IMG/VR virus record: IMGVR_UViG_3300044776_000065 | Location: 1-35,325 of that record | DNA from: a virus | Length of the DNA stretch: 35,325 bases | Strand: one strand, 5' to 3' | Shown here: one piece after another, positions 1-35,325 of the stretch | Layout: each line of letters starts with the position of its first letter | Numbering within the stretch: position 1 is the first letter of the stretch | Program-made: the position numbers and the translations under genes | Notes under the pieces: model-generated | Database searches by the model: none | Told to the model about the DNA's origin: nothing | The model's input: the letters and a program-made list of their open reading frames with translations, nothing else

Positions 1-970
1 TTGTTACCGCTGTGCTAGCCGCACTCCAGACAAAGTTAGCGTGCCAGCTCACCGTGCGGGGCCCGATAGCACTGGTGGAAGCAAACGAAGCTAAGTAGGA
101 CCTCCCCACGATGGGATTGACTAGGTTGATCGTTGTCGTTTGATCCAGAGAGCAGTAGAAGTTTCGGTAGCGAGACCCGTCCATATTGAGCGTCGCACCC
201 GGAGAAGCATAAACCCCAAACTCAGACGTATCCCCGGCCGCTCTAAGCAATCCCGTCATCCTCCAGTTGCCGGACCCTTCTGAAAGGAAAGTTGCTACGT
301 CACCCGCTTCCGTCACAATACTGGTGGCGTTGGGCAGGATCAAACTGGTGGCGTTGTGCGTGAGCGTTAGAATTCCACTGAACTCAACTACGCGCCGGGT
401 CCCAGCTTGCACAGTGCCCAGCCCCGTAATCGTTGTGGTCCCAGTCACCACCACATAATTGCCCGTTGCGGCTCCGATATCAGTTGTGGTTGCGCTAGCA
501 ATGTCCGCCCCTTTAGCTTCCGCAATCTGCCCCGTCATGTTGCCACCCGCTTTGGGCAAGGCTGCGTTGGCCGTAGCTTGTGCCGCTGTCGATACAGCTT
601 CGGCTACAGCAGCGCTAGCTTGGGCAGCCAGGGCCGCCGCTAGCGCACCCGCTACCTCACTCGCCTCCAAGCTTCCCAACAGTTGCCAGCCTCGCTGCTC
701 CGTTTCATCTACGGGAAAGTCCGGGATAATAAGCCCGGGAGAAGACTCAATTTCCGTAGACTCTTGCAGCTGGTAAAATGAAACCACCCCGCCGATAACG
801 ACTAGGATGTTGGTGCCGGTTTCAATCCCCGTGCAGTTCACGCCGTCTAAGTTGCCCGGACCGCCGCCGGTAAGCCCTGTTACGCTCCACAGCGGCGTGG
901 AGCGCAGGGCTTGGTCCACCGCTGCGTCGACTTCTGCCCCGATGTGAATGGAAGAATAGGGAACACTCAT
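1..970 (-). CDS. Tail fibre / tail-tip protein, incomplete (C-terminus outside window)
   Basis: An open minus-strand frame starts at the ATG at 968-970 and runs without a stop to base 1, giving about 323 residues of an unfinished protein. It begins MSVPYSSIHIGAEVD. A short alanine-rich helical stretch (around residues 105-135, many AQA/AAA runs) is followed by a beta-rich part containing TATGNYVVVTGTTTITGLG and NATSLILPNATSIVTEAGD. That layout is common in phage fibre shafts and tail-needle-like proteins. It lies 5 bp after the distal-tail gene, the usual place for a host-recognition fibre. No receptor-binding tip is visible because the gene leaves the window. Seen: reading frame, composition and position. 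Inferred: role in adsorption. A baseplate accessory protein is the main alternative. Confidence 0.75.
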   Translation of the reverse strand, partial: MSVPYSSIHIGAEVDAAVDQALRSTPLWSVTGLTGGGPGNLDGVNCTGIETGTNILVVIGGVVSFYQLQESTEIESSPGLIIPDFPVDETEQRGWQLLGSLEASEVAGALAAALAAQASAAVAEAVSTAAQATANAALPKAGGNMTGQIAEAKGADIASATTTDIGAATGNYVVVTGTTTITGLGTVQAGTRRVVEFSGILTLTHNATSLILPNATSIVTEAGDVATFLSEGSGNWRMTGLLRAAGDTSEFGVYASPGATLNMDGSRYRNFYCSLDQTTTINLVNPIVGRSYLASFASTSAIGPRTVSWHANFVWSAASTAVT

Positions 971-975
971 AAATT

Positions 976-1494
976 TTATGTGCTGACTTGAAACTCGTAG
1001 CCTTCGGACGTATTAAAAGGAACGTAGCCGTCGGAGTCCGTTTCGTCTATAACTTGGAAGGAGCTCACTCCCACCAGCACCGCGGGAGTGAGCTCCTCCA
1101 CCTTCTCCAGCAGTTCCAGCCGGGAAGACACGGCCCACAGACCCTCCATAAACTCAGCCGAGTAGCCACCGACAAAGCGCACCAGCCAAGTGGAGAGGGC
1201 GCTGTTCTTTGGGTAGCGCAGCTCAATTCCAAAGGCGGAGGATCCGTTGCCCAACGTGGATTCGAAGAACGTCCGCAGATCCGCCAGCTCTGCGTCCGCC
1301 AGCCGCCAGGAAACCGAAGCGGCCACGTAGTATTTGCTGAACCGCGAGCGGCGGGCGTAGGGACCGCCCTCCAGCGAGCTGATGATGGTAGAGTTGCGGT
1401 TAGCCCCGCCGTAATCCACATAGGGCAAGGGCAACAGGGCGCCGTCGCTCCCGCTCCCGTCTGGCCACACAATATCAATTTGGATTTGGCTCAT
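976..1494 (-). CDS. Distal tail / minor tail protein
   Basis: A 172-residue protein directly after the tape measure, with an ATGA-type overlap (1491-1494) that couples their translation. It is beta-rich with few charged runs. The segment VSWRLADAELADLRTFFES resembles the 'W-x-L-t-x-x-E...F..FF' core of small phage minor tail proteins that sit at the tail tip. A matching start (MSQIQIDIVWPDG) and the position between tape measure and fibre support a distal-tail or hub-adaptor role. No enzyme motif is seen. The assignment rests mainly on gene order plus this fold-like pattern; the exact family is not certain. Confidence 0.65.
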   Translation of the reverse strand: MSQIQIDIVWPDGSGSDGALLPLPYVDYGGANRNSTIISSLEGGPYARRSRFSKYYVAASVSWRLADAELADLRTFFESTLGNGSSAFGIELRYPKNSALSTWLVRFVGGYSAEFMEGLWAVSSRLELLEKVEELTPAVLVGVSSFQVIDETDSDGYVPFNTSEGYEFQVST

Positions 1495-4103
1495 GCTCTG
1501 CCGCGCTTTAAGCCGAAGGACTTTTCCATCGCTTGAGAAACGGATCCCACTCCATCCCGGATGTCGCCACCGATTTCAGTCTTTACACGCCGGATTACAA
1601 CTTCAATCACTTTCTCCCGCCCGTCCTGCTTCTCGGTCACACGGGATTGCGCGTCCGTATAGTTGTTGATCACAACCCGCACGGGCTGCCCGCCCAGCTG
1701 CCCGTTGGGAATGATGCTGCCCAGCACAGCGGGAGCAAACAACTCGGGCCCTTTCTCTCCCACCAAGTAAGTGCTCCCCGGAGCCACAGGGCCGCCCATT
1801 GCCTTGGGCCCCGCAAAGACTAGCTCAACTGATTTAATGGAGGAGACAATGGACGCCGTGGCTGCCATCACGGAGGCCGCAGCCACTAAGTTAGAAGGCC
1901 AGGGCAAGCTAAAGGCGCCCGCAATGCCCTGGGCGATCTTCACTGTAGCGTCGGCGATGGCAAAAGCTTTGGAGGCAGCGAACATAACTTTATACATCGC
2001 CGACTGTTCGCCTCCCAAGTCCTTGGCCATCGAAGACATGCTTTCAAATATTGACTGCCCGGCTTGCAGCGCTACCGAGGCTTGCTTGAGTTGCAACTGA
2101 ATGAGGCGGTCCGTATAGGCTTTAAGAATTTCCTCCTTGGACTTTTGGATTCCTGTGAACTGGGCTATTTCTTTGTCGCCCATTGCTTTGAGCATTTCCA
2201 AGCGGCTCTCAATGTCTTTCTGCTCCTCTTTGATCGCCGTGGTCCCGGCATCAAATTCACTACCCATCCCCAAGCCCACTTTCATTTTGGGCTGCATCAT
2301 CTTGTCGATGAGCTTCTGGTCCACACCTAGCTTCTTCAGCAGCGCTTGCTCATCCTTGCCGGCCAGTCCCATCTTCTCCAGCGGAGACTCGGCGTGGCCC
2401 ATCAGCTTCATGACATCCATGAAGGCTTGAGATGCACGCTTTGCTTTGGCAGCGGCTGCGTCGGTCGCGGCCGCTGCGTCGTCCATTGCTTTCTTAAAGC
2501 CATCTACCGTATCAGTGACTTTCTCCAGCCCCTTCTTTGCATCCGCCGCCCCTTTAACAACCGGAACGAAAAGTTTGATGTGGGTATCCAGCAGCTTGTT
2601 CCAGTGCGCCGCTAGCTCTTCAGCCGTTTCCGCAACGGATCCCGCTATGTTGTTCAGCGGCCCTTGCACTTGCCCAGCCATGTCTTTGAGCGCGATGTTG
2701 GCGCCCAAGATGTCTCCATGCAACAAAGCGAAGGCTACCCGCGGGCCTGCGCTAGCTGCGGATAGAGCAACTTTTAGCTTATCCACAGCGCTTAGCAGCT
2801 CGTGGACGATAAGCGTTGAAATGGATTTAAGCCCAAACCAAATCACAGCTAGCGCTTGCCCCAAATACTTGGCCGCTTCCACCAGCGACGTGAAGGCAGC
2901 GGTGACGGATCCCGACTCCTTTTCCGCCGCGGCCAGTGACTTAGCTGTCTCCTTCAGCATGTCATTTACGGCGAGCAGTGCGGGCGCTAGCCCTTCGCCC
3001 ACTGTGATCAGCAAGTCCTTGAAATTATTCCAAGTTATGATGAGCTGGGAAGAAACGGTTTTGTAGCGGATCTCCGCCTCCTTCGCTAGCGCCGTGTTTT
3101 CCTTCCATGCCTTTGTCCCTTCGGCCGTGGCTCTAGTAAACAGGCCGCTGGCTCCCGCTGCCCGGGTCAGCACGTCCGCCACGTTGCGCCCGTCCAATCC
3201 CAACCGGTCCAGCACACTAAAAATCTCTTGCCCGGCATCGTTGCTTTGCTTCAGCCCAGTCAAGAACAGAGCCAGCGTTCCCACCACATCCTTTTTGAAA
3301 GAGGCTTGGAAGCGCTCCGCTGATACGCCGGCCACTTCCGCAAAGTCCGCTAGCTTTTCATTCCCGGTGGCAACGGACTTGGCCATCTCCCGCATTACAA
3401 AGCTAATTGCTGATCCACCTTGCTCCGCATTGATCTTAACGGAGCTGAGCGCTGTGGCCACACCCAGGATTTCGGCCTGCGTAAGCTTGAGCATGGACCC
3501 GGCGCCAGCAATGCGCAGCGCCATAGAAGTGATATCCTGCTCCGTGCCGTTGAACTTATTTCCCAACGCTACCAGGGCGGACCCCAGCCGGTCGAAGTCC
3601 TTGGCGGACATTTCCGTGATGGTAGCTAAACCCGCTAGGTCCGAGGCGGCTTGCTGGCTGGATAAGTTCGTCGCTACTCCCAAGTCCACCATTGTCCTAG
3701 TGAACTTCTCCATGTCTTCCACTTTGATCCCCAGCTGTCCCGCCGCTTCCGCTACGCTGTTGATTTCATTTACGTTGACCGGAATATTCTTGCTCATCTC
3801 CCGAAGCGTAGTGGAAAGCTTGGCAAACTCAGCCCCCGTAGCGTCCACCGTCTTGCGCACCCCAGTAAAGGAGTCCTCGAACTTGGAGAATTCCCGCAGG
3901 GCCACGGCGCCCATAGCTACTAGGGCGCCGGTAGCGCCCAGCGACAGGAGCTTAACGGAAGCGAGCATTCGGGCGGACCCGCCTCCCACAGCCAGCTCCG
4001 CTTCGTGCATCCCTTTGACGAGCTGGGAGGAGTCGGCTGTGAGCTTGACAAACAAGCTGCCCAAGCTCCCGCCCGCAGCCATGCCTAGCAAATCTCCAAT
4101 CAT
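1491..4103 (-). CDS. Tail tape measure protein
   Basis: An 870-residue protein, by far the longest in the tail block, starting immediately after the chaperone T-frame stop (TAA then ATG). Residues roughly 75-335 match the TP901-type tape-measure core: FEDSFTGVRKTVDATGAEF, then VNEINSVAEAAGQLGIK, then NLSSQQAASDLAGLATI. Hydrophobic stretches occur near residues 48-70, about 415-435, and about 725-765 (IAQGIAGAFSLPW onward), as expected for a protein released into the host membrane. The C-terminal part contains GGPVAPGSTYLVGEKGPELF, a common tape-measure tail motif. The length suggests a tail of very roughly 130 nm using the usual 1.5 angstrom per residue. It acts as the ruler inside the tail tube and aids DNA passage. 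Confidence 0.95.
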   Translation of the reverse strand: MIGDLLGMAAGGSLGSLFVKLTADSSQLVKGMHEAELAVGGGSARMLASVKLLSLGATGALVAMGAVALREFSKFEDSFTGVRKTVDATGAEFAKLSTTLREMSKNIPVNVNEINSVAEAAGQLGIKVEDMEKFTRTMVDLGVATNLSSQQAASDLAGLATITEMSAKDFDRLGSALVALGNKFNGTEQDITSMALRIAGAGSMLKLTQAEILGVATALSSVKINAEQGGSAISFVMREMAKSVATGNEKLADFAEVAGVSAERFQASFKKDVVGTLALFLTGLKQSNDAGQEIFSVLDRLGLDGRNVADVLTRAAGASGLFTRATAEGTKAWKENTALAKEAEIRYKTVSSQLIITWNNFKDLLITVGEGLAPALLAVNDMLKETAKSLAAAEKESGSVTAAFTSLVEAAKYLGQALAVIWFGLKSISTLIVHELLSAVDKLKVALSAASAGPRVAFALLHGDILGANIALKDMAGQVQGPLNNIAGSVAETAEELAAHWNKLLDTHIKLFVPVVKGAADAKKGLEKVTDTVDGFKKAMDDAAAATDAAAAKAKRASQAFMDVMKLMGHAESPLEKMGLAGKDEQALLKKLGVDQKLIDKMMQPKMKVGLGMGSEFDAGTTAIKEEQKDIESRLEMLKAMGDKEIAQFTGIQKSKEEILKAYTDRLIQLQLKQASVALQAGQSIFESMSSMAKDLGGEQSAMYKVMFAASKAFAIADATVKIAQGIAGAFSLPWPSNLVAAASVMAATASIVSSIKSVELVFAGPKAMGGPVAPGSTYLVGEKGPELFAPAVLGSIIPNGQLGGQPVRVVINNYTDAQSRVTEKQDGREKVIEVVIRRVKTEIGGDIRDGVGSVSQAMEKSFGLKRGRA

Positions 4104-4382
4104 TTAGTTGTGCTTTCCTTTTACATCCACGCCCAGGAAGGAAGCCCAGGCTGCCTTCGACTTCTGCCCACGCTCCTGCGCTTCCTCCGTAGCCGAGGCC
4201 ACGACTAGCAAGAAATCACTCACCTTAATCTTGTTGGGTTCCTTTGCGATGGCCCGCCGGGACTCGGCTGCCACTTGCGCCAGATACCAGTCCTGCTTGG
4301 AGTGAAGGAGTAAGAACTCTTTCCACTCCAAAAACTCGCTGATGGGCATCCGGCTTTTAAGCTCATGGACTGGGATCTGCAA
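4104..4382 (-). CDS. Tail assembly chaperone, downstream (T-like) frame
   Basis: The nominal start is a TTG at 4382, but this reading frame stays open upstream to the A-run at 4427-4433. The upstream 15 codons read SLTGERLSWFKLASH and flow into LQIPVHELKSRMPISEF. This is the typical W/F-x-x-LA...L...M...E-F/L-x-W pattern of lambda-gpT-like chaperone extensions. The product is therefore most likely made as a C-terminal extension of the preceding gene by -1 frameshifting, giving a fusion of about 229 residues, rather than from its own start. Known role of the family: the G and GT proteins load tail-tube subunits on the tape measure, and they are absent from the virion. The gene ends directly before the tape-measure ATG. 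Confidence 0.85.
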   Translation of the reverse strand: MQIPVHELKSRMPISEFLEWKEFLLLHSKQDWYLAQVAAESRRAIAKEPNKIKVSDFLLVVASATEEAQERGQKSKAAWASFLGVDVKGKHN

Positions 4383-4388
4383 GTGGGA

Positions 4389-4433
4389 GGCTAGCTTGAA
4401 CCAGCTTAGCCTTTCCCCGGTTAGGCTTTTTTT
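4389..4433 (-). promoter_or_regulatory. Programmed -1 frameshift site of the tail chaperone genes
   Basis: On the minus strand the heptamer A AAA AAA (4433-4427) is in the correct phase of the G-like gene and is followed by GCC TAA. A -1 slip continues into SLTGERLSWFKLASH of the T-like frame. Downstream, after about 15 nt, GGCTAAGCT (4411-4403) can pair with AGCTAGCC (4396-4389). This gives an 8-bp stem with one bulged A and a 6-nt loop. A smaller AGCCT/AGGCT stem sits closer to the slip site. Either may stimulate slippage; efficiency cannot be judged from sequence. Confidence 0.85.
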
Positions 4434-4792
4434 GCTTCATCAGCCACATCCTCCTTCGTTGTATTAAGCTTGTTCAACTTCTGCGCTTCATCAAACAAGC
4501 CCGACACCACTCCGGCGGGCCAACGCTGGATCACGTCCTTAGAAACCAAAAGCCCTTCCGAGTCGTAAAGACAGTTGGCCAAGAGCGACGCTTGCAGCCC
4601 GTCGAACTTCCGGATCCCAGCGAACTGGCCCGCGGAGTTGACTTTCATCCGATCGCCTAGCTGATCCAAGTATTTGTCCCGGGCGCTGGACATCATCTCC
4701 CGCAGCTCGTAGTGGATTTCCTTCCCGTCTTCCCCTTCCAAAACCACAGGGAGCGTGCCGACAACCAAACGGAATCTCATGGGTTCGCTCAT
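4421..4792 (-). CDS. Tail assembly chaperone, upstream (G-like) frame
   Basis: A 123-residue protein between tail tube and tape measure, the classic position for the lambda gpG equivalent. It starts MSEPMRFRLVVG (an internal Met5 is an alternative start) and is acidic and helical, with a lysine-rich end ...EAKKA. The last codons read GCA AAA AAA GCC TAA, so a -1 slippery heptamer A AAA AAA lies just before the stop. Slippage there joins the T-like frame below. No strong Shine-Dalgarno sequence precedes the ATG. It is expected to be the abundant short chaperone form. Confidence 0.85.
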   Translation of the reverse strand: MSEPMRFRLVVGTLPVVLEGEDGKEIHYELREMMSSARDKYLDQLGDRMKVNSAGQFAGIRKFDGLQASLLANCLYDSEGLLVSKDVIQRWPAGVVSGLFDEAQKLNKLNTTKEDVADEAKKA

Positions 4793-4883
4793 AATAGTGT
4801 GAGGTAGCGGACCCCAGGCTTACACTGGGCTGGGTAGTTTAGATCCTGCCACTAGAGCTGGCTAAGCTGTCCGCCATTTGAGT

Positions 4884-5330
4884 TTAGGACTCCGTAGGAC
4901 CCGTGTAGACAGGCGCCGTCTCCACCCCGTTCACGTTGCGCAAGCTGGGATGGAAAACCACAGCCGCCGTCGGTTGATCCCCTTCCTTGTGGGCGCTAGG
5001 CGTAAAGGAATCGATCCAGCCCCAATAAGTAATGGTGGACGTATCCGGGAACGTAATGGTGATGGTTTGGTTGACTTGCAGTTGCTCTATTATTTCGTCA
5101 ATGGCTTCCGTAGCGTAGGCGCAAGAGGCGCTGGCTTGACCCATCGTCTTGAGCTGCTTGGGCGCGTTGGTCCGCCAGCCGATGCTCCGCATGTTAGTGA
5201 CGTCGATCGGGCCGCCTCCGGAGATGGAGGGCGGGGTCATTTCCTTTTCGTAGAGCTTAACGAGCGGGAGGTTTTGAATGGTAAAGATGGTTGAAAAACC
5301 ATCAATAAGCATAACATTGTTCGCTGACAT
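4884..5330 (-). CDS. Major tail tube protein
   Basis: A 148-residue beta-rich protein. The central motifs are NMRSIGWRTNAPKQLKTMG, then INQ-like QVNQTITITFPDTSTITYW, and SFTPSAHKEGDQPTAAVVF. Together they match a common siphovirus tail-tube family with the pattern 'R-x-x-W-R-T...VNQ-x-I-T-V-x-F-P-D...W-G...F-x-P...EGEQP'. It precedes the chaperone genes as in lambda-like tail operons and follows the tail terminator by only 3 bp. Expected function: polymerises into the hollow tail tube around the tape measure. The 91-bp gap after it (4793-4883) contains no gene that I can see. Confidence 0.85.
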   Translation of the reverse strand: MSANNVMLIDGFSTIFTIQNLPLVKLYEKEMTPPSISGGGPIDVTNMRSIGWRTNAPKQLKTMGQASASCAYATEAIDEIIEQLQVNQTITITFPDTSTITYWGWIDSFTPSAHKEGDQPTAAVVFHPSLRNVNGVETAPVYTGPTES

Positions 5331-5333
5331 ATT

Positions 5334-6329
5334 TTATCCTTTCTCAATAGTGACTACTGCGTTGACTGTGAAGTGGTGCCGGCGCCGGCCGCCCTCTTCT
5401 TCTATTCCTGCGGGAATGATATCTCCCGTGCGTGACACGTTCAGCAGAGTGTAGGCTTCCGCGGAGGACAGGGCCACAAGAACTTTGTGCAGCGCGTCCA
5501 GCCCCACTGCGATCATTTTGGCCTTCACCCAAACCTCAGGATAGGAGAGTCCCCGCACCCGGATTTGAATACCCTCATGGACAATCTGCCTCCCCGTCCG
5601 CATGATCCGGCCATCCGGGATTCCAGCAGTATCGTAGACGCAAAGGGCATTGTCTGGAGTATCGGGAAGAAACCCTACGTAGGTAACCCACTTGCCCGCG
5701 GAAGCTGATAACCCTAAGTCTAGCAAGAGCTGGCGGACAATATCCGCCGGGGAGCTTCGGAAGGAAGAGTCCAACACCAGCCCGCGTGCGACGATTGTAT
5801 GCGGGCTTTGAACGACATCAATGGTTCCCAGGTGAATGAAGAAAGAAGAGCCGCTGCCCTCTCCCGTGTGGGCCGACTGTGTAACATCAATCGTTCCTGT
5901 GATAGCAAGCAGGGCCGTGCCACTCGCTTCCATTGTATGAGCGGACTGAGTAACGGTAATCGTGCCAGTGAAGACTTCGACTCCGGCCAATGCTCCCGTA
6001 TGCGGACTTTGAACTACGTTTATCGTTCCTGTGATAGCAAGCAGAGCTGTGCCACTTGCTTCCATTGTGTGAGTAGACTGGATAACATCAATAGATCCAG
6101 TAAAGACTTCAACTCCGGCCAATGCTCCCGTGTGGGCGGATTGGGTGACGGCAATCGTCCCAGTAAAAACTAGAAAAGTGGACCCGCTAGCTGCTAATGT
6201 ATGAGCGGACTGAGTAACGGTGATCGTGCCAGTAAATATCTTCTCGTCGAGCGCAATTGGACCGGCCTGGGCTTGACGAGCCCCTGTTAGATTGACTGCG
6301 ATTGGACCGGCTTGAGCTTGGCGGCTCAT
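5334..6329 (-). CDS. Tail terminator / minor capsid protein with N-terminal tandem-repeat domain
   Basis: A 331-residue protein in two parts. The N-terminal half starts with two RQAQAGPIA units, then carries seven imperfect repeats of about 21-24 residues, each of the form F/I-T-G-T-I-x-V-x-Q-S-x-H-T followed by x-A-S-G or GALAGVEV. From about residue 190 the C-terminal half begins FRSSPADIVRQLLLDLGL and contains PDTPDNALCVYDTAG and GIQIRVRGLSYPEVW. This matches small tail-terminator/minor capsid proteins of siphoviruses that cap the tail tube at the head junction. The terminator part alone is the usual size of the family (about 140 residues), so the repeats are an added domain, probably exposed on the virion. 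It sits just before the tail tube gene. Confidence 0.75.
   Translation of the reverse strand: MSRQAQAGPIAVNLTGARQAQAGPIALDEKIFTGTITVTQSAHTLAASGSTFLVFTGTIAVTQSAHTGALAGVEVFTGSIDVIQSTHTMEASGTALLAITGTINVVQSPHTGALAGVEVFTGTITVTQSAHTMEASGTALLAITGTIDVTQSAHTGEGSGSSFFIHLGTIDVVQSPHTIVARGLVLDSSFRSSPADIVRQLLLDLGLSASAGKWVTYVGFLPDTPDNALCVYDTAGIPDGRIMRTGRQIVHEGIQIRVRGLSYPEVWVKAKMIAVGLDALHKVLVALSSAEAYTLLNVSRTGDIIPAGIEEEGGRRRHHFTVNAVVTIEKG
5799..6250 (-). repeat. Tandem coding repeats in the tail terminator gene
   Basis: The seven peptide repeats are also visible in DNA. A higher-order unit of 132 bp (two peptide repeats, 44 residues) recurs: the stretch beginning at 5893 (plus-strand GTTCCTGTGATAGCAAGCAG) recurs at 6025, and the following GACTCCGGCCAATGCTCCCGT-like segment recurs at about 5981 and 6113. 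The high identity suggests recent duplication by unequal recombination or slippage, so copy number may vary between isolates. Confidence 0.85.
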
Positions 6330-6330
6330 T

Positions 6331-7839
6331 TTACGTTAGCTCTGCTTTCATACCGACGTAGCTGGTGAATGATTGCTTGGCTGTTTTCACGCGCCAATAA
6401 ATGAAGCCCTTGCCGGTTGGAGTAAACGTCACTCCGAGCTTGTAACGGCGGGCGGCTGTAAACACGGCACTCCCGTCCGTGATCGCGTCACCATCGGCTG
6501 CTGTTGAATATCCTCCTGGTTCACTGCCCGAAGAGGTCCCTGCCGTTGTGCAAAAGAAAATACGCCCTGGATTGGAAGCAACTTTTCTTACATCGGTTAG
6601 AGCGTAAGCGGTTGAATTTGCCCTTGCCGTTACCAATGAATCCCAAGCGTTGCTCGTGTCAGTATCCTGATTGGCTGGCGTAGCCATAATATTAGCCGCA
6701 CGGTCTTGGATAAACACTCCCAACGGATACCCTGAAGTTCCGGGATAGAGCACTTCAACCCACTGATCGGCGTCTGTAATGGCAGCAGGCCCTCCGCTGT
6801 TGATCGCTGAGATATTGAGCGTGATCGCGCTAGTAGACTCGTTCCAAATCGCCTGCCAGCCGGTCATCAGAGAGGAAAAGAATTGGGTGTTAGCCGTTGT
6901 GACGACCTTGCGACAGAAGGGCGTTGTGCCGTCTGATGCTCCGCCCGTGCGGATGATGGTGGTCTCTTGGGTGATCGTCCCTTGGTAAGTCTGCTTGTAG
7001 TAAACGTAATTCGTATTGCCGCTGTCGCAGTTGACACACTCGACTTCAGTTCCTCCTTGGCCAGCGACGGCGCCCGTAGTGATGGCGACGGACGCGCCGA
7101 GTTTGCAGTCTTGAAAATAATAGGAGTTGAAACTGTTCTGCCCGACGTCCACCAAACTCTTGCCAGATCCCAAAGCTGAAAGGTCAACGCCGATGATTGT
7201 TGCGGGCGCGTTGTTAGCCGCTGCCGGTGTGTAGAAAAGAATCGTCGGAACCGATCCGAGAGTGGCGGATGGCGTATTCGTCCAAAAGAGTCGGGCACGG
7301 TTTGCAATCCCCTGTCCGACTGCCGCGAAAGAGACGGTGGTGTTGACTAGCTCTACAAGCTGATCGTCCGAGAGAACGCTAGACACTCCGATAAGTATCC
7401 GCGAGGCCGCCGCTGTATTAACCAGCCTCAATGAGCAGGTATCGAATTTGACAAAACCGGGAACAGTCGCTGAAGCCAGAGGATTAAGATTGGCCGCCGA
7501 TGACCCTGTCCCAGCGTTGAATATGATGCCGTAAAAGTAAACGAATCCCCCGATCACTATCGAAAAGGCGCCTGTGGTTGTGATCGTGGCTGTCGAAGCC
7601 AAGGCGGTTGGCGGAGCAGCCCCGTCATTGACGCACAAAACTCGGCACGGTGCAGCCGCCGTTCCAGGCGAAGTCAAGGTCATGGACGAAGCTTGTGTTT
7701 CAGCGTGCTGATGCGATACCCAAAAAGTATCGCCTGCGGCTCTAGCCGCCAGCGCCGCTGCTAGCGTCGTGTAAGCGTTAGCCCAACTAGAGCCGTCTGC
7801 TGCTCCAGCTGCGCCCGACTTCACATAGTAATTCGACAT
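6331..7839 (-). CDS. Beta-rich virion-associated protein of unknown function
   Basis: A 502-residue protein starting MSNYYVKSGAAGAADGSSWANAY. This 'YYV-x-x-G-x-G-DG-x-SW-x-NA' opening is typical of right-handed parallel beta-helix proteins. The middle is rich in Thr, Ala, Ser and Gly with short beta repeats. The end carries GRIFFCTTAGTSSGSEP, a pattern common in phage carbohydrate-binding or fibre-associated modules, then RRYKLGVTFTPTGKGF. No catalytic acid triad can be assigned by eye. It lies 1 bp from the tail terminator gene and shares its operon. It may be a head-tail or tail-surface decoration, or an accessory fibre; the function is not established. Confidence 0.6.
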   Translation of the reverse strand: MSNYYVKSGAAGAADGSSWANAYTTLAAALAARAAGDTFWVSHQHAETQASSMTLTSPGTAAAPCRVLCVNDGAAPPTALASTATITTTGAFSIVIGGFVYFYGIIFNAGTGSSAANLNPLASATVPGFVKFDTCSLRLVNTAAASRILIGVSSVLSDDQLVELVNTTVSFAAVGQGIANRARLFWTNTPSATLGSVPTILFYTPAAANNAPATIIGVDLSALGSGKSLVDVGQNSFNSYYFQDCKLGASVAITTGAVAGQGGTEVECVNCDSGNTNYVYYKQTYQGTITQETTIIRTGGASDGTTPFCRKVVTTANTQFFSSLMTGWQAIWNESTSAITLNISAINSGGPAAITDADQWVEVLYPGTSGYPLGVFIQDRAANIMATPANQDTDTSNAWDSLVTARANSTAYALTDVRKVASNPGRIFFCTTAGTSSGSEPGGYSTAADGDAITDGSAVFTAARRYKLGVTFTPTGKGFIYWRVKTAKQSFTSYVGMKAELT

Positions 7840-7840
7840 C

Positions 7841-8314
7841 TCATTCTCCTTGCGCTGCGAGCACTGCCATCCAATCTCCCCGCAGCGTGTTCAGCTTCGC
7901 GTAAAGGGTGTTGTATTGCGTAACGTTGATCCCGAAAGCCGTCCGCACAATGGCCGGCGTAATGAAGCCCGCATCGATCTTATCCAGCAGCCAAGTTGCC
8001 AGCCGCGCACACTGCTCTTGAGAGGATCCCAAATAGACAGCCCGAAAGTAAGCGGCCAGTTGCGCAGCCGTTGCGTAGTGCAGAACGATTGCTCCCGGAA
8101 GCAACTGATTGACGATGCGAGCGCACTCCTCATCCGGTTGCTGCGCGGCGATGGCGGCTTTGCGAGCTGCCAGCACTGCATCAAAGTCGTCCCCTACGGA
8201 AGCCAGGTAAGTGAACACGTAAGTTTGGTTAAACCCATCCGTATGGGTTTCGGTAACATAGCGGCGCCCATCCACTTGGATCGCACCCAAGATGAATGTG
8301 GAAGTGAGTGCCAT
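7841..8314 (-). CDS. Hypothetical phage structural-region protein
   Basis: A 157-residue protein, start ATG at 8314, two bases after the stop of its upstream neighbour. The N-terminus has GAIQVDGRRYVTETHTDG and then TYLASVGDDFDAVLAARKAAI. This is a pattern seen in small proteins found near phage neck and tail genes. The rest is helical (LLDKIDAGFITPAIVRTAFG, near a pattern for small helical adaptor domains). No known catalytic residues or membrane segment are visible. The role is unknown; position suggests a virion or assembly component. Confidence 0.6.
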   Translation of the reverse strand: MALTSTFILGAIQVDGRRYVTETHTDGFNQTYVFTYLASVGDDFDAVLAARKAAIAAQQPDEECARIVNQLLPGAIVLHYATAAQLAAYFRAVYLGSSQEQCARLATWLLDKIDAGFITPAIVRTAFGINVTQYNTLYAKLNTLRGDWMAVLAAQGE

Positions 8315-8316
8315 TT

Positions 8317-8706
8317 TTAGGTGGGGAGTGTGACAATTAAACTTGTGACATCGATTTCTGCCCCAGCTTGGATAGACACTGAATTCAGGTTTAGGTCCGC
8401 TCCCGACGTGCCGACGGATCCGTCTAGGATCGGAGTAGTCGTATCAGACTTGAGCAACCGGAACCAGCCCGCCGTTCCGGTATCGTCCGCTACTGTATCG
8501 GCCGTGATAGCAGCGGCAGTAATGACGCCAGCCGCTGCGGCTCCAAAGGCCGTAGCATTCATCGTGAGCGTTCCTAGCAGGGTGCCGCTCGCCGCCGTCT
8601 CCGGCGTGGCGGGCTGGGAGCCAGTGTAGATTTTGAGCAAGCCGCTATTCGCCAATGCAGCGAGTGCGTTCAGTTCGACATTGCGGGTATTGATGGAAAC
8701 TTTCAT
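8317..8706 (-). CDS. Hypothetical phage protein (SGLLKIYTGSQPATPETA family)
   Basis: A 129-residue protein with ANSGLLKIYTGSQPATPE near the start and VGTSGADLNLNSVSIQAGA near the end. Both motifs recur in many phage genomes in a family of unknown function often found near tail and neck genes. It is Ala/Thr/Gly-rich, beta-like and lacks Cys. No Shine-Dalgarno sequence is evident before ATG 8706; the leader is AT-rich (CTTCTAAATT). A minor structural protein is likely but unproven. Confidence 0.65.
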   Translation of the reverse strand: MKVSINTRNVELNALAALANSGLLKIYTGSQPATPETAASGTLLGTLTMNATAFGAAAAGVITAAAITADTVADDTGTAGWFRLLKSDTTTPILDGSVGTSGADLNLNSVSIQAGAEIDVTSLIVTLPT

Positions 8707-8756
8707 AATTTAGAAGGATAAACTTTTGGGGTGCAGTGACAATAGAAATTTTATTT

Positions 8757-9155
8757 TTAGGTGTGCATCTTCGCTTGGATGATGGCTTTCAAAGCGGGAG
8801 CAAGGCGCCGGGCGGGCTCCTCCAGGAACTTCGCTTGCCCGCGTCCCTGCGGATCCCAATACTTGCCCTGGGTTGGGCGGGGCAATCCCTTCAGCACCAT
8901 CCCCACTGCTTCATGCACGTAGAGGGCATAGGCGGACGTATAGCCAATCTGCGCCTCCGTCTTAAATCCAGTCCCGGTGATCCTAGTAAACGCAGAAGCT
9001 TTGAGCGCCCCTAGGTCCACGGGCACAAGCTCCTGGCTTGCCCGTTGCAAGGTGAGCGCAGCGAGCTTAACCCCTTGCTCGGCACCCCGGCCCAGCGCTT
9101 CCGTCCGGCGCTTAATGTTTCGCAACACTTCTTCAACTCCTAGAATGGACGCCAT
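8757..9155 (-). CDS. HK97 gp10-like tail completion / neck protein
   Basis: A 132-residue protein starting MASILGVEEVLRNIKRRTE. The middle has VPVDLGALKASAFTRI, then YALYVHEAVGM and FLEEPARRLAPALKAII. This is the hallmark order of HK97-gp10/minor capsid proteins (P-x-D-T/L-G-x-L-K-x-S ... Y-x-x-x-V-H-E ... K-F-L-x-x-x). These proteins sit at the neck and help join the tail. The gene is preceded by a strong hairpin with a T-rich run (9156-9198) whose 3' arm contains the only GGAGG-like sequence near the start. Confidence 0.85.
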   Translation of the reverse strand: MASILGVEEVLRNIKRRTEALGRGAEQGVKLAALTLQRASQELVPVDLGALKASAFTRITGTGFKTEAQIGYTSAYALYVHEAVGMVLKGLPRPTQGKYWDPQGRGQAKFLEEPARRLAPALKAIIQAKMHT

Positions 9156-9198
9156 AAAATTAAATCCCTGCCTCCCGCCAAACCACTAGGAGGCAGGG
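9156..9198 (-). terminator. Terminator-like hairpin just before the gp10-like gene
   Basis: CCCTGCCTCC (9166-9175) and GGAGGCAGGG (9189-9198) form a perfect 10-bp inverted repeat with a 13-nt loop. On the transcribed strand it is followed by ATTTAATTTT and then the ATG at 9155. It could be a weak intrinsic terminator or attenuator. Because GGAGG lies in its 3' arm, it could also hide the ribosome-binding region. The rest of the 107-bp gap (9156-9262) shows no gene. Confidence 0.55.
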
Positions 9199-9262
9199 TG
9201 GACAAGCGGCTCATATGCACACGACAGCCTCACTCTGTCTTCAGCCGCTCGCCCGAAGTTTG

Positions 9263-9697
9263 TTAGCGCCGGCTCCGGACGGTCTCCGGTGCGGGCGGGT
9301 TTTCCAAGTCAGGGATCGTATCGTCAAACGCTTGCAGCTCTGTTTTGAAGTCAGTCAGTTCCTTCGTCGCATCTTCATCCAACTCCTGGTTAGCCAGCGT
9401 CTGCTCCAGCGCGTCAAACTTTTCTTTGAGCGCGTCATACTTCTTTTGCTGCTCGTCCCAGATTTTAGTCACCTGGCCGCGGAGCCCTACCACTTCATTC
9501 TTCAGTTCACTTATTTTTAGTCCCATACGGATTTCCATTTCTATCAGGTCATTCAAGGTTACGAGTCGGGCGTGCGGCCTGTTACACTCCCACTCTTGTT
9601 TGCACTGTTCCGCGAAGTCTCTCACCGCTCTGGTGAGACACGAAATTGCTTCTGCTACTCCGGCTTGATGAGACTGATCCATAGCATTCTTGCTCAT
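9263..9697 (-). CDS. Coiled-coil protein of unknown function
   Basis: A 144-residue charged protein. It starts at ATG 9697, overlapping the upstream stop by one base (TAATG). Residues about 55-110 form a strong coiled-coil heptad pattern (ISELKNEVVGLRGQVTKIW, then KYDALKEKFDALEQTL). The C-terminus is proline-rich (IPDLENPPAPETVRSRR). No recognised domain is seen. It sits between the head-closure gene and the gp10-like gene, so an assembly or scaffolding role is possible, but I do not recognise the family. Confidence 0.6.
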   Translation of the reverse strand: MSKNAMDQSHQAGVAEAISCLTRAVRDFAEQCKQEWECNRPHARLVTLNDLIEMEIRMGLKISELKNEVVGLRGQVTKIWDEQQKKYDALKEKFDALEQTLANQELDEDATKELTDFKTELQAFDDTIPDLENPPAPETVRSRR

Positions 9698-10038
9698 TAA
9701 AGGTAGGCCGTGTAAAGGTTTTCCGTGTTCTTCAAGTTAGGCAGCACGTCAAAGCGCTCAATCTGCTTGGAACCGGTGTGGGCTATGGGGTCCTCCGGCG
9801 TGTCGGACTCCATTGCACCCAGCGCGAGGCGATCCCCCATTTGCATAGCCCGGTCCACGTAGACGACAGCTCGGGATAACTGCTTCTCCCCCTTGTCCGA
9901 CAGATACTCCTGCCCCACTTCCTCCCAGCGGCAGTCCACTTCTACCGGCGCATCAAAAGTCGGATTGCCATAGCGGTCTAACGCGCCCTGCACCCACCAA
10001 ATCGCTTTCTGCCTCCGCATTCTTTTAATAATACTCAC
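9697..10038 (-). CDS. Head-tail joining / head closure protein
   Basis: A 113-residue protein starting MSIIKRMRRQKAIWWVQ. The core is VDCRWEEVGQEYLSDKG, AVVYVDRAMQMGDRLALG and then QIERFDVLPNLKNTENLYTAYL. The pattern 'V-x-C-R-W-E...G-x-E...A-x-V-Y-V...GD-x-L' is typical of small neck proteins that close the head and join the tail. It overlaps the upstream DUF115-like gene by 4 bp (ATGA at 10035-10038). Gene order (connector, closure, tail completion) supports the role. Confidence 0.75.
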   Translation of the reverse strand: MSIIKRMRRQKAIWWVQGALDRYGNPTFDAPVEVDCRWEEVGQEYLSDKGEKQLSRAVVYVDRAMQMGDRLALGAMESDTPEDPIAHTGSKQIERFDVLPNLKNTENLYTAYL

Positions 10039-10670
10039 TTCAGCACCTCATCCAGCTCAGCAAAGGTCCGGCAGGGAAACACGTCCAGCTTAGACGTGCC
10101 GTTAGTGACGTTGTAAACCCAAACATCTGGGCGGATGGATCCGAGGCTTTTCGAAAGGCACTTAAATCCTTTTTGGAAGCGGACAAAAGCCACGTCCGCC
10201 GTAGGTTTGTTCCGGTGCGCGTGCCAGTGGCTTTGCCCCTCGGGAGTGCGGCACAAATCAAAGCCCAGCAAATAAATGTGAGCGGCTCCCAGCCGCACTG
10301 CTAAGTTGATGGCCGCTGCCCCCGTGGAGTAGTTCCACGCCAGCACGGGCCCCTTCTCCTGCAAGCCATCCCGGACCCGGGCCATCTTCAAAAGCCAGGC
10401 TAAGCTCACTTGCTCTAGGGTGGGAGCACAGGAGACTACTTTGCCGGGGAACTTGGCTAGGTCCCATTTGTTGCGCTGGAACCAGGAAGCATCTCCGAAC
10501 AAGCAATACTGAACCACTTCCGGGCCCAGCCGAAAAGCATCATTGCAGCCAATCGTATTCTTCCCGTTCAGCTTCGCCCAAGCAAACTGATTCAGGGAAG
10601 AACCGCCTCCTATTATGAAAGCGTTAGATCCCGAGGACTTCCACTCTTCTGTTGGAATCCAAAGCGGCAT
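10035..10670 (-). CDS. DUF115 / MptE-like glycan-associated protein
   Basis: A 211-residue cytosolic protein with no signal peptide. Residues about 17-27 read AFIIGGGSSLN, the glycine-rich nucleotide-binding loop typical of DUF115/MptE-like proteins. NGKNTIGCNDAFRLGP and YCLFGDASWF follow, then STGAAAINLAVRLGAAHIYLLGFDLC. These elements are shared with phage proteins related to sialyltransferase-like and 6-hydroxymethylpterin pyrophosphokinase-like folds, often found in surface-glycan loci. The exact reaction is unknown. It is inserted among neck genes and overlaps the head-closure gene, so it is expressed late with structural proteins. It probably belongs with the glycan cassette at 15332-22576. 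Confidence 0.7.
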   Translation of the reverse strand: MPLWIPTEEWKSSGSNAFIIGGGSSLNQFAWAKLNGKNTIGCNDAFRLGPEVVQYCLFGDASWFQRNKWDLAKFPGKVVSCAPTLEQVSLAWLLKMARVRDGLQEKGPVLAWNYSTGAAAINLAVRLGAAHIYLLGFDLCRTPEGQSHWHAHRNKPTADVAFVRFQKGFKCLSKSLGSIRPDVWVYNVTNGTSKLDVFPCRTFAELDEVLK

Positions 10671-10679
10671 TATCCAGAT

Positions 10680-11441
10680 TCACTTGACCTGCAGCGAAAG
10701 CAAGTATTGCCAATGCCTGTTCTTTGTTGAATTGCCTACTGTTGGAGTGACTTGGAGATAGGGAGTCGCAATCGGATTCCAGGTGAGTGTAGCTTTGCCT
10801 TGCGCATCACACTGAACTCCATTGAGCTTTACCAGATCCGTTACATAGTTCAGTGGAACAAATCCGTAGCCCATCTGAGCATCCCCCGGGAACTCGGAAC
10901 CGGGCCACCAATCCGGAAAATACCAAGCGATAATAGTAGCGGTCATCGTATAGGTTCCGTTGGTTGCGCCCGTTGCTTTGAAACGAATGTAACCCGACGC
11001 TGTTCGGGAATTCGTTGTGCCGTTGTATAACATCCCTGAATAATTAGCCATCTCCCGAGTCCAGATTTTGAGGTCCGTGGACGTGCAAGCCAGACAAGGG
11101 TTATTAGTGGATTGAGGAACACCATCCTTGTAAACGACTGTCCAGGCATTAGTGAGGCTGGTATTGCTCCACGTGTTTTGGGTCATCCACAACTGATCTC
11201 CCCTTTCACACGGCGGATGCCAATACTTCGTAGACCAGTCTTCCCGGGGTAGCGCTGGAACCCCTCTAATAAAGCGCTGGTTGCGCTCTGTATAGTCTAC
11301 ACACCCATAACCGTTAAGGTATGAAGTTTTTCCGTAGAACTGATAGTTGTAAATCTCTTGAGAGATAGAAAGCCCGTTGGCCAGAACGGGAAGAGAGCCA
11401 AGGACAAACACAGACACAAACACAAACACATTCTTAATCAT
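10680..11441 (-). CDS. Sec-secreted protein of unknown function
   Basis: A 253-residue protein with a clear signal peptide: a short basic start (MIKN), a hydrophobic core (VFVFVSVFVLGSLPV) and a likely cut after VLA at about residue 21. The mature part is rich in Tyr, Trp, Asn and Thr and has several Cys (for example NPCLACTSTD), suggesting a folded, disulfide-bonded extracytoplasmic beta protein. I recognise no domain. Signal peptides are rare among neck-region genes, so this is a 'moron'-like insertion whose product would act in the host periplasm or at the cell surface (exclusion, receptor masking or lysis are possibilities). A 12-bp gap separates it from the upstream connector gene. Confidence 0.7.
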   Translation of the reverse strand: MIKNVFVFVSVFVLGSLPVLANGLSISQEIYNYQFYGKTSYLNGYGCVDYTERNQRFIRGVPALPREDWSTKYWHPPCERGDQLWMTQNTWSNTSLTNAWTVVYKDGVPQSTNNPCLACTSTDLKIWTREMANYSGMLYNGTTNSRTASGYIRFKATGATNGTYTMTATIIAWYFPDWWPGSEFPGDAQMGYGFVPLNYVTDLVKLNGVQCDAQGKATLTWNPIATPYLQVTPTVGNSTKNRHWQYLLSLQVK

Positions 11442-11453
11442 AATCTTTTTTGT

Positions 11454-11843
11454 TTATTCAGTTTGAGACGTCCCCAGCCAAACCACCGAGGGCGTGCGGG
11501 AGCGGGCCGGGGCAGCGCTGGACAACGCCAGCAAGCCGCCCGCCGTATCCAGCATCATCGCTTGCTGCCCGTAGCGGGTTAGGGCTAGGTTCAAGTCCAC
11601 CTTAGACTCAAAGTTTTCCCCCACGGAACCGGCTTTCTCCTGCGTCGTCCGCGGATCGCGGATCGCGTAGAAGTGGGCGGACAACCAGCGCTCGATAAGC
11701 TCCAAGCGCGTGACGGAGTAGCTCGCGATAGCGCAAACTTCCGTCACGAGCTCGGACGCCGTTTCGATAAAGGGAGTGAGGTCGATGTTACTATCGACCT
11801 CAATTATCCCAGCGACCAGCTGCGCAGTAGTGCGGACAGGCAT
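11454..11843 (-). CDS. Head-tail connector (adaptor) protein
   Basis: A 129-residue, mostly helical protein: IEVDSNIDLTPFIETASEL, LELIERWLSAHFYAIRD, then RTTQEKAGSVGENFES. This fits small adaptor proteins that bind beneath the portal, in which an N-terminal helix bundle ends with a 'lie-down' W-L-x-A-H motif. The gene order capsid, small protein, adaptor, closure, tail completion supports it. The ATG is directly abutted by three tandem GATTGAAAC units and no Shine-Dalgarno sequence is visible, so translation may depend on the unusual leader described at 11844-11898. Confidence 0.7.
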   Translation of the reverse strand: MPVRTTAQLVAGIIEVDSNIDLTPFIETASELVTEVCAIASYSVTRLELIERWLSAHFYAIRDPRTTQEKAGSVGENFESKVDLNLALTRYGQQAMMLDTAGGLLALSSAAPARSRTPSVVWLGTSQTE

Positions 11844-11898
11844 GTTTCAATCGTTTCAATCGTTTCAATCCGCGCCCCGGCCTTGCGACCGGGACGAC
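11844..11898 (-). repeat. Solitary CRISPR-repeat-like element with two extra terminal 9-mers
   Basis: The intergenic gap contains a 37-nt unit (11898 down to 11862 on the minus strand). Its parts are GT, a 10-nt arm CGTCCCGGTC, a GCAA loop, a 10-nt arm GGCCGGGGCG, and an 11-nt tail CGGATTGAAAC. As RNA of the transcribed strand the arms pair over all 10 positions (two G.U pairs) with a GNRA tetraloop; on the other strand two positions mismatch. The GGATTGAAAC ending, GTCG opening, central stem and 37-nt length are those of CRISPR repeats of the ATTGAAAC class. Two more GATTGAAAC copies follow (11861-11844), reaching the ATG at 11843. No spacer array or cas gene is visible. Function is inferred only. 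Confidence 0.75.
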
Positions 11899-11900
11899 CC

Positions 11901-12155
11901 TTACTTGTCCCGCATCGTCCGGGAGCCCGGCTGGGCTTTGGGCGCTGTGCGATGCTTGCTGCCCGCACCCTCTTCACCCCGGTCATCCTCGTCGTCCCAG
12001 CCCGCGGGAGTCTTCTCCGAAACCGGCGCTGCCACCTTCTCAAACTTCTGCGGGAACAGGGCCACTAGATCGTGCGGGGACTCTACGACGTCGCCCTCCT
12101 TGTATTTCTTCCCGTCCTGGAAATGAATCCCGTTAAGCAACTTGAATGAATTCAT
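11901..12155 (-). CDS. Small head protein downstream of capsid (unknown function)
   Basis: An 84-residue protein with good ribosome-binding purines (GAAGGAAAGG) before ATG 12155. The start FKLLNGIHFQDGKKYKEGDVV and then LVALFPQKFEKV form a beta hairpin followed by a short helix. This is a pattern common in tiny phage proteins encoded right after the major capsid gene. The second half is disordered and highly charged (WDDEDDRGEEGAGSKHR). Role unknown; possibly a head-completion or capsid-binding peptide. Confidence 0.65.
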   Translation of the reverse strand: MNSFKLLNGIHFQDGKKYKEGDVVESPHDLVALFPQKFEKVAAPVSEKTPAGWDDEDDRGEEGAGSKHRTAPKAQPGSRTMRDK

Positions 12156-12186
12156 AAAAACTTTTCCTTTCCTTCAGTAAACCGAA

Positions 12187-13242
12187 TTAGACTGCCGCTC
12201 CGTGAACGATGCCCGTGTTGTGATTGTGGTCCGACCGAATTTGCGGGACCATGATGCACATCACTTTGTAGTTAAGGCGCATTCCACCCAGTGTTTCCCA
12301 CTGGATCGTAGTGATGTCCATGCCAATGACGAGCCGAATCACGTCGCTAGTTTGCTGCACGAGCAGCATCGTAAACCCAGCACCCAGGTAATCAGCCGTC
12401 CGAATGTCCGTGATGCCGCTAATTTGCATGAGGCGCTGGCGGACCGTGTTGTCGCCTTTGAGCGGCGAGTAATCGTTGTCCATGTAAAGATCCCACGCCG
12501 GTGAAACGTAAAGGATCCAAGGGCCGTGGTGGAAGTTGTCCACGCTGTCTTGCCGCATCGCCAGGATCTGCCCCAGCAACACAGAAGGAACCCAACCCCC
12601 AGCAGTCGGCGCTGTGAGCACGCGGCTAATGCGATAGGGAAAGTTGGTCAGCCCGTAAACGGTGCCGCCACCGTAGCTGAAGGTGGGCGAGACTCCGAGC
12701 ACAAGCTTCTCCGCCTCTTCCGCCACGCGCCGCGCAGCTAGTTGGCCCATCGTTGTATCCAGCCCGGCACCGGAGTTGCGGGACGTAGCAATCTGGCGGG
12801 CGCTGAAGAAGAAGTCCTTGTGAATCACCGGGAGTGGCAATCCAGTCAAGTCGTATTCCGGCCGGTCAGACTCGCCCTGGCGAATCGGATCCATGCTGAT
12901 GGTAGCCGGTGTGATATCACCCACAGTTTCCGTTTCAAGGAAAGTCTTCCCCATGCCGTTGGGCAAGTTGAAAGTTAGTCCCGATCCGCGCAAGTCAGCG
13001 ACTACGCGCAGGCGCTCTTTAGCTGCGGCCGTGATCGACTCGTCCAGTATCTTCCATTCCTCGTGCCGCAGGGTCGCCGCGTTGCCCACGGGCACTGCGG
13101 TCATCTTCCCATTCACGTTGCGGGCGATATAGCTCCGCCCGTCCTTGCCCTGCCAAGGGCGCAGGGACGCGATATCAAATCCATTGTGGAGCAGGGTAGT
13201 CGCCACGCTGCCGTGCGCTTGCCCGTTTAGAATAATATCCAT
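12187..13242 (-). CDS. Major capsid protein (HK97-fold)
   Basis: A 351-residue protein without a propeptide-like long coil. It has features of encapsulin/Eps15-like HK97-fold capsids: IARNVNGKMTAVPVGNAAT near the start, LPVIHKDFFFSARQIATS (E-loop/P-domain region), then LVLGVSPTFSYGGGTVYGL and GPWILYVSPAWDLYMDNDY. The latter two are the classic 'G-x-Y-G-L-x-N-x-P' and 'Y-V-S-P-x-W' segments. It is located after the protease-scaffold and decoration genes. The ATG is preceded by an A/T-rich leader (CTTAAAAAT) with no clear Shine-Dalgarno sequence, unusual for the most highly expressed phage gene. Confidence 0.9.
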   Translation of the reverse strand: MDIILNGQAHGSVATTLLHNGFDIASLRPWQGKDGRSYIARNVNGKMTAVPVGNAATLRHEEWKILDESITAAAKERLRVVADLRGSGLTFNLPNGMGKTFLETETVGDITPATISMDPIRQGESDRPEYDLTGLPLPVIHKDFFFSARQIATSRNSGAGLDTTMGQLAARRVAEEAEKLVLGVSPTFSYGGGTVYGLTNFPYRISRVLTAPTAGGWVPSVLLGQILAMRQDSVDNFHHGPWILYVSPAWDLYMDNDYSPLKGDNTVRQRLMQISGITDIRTADYLGAGFTMLLVQQTSDVIRLVIGMDITTIQWETLGGMRLNYKVMCIMVPQIRSDHNHNTGIVHGAAV

Positions 13243-13277
13243 ATTTTTAAGCTTTCAGTGTATTGGTTGATGGTGGT

Positions 13278-13757
13278 TTACAGGATGCGGCACTTGACCC
13301 ACGAATCCACTTCGTCCGAGCTGCTTTGATCCACCGCTTCCAAAGCCACAGCGATCCGAGCCTGCCCAGCGTCGGAGCCGGCTTCTACTTGCAGGGTCCC
13401 GTCCCCATTGGACACTAGGTAGGATCCGATGTTCGTGATTTCTCCCCCCGACAGGAGCGCCTGCACCACGTCTCCCTTGTTCGCAATCACATAAAACACC
13501 CGGTCGCCAATCGCGTAAGCGTCGTCAATCGTCTTGCCCTGAAGCGCGTCCTCCGTAGCAAACATAGCTTCGCACGGGCCGCCCACTTCGTTGTGGACGA
13601 GGAGCCGGCGGTCGCGGCCACTGTCTTCCGTGCTAGCACTGCCGCCCGTTGTGAGCCGAAGCAAATGCCCGGGCTTAAGGATGCCAGCCGCCTGTCCTTC
13701 CTCATAGCGCCCCTCGCCAATGAGATGAATCTTTGATGGTCTGCCTGCTGCGTTCAT
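13278..13757 (-). CDS. Head decoration / capsid cement protein
   Basis: A 159-residue beta-rich protein immediately before the major capsid gene. The pattern is EGRYEEGQAAGILKPGHLL, then AYAIGDRVFYVIANKGDVV, then SYLVSNGDGTLQVEAG and finally VALEAVDQSS...CRIL. It resembles DUF2190-like or lambda-D-like trimeric decoration proteins, which bind the three-fold axes of the mature capsid. A purine-rich AAAGGAAAAC precedes the ATG. It is a candidate surface for attachment of any virion glycans. Confidence 0.8.
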   Translation of the reverse strand: MNAAGRPSKIHLIGEGRYEEGQAAGILKPGHLLRLTTGGSASTEDSGRDRRLLVHNEVGGPCEAMFATEDALQGKTIDDAYAIGDRVFYVIANKGDVVQALLSGGEITNIGSYLVSNGDGTLQVEAGSDAGQARIAVALEAVDQSSSDEVDSWVKCRIL

Positions 13758-13790
13758 AAATAGTTTTCCTTTAGTGTGTTGAAGTTGGTT

Positions 13791-15323
13791 TTAAGCCGCT
13801 TTGGACTTGCTGAAGTTGAGCACGGGCAGAGCCAGCACTTCCTCCTCCGCCGCGTTGCCCGTAGGCACGGGGCCCTGGCCTGAGTAGTTAGCCGGAGGTC
13901 GCTGAGCTGTCTCTGTTCCCGCGGCGAGCCGGGCTAGGTTTTTCAGTTCACCCAGCGGACGGTTTTGCAAGTCCTCCTTGGTGAAAGAGTTGTTCTTGTT
14001 AGCCACAATGATATCCACTAGGCGCTGCTTCTCTTCATTGTAGATGCCGATGCTGTTCGTCAGCACGTCGCGGACTTCCTTGGGCGCAGCTTGGATATAT
14101 TGCTCCGCCGTAACCACAGTGGGAGCGGCCGGGGCCGGAGCCGTGTTAGCAGCGGGCACTGCGGCGGGCGTGGCTGCCGGAGCAGGAGCAGGAGCAGCGG
14201 CAGCCGGGGCCGGCGTAGGTGCAGGCGTAGGCGTAGGCGCAGATTTGATTTTCTCCAACGATTTTTCAGGCAGGGCCATCAGCACAGGCCGGTCTTCTTC
14301 TACCCAGCCCGCATTGCCCACCAGGGCATCCACTAGCTTTTTCTTTCTTTCTTCCTCAGTCATAGCTTTCTCTTTCTCTTGGTTTTGGTTTGCAACAAAG
14401 TCACCGCTCACGGAACGATACTCAGTGACTCGCTTAACTTCCTTCGGCTCTCCTTTATCCAGCTCAACTCCGCCAGTGTCGTCGGTGGTGTAGCCGAGCC
14501 TCCAAAGCTTCCCGTCTTTGGTGAAGATAACGAAATTAGAATAGACGTCCTGCACCCAGGGGCCCATCGGCTCCGCTAATCCGGAGGAGACTTTGAATCG
14601 CTTGCGGATCGCATCCCCTAGGGCAGTAGAAATATTGCTGAACGAAGACTCGTTTAAGGAAACATCCTCGTTGCGCAGGAACCCAGCGCCGTCCGCAATG
14701 CTGCACGCGCCAATCTTATCCGGGAGCAAAGCGAGGTGGTCCGGGCGATAGTTGCGGGCAACAGCGTTGTAATCCTCTTTGAGCCACTTTCCCGGCGTCT
14801 TGTCCTCATCCACAAAGACTCCCGTGGAGAGCTCCATCATCTCATTGCACTTCACCGCTTCCAGAATCCGCTGATCCACTTTGTCCGCACGGCTCCGCTC
14901 AATCCAAGCCTCCGATTTGAGCCGGCCCTTTTCATATTTGGTGTTGAGCATCATCCCCACTTTGCGGCTGTCTAAGACGATAGGGCTGCACGCGGACACG
15001 CCCACGCCGTTTAGCTCGGGATGATAAACGACGACGGGCTTGTGGTCCCAGCTAGCGGGAGTCTTGCTCAGCTCCTCCTTAGGGTAGAGGAGCGGCCCGT
15101 TGGAGCCCGCGTGGACGCCCTCTGTGAGTATGACCATCGGGACCACTAGGTGCTCGCGCCCTTCGAGCGTTTCATAGCGGCACTTTGAGGGAAGCAAGTT
15201 GCAAGTGAACTGCTGGAGCGTTGCTGAACTCGCGTCCTGATTGCGAACTAACTGGGATTTCCGTCGGACTTTCTTTTGCGTCACAACTGCGGAACCTAAC
15301 AGAACCCCAACTGCAAGCAACAA
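13791..15323 (-). CDS. Prohead protease (DUF2213) fused to scaffold-like C-terminus
   Basis: The DUF2213 part (roughly the first 230 residues) shows LVVPMVILTEGVHAGSNG, ASWDHKPVVVYHPELNGV, then the signature PDHLALLPDKIGACSIADG. This family is a prohead-protease-like component of tailed phages. Next comes a charged helix (MTEEERKKKLVDALVGNAGW), a Pro/Ala-rich linker and a helical end, matching an internal scaffolding domain on one chain. The start is uncertain. An ATG at 15455 would overlap the glycosyltransferase by about 120 bp, so TTG at 15323 or 15320, just after that gene's stop and behind AAAGAAAG, is preferred. The new N-terminus is hydrophobic (LLAVGVLLGSAVV), unexpected for a scaffold protease. 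Confidence 0.8.
   Translation of the reverse strand: MLLAVGVLLGSAVVTQKKVRRKSQLVRNQDASSATLQQFTCNLLPSKCRYETLEGREHLVVPMVILTEGVHAGSNGPLLYPKEELSKTPASWDHKPVVVYHPELNGVGVSACSPIVLDSRKVGMMLNTKYEKGRLKSEAWIERSRADKVDQRILEAVKCNEMMELSTGVFVDEDKTPGKWLKEDYNAVARNYRPDHLALLPDKIGACSIADGAGFLRNEDVSLNESSFSNISTALGDAIRKRFKVSSGLAEPMGPWVQDVYSNFVIFTKDGKLWRLGYTTDDTGGVELDKGEPKEVKRVTEYRSVSGDFVANQNQEKEKAMTEEERKKKLVDALVGNAGWVEEDRPVLMALPEKSLEKIKSAPTPTPAPTPAPAAAAPAPAPAATPAAVPAANTAPAPAAPTVVTAEQYIQAAPKEVRDVLTNSIGIYNEEKQRLVDIIVANKNNSFTKEDLQNRPLGELKNLARLAAGTETAQRPPANYSGQGPVPTGNAAEEEVLALPVLNFSKSKAA
14162..14245 (-). repeat. Low-complexity Pro/Ala-coding tract
   Basis: Plus-strand runs of GGAGCA and GGCGTAGG-like units encode alternating PAP, PTP and AAA residues in the linker of the protease-scaffold protein. 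It is a simple-sequence tract, expected to be flexible and prone to length change. Confidence 0.75.
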
Positions 15324-15331
15324 CTTTCTTT

Positions 15332-16129
15332 TTAGCTCCGGACCCGCTCCAGCAAGAGCGCCCGGTTCGCTGTCATAAACTCCAGGGAGCGTGGTGAGCG
15401 GGGGTGCCACTTGTGCAGCAAGCAAAGCCAGTAATTCTTTTGGAGCAGTTCCCATGCTTTGCGGCGGCTGATTTCATCCCGGCAGCGCCAAGTCACGTTA
15501 GTGAGAGTCACGTTGCCGGGCAGTGGCTGGCGCTGAAGCTGGTAGCGCTCCAGCTCAAAGATTTGAAAGTAGTCTTCCCAGCCATACCCTTTGAAACGGG
15601 AGTCGCACCCGCCCAAATCCAAGTAGTCCTGGCGGCGGCAAATGAAATTAGTCCCGGCGGGGCGGAGATAGGAGTTGCTGTAGAAACCCGGGTTTTCCAC
15701 AATCTCCTTATAGCTGCGCTCGGAAAGCGCCTTTGTTTCCAGCAGTTGGGAGCACTTGCGATTGAGGTAAAGCATCCCGCCGTTAAACCACTCCCGCGGG
15801 GCCGCGCGGCCCAGGAGCGGGAGCAGTTCTTCGAAGTAGCGGGGGTTGGGCAGCGTGTCCACATCCAGCTTCATTATCCACTCGGACGTGGCGAGCCTAG
15901 CGCCCTCGTTGTGCCAATGCCCAATGCTTACGGACGTGGGACCCGGCGCTTCGATGATCCACAGGTCCGGATAAGCAGCAAGCTCCGCGGGCGCCTTCTC
16001 CCCCACAAAAAAGAGCAAGTGATTCACCGTCCAGTGTGTCAAGCTGGTGCGGGCCGCGTGCAGCGCCTTCACCCAAACCCGCAGCGCTTCCAGCCTGTTC
16101 CAGACAGGAGTAATGGTTGTAAGAATCAT
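15332..16129 (-). CDS. Glycosyltransferase, galactosyltransferase-C-terminal (GT7C-like)
   Basis: The start was set at ATG 16129 (265 residues), because upstream sequence overlaps the MazG-like gene and the protein proper begins MILTTITPVWNRLEAL. It has a GT-A fold: an N-terminal Rossmann-like strand, the metal-binding DxD in WIMKLDVDTLPNPRYFEEL, and further on LGGCDSRFKGYGWEDYF. The last is the GG-x-D-x-x-x-x-G-x-G-x-E-D signature of Glyco_transf_7C domains that bind the sugar acceptor and donor. It transfers a hexose (probably from a nucleotide sugar) to an unknown acceptor. It closes the glycan cassette next to the protease gene. Confidence 0.85.
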   Translation of the reverse strand: MILTTITPVWNRLEALRVWVKALHAARTSLTHWTVNHLLFFVGEKAPAELAAYPDLWIIEAPGPTSVSIGHWHNEGARLATSEWIMKLDVDTLPNPRYFEELLPLLGRAAPREWFNGGMLYLNRKCSQLLETKALSERSYKEIVENPGFYSNSYLRPAGTNFICRRQDYLDLGGCDSRFKGYGWEDYFQIFELERYQLQRQPLPGNVTLTNVTWRCRDEISRRKAWELLQKNYWLCLLHKWHPRSPRSLEFMTANRALLLERVRS

Positions 16130-16142
16130 TCCGCTTCCGGCG

Positions 16143-16565
16143 TCAGCATTGGCCGTCCGCACCCTCCCGGGCCACTCCCACCTTCCATGCTGCCGGATCT
16201 CCTGACTGGACACCCACCCGCTTGTCCGCACGTCCTTGCGCCTGCGCGTCAGAGTATTTCAATTCTTCGTAGCGCTTGCTCAGCTTAGCAATGTTAGCAT
16301 CCAGCGTCATCTGCCGAGTGATATTTAGCACTTTCCGCAAGCCCTCCAAGTAGAATTCTATATCGCCTAGCTCCTCAATGATGTTCTCCCGGTCGTAGGG
16401 CTTGCGGTAAATAACGTGCTTCTTAATCGCGTCAAACAACTCGCCCGACTCCCCGCAAAGACAGGAGCTCATATGCCAGACGTGAGCATCCTCGGAAGTC
16501 AGGCTGGATAGGATTTGTTCCCCGGGCTTGCACAGGGCCGCTACAAGTTCAGGATGCGTTATCAT
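16143..16565 (-). CDS. MazG-like nucleotide pyrophosphohydrolase
   Basis: A 140-residue all-helical protein. Residues 39-42 (ESGE) and 64-68 (EELGD) give the E-x-x-E ... E-x-x-D metal-binding signature of MazG/all-alpha NTP pyrophosphatases, with a helix IEFYLEGLRKVLNITR and LSKRYEE following as in the family. Such enzymes hydrolyse nucleoside triphosphates (or related alarmones/modified nucleotides) to monophosphates; phage versions are proposed to tune host nucleotide or ppGpp pools. It overlaps the epimerase by 4 bp (16562-16565), so it is expressed as part of the cassette. The C-terminal 35 residues are charged and not part of the fold. Confidence 0.8.
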   Translation of the reverse strand: MITHPELVAALCKPGEQILSSLTSEDAHVWHMSSCLCGESGELFDAIKKHVIYRKPYDRENIIEELGDIEFYLEGLRKVLNITRQMTLDANIAKLSKRYEELKYSDAQAQGRADKRVGVQSGDPAAWKVGVAREGADGQC

Positions 16566-17578
16566 TTTTCCATCTGTTTTTCAATCCACTGATAGGTGTG
16601 TTTGAGCCCCTGCTCCAACGGAGTCAGCGGCTCCCAGCCATAAAGTTTTTGAATCATAGTGTTGTCGCTGCTCCGGCACTGCACACCTCTAGGCGCTAAT
16701 GGATCGTAATGTCGCAATAATCGAACCCCAGCAATCCGCTCCACCAATGTGACTAAATGGTTCACTGTCACTTGCTCCGCACTCCCCAAGTTGATCGGAT
16801 CCAAGTAGGATCCATCCATAATGAGATGGATACCTTTGATGCAGTCCCCTATCCACATAAAGCTCCGAGTCTGCTTGCCGTCACCCCAGATTTCAATCTC
16901 CGAATCCATTTGCTTCTGAAGCTTAGCTAAGATTACCTTGCGGCAGATAGCCGCGGGCGCCTTCTCCCGCCCGCCCCGCCACGTGCCGTAGGGCCCATAG
17001 ACGTTGTGAAGCCGAGCCACACGAGTAGACAGCCCAAAGTCTTCGGAGAAGTGGCGGCACATCCTTTCGCTGAACAGCTTCTCCCAACCGTAACCGTCCT
17101 CCGGACTAGCGGGGTAGGCGTCACTCTCTTTCAAACCGCAATCCAAAATGCTCCGCTGCTTGTCCGCCGCATAGACGCAAGCAGAGGAGGCGTAGAAGTA
17201 TCGTTTCACCTTAGCGTCCCGCGCAGCCATCAGCAAGTGCGTATTGATTAGAACCGATAACATGCAGAGCCCTTTGTTCCTTTCAATGAAACCCATCCCG
17301 CCCATGTCCGCAGCTAAGTTGTAAACCACGTCCATCCCATCCACGGCCTGGTCGCAATGGGACTTGCGCGACAGGTCCAAGGTGTAGTTCTCAGCGTCCG
17401 CAAAAGACTGGTGCCAGTCCCGCACGTATTTGATATCTACAGCCCGCACGTGAACGCCCGGCTGCCCCAGGAAAGACTTCACTAGGTGCCCGCCGATGAA
17501 GCCGCCCGCTCCACACACAAGAATTCTCATAGATATACATTCCTTAAACATTTTCTCCGGCCACGGAGCAGTTTTCAT
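16562..17578 (-). CDS. GDP-mannose 3',5'-epimerase-like SDR enzyme
   Basis: An extended SDR protein. With start ATG 17578 (338 residues) it has AGGAG 4 bases upstream; ATG 17530 (MRILVCGAGGFIGG) is an alternative. Motifs: NAD-binding GAGGFIGG (23-30), NLAADMGGMGF (87-97), SSACVY (131-136, catalytic-type Cys), YGWEK (163-167, Y-x-x-x-K), YGPYGTWRGGREKAPAA (194-210) and WGDGKQTRSF (231-240). These match plant GDP-mannose 3',5'-epimerase closely, block for block. That enzyme converts GDP-D-mannose to GDP-L-galactose (and some GDP-L-gulose). In the phage it would supply an L-sugar donor, most likely to the glycosyltransferases of this cassette. Confidence 0.9.
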   Translation of the reverse strand: MKTAPWPEKMFKECISMRILVCGAGGFIGGHLVKSFLGQPGVHVRAVDIKYVRDWHQSFADAENYTLDLSRKSHCDQAVDGMDVVYNLAADMGGMGFIERNKGLCMLSVLINTHLLMAARDAKVKRYFYASSACVYAADKQRSILDCGLKESDAYPASPEDGYGWEKLFSERMCRHFSEDFGLSTRVARLHNVYGPYGTWRGGREKAPAAICRKVILAKLQKQMDSEIEIWGDGKQTRSFMWIGDCIKGIHLIMDGSYLDPINLGSAEQVTVNHLVTLVERIAGVRLLRHYDPLAPRGVQCRSSDNTMIQKLYGWEPLTPLEQGLKHTYQWIEKQMEK

Positions 17579-17585
17579 CAGTCTC

Positions 17586-18215
17586 CTAGCAGCGGGTGTA
17601 GAACGCATCACCCCACCCGTTGCCGGTCATTTTGACTTCACGCTTTTCAAATCCTTTGAACCCTAAGTAAGAGTTGATCACCGTAGCGGACGGGCAGCCT
17701 TTGTAAAGCTCCCGCTCGTTCACTTCTATGTAGACTTGGTTGAACTGGTTTAATAGCAAGCCCATGCCCTCCAACGCCAGCAGCTCAGCTCCCTGCAAGT
17801 CCACATTCAAAAACCAGCCCGGGCCCACAGTGAGCCCTTCCCGCTTCAGCAACGTATCCACCCGCACCGTAATCATCGGAATCTGCTGCACGTATTTCAC
17901 AGTCGGATGCTCAATAGCGTGGGTCCCAAACTCCAGGAAGCTGGAGGACTGCCCCTCATTGGAAGCCACGTTGAAATCCACCCGCTGCCCGTCCGTATCA
18001 CTTAAGCACCCCAGCAACGCCACAGATCCGGGGTATTTAGCAACGTTCTTTGCGAGGACCGTGTAGACTTTGGGGAGCGCTTCCACCCAAACCACCCGTC
18101 CTACCCGTTGGCGGAGATAAAAGGGCGCCTCCTGCCCGGTATTTCCACCCAGGTGGAGCACGCCCGGAGGGTGCAGCCCATACTTCTTGCACAAGTATTC
18201 GAAGGGAATCAACAT
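17586..18215 (-). CDS. FkbM-family SAM methyltransferase
   Basis: A 209-residue protein. Residues about 18-28 (GVLHLGGNTGQ) are the SAM-binding glycine motif, though the usual acidic residue before it is replaced by His-Leu. VVWVEALPKVYTVLAKNV carries the acidic residue after strand 2, and FLNVDLQGAELLALEGM is the FkbM-type 'D-x-x-G-x-E' motif. YIEVNERELYKGCPS follows. Members methylate hydroxyls on sugars or polyketides. Here the sugar of the phage-made glycan is the likely substrate. It is separated by only 3 bp from the neighbouring methyltransferase and by 7 bp from the epimerase. Confidence 0.85.
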   Translation of the reverse strand: MLIPFEYLCKKYGLHPPGVLHLGGNTGQEAPFYLRQRVGRVVWVEALPKVYTVLAKNVAKYPGSVALLGCLSDTDGQRVDFNVASNEGQSSSFLEFGTHAIEHPTVKYVQQIPMITVRVDTLLKREGLTVGPGWFLNVDLQGAELLALEGMGLLLNQFNQVYIEVNERELYKGCPSATVINSYLGFKGFEKREVKMTGNGWGDAFYTRC

Positions 18216-18218
18216 GGC

Positions 18219-18767
18219 TCATTTCCAAGGGACTTGAAACCAGGCTCCCGCGTCTTCCGTCTTGTCCTCCGGAATCGTGTGAACATCCCAGTGCCGGGGC
18301 AGCGCAAAGTCCAGCACAGCCTGATGGACTCCGTAGCCGGGGTTAAGGTAATCGTGATACGCCATTACGCCTCCGGGCACGAGCTTTGGCAGCCACGCTT
18401 CGCTATCGCGGAGCACAGCATCGTAGGAATGATCCGCGTCAATGTAAACCAAGCGCAGCGTCTTGTTCGGAACCCTGTCCGCCATCTCTACTGAATCCCC
18501 GCGCAGGATCACAGCCCGCTTTTGGTGTGGAGCCGCCACGAACACAGCCTTCCGATAGTTCTGCTCGTGCCAGCCCTCCGGGTTAGCTGCGTCGCCCTTC
18601 TGGGTGGGAACACAAGCCCAGCGGTCCACCATGTAAAGCATGGACAAGTTGATGGGCCACTCCAACATCTCTTTGCTGAAGTTGCCCTCTGCTACTCCTA
18701 TCTCAGCTGCGCCTCCAGCCAAGTATTTAATCAACATCCACAAGTGGCGCCGGTATTGAATTGTCAT
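18219..18767 (-). CDS. Class I SAM methyltransferase (Methyltransf_24 / macrocin-O-methyltransferase-like)
   Basis: A 182-residue protein. AAEIGVAEGNFSKEML (about residues 20-35) is the SAM-binding motif, MVDRWACVPTQKG follows strand 2, and LRLVYIDADHSYDAVLRD contains the D-A-D-H-S-Y metal-binding motif typical of O-methyltransferases of the Methyltransf_24/TylF-like group. GGVMAYHDYLNPGYGV supplies the H-D-Y metal site. The family methylates sugar or catechol hydroxyls in a Mg2+-dependent way. It overlaps the upstream FkbM gene by 4 bp (18764-18767). Confidence 0.85.
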   Translation of the reverse strand: MTIQYRRHLWMLIKYLAGGAAEIGVAEGNFSKEMLEWPINLSMLYMVDRWACVPTQKGDAANPEGWHEQNYRKAVFVAAPHQKRAVILRGDSVEMADRVPNKTLRLVYIDADHSYDAVLRDSEAWLPKLVPGGVMAYHDYLNPGYGVHQAVLDFALPRHWDVHTIPEDKTEDAGAWFQVPWK

Positions 18768-19453
18768 AGTTTCTTAGCAGCCCAAAAGTAAACGCCGTCT
18801 CGCTCGCACGTGTGGGTAGATTCCAAGCAGCTCAGCCCCGCCGCCGTGGCGGACTGCACTTTTATCCGCCCCGCTCCCGACAAAGAGTAGTCGTGCAGTT
18901 CCATGCAGATGTAATCCATCCGCCACAGCACTTGCATGGATTTGGAATCTCCCCAAATCGAATTCTCCCCGCCCTCGCAATCCACCTTCAACAACGATTT
19001 CATTCCCGGCTTCAAGTAAGGGAGAATAAACGTGCTCAGCGTAATGGGCCCCACTGTAGTAGACCGCACGTTAGGAGCATTGACAATTTCCTGGGCGGTG
19101 AATCCCAATCCGGCAGACAAGTAGCTTTCACCCGCTCCGTTAGCGGCTCCGGTGCAGCGGAAGATGACACCCCGGCCCAGGGCTTTGGGAATGAGGATAA
19201 GATTTGAATCCTTAGTGAACTTGCAGAAGTAAAGCAAGTTCTCCGGATGCGGCTCCAGCGCCACGATCAAAGCTTTGGGGAACAGGGTGCGGGCGTAGCG
19301 GCTAAAGATCCCTACGTTGGCGCCCACATCAAAGATGATGTCCGGAACGAACTGGAGTTGCTTGAGACGATACGTGTCGCACGTCACCACCTCTCCGTAG
19401 AGCCCGTGGTAACCTCCGTTGAGTGTCTCCTCTAGTATATTTACTTCTTTCAT
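18764..19453 (-). CDS. FkbM-family SAM methyltransferase
   Basis: A 229-residue protein. IIFDVGANVGIFSRYARTL is the canonical FkbM SAM-binding motif; IVALEPHPENLLYFCKF carries the acidic residue of strand 2, and SLLKVDCEGGENSIWG is the signature 'K-x-D-x-E-G-x-E'. Length and order are those of a single-domain FkbM enzyme. It overlaps both neighbours by 4 bp (ATGA at 18764-18767 and 19450-19453), so it is translationally coupled in the glycan cassette and is probably a sugar O-methyltransferase. Confidence 0.88.
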   Translation of the reverse strand: MKEVNILEETLNGGYHGLYGEVVTCDTYRLKQLQFVPDIIFDVGANVGIFSRYARTLFPKALIVALEPHPENLLYFCKFTKDSNLILIPKALGRGVIFRCTGAANGAGESYLSAGLGFTAQEIVNAPNVRSTTVGPITLSTFILPYLKPGMKSLLKVDCEGGENSIWGDSKSMQVLWRMDYICMELHDYSLSGAGRIKVQSATAAGLSCLESTHTCERDGVYFWAAKKL

Positions 19454-20253
19454 AGCTTTCGCTTCATCCCAAGCTGGTCGATACGTGGAATCTTTACCGT
19501 TGGACTAGGATTAGCTTCTGCCCAATCGTAAGTCGTCGGATCAAAGTCTTTCATACGATCAGCCCACCAATGTCTTCCCAGCTTAGCGAAGCCAGAAAAT
19601 ATAGTCATGCCCTTGCCGATATCACTCTTGTTATCCCGCTGGATAATGCAGCCCGGCACGAAGGCGTAGGTGTAAAGCTCAGGCTGCATTTGGATCATAG
19701 CCCAGTCAATGCCCATGCTCTTATCCAACCAGTAATCCAGCCCCCGCAACACTATATCCACGCTCTCCCGGCGCACGATGTAGGCGTAAGTGCAAAAAGC
19801 TCCATAGGTCCGGATCATACGGGGATCGTCCGTCAGCTCCGCGTCCCGGCCCAAGCCCTCCTTGTGCCACCACGGCGGGTTGACGTGGAACGTGCCGCCC
19901 AGCCACAAGATATCCCAAGGGTGTGTAGAAATAAATAGCTCCATCCAAGCGAGGCGGGCGTGGAAGTCCTGGCAGAAGATCAAGTCGTCCTCCATCACCC
20001 AAGCATGTTTCTTCAAGCGCAGCGCCTCCTCCATGATACGGACCTGGCTAAAGTGGCAGCCGATGGCGCCGGGCGTGCGGTTCTGCATGACGCGCACCCG
20101 TGCCAGGTCTCCTTTGTATTCGGTGGGCAGCATCCCCCGCACGCGCTGGGCTTTTAAGTTCACTTTGTCCAACGCCTCCAGCATAAACTTGAGCCGGTCA
20201 AAGCGGTGATCTAAGTTGACGTAACAGATATGACTTTCGTTGATGAGATTCAT
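19450..20253 (-). CDS. Glycosyltransferase family 25-like protein
   Basis: A 267-residue protein with CYVNLDHRFDRLKFMLEAL (the N-terminal 'Y-x-I-N-L-x-x-R-x-x-R' of GT25), TPGAIGCHFSQVRIMEEAL (the 'G-x-I-G-C-x-x-S-H' motif, here S-Q) and HAWVMEDDLIFCQDF (the acidic E-D-D metal motif). LYTYAFVPGCIIQRDNKSD near the end fits the 'P-x-x-x-Q' element of the family. GT25 enzymes are best known from LPS oligosaccharide galactosyltransferases and eukaryotic collagen galactosyltransferases. Donor and acceptor here are unknown. It overlaps both neighbouring genes by 4 bp. Confidence 0.85.
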   Translation of the reverse strand: MNLINESHICYVNLDHRFDRLKFMLEALDKVNLKAQRVRGMLPTEYKGDLARVRVMQNRTPGAIGCHFSQVRIMEEALRLKKHAWVMEDDLIFCQDFHARLAWMELFISTHPWDILWLGGTFHVNPPWWHKEGLGRDAELTDDPRMIRTYGAFCTYAYIVRRESVDIVLRGLDYWLDKSMGIDWAMIQMQPELYTYAFVPGCIIQRDNKSDIGKGMTIFSGFAKLGRHWWADRMKDFDPTTYDWAEANPSPTVKIPRIDQLGMKRKL

Positions 20254-20765
20254 ACTTCAGCAACTAAAATATCTCCCACAAACTCCGCGGAGTTGACAAA
20301 GGTAATCCGGTAGCGGGGACAGATCGTGAGCAGCGTAGCGGTAACCATTTCTAACTCGGGCAGCTCAACTCCGAACAGCCGCACGTCGTCAATCAATATA
20401 GTATGTTTTAAGTCATGCTGGGAGATAATTTGCAACTCTTCTAACAGCGGGCAGTCTTGGGCATCTCCAGCCCCGCTCCCACACTCGTGGGCGTCCAGCC
20501 AGAATGTGCAGCGGGTCGTGACCGTAGGCAACAGGTCCCGCAGGAACGGGCGCGAGTCCCCGAAGTTGAGGTGGACTTTGTTCATATGTCTCTCAAAGCG
20601 GTGCGAGCACCAGCCTAAATCAAAGGGCGAAAGCTCCACGCTGTGAATACACTTGAACCCAGCGTCCAGCGCAGCCTGGATCCCGTCGCCGTGGTGGCTG
20701 CCCGTTTCAATAAAGACTTGGCTGCGGTAATCCGAGAGGAAAGGCTTGGGCCGGGGAATAGGCAT
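20250..20765 (-). CDS. SAM-methyltransferase-like protein
   Basis: A 171-residue protein. VFIETGSHHGDGIQAALDAG resembles a SAM-binding loop ('E-T-G-x-x-x-G-x-x-I') and IHSVELSPFDLGW the following acidic strand. CTFWLDAHECGSGAGDA and CPLLEELQIISQHDLKHTI then match a small Rossmann protein family found next to FkbM and GT genes in surface-glycan loci. The catalytic role is unproven, and loop substitutions make activity uncertain. It overlaps the GT25 gene by 4 bp (ATGA) and so belongs to the cassette. Confidence 0.7.
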   Translation of the reverse strand: MPIPRPKPFLSDYRSQVFIETGSHHGDGIQAALDAGFKCIHSVELSPFDLGWCSHRFERHMNKVHLNFGDSRPFLRDLLPTVTTRCTFWLDAHECGSGAGDAQDCPLLEELQIISQHDLKHTILIDDVRLFGVELPELEMVTATLLTICPRYRITFVNSAEFVGDILVAEV

Positions 20766-20780
20766 TTCTAGTTCCTCCGC

Positions 20781-21074
20781 TTAACCTGGGCTTCGAACTC
20801 GACCTGGAAGCACTTCAGCTCGGTTCATGCGTTGCATATCCTTCTCTGTCGGATCCTTCCCAGACTCTAGCGAAACTAGGATAGAAGTAAACAAGTGCAG
20901 AGAGCCAGCGAACCACACTTTGCGCATCTCCCGCAATTGCACGTCCGGAAAGCTCTCCATCTTACAGATGATAATAAAAGCTTGCCATCCCGATTCTATT
21001 ATCAAGCCGTCGTCCACTAGCTTTTTAGTCAGCTGCTCCGCCCACGCACGCACTTTTGGATCTACATTAGCCAT
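20781..21074 (-). CDS. Hypothetical phage protein
   Basis: A 97-residue mostly helical protein. ESGWQAFIIICKMESFPDV and QLREMRKVWFAGSLHLFTS resemble a family of small phage proteins of unknown function ('...M-R-x-x-W-F-A-G-x-x-H-L...S-I...'), often found near structural or packaging genes. There are no Cys clusters, membrane segments or catalytic motifs. It is the only gene in the 15.3-22.6 kb block with no link to sugars or methylation, so it may be an older phage gene left between cassette segments. Confidence 0.6.
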   Translation of the reverse strand: MANVDPKVRAWAEQLTKKLVDDGLIIESGWQAFIIICKMESFPDVQLREMRKVWFAGSLHLFTSILVSLESGKDPTEKDMQRMNRAEVLPGRVRSPG

Positions 21075-21114
21075 ACAACATAATCTTAGCTCTGTGCCAA
21101 TCCAAAGCTGTCTC

Positions 21115-21873
21115 TCATTGAAACCAAGAAAGGCGCTCCCAAGTTTCAGGAACTATGTCACCCATGTATAAGTTGGCCCAGCCCGGAGTCAGCCAATGCG
21201 TAGGAATCACAACGCGCTTTAGGGGATTTCTATTCAGCCAGGCTTGCCACCAAGAAAACGTAGACGCGGAACAAATATTGTGCTCGCACCAGGACCCTTC
21301 CACTAAGTCCTGGACTTCATTGCTGCCGCTAGCAAAGCCACAGTCCTTCCGGTTCCCAAACATCTGCTGGCACCACGGAATATCGTCACTGAAGAACTTG
21401 AACTGCATCCCGGGGAACTTGGCCATCGCCGTCTCATACCATTGCTGCGTGACCGTAGGGTGTTTGAAGAGCCCGGCCCGCCGTATCGTCAAGTAGTCAC
21501 CGCGGCGGACGTGGACGGAGACTTGGGGCTCTAGGTGCCACGCAAAGCCCAGCTTCTCAATCACCAAATCCCGATAGTCTTTGAAATACTTTTCGCTCTG
21601 CCAGTAGCCGTCCAGCACAATGTTCCCGCTGCGCCACTCTTCGTGGAAAGGGATCCGCTGATAGCCGTGCCCTTGCTCCTGCGCCTTGCGCAGCATTAAC
21701 TTCGGGTCCCACTTGGGGTTGACGAGGTGCGGCAGGTAGACCGGATTGTCTTTAGCGCTCCGCGTTGTGCTGGGCACCGTAAAGTCCAGCCCGTGTTGCC
21801 AAGCGTAAGCCATCGTGGCGGCCGCCTGGAAAAGGAAGTTCCCCATTCTGCCACAATTCTCGAAAGTCACCAT
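21115..21873 (-). CDS. GT11 family glycosyltransferase (alpha-1,2-fucosyltransferase-like)
   Basis: A 252-residue protein with all GT11 landmarks: CGRMGNFLFQAAATMAYA at the N-terminus (family 'G-x-x-G-N-x-x-F-Q'), VLDGYWQSEKYF (87-97), VSVHVRRGDY (118-127, the H-x-R-R-G-D-Y donor-binding motif), FKFFSDDIPWC (158-168) and HNICSASTFSWWQAWLN (198-214). GT11 enzymes transfer L-fucose from GDP-L-fucose. GDP-L-galactose differs only by the 6-OH, and several fucosyltransferases accept it. Because a GDP-mannose 3',5'-epimerase lies in the same cassette and no fucose synthase is seen in the window, GDP-L-galactose is a plausible donor (inference). Confidence 0.9.
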   Translation of the reverse strand: MVTFENCGRMGNFLFQAAATMAYAWQHGLDFTVPSTTRSAKDNPVYLPHLVNPKWDPKLMLRKAQEQGHGYQRIPFHEEWRSGNIVLDGYWQSEKYFKDYRDLVIEKLGFAWHLEPQVSVHVRRGDYLTIRRAGLFKHPTVTQQWYETAMAKFPGMQFKFFSDDIPWCQQMFGNRKDCGFASGSNEVQDLVEGSWCEHNICSASTFSWWQAWLNRNPLKRVVIPTHWLTPGWANLYMGDIVPETWERLSWFQ

Positions 21874-21877
21874 AAAT

Positions 21878-22576
21878 TCATTTTAGCAGTGAGAGCTTGT
21901 GCTCAATGTTTTGGGCGAGCTTGCCCGTCTTGTGGACGTTCAGTTTGTAATGGGACTTGTCGTGGACCCGGTGGCCGTAGCAAAGCCCGGGGACAAAGTA
22001 AAGGGCGTTGCCTCCCTTCAGCCAATTGTAATTCTGGAACAGGGAATCTGCTGTATGAGGATTTAGAGAACCGTCCCAGACGCGCAAGTATTCATCCCGG
22101 TTGAAGAAATAGTTGGCGGTATTGAGCGCCGTCAGAAAGGAAGTCCGCTTGAGATACTGCGCTACGCTGCCCGCATCCACCCGCAAACCACCCAAGGCGC
22201 GGTAATCAAAGTGGGGCTCAGCAAAGGTGGGGCAGTAAGCGATTTTAGGGTCCCAGAGATCAATGCGGAAGAGTTCATCCAAGTAGGCGGGGGAAAGGAT
22301 GTTGTCTGAATCAAACAGGATCACCCAACCGCCCGCAGCTATCTCCACCGCAATCCGTTTGTTCTTGTAGCAATCCTGATTGTAGAGGTTTTGGTGAATC
22401 CGAACTCTGCTCTCCGACTTGAAGTGGGAAACCATCTGCTCGTAGGATCCGTCCGTGGAGCAGTCATCGGAAATAACGATTTCGGAAATGCGGGGATCGG
22501 ACAGGACTTGGCCGACCGCTTCGAGCAGAAAGTCAAATCGGTTGTAGTGAGTTAGGGCTAGCGTTATCGTCCGCAT
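21878..22576 (-). CDS. GT2-family glycosyltransferase
   Basis: A 232-residue GT-A enzyme from ATG 22576 (a GTG at 22582 is an alternative start). It begins MRTITLALTHYNRFDFLLEA, the GT2 nucleotide-sugar strand; EIVISDDCSTDGSYEQ carries the D-D-x-S-T-D-x-S motif, and WVILFDSDNILSPAYL has the DxD metal site. The C-terminal acceptor region is short. Such enzymes add single sugars to lipid or protein acceptors. It sits 4 bp from the GT11 gene and opens the cassette in transcription order. Confidence 0.85.
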   Translation of the reverse strand: MRTITLALTHYNRFDFLLEAVGQVLSDPRISEIVISDDCSTDGSYEQMVSHFKSESRVRIHQNLYNQDCYKNKRIAVEIAAGGWVILFDSDNILSPAYLDELFRIDLWDPKIAYCPTFAEPHFDYRALGGLRVDAGSVAQYLKRTSFLTALNTANYFFNRDEYLRVWDGSLNPHTADSLFQNYNWLKGGNALYFVPGLCYGHRVHDKSHYKLNVHKTGKLAQNIEHKLSLLK

Positions 22577-22587
22577 ACCCACTTACG

Positions 22588-22782
22588 CTAGGAAAGCGGC
22601 GGGCCAAACACAATAGCAATCGCCTCCTCCTCCGTCTTGCCGCCCGAGTTCATCCAAGCGTCCACCGCCGCCCAGTCCGCCCGCAAGTTGCCCTCCACAC
22701 TGGAAAGCATGTCGGCGTGGAGCGCAGCGTCCTGCTTGACGCCGTCCTTGTCTAAGTAAAACATTTCGTTGCTTTCAGCCAT
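22588..22782 (-). CDS. Small hypothetical protein
   Basis: A 64-residue acidic protein (MAESNEMFYLDKDGVKQDA...) that ends in TEEEAIAIVFGPPLS, 3 bp after the stop of the upstream small gene. No known domain is recognised. The compact arrangement between the MuF gene and the glycosyltransferases suggests it is a genuine gene of the operon rather than a random frame. Confidence 0.5.
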   Translation of the reverse strand: MAESNEMFYLDKDGVKQDAALHADMLSSVEGNLRADWAAVDAWMNSGGKTEEEAIAIVFGPPLS

Positions 22783-22785
22783 AAA

Positions 22786-23052
22786 TCAAAACTCCACTCC
22801 CGGAGGAGGCTCAATTATTTCCGGCGGAGGAGTGTTAGCCACCACCACTAAGCTGTCCGCGAAGAAAGCTTGGGCGGACTCTAGCGCCAGCCGCTGCACC
22901 CCGCCCTCCAAGTAAACGGTAGCGTGGACGTGGAAGGCTTCGGGCGGGAGCAAGGAGTCCAGCACCGCTTCCACGTGCTTACTCGAGCAGTGCCACTTCG
23001 TAGATTCTTCGTCCCACGTTGCGCCCACTCCGTTTATTTCAATCAGTAACAT
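22786..23052 (-). CDS. Small hypothetical protein
   Basis: An 88-residue protein. ATG 23052 is preceded by AGGTGG, a good ribosome-binding site. It begins MLLIEINGVGATWDEES and has a beta-rich centre (AFHVHATVYLEGGVQRLAL), ending in a proline-rich tail (NTPPPEIIEPPPGVEF). Not recognised. It may be a small virion or regulatory protein. The 40-bp gap upstream (23053-23092) contains the motif AGATAATA on the transcribed strand. Confidence 0.6.
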   Translation of the reverse strand: MLLIEINGVGATWDEESTKWHCSSKHVEAVLDSLLPPEAFHVHATVYLEGGVQRLALESAQAFFADSLVVVANTPPPEIIEPPPGVEF

Positions 23053-23092
23053 TCCACCTATATTATCTCAAATTGCCCTAAAGTGCTTAGCC

Positions 23093-26000
23093 TCACTTGA
23101 TTCCCTTCAGTAACCCAATAATGATGTCGAAATATTCCGGATCGTCCCGGGCAAATTTAACCGGATCCAAATACATTAGTTCCACTCCCACGGCGATCAC
23201 TTCCGGCGACCGCCCGTCCGGATATTCCCGCCCCGCGTAAAGGCGGGTCTTTCCCCAATCGTCTTTCTTGCCCCGCACACCTCTGCGGAAGCCCGGCATC
23301 TGCACCGACTCTTCCCCCGCCGTCCGCAACTTGTAAAAATCCGTTTGACCCCGCATAATGGAGTCCACTTGATAGGAGATGTGATGCCCGAACTCGTGCA
23401 CTATAGTCACGTCCTTGTTCGGAATGGCAGGAGAGACTGTGATCCTTTTGGAAGCGAGGGTATAGCTCCCCAACGCGCCCTTCTCAACTCGGGCGGAGGA
23501 AAAGGAAACCCGGCCTATATTCAACTTCTGTGCCTCCGTAAACTTGTCTGCGGGCATCCAGGAAAGCACGTCGTTCATAGAAGCCCGGGCTGTAGATTCG
23601 ATATGGCTTAAATCAACACTGCTGGCCAAACTGTTCTTTTCCCCGAGCACCTCCCGGGCGAGCAGCCTCGTTTCCACAGCCCGCTCCGCCGTTATCCTCG
23701 TTTCTATGTTCCGGGAACTTAAGAAAATCTGAAAAGTCCTGTTCTCCTCTCCCACGGCCGCACTAAAAGCGGGACTTGTCCGACTTGCTAATCGTTCCCG
23801 GTCCAAAACATCTTTAGCCTGTTTCCAAACCGCCCGCTCTGCCTTAACCCGAGCGGCAACGACAGCCAACTCCGCGTCTATCTTCTCAAGCACTGCGCTC
23901 TTGGCTCCCAGGATCCGCTCCCGGTAGGAAGCGGCTGTCACAACCACCTTAGGAACAGGAACAGGAGCAGGCGTGGGACCTTTGAGCCCTATGTAGTCGC
24001 GGTGGGTTAGATAGTCGCGGGGATCAGTCAAGTCCAAATCCCCATGCCAACTTTTTCCCAGCAAAGCGTCCTTCCCCAGTGCATGAGGTGTGGTGGTCCT
24101 GTGTAGAGCGCGTGGAGCCACCTCGTCCTTTAGCTGCGCCAGCGCCCTTATCCCCGCCCGCGGATCCACTATTCCTAAAGCAGCGTTGAGCCGGGCTGCC
24201 ACATCGTCGGAGATGATCGTTTTGGATCCGCCCTTCCCAAATCCTCCGGAGCCCAGCGCTGCATTGTCACTGACTGAAATGTAATTCCGCTTGATGCCAC
24301 TGCGTAGCACGTCCCACTCGCCCTGCGGGGGAACAAAGCCGTAACGGGCCCAGGAATAACCGCCCACATCAATGTTGGCGTGCAGGTTGATCTTTTTAAT
24401 CCCTAAGTGATCCCAAAGGGGCAGCGAGTTGCGGGACATGATTTTGGCGATGCCCTTGTCTTGCAAGTGGGCCACCACTTCGAAATAATCATTGTAGATG
24501 CGCTTTTCCTTCGTGTAGTAATTACGTATGATCTTAATCCGGGGTTGCTGGAGGGCGGCCGAAGTATCTGCCGCTTGGAAGGACCAGTCCGCTCCATCGC
24601 GCTCAATGCTTAGTTGGAGCTTGTATTCGTCCATCCCTTTTAAGAAATGATTCTTAAAGGCCAGCGGCGTCATGCCAAACTCTTTTTGGAAATCATCTAT
24701 TTGGGCTGTGCTGATATAGACTCCCTCCGCCCGCCACGCCTGGGAAATCTGCCCCAGTTCCCGATCCGTCTTAACCCGCACGTCTATCAAGTCCCCTTTC
24801 AAGTGGCCCACGGCGTAGCGATCGTTCACTGCCGGAGACCGCGTGGGCACATTCACAGGAGCAACAGGCACAAGCGGACGAACGGGCGGCACAACAACAG
24901 GAGGAGTTATAGGAGGCACGCGCCGGCGGGAAGGACGCACGTAAGGCGGGCGCACAGGCACAATGGGAGCAGGAGGCGGAGGCACAACAACAAGCGGAGG
25001 CACAATGGGAATGGGAGCCGGCGGCACGGGAGGCGTGACCCGCAGCGTCCCGGCTTTGATTCGATCCAGCAACTCCTGTGGAGCCAGGGACCCAGTTAAA
25101 GTCCGCCCGGCCCGCAGTTGGATCCGGATCGTTTGGTCCGCGGCGTTGATGCCCGCCCGATCCAGCAGCGCCCGCACTTCCCGAAAGTCCAGCCCTTGCT
25201 CCCCAGCCCTCCGGATAATCGAAACTACCGAGCTGCCTTCCACGTCGCCCAGCCGCCCCGCTTGCTCGTCCACAGCAGCTCTTGCGCTTTGGGCGTCTCC
25301 TGCTCCCGGCTCCGAAGGAATCCAAGAACAGCGGCAGTTAGGATGTTTGGGAATTAGTCCACGTGCCTCCTCTATGTCAAACACCTCGCCCTCCAAGCTA
25401 GCGCACTCCGGACACACCCGGTCGTCTCCGGCAGTGCTCCACTCCGCTTTCACCCCCAGCTCTTTAACTCCCAGCTTAGCAAAGGCGTCCAGCTGCCCTT
25501 CCGCGTGGGCATAAATCGTTTCCGTGCGGGCAATTACGAGGGCCCGGGTGTTTGTCAGCGTGTCGATATTGTCCGTCATCGATTTCGCAATGACCCGCGG
25601 CCCGCTCCCGTCAATTAAGCCCTGGGCTAGGATACGGTTCATGTTCGCGCCCATCTGCGCGGTGACTCCCTTCAAGTCTTCGAAGGAGCGGGTAGCCAGC
25701 AACTGTATTTTAGAAATGGTTTCCGGCTGGTTGATGCTGTGGCGCAGGAACTCGGCTTGCGACTGGCTGATAAAGTTAGGATCCGTAGGGGACAGGGCGG
25801 AGCGGGTGGCTAGGTAAGCATTGAGCTGCCCCTGCTTGTAGGCTGACTCCACATATTTCGCAGTCCAGGGACCCGCTGCCATGCTGCCCAACGCAGCGCC
25901 CGGAGACACTGTGAGAACGTCCGCTTTGACTTGCTGCTGAAACCACTCCTGAAAGGCCGCCATCTTGCCCGCATCGGTGCGGAACTGAAACTCGCGGGCA

Positions 26001-26245
26001 TGGACCACAAAGGGATTTCGTTTCTCATCAATCCCGAGCTGATCCTGCCCCACCATAAAGTCAGTAACGTGGGTTTTGAGCAAACGAAAGCGCCGGGTCA
26101 TCTCTGCTACAAAGCGGGCCCGAATCCCAGTCGTGCGCGTAGGATCCTTGCGCAGCGGGTTAGCCCGGTTGTAGACGAGCTTAAAAGTGCTCCAATTCCG
26201 CACGGCCTGGGGTGCAGGCGCCATCCTTAAGCTAAAGGGGCCCAT
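23093..26245 (-). CDS. MuF head-morphogenesis protein fused to GNAT-like and zinc-peptidase domains
   Basis: A 1050-residue multidomain protein, much longer than a plain MuF (about 300-400). Residues 1-315: MuF/SPP1-gp7-like minor head domain with ARTETIYAHAEGQLDAF (239-255) and the Cys signature CPECASLEGEVF...HPNCRCSWIP (C278, C281, C304, C306). Residues 403-470: Pro/Val-rich linker. Residues about 475-645: a GNAT-like domain with DKGIAKIMSRN (596-606) and NLHANIDVGGYSWARYGF (620-637). Residues 755-770: a second Pro-rich linker. Residues 770-900: helical coil. Residues about 905-1050: a zincin with HEFGHH (950-955) and a likely third ligand E1015. Minor head proteins carry such domains as cargo in MuF polymorphic toxins; the effector role here is inferred. 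No immunity gene is clear. Confidence 0.9.
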   Translation of the reverse strand: MGPFSLRMAPAPQAVRNWSTFKLVYNRANPLRKDPTRTTGIRARFVAEMTRRFRLLKTHVTDFMVGQDQLGIDEKRNPFVVHAREFQFRTDAGKMAAFQEWFQQQVKADVLTVSPGAALGSMAAGPWTAKYVESAYKQGQLNAYLATRSALSPTDPNFISQSQAEFLRHSINQPETISKIQLLATRSFEDLKGVTAQMGANMNRILAQGLIDGSGPRVIAKSMTDNIDTLTNTRALVIARTETIYAHAEGQLDAFAKLGVKELGVKAEWSTAGDDRVCPECASLEGEVFDIEEARGLIPKHPNCRCSWIPSEPGAGDAQSARAAVDEQAGRLGDVEGSSVVSIIRRAGEQGLDFREVRALLDRAGINAADQTIRIQLRAGRTLTGSLAPQELLDRIKAGTLRVTPPVPPAPIPIVPPLVVVPPPPAPIVPVRPPYVRPSRRRVPPITPPVVVPPVRPLVPVAPVNVPTRSPAVNDRYAVGHLKGDLIDVRVKTDRELGQISQAWRAEGVYISTAQIDDFQKEFGMTPLAFKNHFLKGMDEYKLQLSIERDGADWSFQAADTSAALQQPRIKIIRNYYTKEKRIYNDYFEVVAHLQDKGIAKIMSRNSLPLWDHLGIKKINLHANIDVGGYSWARYGFVPPQGEWDVLRSGIKRNYISVSDNAALGSGGFGKGGSKTIISDDVAARLNAALGIVDPRAGIRALAQLKDEVAPRALHRTTTPHALGKDALLGKSWHGDLDLTDPRDYLTHRDYIGLKGPTPAPVPVPKVVVTAASYRERILGAKSAVLEKIDAELAVVAARVKAERAVWKQAKDVLDRERLASRTSPAFSAAVGEENRTFQIFLSSRNIETRITAERAVETRLLAREVLGEKNSLASSVDLSHIESTARASMNDVLSWMPADKFTEAQKLNIGRVSFSSARVEKGALGSYTLASKRITVSPAIPNKDVTIVHEFGHHISYQVDSIMRGQTDFYKLRTAGEESVQMPGFRRGVRGKKDDWGKTRLYAGREYPDGRSPEVIAVGVELMYLDPVKFARDDPEYFDIIIGLLKGIK

Positions 26246-26247
26246 AG

Positions 26248-27840
26248 TTAGCGCCGGGCTGGGGGAAAGGGCTTAGCAGCAGGTTTAGGCTTGCCGTTAG
26301 CACCCGCAGGGACAAGGGGAAGTCCATTGGGTCCTAACGGAATCTCGGGCTCGGGATTGGCCCGGCCCAGGAGTCCGCCCTCCTCTTCCCCAATCTGCTC
26401 CTCCGCCGCATCCACGACGGCTCGAGCTTCCTCGTCGTCCATCCCTAAAATTAGCGTTAAGTAAAGGAAGGGCGGCATCAGGGTATCCACGCCGGACTGC
26501 ACGTATTTGGCCAACGCATCGGTGCGCTTGCTGGCCACGTCCGCTTGCTCCAAATCGCTGGGAGAATTCAAATCCGGCCAGTCCACACACAAGCTGTTCT
26601 CCTCCGCTAAGGGCGGGAGCACGCCCACCGCCACCAAGCGTTCAATAAAGGGACGCACAATGAACGGGTTCACATAGTCCAGACGGCGTCGGGTCAGCCG
26701 GCGATTCCACGTCTTCGTGTCTTGCTCGCTAGCGAGCTGCGCCGCCTCTGACCCGACGAAAACCCTCCAGGGCACTCCCAGCGCCGCGGCAATGGCCCTC
26801 AGCTGGACTTCCACGTGCGGGCGCGGATCGGCAATCTCCACCGCCAGTGACTTTACTTGCAAGCCCACGGTGGCGATGTAGCGCTGGAGCCCGTTCATGT
26901 AGTCCTCCATCTGCTTCTTCGTCGCGTCCACGTCCAGCTCAATGTCTTCCCCGTCCTTGCTGGGAGCCGTCTCCAAGCTGTAACCAGGAAATCCGCCCTT
27001 CCAAAACATCTCCCCGGACCCGCCCGTAATCTTGCGCAAGTCGAGCAGGCGGTTGAACACCCGCTCCATCCGCGGGATGCCAAAGATTTCGGAGTTGGCC
27101 CGATTGTCCGCGATGTGAATGATGCGGGACCAATGCACGTCTACTGATTTAGTAATGGAGCTTTCCAGGGACGTATCCGCAAACTGAATTCGATAAGAGA
27201 GCGGCTGTCCGTAGCGGGGATTGGTGAAGTCCGTTTCCAAAGCTTTCACGGTGACTAGTGATTCATCCAAAGGGCGCAGGAACAGCAGCTGGCGCTCCTG
27301 CGCCGAGCCCTCGCCGCCCTCGTCTGCCTCCAGCATCATCCCAGACACGGGCAGGTCCAGCGGCTCCCCGTCGTCCAGCCCAATCAACACCACTCCAAAG
27401 CGGCCTATGCCGGACAGGATGTCAGCCCGGCACAAGTAGGAGAAGATGGACATTCTCTTATTCAGCTCGAGCCACGCCGTCTCAAACTCAGTCTCCTCCT
27501 CGTCTTCGGTTTCATACACGTCGGGGTCCTGGCTCCACGTCTCTTCCGGGATCACTGATACAACCCGGGCAGCCATATCGCCCCGCAGCCAAAGTTGGTA
27601 ATAGTCCTGGATGGAGAGTGATTTCGGATAGCCACACTCGGAGTCTAAATCACGGCGCGGATCCACGAGCTTGCGCAGCCACTCCTGGCGGCTGGTAAAG
27701 GCGTTGCGGACTATTTCGAAGAGGGTGTGTTTTTGTTTTGCAGTCACGCCGGCAAACCTACCCGCCTCCGCTGGGCGTGCAAGGATTTTAAGTGGAGTGC
27801 GGGCCTCAGGTAAAACGCTAACCTTGGGCACAACGCCCAC
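26248..27840 (-). CDS. Portal protein (DUF1073 family)
   Basis: A protein of about 530 residues. The start is the GTG at 27840 behind AAGGGG, or the GTG two codons earlier at 27846. Characteristic segments are YPKSLSIQDYYQLWLRGDMA near the start, VVSVIPEETWSQDPDVYE, DILSGIGRFGVVLIGLDDG, IIHIADNRANSEIFGIPRM and IAAALGVPWRVFVGSEAAQL; these fit DUF1073 portal proteins. It forms the dodecameric DNA gate, binds terminase, and lies directly upstream of MuF (2 bp gap) as usual. The C-terminus is Pro/Gly-rich. I do not see the 2H phosphoesterase motifs of Acb1-type fusions. Confidence 0.88.
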   Translation of the reverse strand: MGVVPKVSVLPEARTPLKILARPAEAGRFAGVTAKQKHTLFEIVRNAFTSRQEWLRKLVDPRRDLDSECGYPKSLSIQDYYQLWLRGDMAARVVSVIPEETWSQDPDVYETEDEEETEFETAWLELNKRMSIFSYLCRADILSGIGRFGVVLIGLDDGEPLDLPVSGMMLEADEGGEGSAQERQLLFLRPLDESLVTVKALETDFTNPRYGQPLSYRIQFADTSLESSITKSVDVHWSRIIHIADNRANSEIFGIPRMERVFNRLLDLRKITGGSGEMFWKGGFPGYSLETAPSKDGEDIELDVDATKKQMEDYMNGLQRYIATVGLQVKSLAVEIADPRPHVEVQLRAIAAALGVPWRVFVGSEAAQLASEQDTKTWNRRLTRRRLDYVNPFIVRPFIERLVAVGVLPPLAEENSLCVDWPDLNSPSDLEQADVASKRTDALAKYVQSGVDTLMPPFLYLTLILGMDDEEARAVVDAAEEQIGEEEGGLLGRANPEPEIPLGPNGLPLVPAGANGKPKPAAKPFPPARR

Positions 27841-27860
27841 CCGCACCCCTTGTGTATTTG

Positions 27861-28487
27861 CTACTGCCCCGGCTGCGCGGAGTCCAGTATAGGATTGCCG
27901 TAAAAGACCGTGGGCTGCACTTGCATAATAGCCTCCAACACCGCTTCCTTAAGCGTAGGCTGCTCGGAGCGCAGCTGGTCCAGCGCTCTCCCCGCTAAGC
28001 TGCGCCAGATGCCCGCCGCTTCTTCCACGGGCATCGTCGAGCTAATGCGCAGCGCTGTCTGATTTTCCCAAGCGAGCTCGTAAGCGCTCTGCACCCCGTC
28101 CAGCCCCACGCCTTCCGCAGCGAGCAGCTTCACAATCGTTTGGCAAGCTTCGGTGTCCTTGGCGGGGCTAGCGTGGTAGCGCTCAACCTTGAGCTCCTTG
28201 ATCCGCTCCGCCCGCCACACCGGATCGTTGAGCTGCGCAAGGGTTGGGCTCGTAGGCTCAGGAGGCTCGGGCGCTGCTTTCGCGTGGAACTTAGCGAGCA
28301 GCTCGGCCGCCGAGACTCGGGAAGTGGAAGGGGCCGGCTGGATGACTACAGGGGAAGCCGCGACAACTTCCTCCCGCACCTTTTCAGGCTCCAACCGGCC
28401 CGCGGGCTTTCTACTATGTAAGAGGCTGGCTCCGCAAGCTCCAACGATCACGAAGCACAGGAGCCAAACCATTTCTTGCTTGCCCAT
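27861..28487 (-). CDS. Membrane-anchored periplasmic protein, unknown function
   Basis: ATG 28487 was chosen (208 residues), because it follows the upstream stop by 4 bases; the longer frame from 28529 would overlap the neighbour. Residues about 5-22 (EMVWLLCFVIVGACGASLL) form a signal-anchor helix. The rest is predicted outside the membrane: a flexible Pro-rich linker (VVIQPAPSTSRVSAAELLA) followed by helices (VWRAERIKELKVERY, AGIWRSLAGRALDQLR). I do not recognise the family. A spanin-like or exclusion role is conceivable, but the length and lack of a long coiled coil argue against a classical i-spanin. Confidence 0.6.
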   Translation of the reverse strand: MGKQEMVWLLCFVIVGACGASLLHSRKPAGRLEPEKVREEVVAASPVVIQPAPSTSRVSAAELLAKFHAKAAPEPPEPTSPTLAQLNDPVWRAERIKELKVERYHASPAKDTEACQTIVKLLAAEGVGLDGVQSAYELAWENQTALRISSTMPVEEAAGIWRSLAGRALDQLRSEQPTLKEAVLEAIMQVQPTVFYGNPILDSAQPGQ

Positions 28488-28491
28488 AAAA

Positions 28492-29151
28492 TTAGTGGGC
28501 CCAGCCCCATTGCATCCCGCTGATTTCAATGTTCATCGCGGGCACGGGTATGTCCCGCCGCGTGCTGTTCCGGCCCACCGTATGCACGGAAGAGGTAAAC
28601 GAGCTGGCCGTGGGTCCGGTGCAGGACGCCAGCAGCGTGTTGAACCACCAATTCACAGTGACGGGCAGGGACGCGGGGCCCGTGTTGATAGCTTGCGCCG
28701 GCCAGCGCGAAATAGCGTGCTGGAGCCAGAGTGTTGTGTCGGAGGAAATGATTTGCCGATACAAGACTTGGCCGCCGTTGAGGCGCGTGCAGTCGTAGTT
28801 GCGTTTCTCAATGGAGAAGGGAAAGGCTCCGTAGTCCGTTTGCCAGCCCGTGCTGGGCGTATAGTAGGAAGTCCGGAAATAGGTTTGATAGTTGAGCGGA
28901 CTGATCCAAGCATCCCGGATTACAGTAGTGGCCAAGCCCGCATAACTATCCCACAGGCTGCTATGATAGGTTTGCACCCCGCAGGTGATTTGTATCTCTT
29001 CGTAGTCGCTCATTACATTCCAAGCGTGGACGCCGGGCGTAACCAGTCCCCAAGCTTGGGCAAAGCGCAGGAGCCAGTCGATGCCGGCTTGCGCGTGCGC
29101 AGACGTGGTGAGGGTGAACAGTGCAGTGGCTAACAGTAGGACTCTTTTCAT
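28492..29151 (-). CDS. Sec-secreted protein of unknown function
   Basis: A 219-residue protein with a textbook signal peptide: MKRVLLLATALFTLTTS and a likely cut after AHA at residue 20. The mature part is rich in Trp, Tyr, Ser and Thr with few Cys (VQITC-like QITCGVQTYH, RNYDCTRLNGG). It has no enzyme motif I recognise. It resembles in composition, but not in clear sequence, the other secreted protein at 10680-11441. It would be exported to the periplasm or cell surface during infection. A GGAG sits close to the ATG. Confidence 0.65.
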   Translation of the reverse strand: MKRVLLLATALFTLTTSAHAQAGIDWLLRFAQAWGLVTPGVHAWNVMSDYEEIQITCGVQTYHSSLWDSYAGLATTVIRDAWISPLNYQTYFRTSYYTPSTGWQTDYGAFPFSIEKRNYDCTRLNGGQVLYRQIISSDTTLWLQHAISRWPAQAINTGPASLPVTVNWWFNTLLASCTGPTASSFTSSVHTVGRNSTRRDIPVPAMNIEISGMQWGWAH

Positions 29152-29264
29152 AACTCCATTGGTTTGGACCGAGTTTATAGTTTGCTACGCCTTATTATCT
29201 GCGGGCAGAGCAAAGCCTACTGGTTGAAACCGCGAAACAGGGGCCGCGCCGGAACCCTTTCCCT

Positions 29265-29498
29265 TCAGGGCGGGAGCTTGCCCACGGACACGTTGCCGTC
29301 GGGCTTGATCGTGTGCGGGATCGTGTTCGTCCCGGGGTTGGTGCGCATGATCGTTATGTTCCCGAAGGTTGGGGACACAATGTGGATATAAGCTGTGGCC
29401 GGGTCCTGCGACAAAGCTTTAACGAGCGCAACGAGGTTCTTCTGTGAAGTGGCGCAGCCACACAGAAGCAGCGGGAGGAGCAGCAATGTTTTCTTCAT
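29265..29498 (-). CDS. Small lipoprotein
   Basis: A 77-residue protein with a lipoprotein signal: MKKTLLLLPLLLCGCATSQ, in which L-C-G-C (Cys15) forms the lipobox and Ala follows. The Ala at +2 does not give inner-membrane retention, so outer-membrane targeting is expected in a Gram-negative host. The mature part is 62 residues and Asn/Thr-rich (NITIMRTNPGTNTIPH), with no Pro-rich spanin pattern. It overlaps thyX by 4 bp. Superinfection exclusion or lysis are possible roles; none is shown by sequence. Confidence 0.75.
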   Translation of the reverse strand: MKKTLLLLPLLLCGCATSQKNLVALVKALSQDPATAYIHIVSPTFGNITIMRTNPGTNTIPHTIKPDGNVSVGKLPP

Positions 29499-30202
29499 AC
29501 CGGGACACTAGCCACTTGATCGTAAATGTCCATCACCCAAGGGAAGCACTGGCGGGTGATTTCCTTCATAGCTTTAGCGTAGTCCTGATGTTCCCCTTGT
29601 GCGTGGGGATCATCCCGCAAGGCAAAGTATTTGAGCAAGTTGTTCAAGTCCCAGCAGGAGTAGAACTCAGTGTAGATCCCAACGGGCAGCACGATCCGGG
29701 CTTGCTCCCGGGCCACTCCGTTCTCCAGCAACTTCTGATAGGTTTTGTAAGCGTCTTCATACTGCTCTTCGACCGTAAGTGTAAGCCAGTTCTGGCGGGA
29801 CGCCTCTTCCGCGCTGGAAAGGACCCGCGGCGGAAGGGAACTTTGTTTGTTCTTTACGTCCTGCGACCGCCACACTTCGGGAATAAAGAACTCGTCCTTG
29901 AGCTCCGTGTAGCGGGCCGACACCTCGTTCACGTTTTGCATCCGGTGCCGGATGAATTGGCGCATCACGAATATGGGCATCTTGATATTAAACTTGATTT
30001 TGCACATCTCAAAGGGCGAGGTGTGTTTGTTCTTGAACAAGTAGTGGAGCAGCTTCTTGTCCGCCTGCTCCCCCTTGCTGGGAGCAGCGTAGGAGACACG
30101 GGCCGCCTCTACGATATCAATGTCGCAGCCCATGTGATCAATATAACGGACGAAGCCGTGGTCGTGGACCTGGATGGTGTGTCCCTTGTCGAGTGTTCTC
30201 AT
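29495..30202 (-). CDS. thyX: Flavin-dependent thymidylate synthase
   Basis: The start is ATG 30202 (MRTLDKGHTIQVHDH), giving 235 residues, the usual ThyX size. The signature R-H-R-x7-S is exact: RHR at 85-87 and S95 (RHRMQNVNEVSARYTEL). HYLFKNKHTSPFEMCKI, an FAD/dUMP-contact region, is conserved before it. ThyX methylates dUMP to dTMP using methylene-THF, NADPH and FAD, supplying thymidylate for phage DNA replication. It sits between an FkbM-like gene and envelope-directed genes rather than with replication genes. No Shine-Dalgarno sequence is evident, but the frame stays open upstream (see findings). Confidence 0.95.
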   Translation of the reverse strand: MRTLDKGHTIQVHDHGFVRYIDHMGCDIDIVEAARVSYAAPSKGEQADKKLLHYLFKNKHTSPFEMCKIKFNIKMPIFVMRQFIRHRMQNVNEVSARYTELKDEFFIPEVWRSQDVKNKQSSLPPRVLSSAEEASRQNWLTLTVEEQYEDAYKTYQKLLENGVAREQARIVLPVGIYTEFYSCWDLNNLLKYFALRDDPHAQGEHQDYAKAMKEITRQCFPWVMDIYDQVASVPV

Positions 30203-30294
30203 AGTAGTTAAAGGAGCGGGTCCAAAGGGGACGGCACACAGGTTTTCGGAGAAGCGGCAGTCCTCGCAGTTGGGCCCGGCTCCGCCCCTATTAT

Positions 30295-30912
30295 CTAGCC
30301 CACGGACTGGAAGGGCTGGGCGCTCGGCGGGAAGCAAGCCACGGGCTCGTGCTCCAGCCAGGGCTCCGGGTCCGGCCACAGTTCGTGCCGGGCGAAGATT
30401 AGGTTGCAATGCGTCTTGGCGAGCAGCTTGTAACCCTTCGCGCGTCCTAGGGCCCTTAGCGCTCCAAAGCTGGCCCCAAAGTAATTGTCGGCCTTGTTCC
30501 ACACGTGCTTAGGGTTGTAGGGGATGGTCACGCACCCCGCTAGGGTGGGGTTGAACTCAATGCACACTAAGCTGGGCTCGCTGAGCAGCGCTTTCCAAAT
30601 CCAGTAGTCGTTTCCGTCCACATCGATGCTCAGGATCCCCACGCCCCAGCCTGCCCGAAAGGGCGTCAGCCCGTTGACGTTCTCCGCGTTGACATATTCC
30701 TGGACTACCAACGCCGGCCCCGTGGGATCAAAGTCATACTGCCAGCCTTCCCAGCCATGCTCCTCCATGAGTCCCCGGATGTTGGACAAGTGATAGCCGT
30801 CCCCAGCGCCTATTTCTACGGCCACGGGCGGGACGTCTCGGCCCGCGTCTAGCACCTGGTTCACTAAGTCATACAGGATCGTTGTTTCCCCAAACTGGGA
30901 ATAGTCTTTCAT
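30295..30912 (-). CDS. FkbM-like SAM methyltransferase
   Basis: A 205-residue protein. MKDYSQFGETTILYDLVNQV is the 'Y-S-Q-x-G-E' opening of this subfamily, VAVEIGAGDGYHLSN is the SAM-binding motif and VGILSIDVDGNDYWIWKAL the 'S-I-D-V-D-G-x-D' catalytic-type strand. CIEFNPTLAGCVTIPYNP follows. Related enzymes methylate sugars or act in glycan loci, so it may cooperate with the cassette at 15-22.6 kb although it lies 8 kb upstream. The 62-bp gap before it contains no gene. Confidence 0.8.
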   Translation of the reverse strand: MKDYSQFGETTILYDLVNQVLDAGRDVPPVAVEIGAGDGYHLSNIRGLMEEHGWEGWQYDFDPTGPALVVQEYVNAENVNGLTPFRAGWGVGILSIDVDGNDYWIWKALLSEPSLVCIEFNPTLAGCVTIPYNPKHVWNKADNYFGASFGALRALGRAKGYKLLAKTHCNLIFARHELWPDPEPWLEHEPVACFPPSAQPFQSVG

Positions 30913-30974
30913 GTTAAAAAGCGGGCAGCCGCGCCGTATGCTAGCAGGTCAATCTAGCTGTGGGTTTTTACACG

Positions 30975-31166
30975 TCACCGTTCGCGTGCCGGACCCACCA
31001 GAGACGAATCTTCCGTTTTTAGCGACCACGAGCTTTCAGCACGGCTGCACACTTTATTATCGCAGACGTGCTCCACGTGCAGCCAGAATTCATTCCCGCA
31101 CTTGAGGCAGCGCACCCGCCGCTTGTCGCAGGAGTGCGGCGGAGGGGCATTACCGAACTTCATCAT
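30975..31166 (-). CDS. Small zinc-ribbon-like protein
   Basis: A 63-residue protein translated from an ATGATG that overlaps the terminase stop (31163-31166), with GGAGGA 9 bases upstream, which makes it a credible gene. CDKRRVRCLKCGNEFWLHVEHVC gives a C-x6-C-x2-C ... C spacing suggestive of a metal-binding ribbon. The C-terminal third is polar and unremarkable. Possible roles are terminase partner or DNA-binding accessory; nothing more can be said. Confidence 0.6.
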   Translation of the reverse strand: MMKFGNAPPPHSCDKRRVRCLKCGNEFWLHVEHVCDNKVCSRAESSWSLKTEDSSLVGPARER

Positions 31167-32584
31167 TTCATTCCTCCTACCCGGACCTTCTTGCGCACGA
31201 GGCGGTTGAAGGCGCCCGAGCTGGCGTCCACTTGGTCGGTGTAGCGGGAGTAGGGGAAGAAGCGCAGCTCATCCAAATACTCTTTCGTCCACTCCCGGTT
31301 GAGGCAACGCACGTTGCCCGCTCCCACCTGGGAGCTGAAAGGGTAGGCGCGTGATTCTTTGTCCCCAGTAGGGTGGTAGGGAAGAATTGAGTAGCCAGCT
31401 AGGTTGCGCACCGTATTCTCGCCACTTTCCTTGCCTCCACTACCACCCTCAATCTCTAAAGCGATCCGGACGTTTACTCCGTCCATCAAAGCAGTTTGTT
31501 TAATCATATTCTCCCGCTGGGTGGATCCCCACTGGCCCCGCACAACATCCAGCACCGTAAAGAGCCCCTTCTCTTCATCCACTGTCATCTTTACACCCAC
31601 GGACCAGTTCCCGCCACCCTGCGTGCCGGCTTTGTCCCAGCTCCGGATTGTGCGGCCGCGGATAGGGGGGATTGCTTCCAGCAGCTCAATCTTTGATATT
31701 TGAAACATGCCTCCGCCTAAGGGCACAGGGTCCTGGAGGATCTGCGCAGCATAGCCGTAAGCACCCATTTCCTTGGCTTGCTTCTCCAGCACTTCCCGCG
31801 GGGCCCTTATAGGATCCAACAGGCCGTCTACATATAAGGAACGCAATTCCGGCGGGGAAACACTGTCGGTCAGCTCCCCGGGTAAACAAATATGCCGCAC
31901 CTTGCCCATCTTCTGCGTAAGCATCTCCCCGCTGGGATCCGCTTGGTGGAGGCGCTGTTGGATTAGTATTGTGGGAGTCACTAGCTTATCCACCTTGCGG
32001 GTGGGAAGGGTGTTGGTCATCCAGCGCTTTACGGACTTCAGCTCCGCTTCCGAGAAAGCTTCCTCCGGGTTTAGCGGGTCATCGACAATGAGGAAGTGAC
32101 CGTGATAGCCCGTCACCAACCCGCCCACGCCCACGGACAAGCGGAAACCCATTTGGGTGTTAGTAAAAAGGCCCTTGGTGTTTTCGTCCTCCCGCAGGAA
32201 GACCCCGGGGAAGGTGCGCTGATACTTCTCCGACTGCACTAGGTCGCGGGTTTTCAGGGAGTCCTTAAGGGCTACTTGGTGCGCATAGGAGCCGCAAATG
32301 AACTTAGCGGAGGGCATCCGGGTCCAGCACCAAGCCGGGAAGGCTTGGGAGCAGATGGTGGACTTTGTGGAGCCGGGCGGGACGTTGATCACTAGGTCGT
32401 GCTCCTTGGGGAAGCCTTGGAATACGGGCTCCGCTACTTCTTGCAATTCATCACACAGGACTTTGACGTGCCAGTTAAGGATAGGAGGCTCGGAGACGAT
32501 GAGGTCCCAGAACTCTTTTAGGAACTCGTAGAAGGACTCCTGCGTGATGCTACGCAGGAGATTGGCTTCGCTCAGTGTCGGCAT
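31163..32584 (-). CDS. Terminase large subunit
   Basis: A 473-residue motor protein. ATPase domain: a Walker-A-like INVPPGSTKST (residues 66-76, a deviant P-loop) and Walker B FLIVDDPL (164-171). The nuclease domain begins near SWDKAGTQGG (D317 as metal ligand 1), then LEIEGGSGGKE (E377/E379), then YTDQVDASSGAF with D450/D453. It cuts and translocates concatemeric DNA into proheads with the small subunit and portal. It starts 35 bp inside the small-subunit gene, so translational coupling is likely. Confidence 0.93.
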   Translation of the reverse strand: MPTLSEANLLRSITQESFYEFLKEFWDLIVSEPPILNWHVKVLCDELQEVAEPVFQGFPKEHDLVINVPPGSTKSTICSQAFPAWCWTRMPSAKFICGSYAHQVALKDSLKTRDLVQSEKYQRTFPGVFLREDENTKGLFTNTQMGFRLSVGVGGLVTGYHGHFLIVDDPLNPEEAFSEAELKSVKRWMTNTLPTRKVDKLVTPTILIQQRLHQADPSGEMLTQKMGKVRHICLPGELTDSVSPPELRSLYVDGLLDPIRAPREVLEKQAKEMGAYGYAAQILQDPVPLGGGMFQISKIELLEAIPPIRGRTIRSWDKAGTQGGGNWSVGVKMTVDEEKGLFTVLDVVRGQWGSTQRENMIKQTALMDGVNVRIALEIEGGSGGKESGENTVRNLAGYSILPYHPTGDKESRAYPFSSQVGAGNVRCLNREWTKEYLDELRFFPYSRYTDQVDASSGAFNRLVRKKVRVGGMK

Positions 32585-33095
32585 CGGGATTGTATTTCTC
32601 CCGCACGGCCTCTAGGAGGAGTTTGCGGGTTTCGATGGGGAGATTTAGAGAAGCAATATCAACGGAGTCGGTATGGACTACGCCTCCACTGTGCTTAACT
32701 TCCATTTGGGAAGGCATGTCTAAACCGAGGAGTTTATCTACCCGCTCCCGGGCCCTTGTCTTGTCGGCGTAGGTGGCGTCCGCAGCGCGTATCACTTTTT
32801 CATAGAAGGAAAGAGACTCGATCCTCCACTCGTCTTTGGTGCGGCCTAATCGTTCGAGTAATTTCTCTTTGACACTAGCGATATAAAAAGCCGCTTGCCT
32901 GAAATCTAAATCAAACTCCTGCCGGATCCTTTTCTTTAGCTTGCCATCCAGGATAGGGCGCTCGTTAAGCCAGTCCGCAATCAAATCCATGCGGCGCTGC
33001 TTCTCCTCCTGCGTGCATTTCTTAAAGGGGCGGAAGTTGCCCTTGCGGATGACGGGCTTCTTCTGCGGTTTGCCGCTGCCGTTGCGCTTGCTCAT
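32550..33095 (-). CDS. Terminase small subunit
   Basis: A 181-residue basic protein. An N-terminal disordered lysine-rich tail (KRNGSGKPQKKPVIRKGN) precedes a helix-turn-helix-like segment (LIADWLNERPILDGKLKKR, FRQAAFYIASVKEKLLERL). A helical coil and C-terminal ...EVKHSGG...SLNLPIETRKLLLEAVR follow. The order and location directly before the large subunit fit the DNA-recognising packaging subunit. It overlaps both neighbours (ATGA at 33092-33095). Confidence 0.82.
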   Translation of the reverse strand: MSKRNGSGKPQKKPVIRKGNFRPFKKCTQEEKQRRMDLIADWLNERPILDGKLKKRIRQEFDLDFRQAAFYIASVKEKLLERLGRTKDEWRIESLSFYEKVIRAADATYADKTRARERVDKLLGLDMPSQMEVKHSGGVVHTDSVDIASLNLPIETRKLLLEAVREKYNPDADTERSQSPA

Positions 33096-34321
33096 ACAAG
33101 GATAGGCTGGCCGGGGTCCGCGTCTAAGAGGACCGGAGTTGCGGAGCCGGGCTGGTCAAAGGTGTTGTTCTCAATCGTGTAAGGGCCGTTTTGATTGCGC
33201 AGCTCTTTTACGTTCCCGCCGAACTGCTGGGAGGTTCCGACGACGTGGATGGCCCAGCCGGGTTTTAGGCCGCCGCCTGCTCCGGTAATTGTGTTGCCCG
33301 TGATATTGACTGCGCGGCCCAGCACTTTAATCGCGGAGCGTTGCACGTCCTCAATAATGTTGTTAGAGATAGAAGTAGAAATAGCGCAGCCCACGTGGAT
33401 GCCGTAGAGGAAAGGCTGGGCGGGGTTAGGCAGGAGGGCTGTGATTTTATTTTGGTTGAGGCTGACTGACTTTGTAGAGCCCACGTAAATGCCCGCTCCG
33501 CAGGAATCGATTTGCAGGTTGTGAATTTCTCCAACGGCTACGCGGTCCAGCACCACGGCGGCTGCGCAGCCTTCCATTTGGCAGTGGTGCAGGAAGAGAT
33601 TGCTGGTTTGCTGGGAGGAGTCACGGACGTTGGCTACGATTCCTAAACCAGTAGGGCCGTCGCCATAGCCATTGAACCAGCAATCCCGGATCGTTAATTG
33701 GTTTTGGTTGGAGCCGATATAGATGCCCGGGCCCTCATGAGTTTTGAAACCTAAATTCCGAATGCTGTTGACCATCCCCGCCACGCGGAGCTTGCTGCCA
33801 GCGGGCCACTCCTCGTCCCCTTGCAGCCACAAGATGCAGGAGCGCTTAAGGGTCGGGCCGACAAACATGATACCTTGTGGATTTGTGGCCATAGGCTCGG
33901 GCGCCTCCTTCCCGCTGACCCATTGCAGTTGGGACCCGCCCCAGTCACACCCGTAAGCGGAGCAGTGCGGATAGACTTTGATGGGGCGGTTGATCATAAA
34001 CCGCCCGGGCGGGATGAAGACAGGCGGAGCGAAGGACGTTCCCGCACGGTGGATGCCCGGGCCTTCCCCGCGGGCTAAGGTGTTCCGCACGTAGTCGCGG
34101 GCAGAGTAGAAAGCTAGTTGGATCGCAGCCCAGTCCAGCTCGTCCTCGAGAGACTGGGCGAAGGGGTATTTGGATTGGGCTTCGGGCAAGTCCTTAAAGC
34201 TCCAGCGCAGCGGGTGAGTTTGCCCGTTGCCTAAGGCGCCGAAGTCCTCCCGGACGTTAAGACAGTTTTTGATTTCCATGCCGGGAACATAAGGACGAAT
34301 GTTCCCGCAGGCAAGCCTCAA
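33092..34321 (-). CDS. Right-handed beta-helix (pectate-lyase-like) protein
   Basis: A 409-residue protein. The N-terminal part carries REDFGALGNGQTHPLRW and then DELDWAAIQLAFYSARDYV, the 'D-F-G-A-x-G-D-G...D-x-x-A-I-Q' opening of Pectate_lyase_3/beta-helix proteins. PPVFIPPGRFMINRPIKV follows. Later rungs such as NQLTIRDCWFNGYG, LFLHHCQMEGC and ISNNIIEDVQRSAIKV show regular short beta repeats. It starts with TTG at 34321 (TTGA overlap with queC) or ATG 34279. It may be a virion-attached depolymerase or a structural fibre; catalysis is not shown, and it is far from the tail genes. Confidence 0.75.
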   Translation of the reverse strand: MRLACGNIRPYVPGMEIKNCLNVREDFGALGNGQTHPLRWSFKDLPEAQSKYPFAQSLEDELDWAAIQLAFYSARDYVRNTLARGEGPGIHRAGTSFAPPVFIPPGRFMINRPIKVYPHCSAYGCDWGGSQLQWVSGKEAPEPMATNPQGIMFVGPTLKRSCILWLQGDEEWPAGSKLRVAGMVNSIRNLGFKTHEGPGIYIGSNQNQLTIRDCWFNGYGDGPTGLGIVANVRDSSQQTSNLFLHHCQMEGCAAAVVLDRVAVGEIHNLQIDSCGAGIYVGSTKSVSLNQNKITALLPNPAQPFLYGIHVGCAISTSISNNIIEDVQRSAIKVLGRAVNITGNTITGAGGGLKPGWAIHVVGTSQQFGGNVKELRNQNGPYTIENNTFDQPGSATPVLLDADPGQPILV

Positions 34322-34977
34322 GCTTTATACAGGGTCGGATCCTTGATCCCGTTCAACTCAAAGGCTTCCCGGCGCTCCGTGCAGGTCCCGCACTTCCCGC
34401 AGTGGACTTCGTTGCCTTCATAGCAGCTATAGGTTTTGGAAAAGTCCACGCCCAGCAGCTCGCCCTGCTCTACGATGTCGGCTTTGCTAAAGTCCACAAA
34501 GGGAGAAAGCAAATCAATCCTCCGCCAGTCGCACAACTGAGCGGCGCCCTGCATGGCTTGGACAAACTCGCGCCGGCAGTCCGGATAGATAGCATGATCC
34601 CCAGCGTGGGCTGCATACGCTACGGCGTCGCACTGGTGCGCAATGGCGTGGCCAATAGCCACGGACAGGAGAATCATATTTCGATTGGGAACGACTGTCT
34701 GCTTCATTGACTCCTCAACATAGTGGCCGTGGGGAACCTCGACGCTGGAATCGGTTTGGGAGGAGCCGGGCAAGACGTCCCGCAGGTTGCTCAAGTCTAC
34801 ACAGGCCCAGGGGACCTTCGCCCGCTGCGCTTGGATTTCGGCGTAGGCTAGTTCCAGCACGTGCCGCTGGCCGTAGTTGATAGAAAGGGCCCGCACTTCG
34901 TCTTGCTGCTTGTGCAAGTAAGAGTGGAGCAGGACTGTGGAATCAATTCCACCGGATAGAATGACAACGATTTTCAT
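34318..34977 (-). CDS. queC: 7-cyano-7-deazaguanine (preQ0) synthase
   Basis: A 219-residue protein, full length for the family. VILSGGIDSTVLLHSY gives the PP-loop ATP pyrophosphatase motif SGGxDS (8-13), VVPNRNMILLSVAIGHA (95-111) is the conserved core, and CYEGNEVHCGKCGTC provides the four zinc-binding Cys (185, 193, 196, 199). QueC converts carboxy-deazaguanine to preQ0. In phages this feeds 7-deazaguanine DNA modification that protects against restriction. It overlaps both neighbours by 4 bp. No other deazaguanine gene or DNA-incorporating enzyme is inside the window. Confidence 0.95.
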   Translation of the reverse strand: MKIVVILSGGIDSTVLLHSYLHKQQDEVRALSINYGQRHVLELAYAEIQAQRAKVPWACVDLSNLRDVLPGSSQTDSSVEVPHGHYVEESMKQTVVPNRNMILLSVAIGHAIAHQCDAVAYAAHAGDHAIYPDCRREFVQAMQGAAQLCDWRRIDLLSPFVDFSKADIVEQGELLGVDFSKTYSCYEGNEVHCGKCGTCTERREAFELNGIKDPTLYKA

Positions 34978-35325
34978 ATATTTATTATCTGCTGGGGAGT
35001 CACTAAGGAAAGGAACTCGTCCAGCAGGATCCCCGCGAAGGCCGGCTTCACGAGGCAGAATTTAACGTAGTGGCAGCGGTTCACCGCGGGCGTAAAGAAC
35101 AGGAGCCTAAACGATTTCAAGTCCATGTAGACAACCGGCTCCCGCCGGTCCCGCCGGCAAATCATCATCCAGCCCTGCGTCCCGGCCCGCTTGTGAGCCG
35201 CCACCGTTTGCCGCAGGCAGCGGAGCCAGGGGTGTTTGGAATCCTTGAGCCGCATGTCTATCAAGTCTCCGGGGTGCCCGTAAGAGCTGCCCCGCTTGAG
35301 CTCAATGGTAAAGTTCTGGACTAGC
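34974..35325 (-). CDS. PDDEXK-like nuclease, incomplete (N-terminus outside window)
   Basis: The frame is open to the window edge. Its visible upstream part reads LVQNFTIELKRGSSYGHPGD, with an I-E-L-K core that fits the E-x-K half of a PDDEXK nuclease active site. WLRCLRQTVAAHKRAG, MMICRRDRREPVVYMD and ALLFFTPAV-like strands follow. This resembles Holliday-junction-resolvase or VRR-NUC-like phage nucleases. The D of the active site would be further upstream outside the window. A short start at the internal TTG 35264 would lose that site and is unlikely. Function inferred. Confidence 0.6.
   Translation of the reverse strand, partial: LVQNFTIELKRGSSYGHPGDLIDMRLKDSKHPWLRCLRQTVAAHKRAGTQGWMMICRRDRREPVVYMDLKSFRLLFFTPAVNRCHYVKFCLVKPAFAGILLDEFLSLVTPQQIINI

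Follow-up and report, generated by a model that had tools for sequence, protein, structure and literature searches.

A lone type I-C-like CRISPR repeat ahead of a phage gene, and comparable phage elements that suggest an immune decoy or a borrowed leader

Why would a phage carry, directly ahead of one of its genes, a lone hairpin with the appearance of a CRISPR repeat? The locus lies in a virus record of 35,325 bases (the whole stretch analysed, referred to here as the window), whose genes encode terminase, portal, head, capsid-like and tape-measure proteins. The hairpin belongs to a 37-nt unit inside this virion-gene cluster, with virion proteins as neighbours. The gap that holds it, from the stop codon of the ORF at 11901-12155 (minus strand) to the ATG at 11843, is exactly 11844-11900 and contains no Shine-Dalgarno sequence (Table 1). 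On the minus strand, the order from stop to start is TAA, GG, GTCGTCCCGGTCGCAAGGCCGGGGCGCGGATTGAAAC (11898-11862), GATTGAAAC, GATTGAAAC and ATG, with the end of the handle occurring three times in a row ahead of the start codon.

Table 1. Features at and around the repeat unit of the window.
Feature	Position	Strand	Description
Major capsid-like protein	12187..13242	-	DUF6260 / encapsulin-related
Upstream ORF	11901..12155	-	84 aa, without family; stop codon 2 bases ahead of the 37-nt unit
37-nt solitary type I-C-like CRISPR repeat unit	11862..11898	-	stem of 10 bp with two U·G pairs, GCAA loop, handle CGGATTGAAAC
Handle CGGATTGAAAC	11862..11872	-	11 nt, the length of the 5' handle left by Cas5d; putative cleavage here
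(GATTGAAAC)2	11844..11861	-	handle end repeated twice more in tandem; abuts the start codon directly
Downstream gene	11454..11843	-	129 aa, conserved phage protein of the virion cluster, 48 related contigs

The stem, its two U·G pairs, the GCAA loop and the 11-nt tail are all as a sequence-only reading of this DNA had described them, as are the two extra GATTGAAAC copies that run into the ATG in place of a Shine-Dalgarno sequence. The same reading held that the stem favours the transcribed minus strand, which is borne out by folding: in its transcribed form the 37-nt unit reaches -20.7 kcal/mol (z -3.2, matched by 1 of 200 shuffles). The opposite strand, where a poorer fold is expected from the two U·G pairs, reaches no more than -11.1 kcal/mol (z -0.6). 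Under a first-order chance model, 0.028 copies of the 11-mer CGGATTGAAAC are expected in the window, and about 1e-5 copies that abut a hairpin of at least 10 bp; for the tandem GATTGAAACGATTGAAAC, the chance expectation is 2e-6. The window has a single ATTGAAA site with such a hairpin, and it has no second repeat at regular spacing, so that the unit does not form a CRISPR array. The claim that it is solitary thus stands, and units of this kind are a known source of RNA anti-CRISPRs (Racrs), including a type I-C example (PMC10651486). The two 9-nt handle copies adjoin the unit, and the flank filter of SRUFinder might reject units of this sort. A consensus scan for sigma-70 promoters found none in 11700-12400; other promoter types lie outside such a scan, and read-through from upstream is possible.

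Could the resemblance to a CRISPR repeat be accidental, in a hairpin of some common phage type, for example a terminator or a mobile palindrome? The minus strand of the window does contain 13 hairpins of at least 10 bp. However, there is no T-run, a consensus scan found no intrinsic terminator at the element, no Rfam family matches it, and the expectation for hairpin plus handle is the low value given above. The same handle and architecture are moreover present in real type I-C arrays, and these array matches largely refute the reading, which we consider highly improbable.

The array matches come from two scans of 84,980 cellular genomes. The first, with the element core (a 36-nt pattern with five free positions), found no match. 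The second, with GGCGCGGATTGAAAC followed by RAWYRAA, found seven places, five of which are in CRISPR arrays (L226, L227, L230, L231 and L232), while one (L229) is without a comparable hairpin. The repeat of the L226 array is CATCGCCCGGCCTCACGGCCGGGCGCGGATTGAAAC, and the genes beside the L226 and L227 arrays encode Cas1c (TIGR03640, E about 1e-145) and Cas4. Since arrays with the identical GGCGCGGATTGAAAC 3' half adjoin Cas1c and Cas4, the class is type I-C. The CRISPR-repeat architecture seen in the sequence-only reading is therefore upheld; as for the match to known repeats that it called for, the 84,980 genomes gave none for the core and one at the level of class, through the 3' half. The reading had also named Cas6 or Cas5d as the enzyme that would cut the repeat, and here Cas5d fits and Cas6 does not, because in type I-C it is Cas5d that cuts the repeat, leaving an 11-nt 5' handle (PMC5965380). 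Like a type I-C repeat processed by Cas5d, the window element has a TCG...CG stem base, a hairpin and an 11-nt handle that ends in GGATTGAAAC. It differs in being a single copy of 37 nt with a 10-bp stem, most arrays seen here having repeats of 32-33 nt; arrays with 9-bp stems do exist (L226, L227 and L232). These sequence comparisons confirm that the window element is a solitary repeat unit, that it is type I-C-like, and that it forms part of a phage gene's leader.

A solitary GTCGCTCCCCGCGCCGGGGCGCGGATTGAAACAAACAAAC hairpin precedes cbiD in a Deltaproteobacteria MAG (L228, 5200-5320), in a cobalamin gene context rather than a phage one; that genome has no other GCGGATTGAAAC. A leader in general use among hosts was considered and rejected; the extended pattern is nearly absent outside arrays (seven matches in 84,980 genomes, five of them in arrays).

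The gene behind the leader encodes a 129-aa protein of PHROG 37884, a family of unassigned function. Its structural model is of moderate quality (pLDDT 78), and the best fold matches, which are weak, are the SaPI1 neck and a Haloferax tailed virus 1 virion protein. From its position, the moderate model and these weak matches, the protein is probably a neck or adaptor component. Among the ten proteins around the 37-nt unit, none matches an anti-CRISPR model. A blastn search with 4 kb of DNA surrounding the element gave no match, and hence no close annotated phage. Two imperfect 18-nt tandem repeats (AGAGCCAAGGACAAACAC / AGACACAAACACAAACAC) occupy 11394-11429 of the window, close to where the next gene (10680-11441) begins. 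Genes for a glycosyltransferase, a sialyltransferase-like protein and an NAD-dependent epimerase (10035-10670, 15332-17611 and 21115-21873) stand amid the virion genes.

Solitary units of the same shape are widespread among viruses. A scan of viral contigs with the pattern GTCGC...GCGTGGATTGAAAC, whose counts are samples and not totals, gave at least 112 solitary units and at least 78 array members among the matches listed. Within these matches, 109 of the 112 solitary units are distinct in sequence, and lengths are 27-39 nt for solitary units and 31-37 nt for array members. In the phylum of L226 (Thiobacillus), the type I-C pattern is found in 10 of 399 genomes, in nine of the ten as arrays. 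The I-C repeat shape is thus common singly in viral contigs and almost always arrayed in the 399 bacterial genomes. Named isolate phages gave no convincing type I-C unit, the best matches being unannotated faecal phage contigs.

Some of the viral units share the layout of the window element. In unrelated phages, the hairpin is followed by GGATTGAAAC, then by (GATTGAAAC)n or (AAAC)n, and then by a codirectional start codon. Copies of GATTGAAAC follow comparable hairpins in L245 (three copies) and in L118, L287, L307 and L311 (two each), and (AAAC)n runs follow those of L317, L328, L335, L339, L352, L358, L369, L384, L405, L411, L429 and others; for hairpins extended in either way, the ATG is mostly within about 35 nt downstream. 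Extensions were counted in sets unselected for the sequence 3' of the handle (113 solitary units and 69 array members, among the matches listed). Here the handle is followed by AAAC in 13 of the 113 solitary units and by GATTGAAA in three (16/113 together), as against 0/69 array members. Placement was assessed from the distance to an ATG, with the opposite side and the array members as controls, a longest-ORF map being too crude in high-GC contigs; the criterion was a codirectional ATG within 40 nt of the unit that opens an ORF 60 codons or more in length. Among the matches listed, such an ATG is found for 38 of the 113 solitary units, compared with 19 on the opposite side and one of the 69 array members, and the discordant units are split 31 versus 12 between the same and the opposite side (p = 0.005). 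The other 75 of the 113 listed have no codirectional ATG within 40 nt, so that a subset of the viral I-C-like units, and not all of them, are gene leaders. A control with type I-E, which is a small set, gave 36 solitary units, eight codirectional versus five divergent, with no handle extension seen.

Behind such units stand, among others, genes for a tape measure (L118), the large subunit of a terminase (L036), a head protein (L097), a lysin associated with the tail (L483) and an endolysin (L465); the majority of the rest fall in no family. Single phages may hold several units. In G004 (IMGVR 3300027896_000075), hairpin-CGGATTGAAAC elements occur at 6818 (minus strand) and at 27076, 35052 and 36649 (plus strand) with entirely different stems, and two of them are 0-1 nt ahead of an ATG. 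A search of G004 that allows three handle mismatches finds hairpin-adjacent copies at 10-11/11 with four different stems, and a few noise hits at 8-9/11. In G009 (IMGVR 3300034358_000028), units are found at 8461, 8514, 8534 and 13765 (plus strand); a cluster before a small gene begins with two identical hairpins and continues with an incomplete copy that carries three GATTGAAAC, and a further repeat-like unit precedes the tape measure gene.

This distribution bears on a reading in which the element is a cis-acting leader, its hairpin and unstructured tail of handle repeats controlling mRNA stability, processing or translation, perhaps by way of Cas5d or some other protein that binds RNA, with immune inhibition not being the purpose. 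The favoured same-strand placement before start codons (38 versus 19, above) argues for such a role, as do the (AAAC)n or (GATTGAAAC)n spacers that reach the ATG in many unrelated phages, the several stems within one phage (G004 and G009), the hairpin and handle kept before related genes despite different stems, the structural or lysis function of some downstream genes, and the one solitary copy before cbiD in a bacterial MAG. However, leader position is no general requirement, given the 75 listed units that lie away from any such ATG, and the shape tracks the I-C repeat closely, for which a generic leader hairpin would have no need. We hold the cis-acting role to be the main alternative, though a tentative one, and one that sequence does not separate from a decoy.

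Comparable elements change in a way that keeps the stem paired. Three pairs of related loci retain the hairpin and GGATTGAAAC while their stems differ. For L405 and L411, whose flanks are 91-92% identical, the stems CGCCCCC-GUGC-GGGGGCG and CGCCCCU-AUGU-AGGGGUG differ by one two-sided change and one G-C to G-U. For L023 and L113 (flanks about 77%), there is one two-sided change of C-G to G-C and one change of G-U to G-C, and for L020 and L307 (upstream flank 73%), wholly different stems stand ahead of similar proteins (MNTNKL... and MNPNKL...). The window locus itself is different: among the 48 contigs that encode the 129-aa protein, the element is present in only two, both 97-99.9% identical to the window, and it is absent from all relatives at 38-66%. 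As judged from these sequences, the element is young in the window's own lineage. Persistence in relatives, to which the sequence-only reading had looked, thus fails at the window locus and holds for comparable elements at related loci elsewhere.

Another reading is that the element is a neutral relic, a CRISPR repeat caught by chance between two genes, its 9-nt copies having arisen by replication slippage. Its restriction to one lineage of the window phage is in keeping with this, as is the lack of a match to its core in 84,980 cellular genomes; hairpins are also missing from some (GATTGAAAC)n runs, for example that of L306, with about six copies. Against it, the design recurs in unrelated phages, the stem of the window unit is intact and strong, and the stem changes elsewhere keep pairing, unlike those of a relic. 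We regard the relic as improbable.

Taken with the layout, the comparable elements in many phages suggest either an immune-system decoy or a leader borrowed to control a gene. From sequence, the function with the best support is that of a decoy, and we would give it an even chance. In its favour are the architecture and its low chance expectation, the identical 3' half in arrays beside Cas1c and Cas4, the many solitary units in viruses as against arrays in bacteria, the handle extensions and same-strand ATG placement of these units, and the stem changes at related loci. In the proposed mechanism, the 37-nt unit would be transcribed within the virion-gene mRNA and fold into an I-C repeat hairpin with an 11-nt handle, and the hairpin would bind the host enzyme that cuts I-C repeats, Cas5d, and perhaps further subunits of Cascade. 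A cut by Cas5d at the stem base, 3' of the stem, would release the hairpin and leave an mRNA that starts with a crRNA-like handle (CGGAUUGAAAC), which the tandem GATTGAAAC copies would multiply. Cas5d binding, cleavage and immune inhibition by the window element are what we infer. Type I-C Racrs inhibit CRISPR-Cas experimentally (PMC10651486). For 83% of the solitary repeat units (SRUs) in that study, the host carries the matching subtype. In RacrIF1, it is the stem side that inhibits, and the handle is dispensable and not inhibitory alone, so that this precedent does not explain the multiplied handle. Also against a decoy are the several stems per phage in G004 and G009, which mimicry of one host repeat would not need, the downstream structural, packaging and lysis genes, whose timing may be late for an element that inhibits CRISPR, the lack of a matching host repeat in 84,980 genomes, and the absence of the element from distant relatives of the window locus.

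The nearest known relative of such a decoy is RacrIC1 (Camara-Wilpert et al. 2023, PMC10651486), which is likewise a single repeat-like hairpin of class I-C, viral and intergenic, with no adjacent cas genes seen. RacrIC1 lies 11 nt downstream of acrIC5 on one transcript, whereas the window element is the leader of a virion gene; Racrs tend to lie near acr genes, an enrichment and not an obligation (PMC10651486). The window element further differs from RacrIC1 in its tripled handle end, in having no acr neighbour detected and in having no matching repeat found. CRISPR-regulated toxin-antitoxin RNAs (CreTA) and other Cas-directed regulatory RNAs are similar in that a repeat-like unit outside an array regulates a gene with Cas proteins. 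They differ in that the known examples accompany cas loci.

The solitary repeat is a known kind of element, and Racrs have been described as small non-coding RNAs; in the literature searched, no description was found of the tandem-handle leader that recurs across phages. More speculatively, and in our view rather unlikely, widespread phage mRNA leaders of the I-C-repeat type, with a hairpin and a multiplied handle that runs up to the start codon, might tie virion-gene expression to Cas5d or Cascade, being cut or bound so as to titrate the machinery and change translation. If mimics do act within virion-gene leaders, immune decoy and gene control would be joined in one element, and the dose of decoy would track the mRNA level. 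The (AAAC)n and (GATTGAAAC)n handle extensions, together with the pairing-preserving stem changes, provide a concrete set of elements for testing. Judging from its stated filters, SRUFinder as published might filter out the tandem-handle variants.

Some units and runs have further features. In L501 (minus strand, about 5724), a solitary I-C repeat lies between identical 34-bp copies, the left one abutting and the right one 1 nt off, and shorter flank repeats are present in L480 (15 bp), L465 (14 bp) and L484 (9 bp). The flank repeats at these four units could mark how units insert; insertion with target-site duplication is not claimed, the overall distribution being like that of controls. The hairpin-free run of about six tandem GATTGAAAC in L306 spans 3047-3110, and similar runs are found in L294 and L304.
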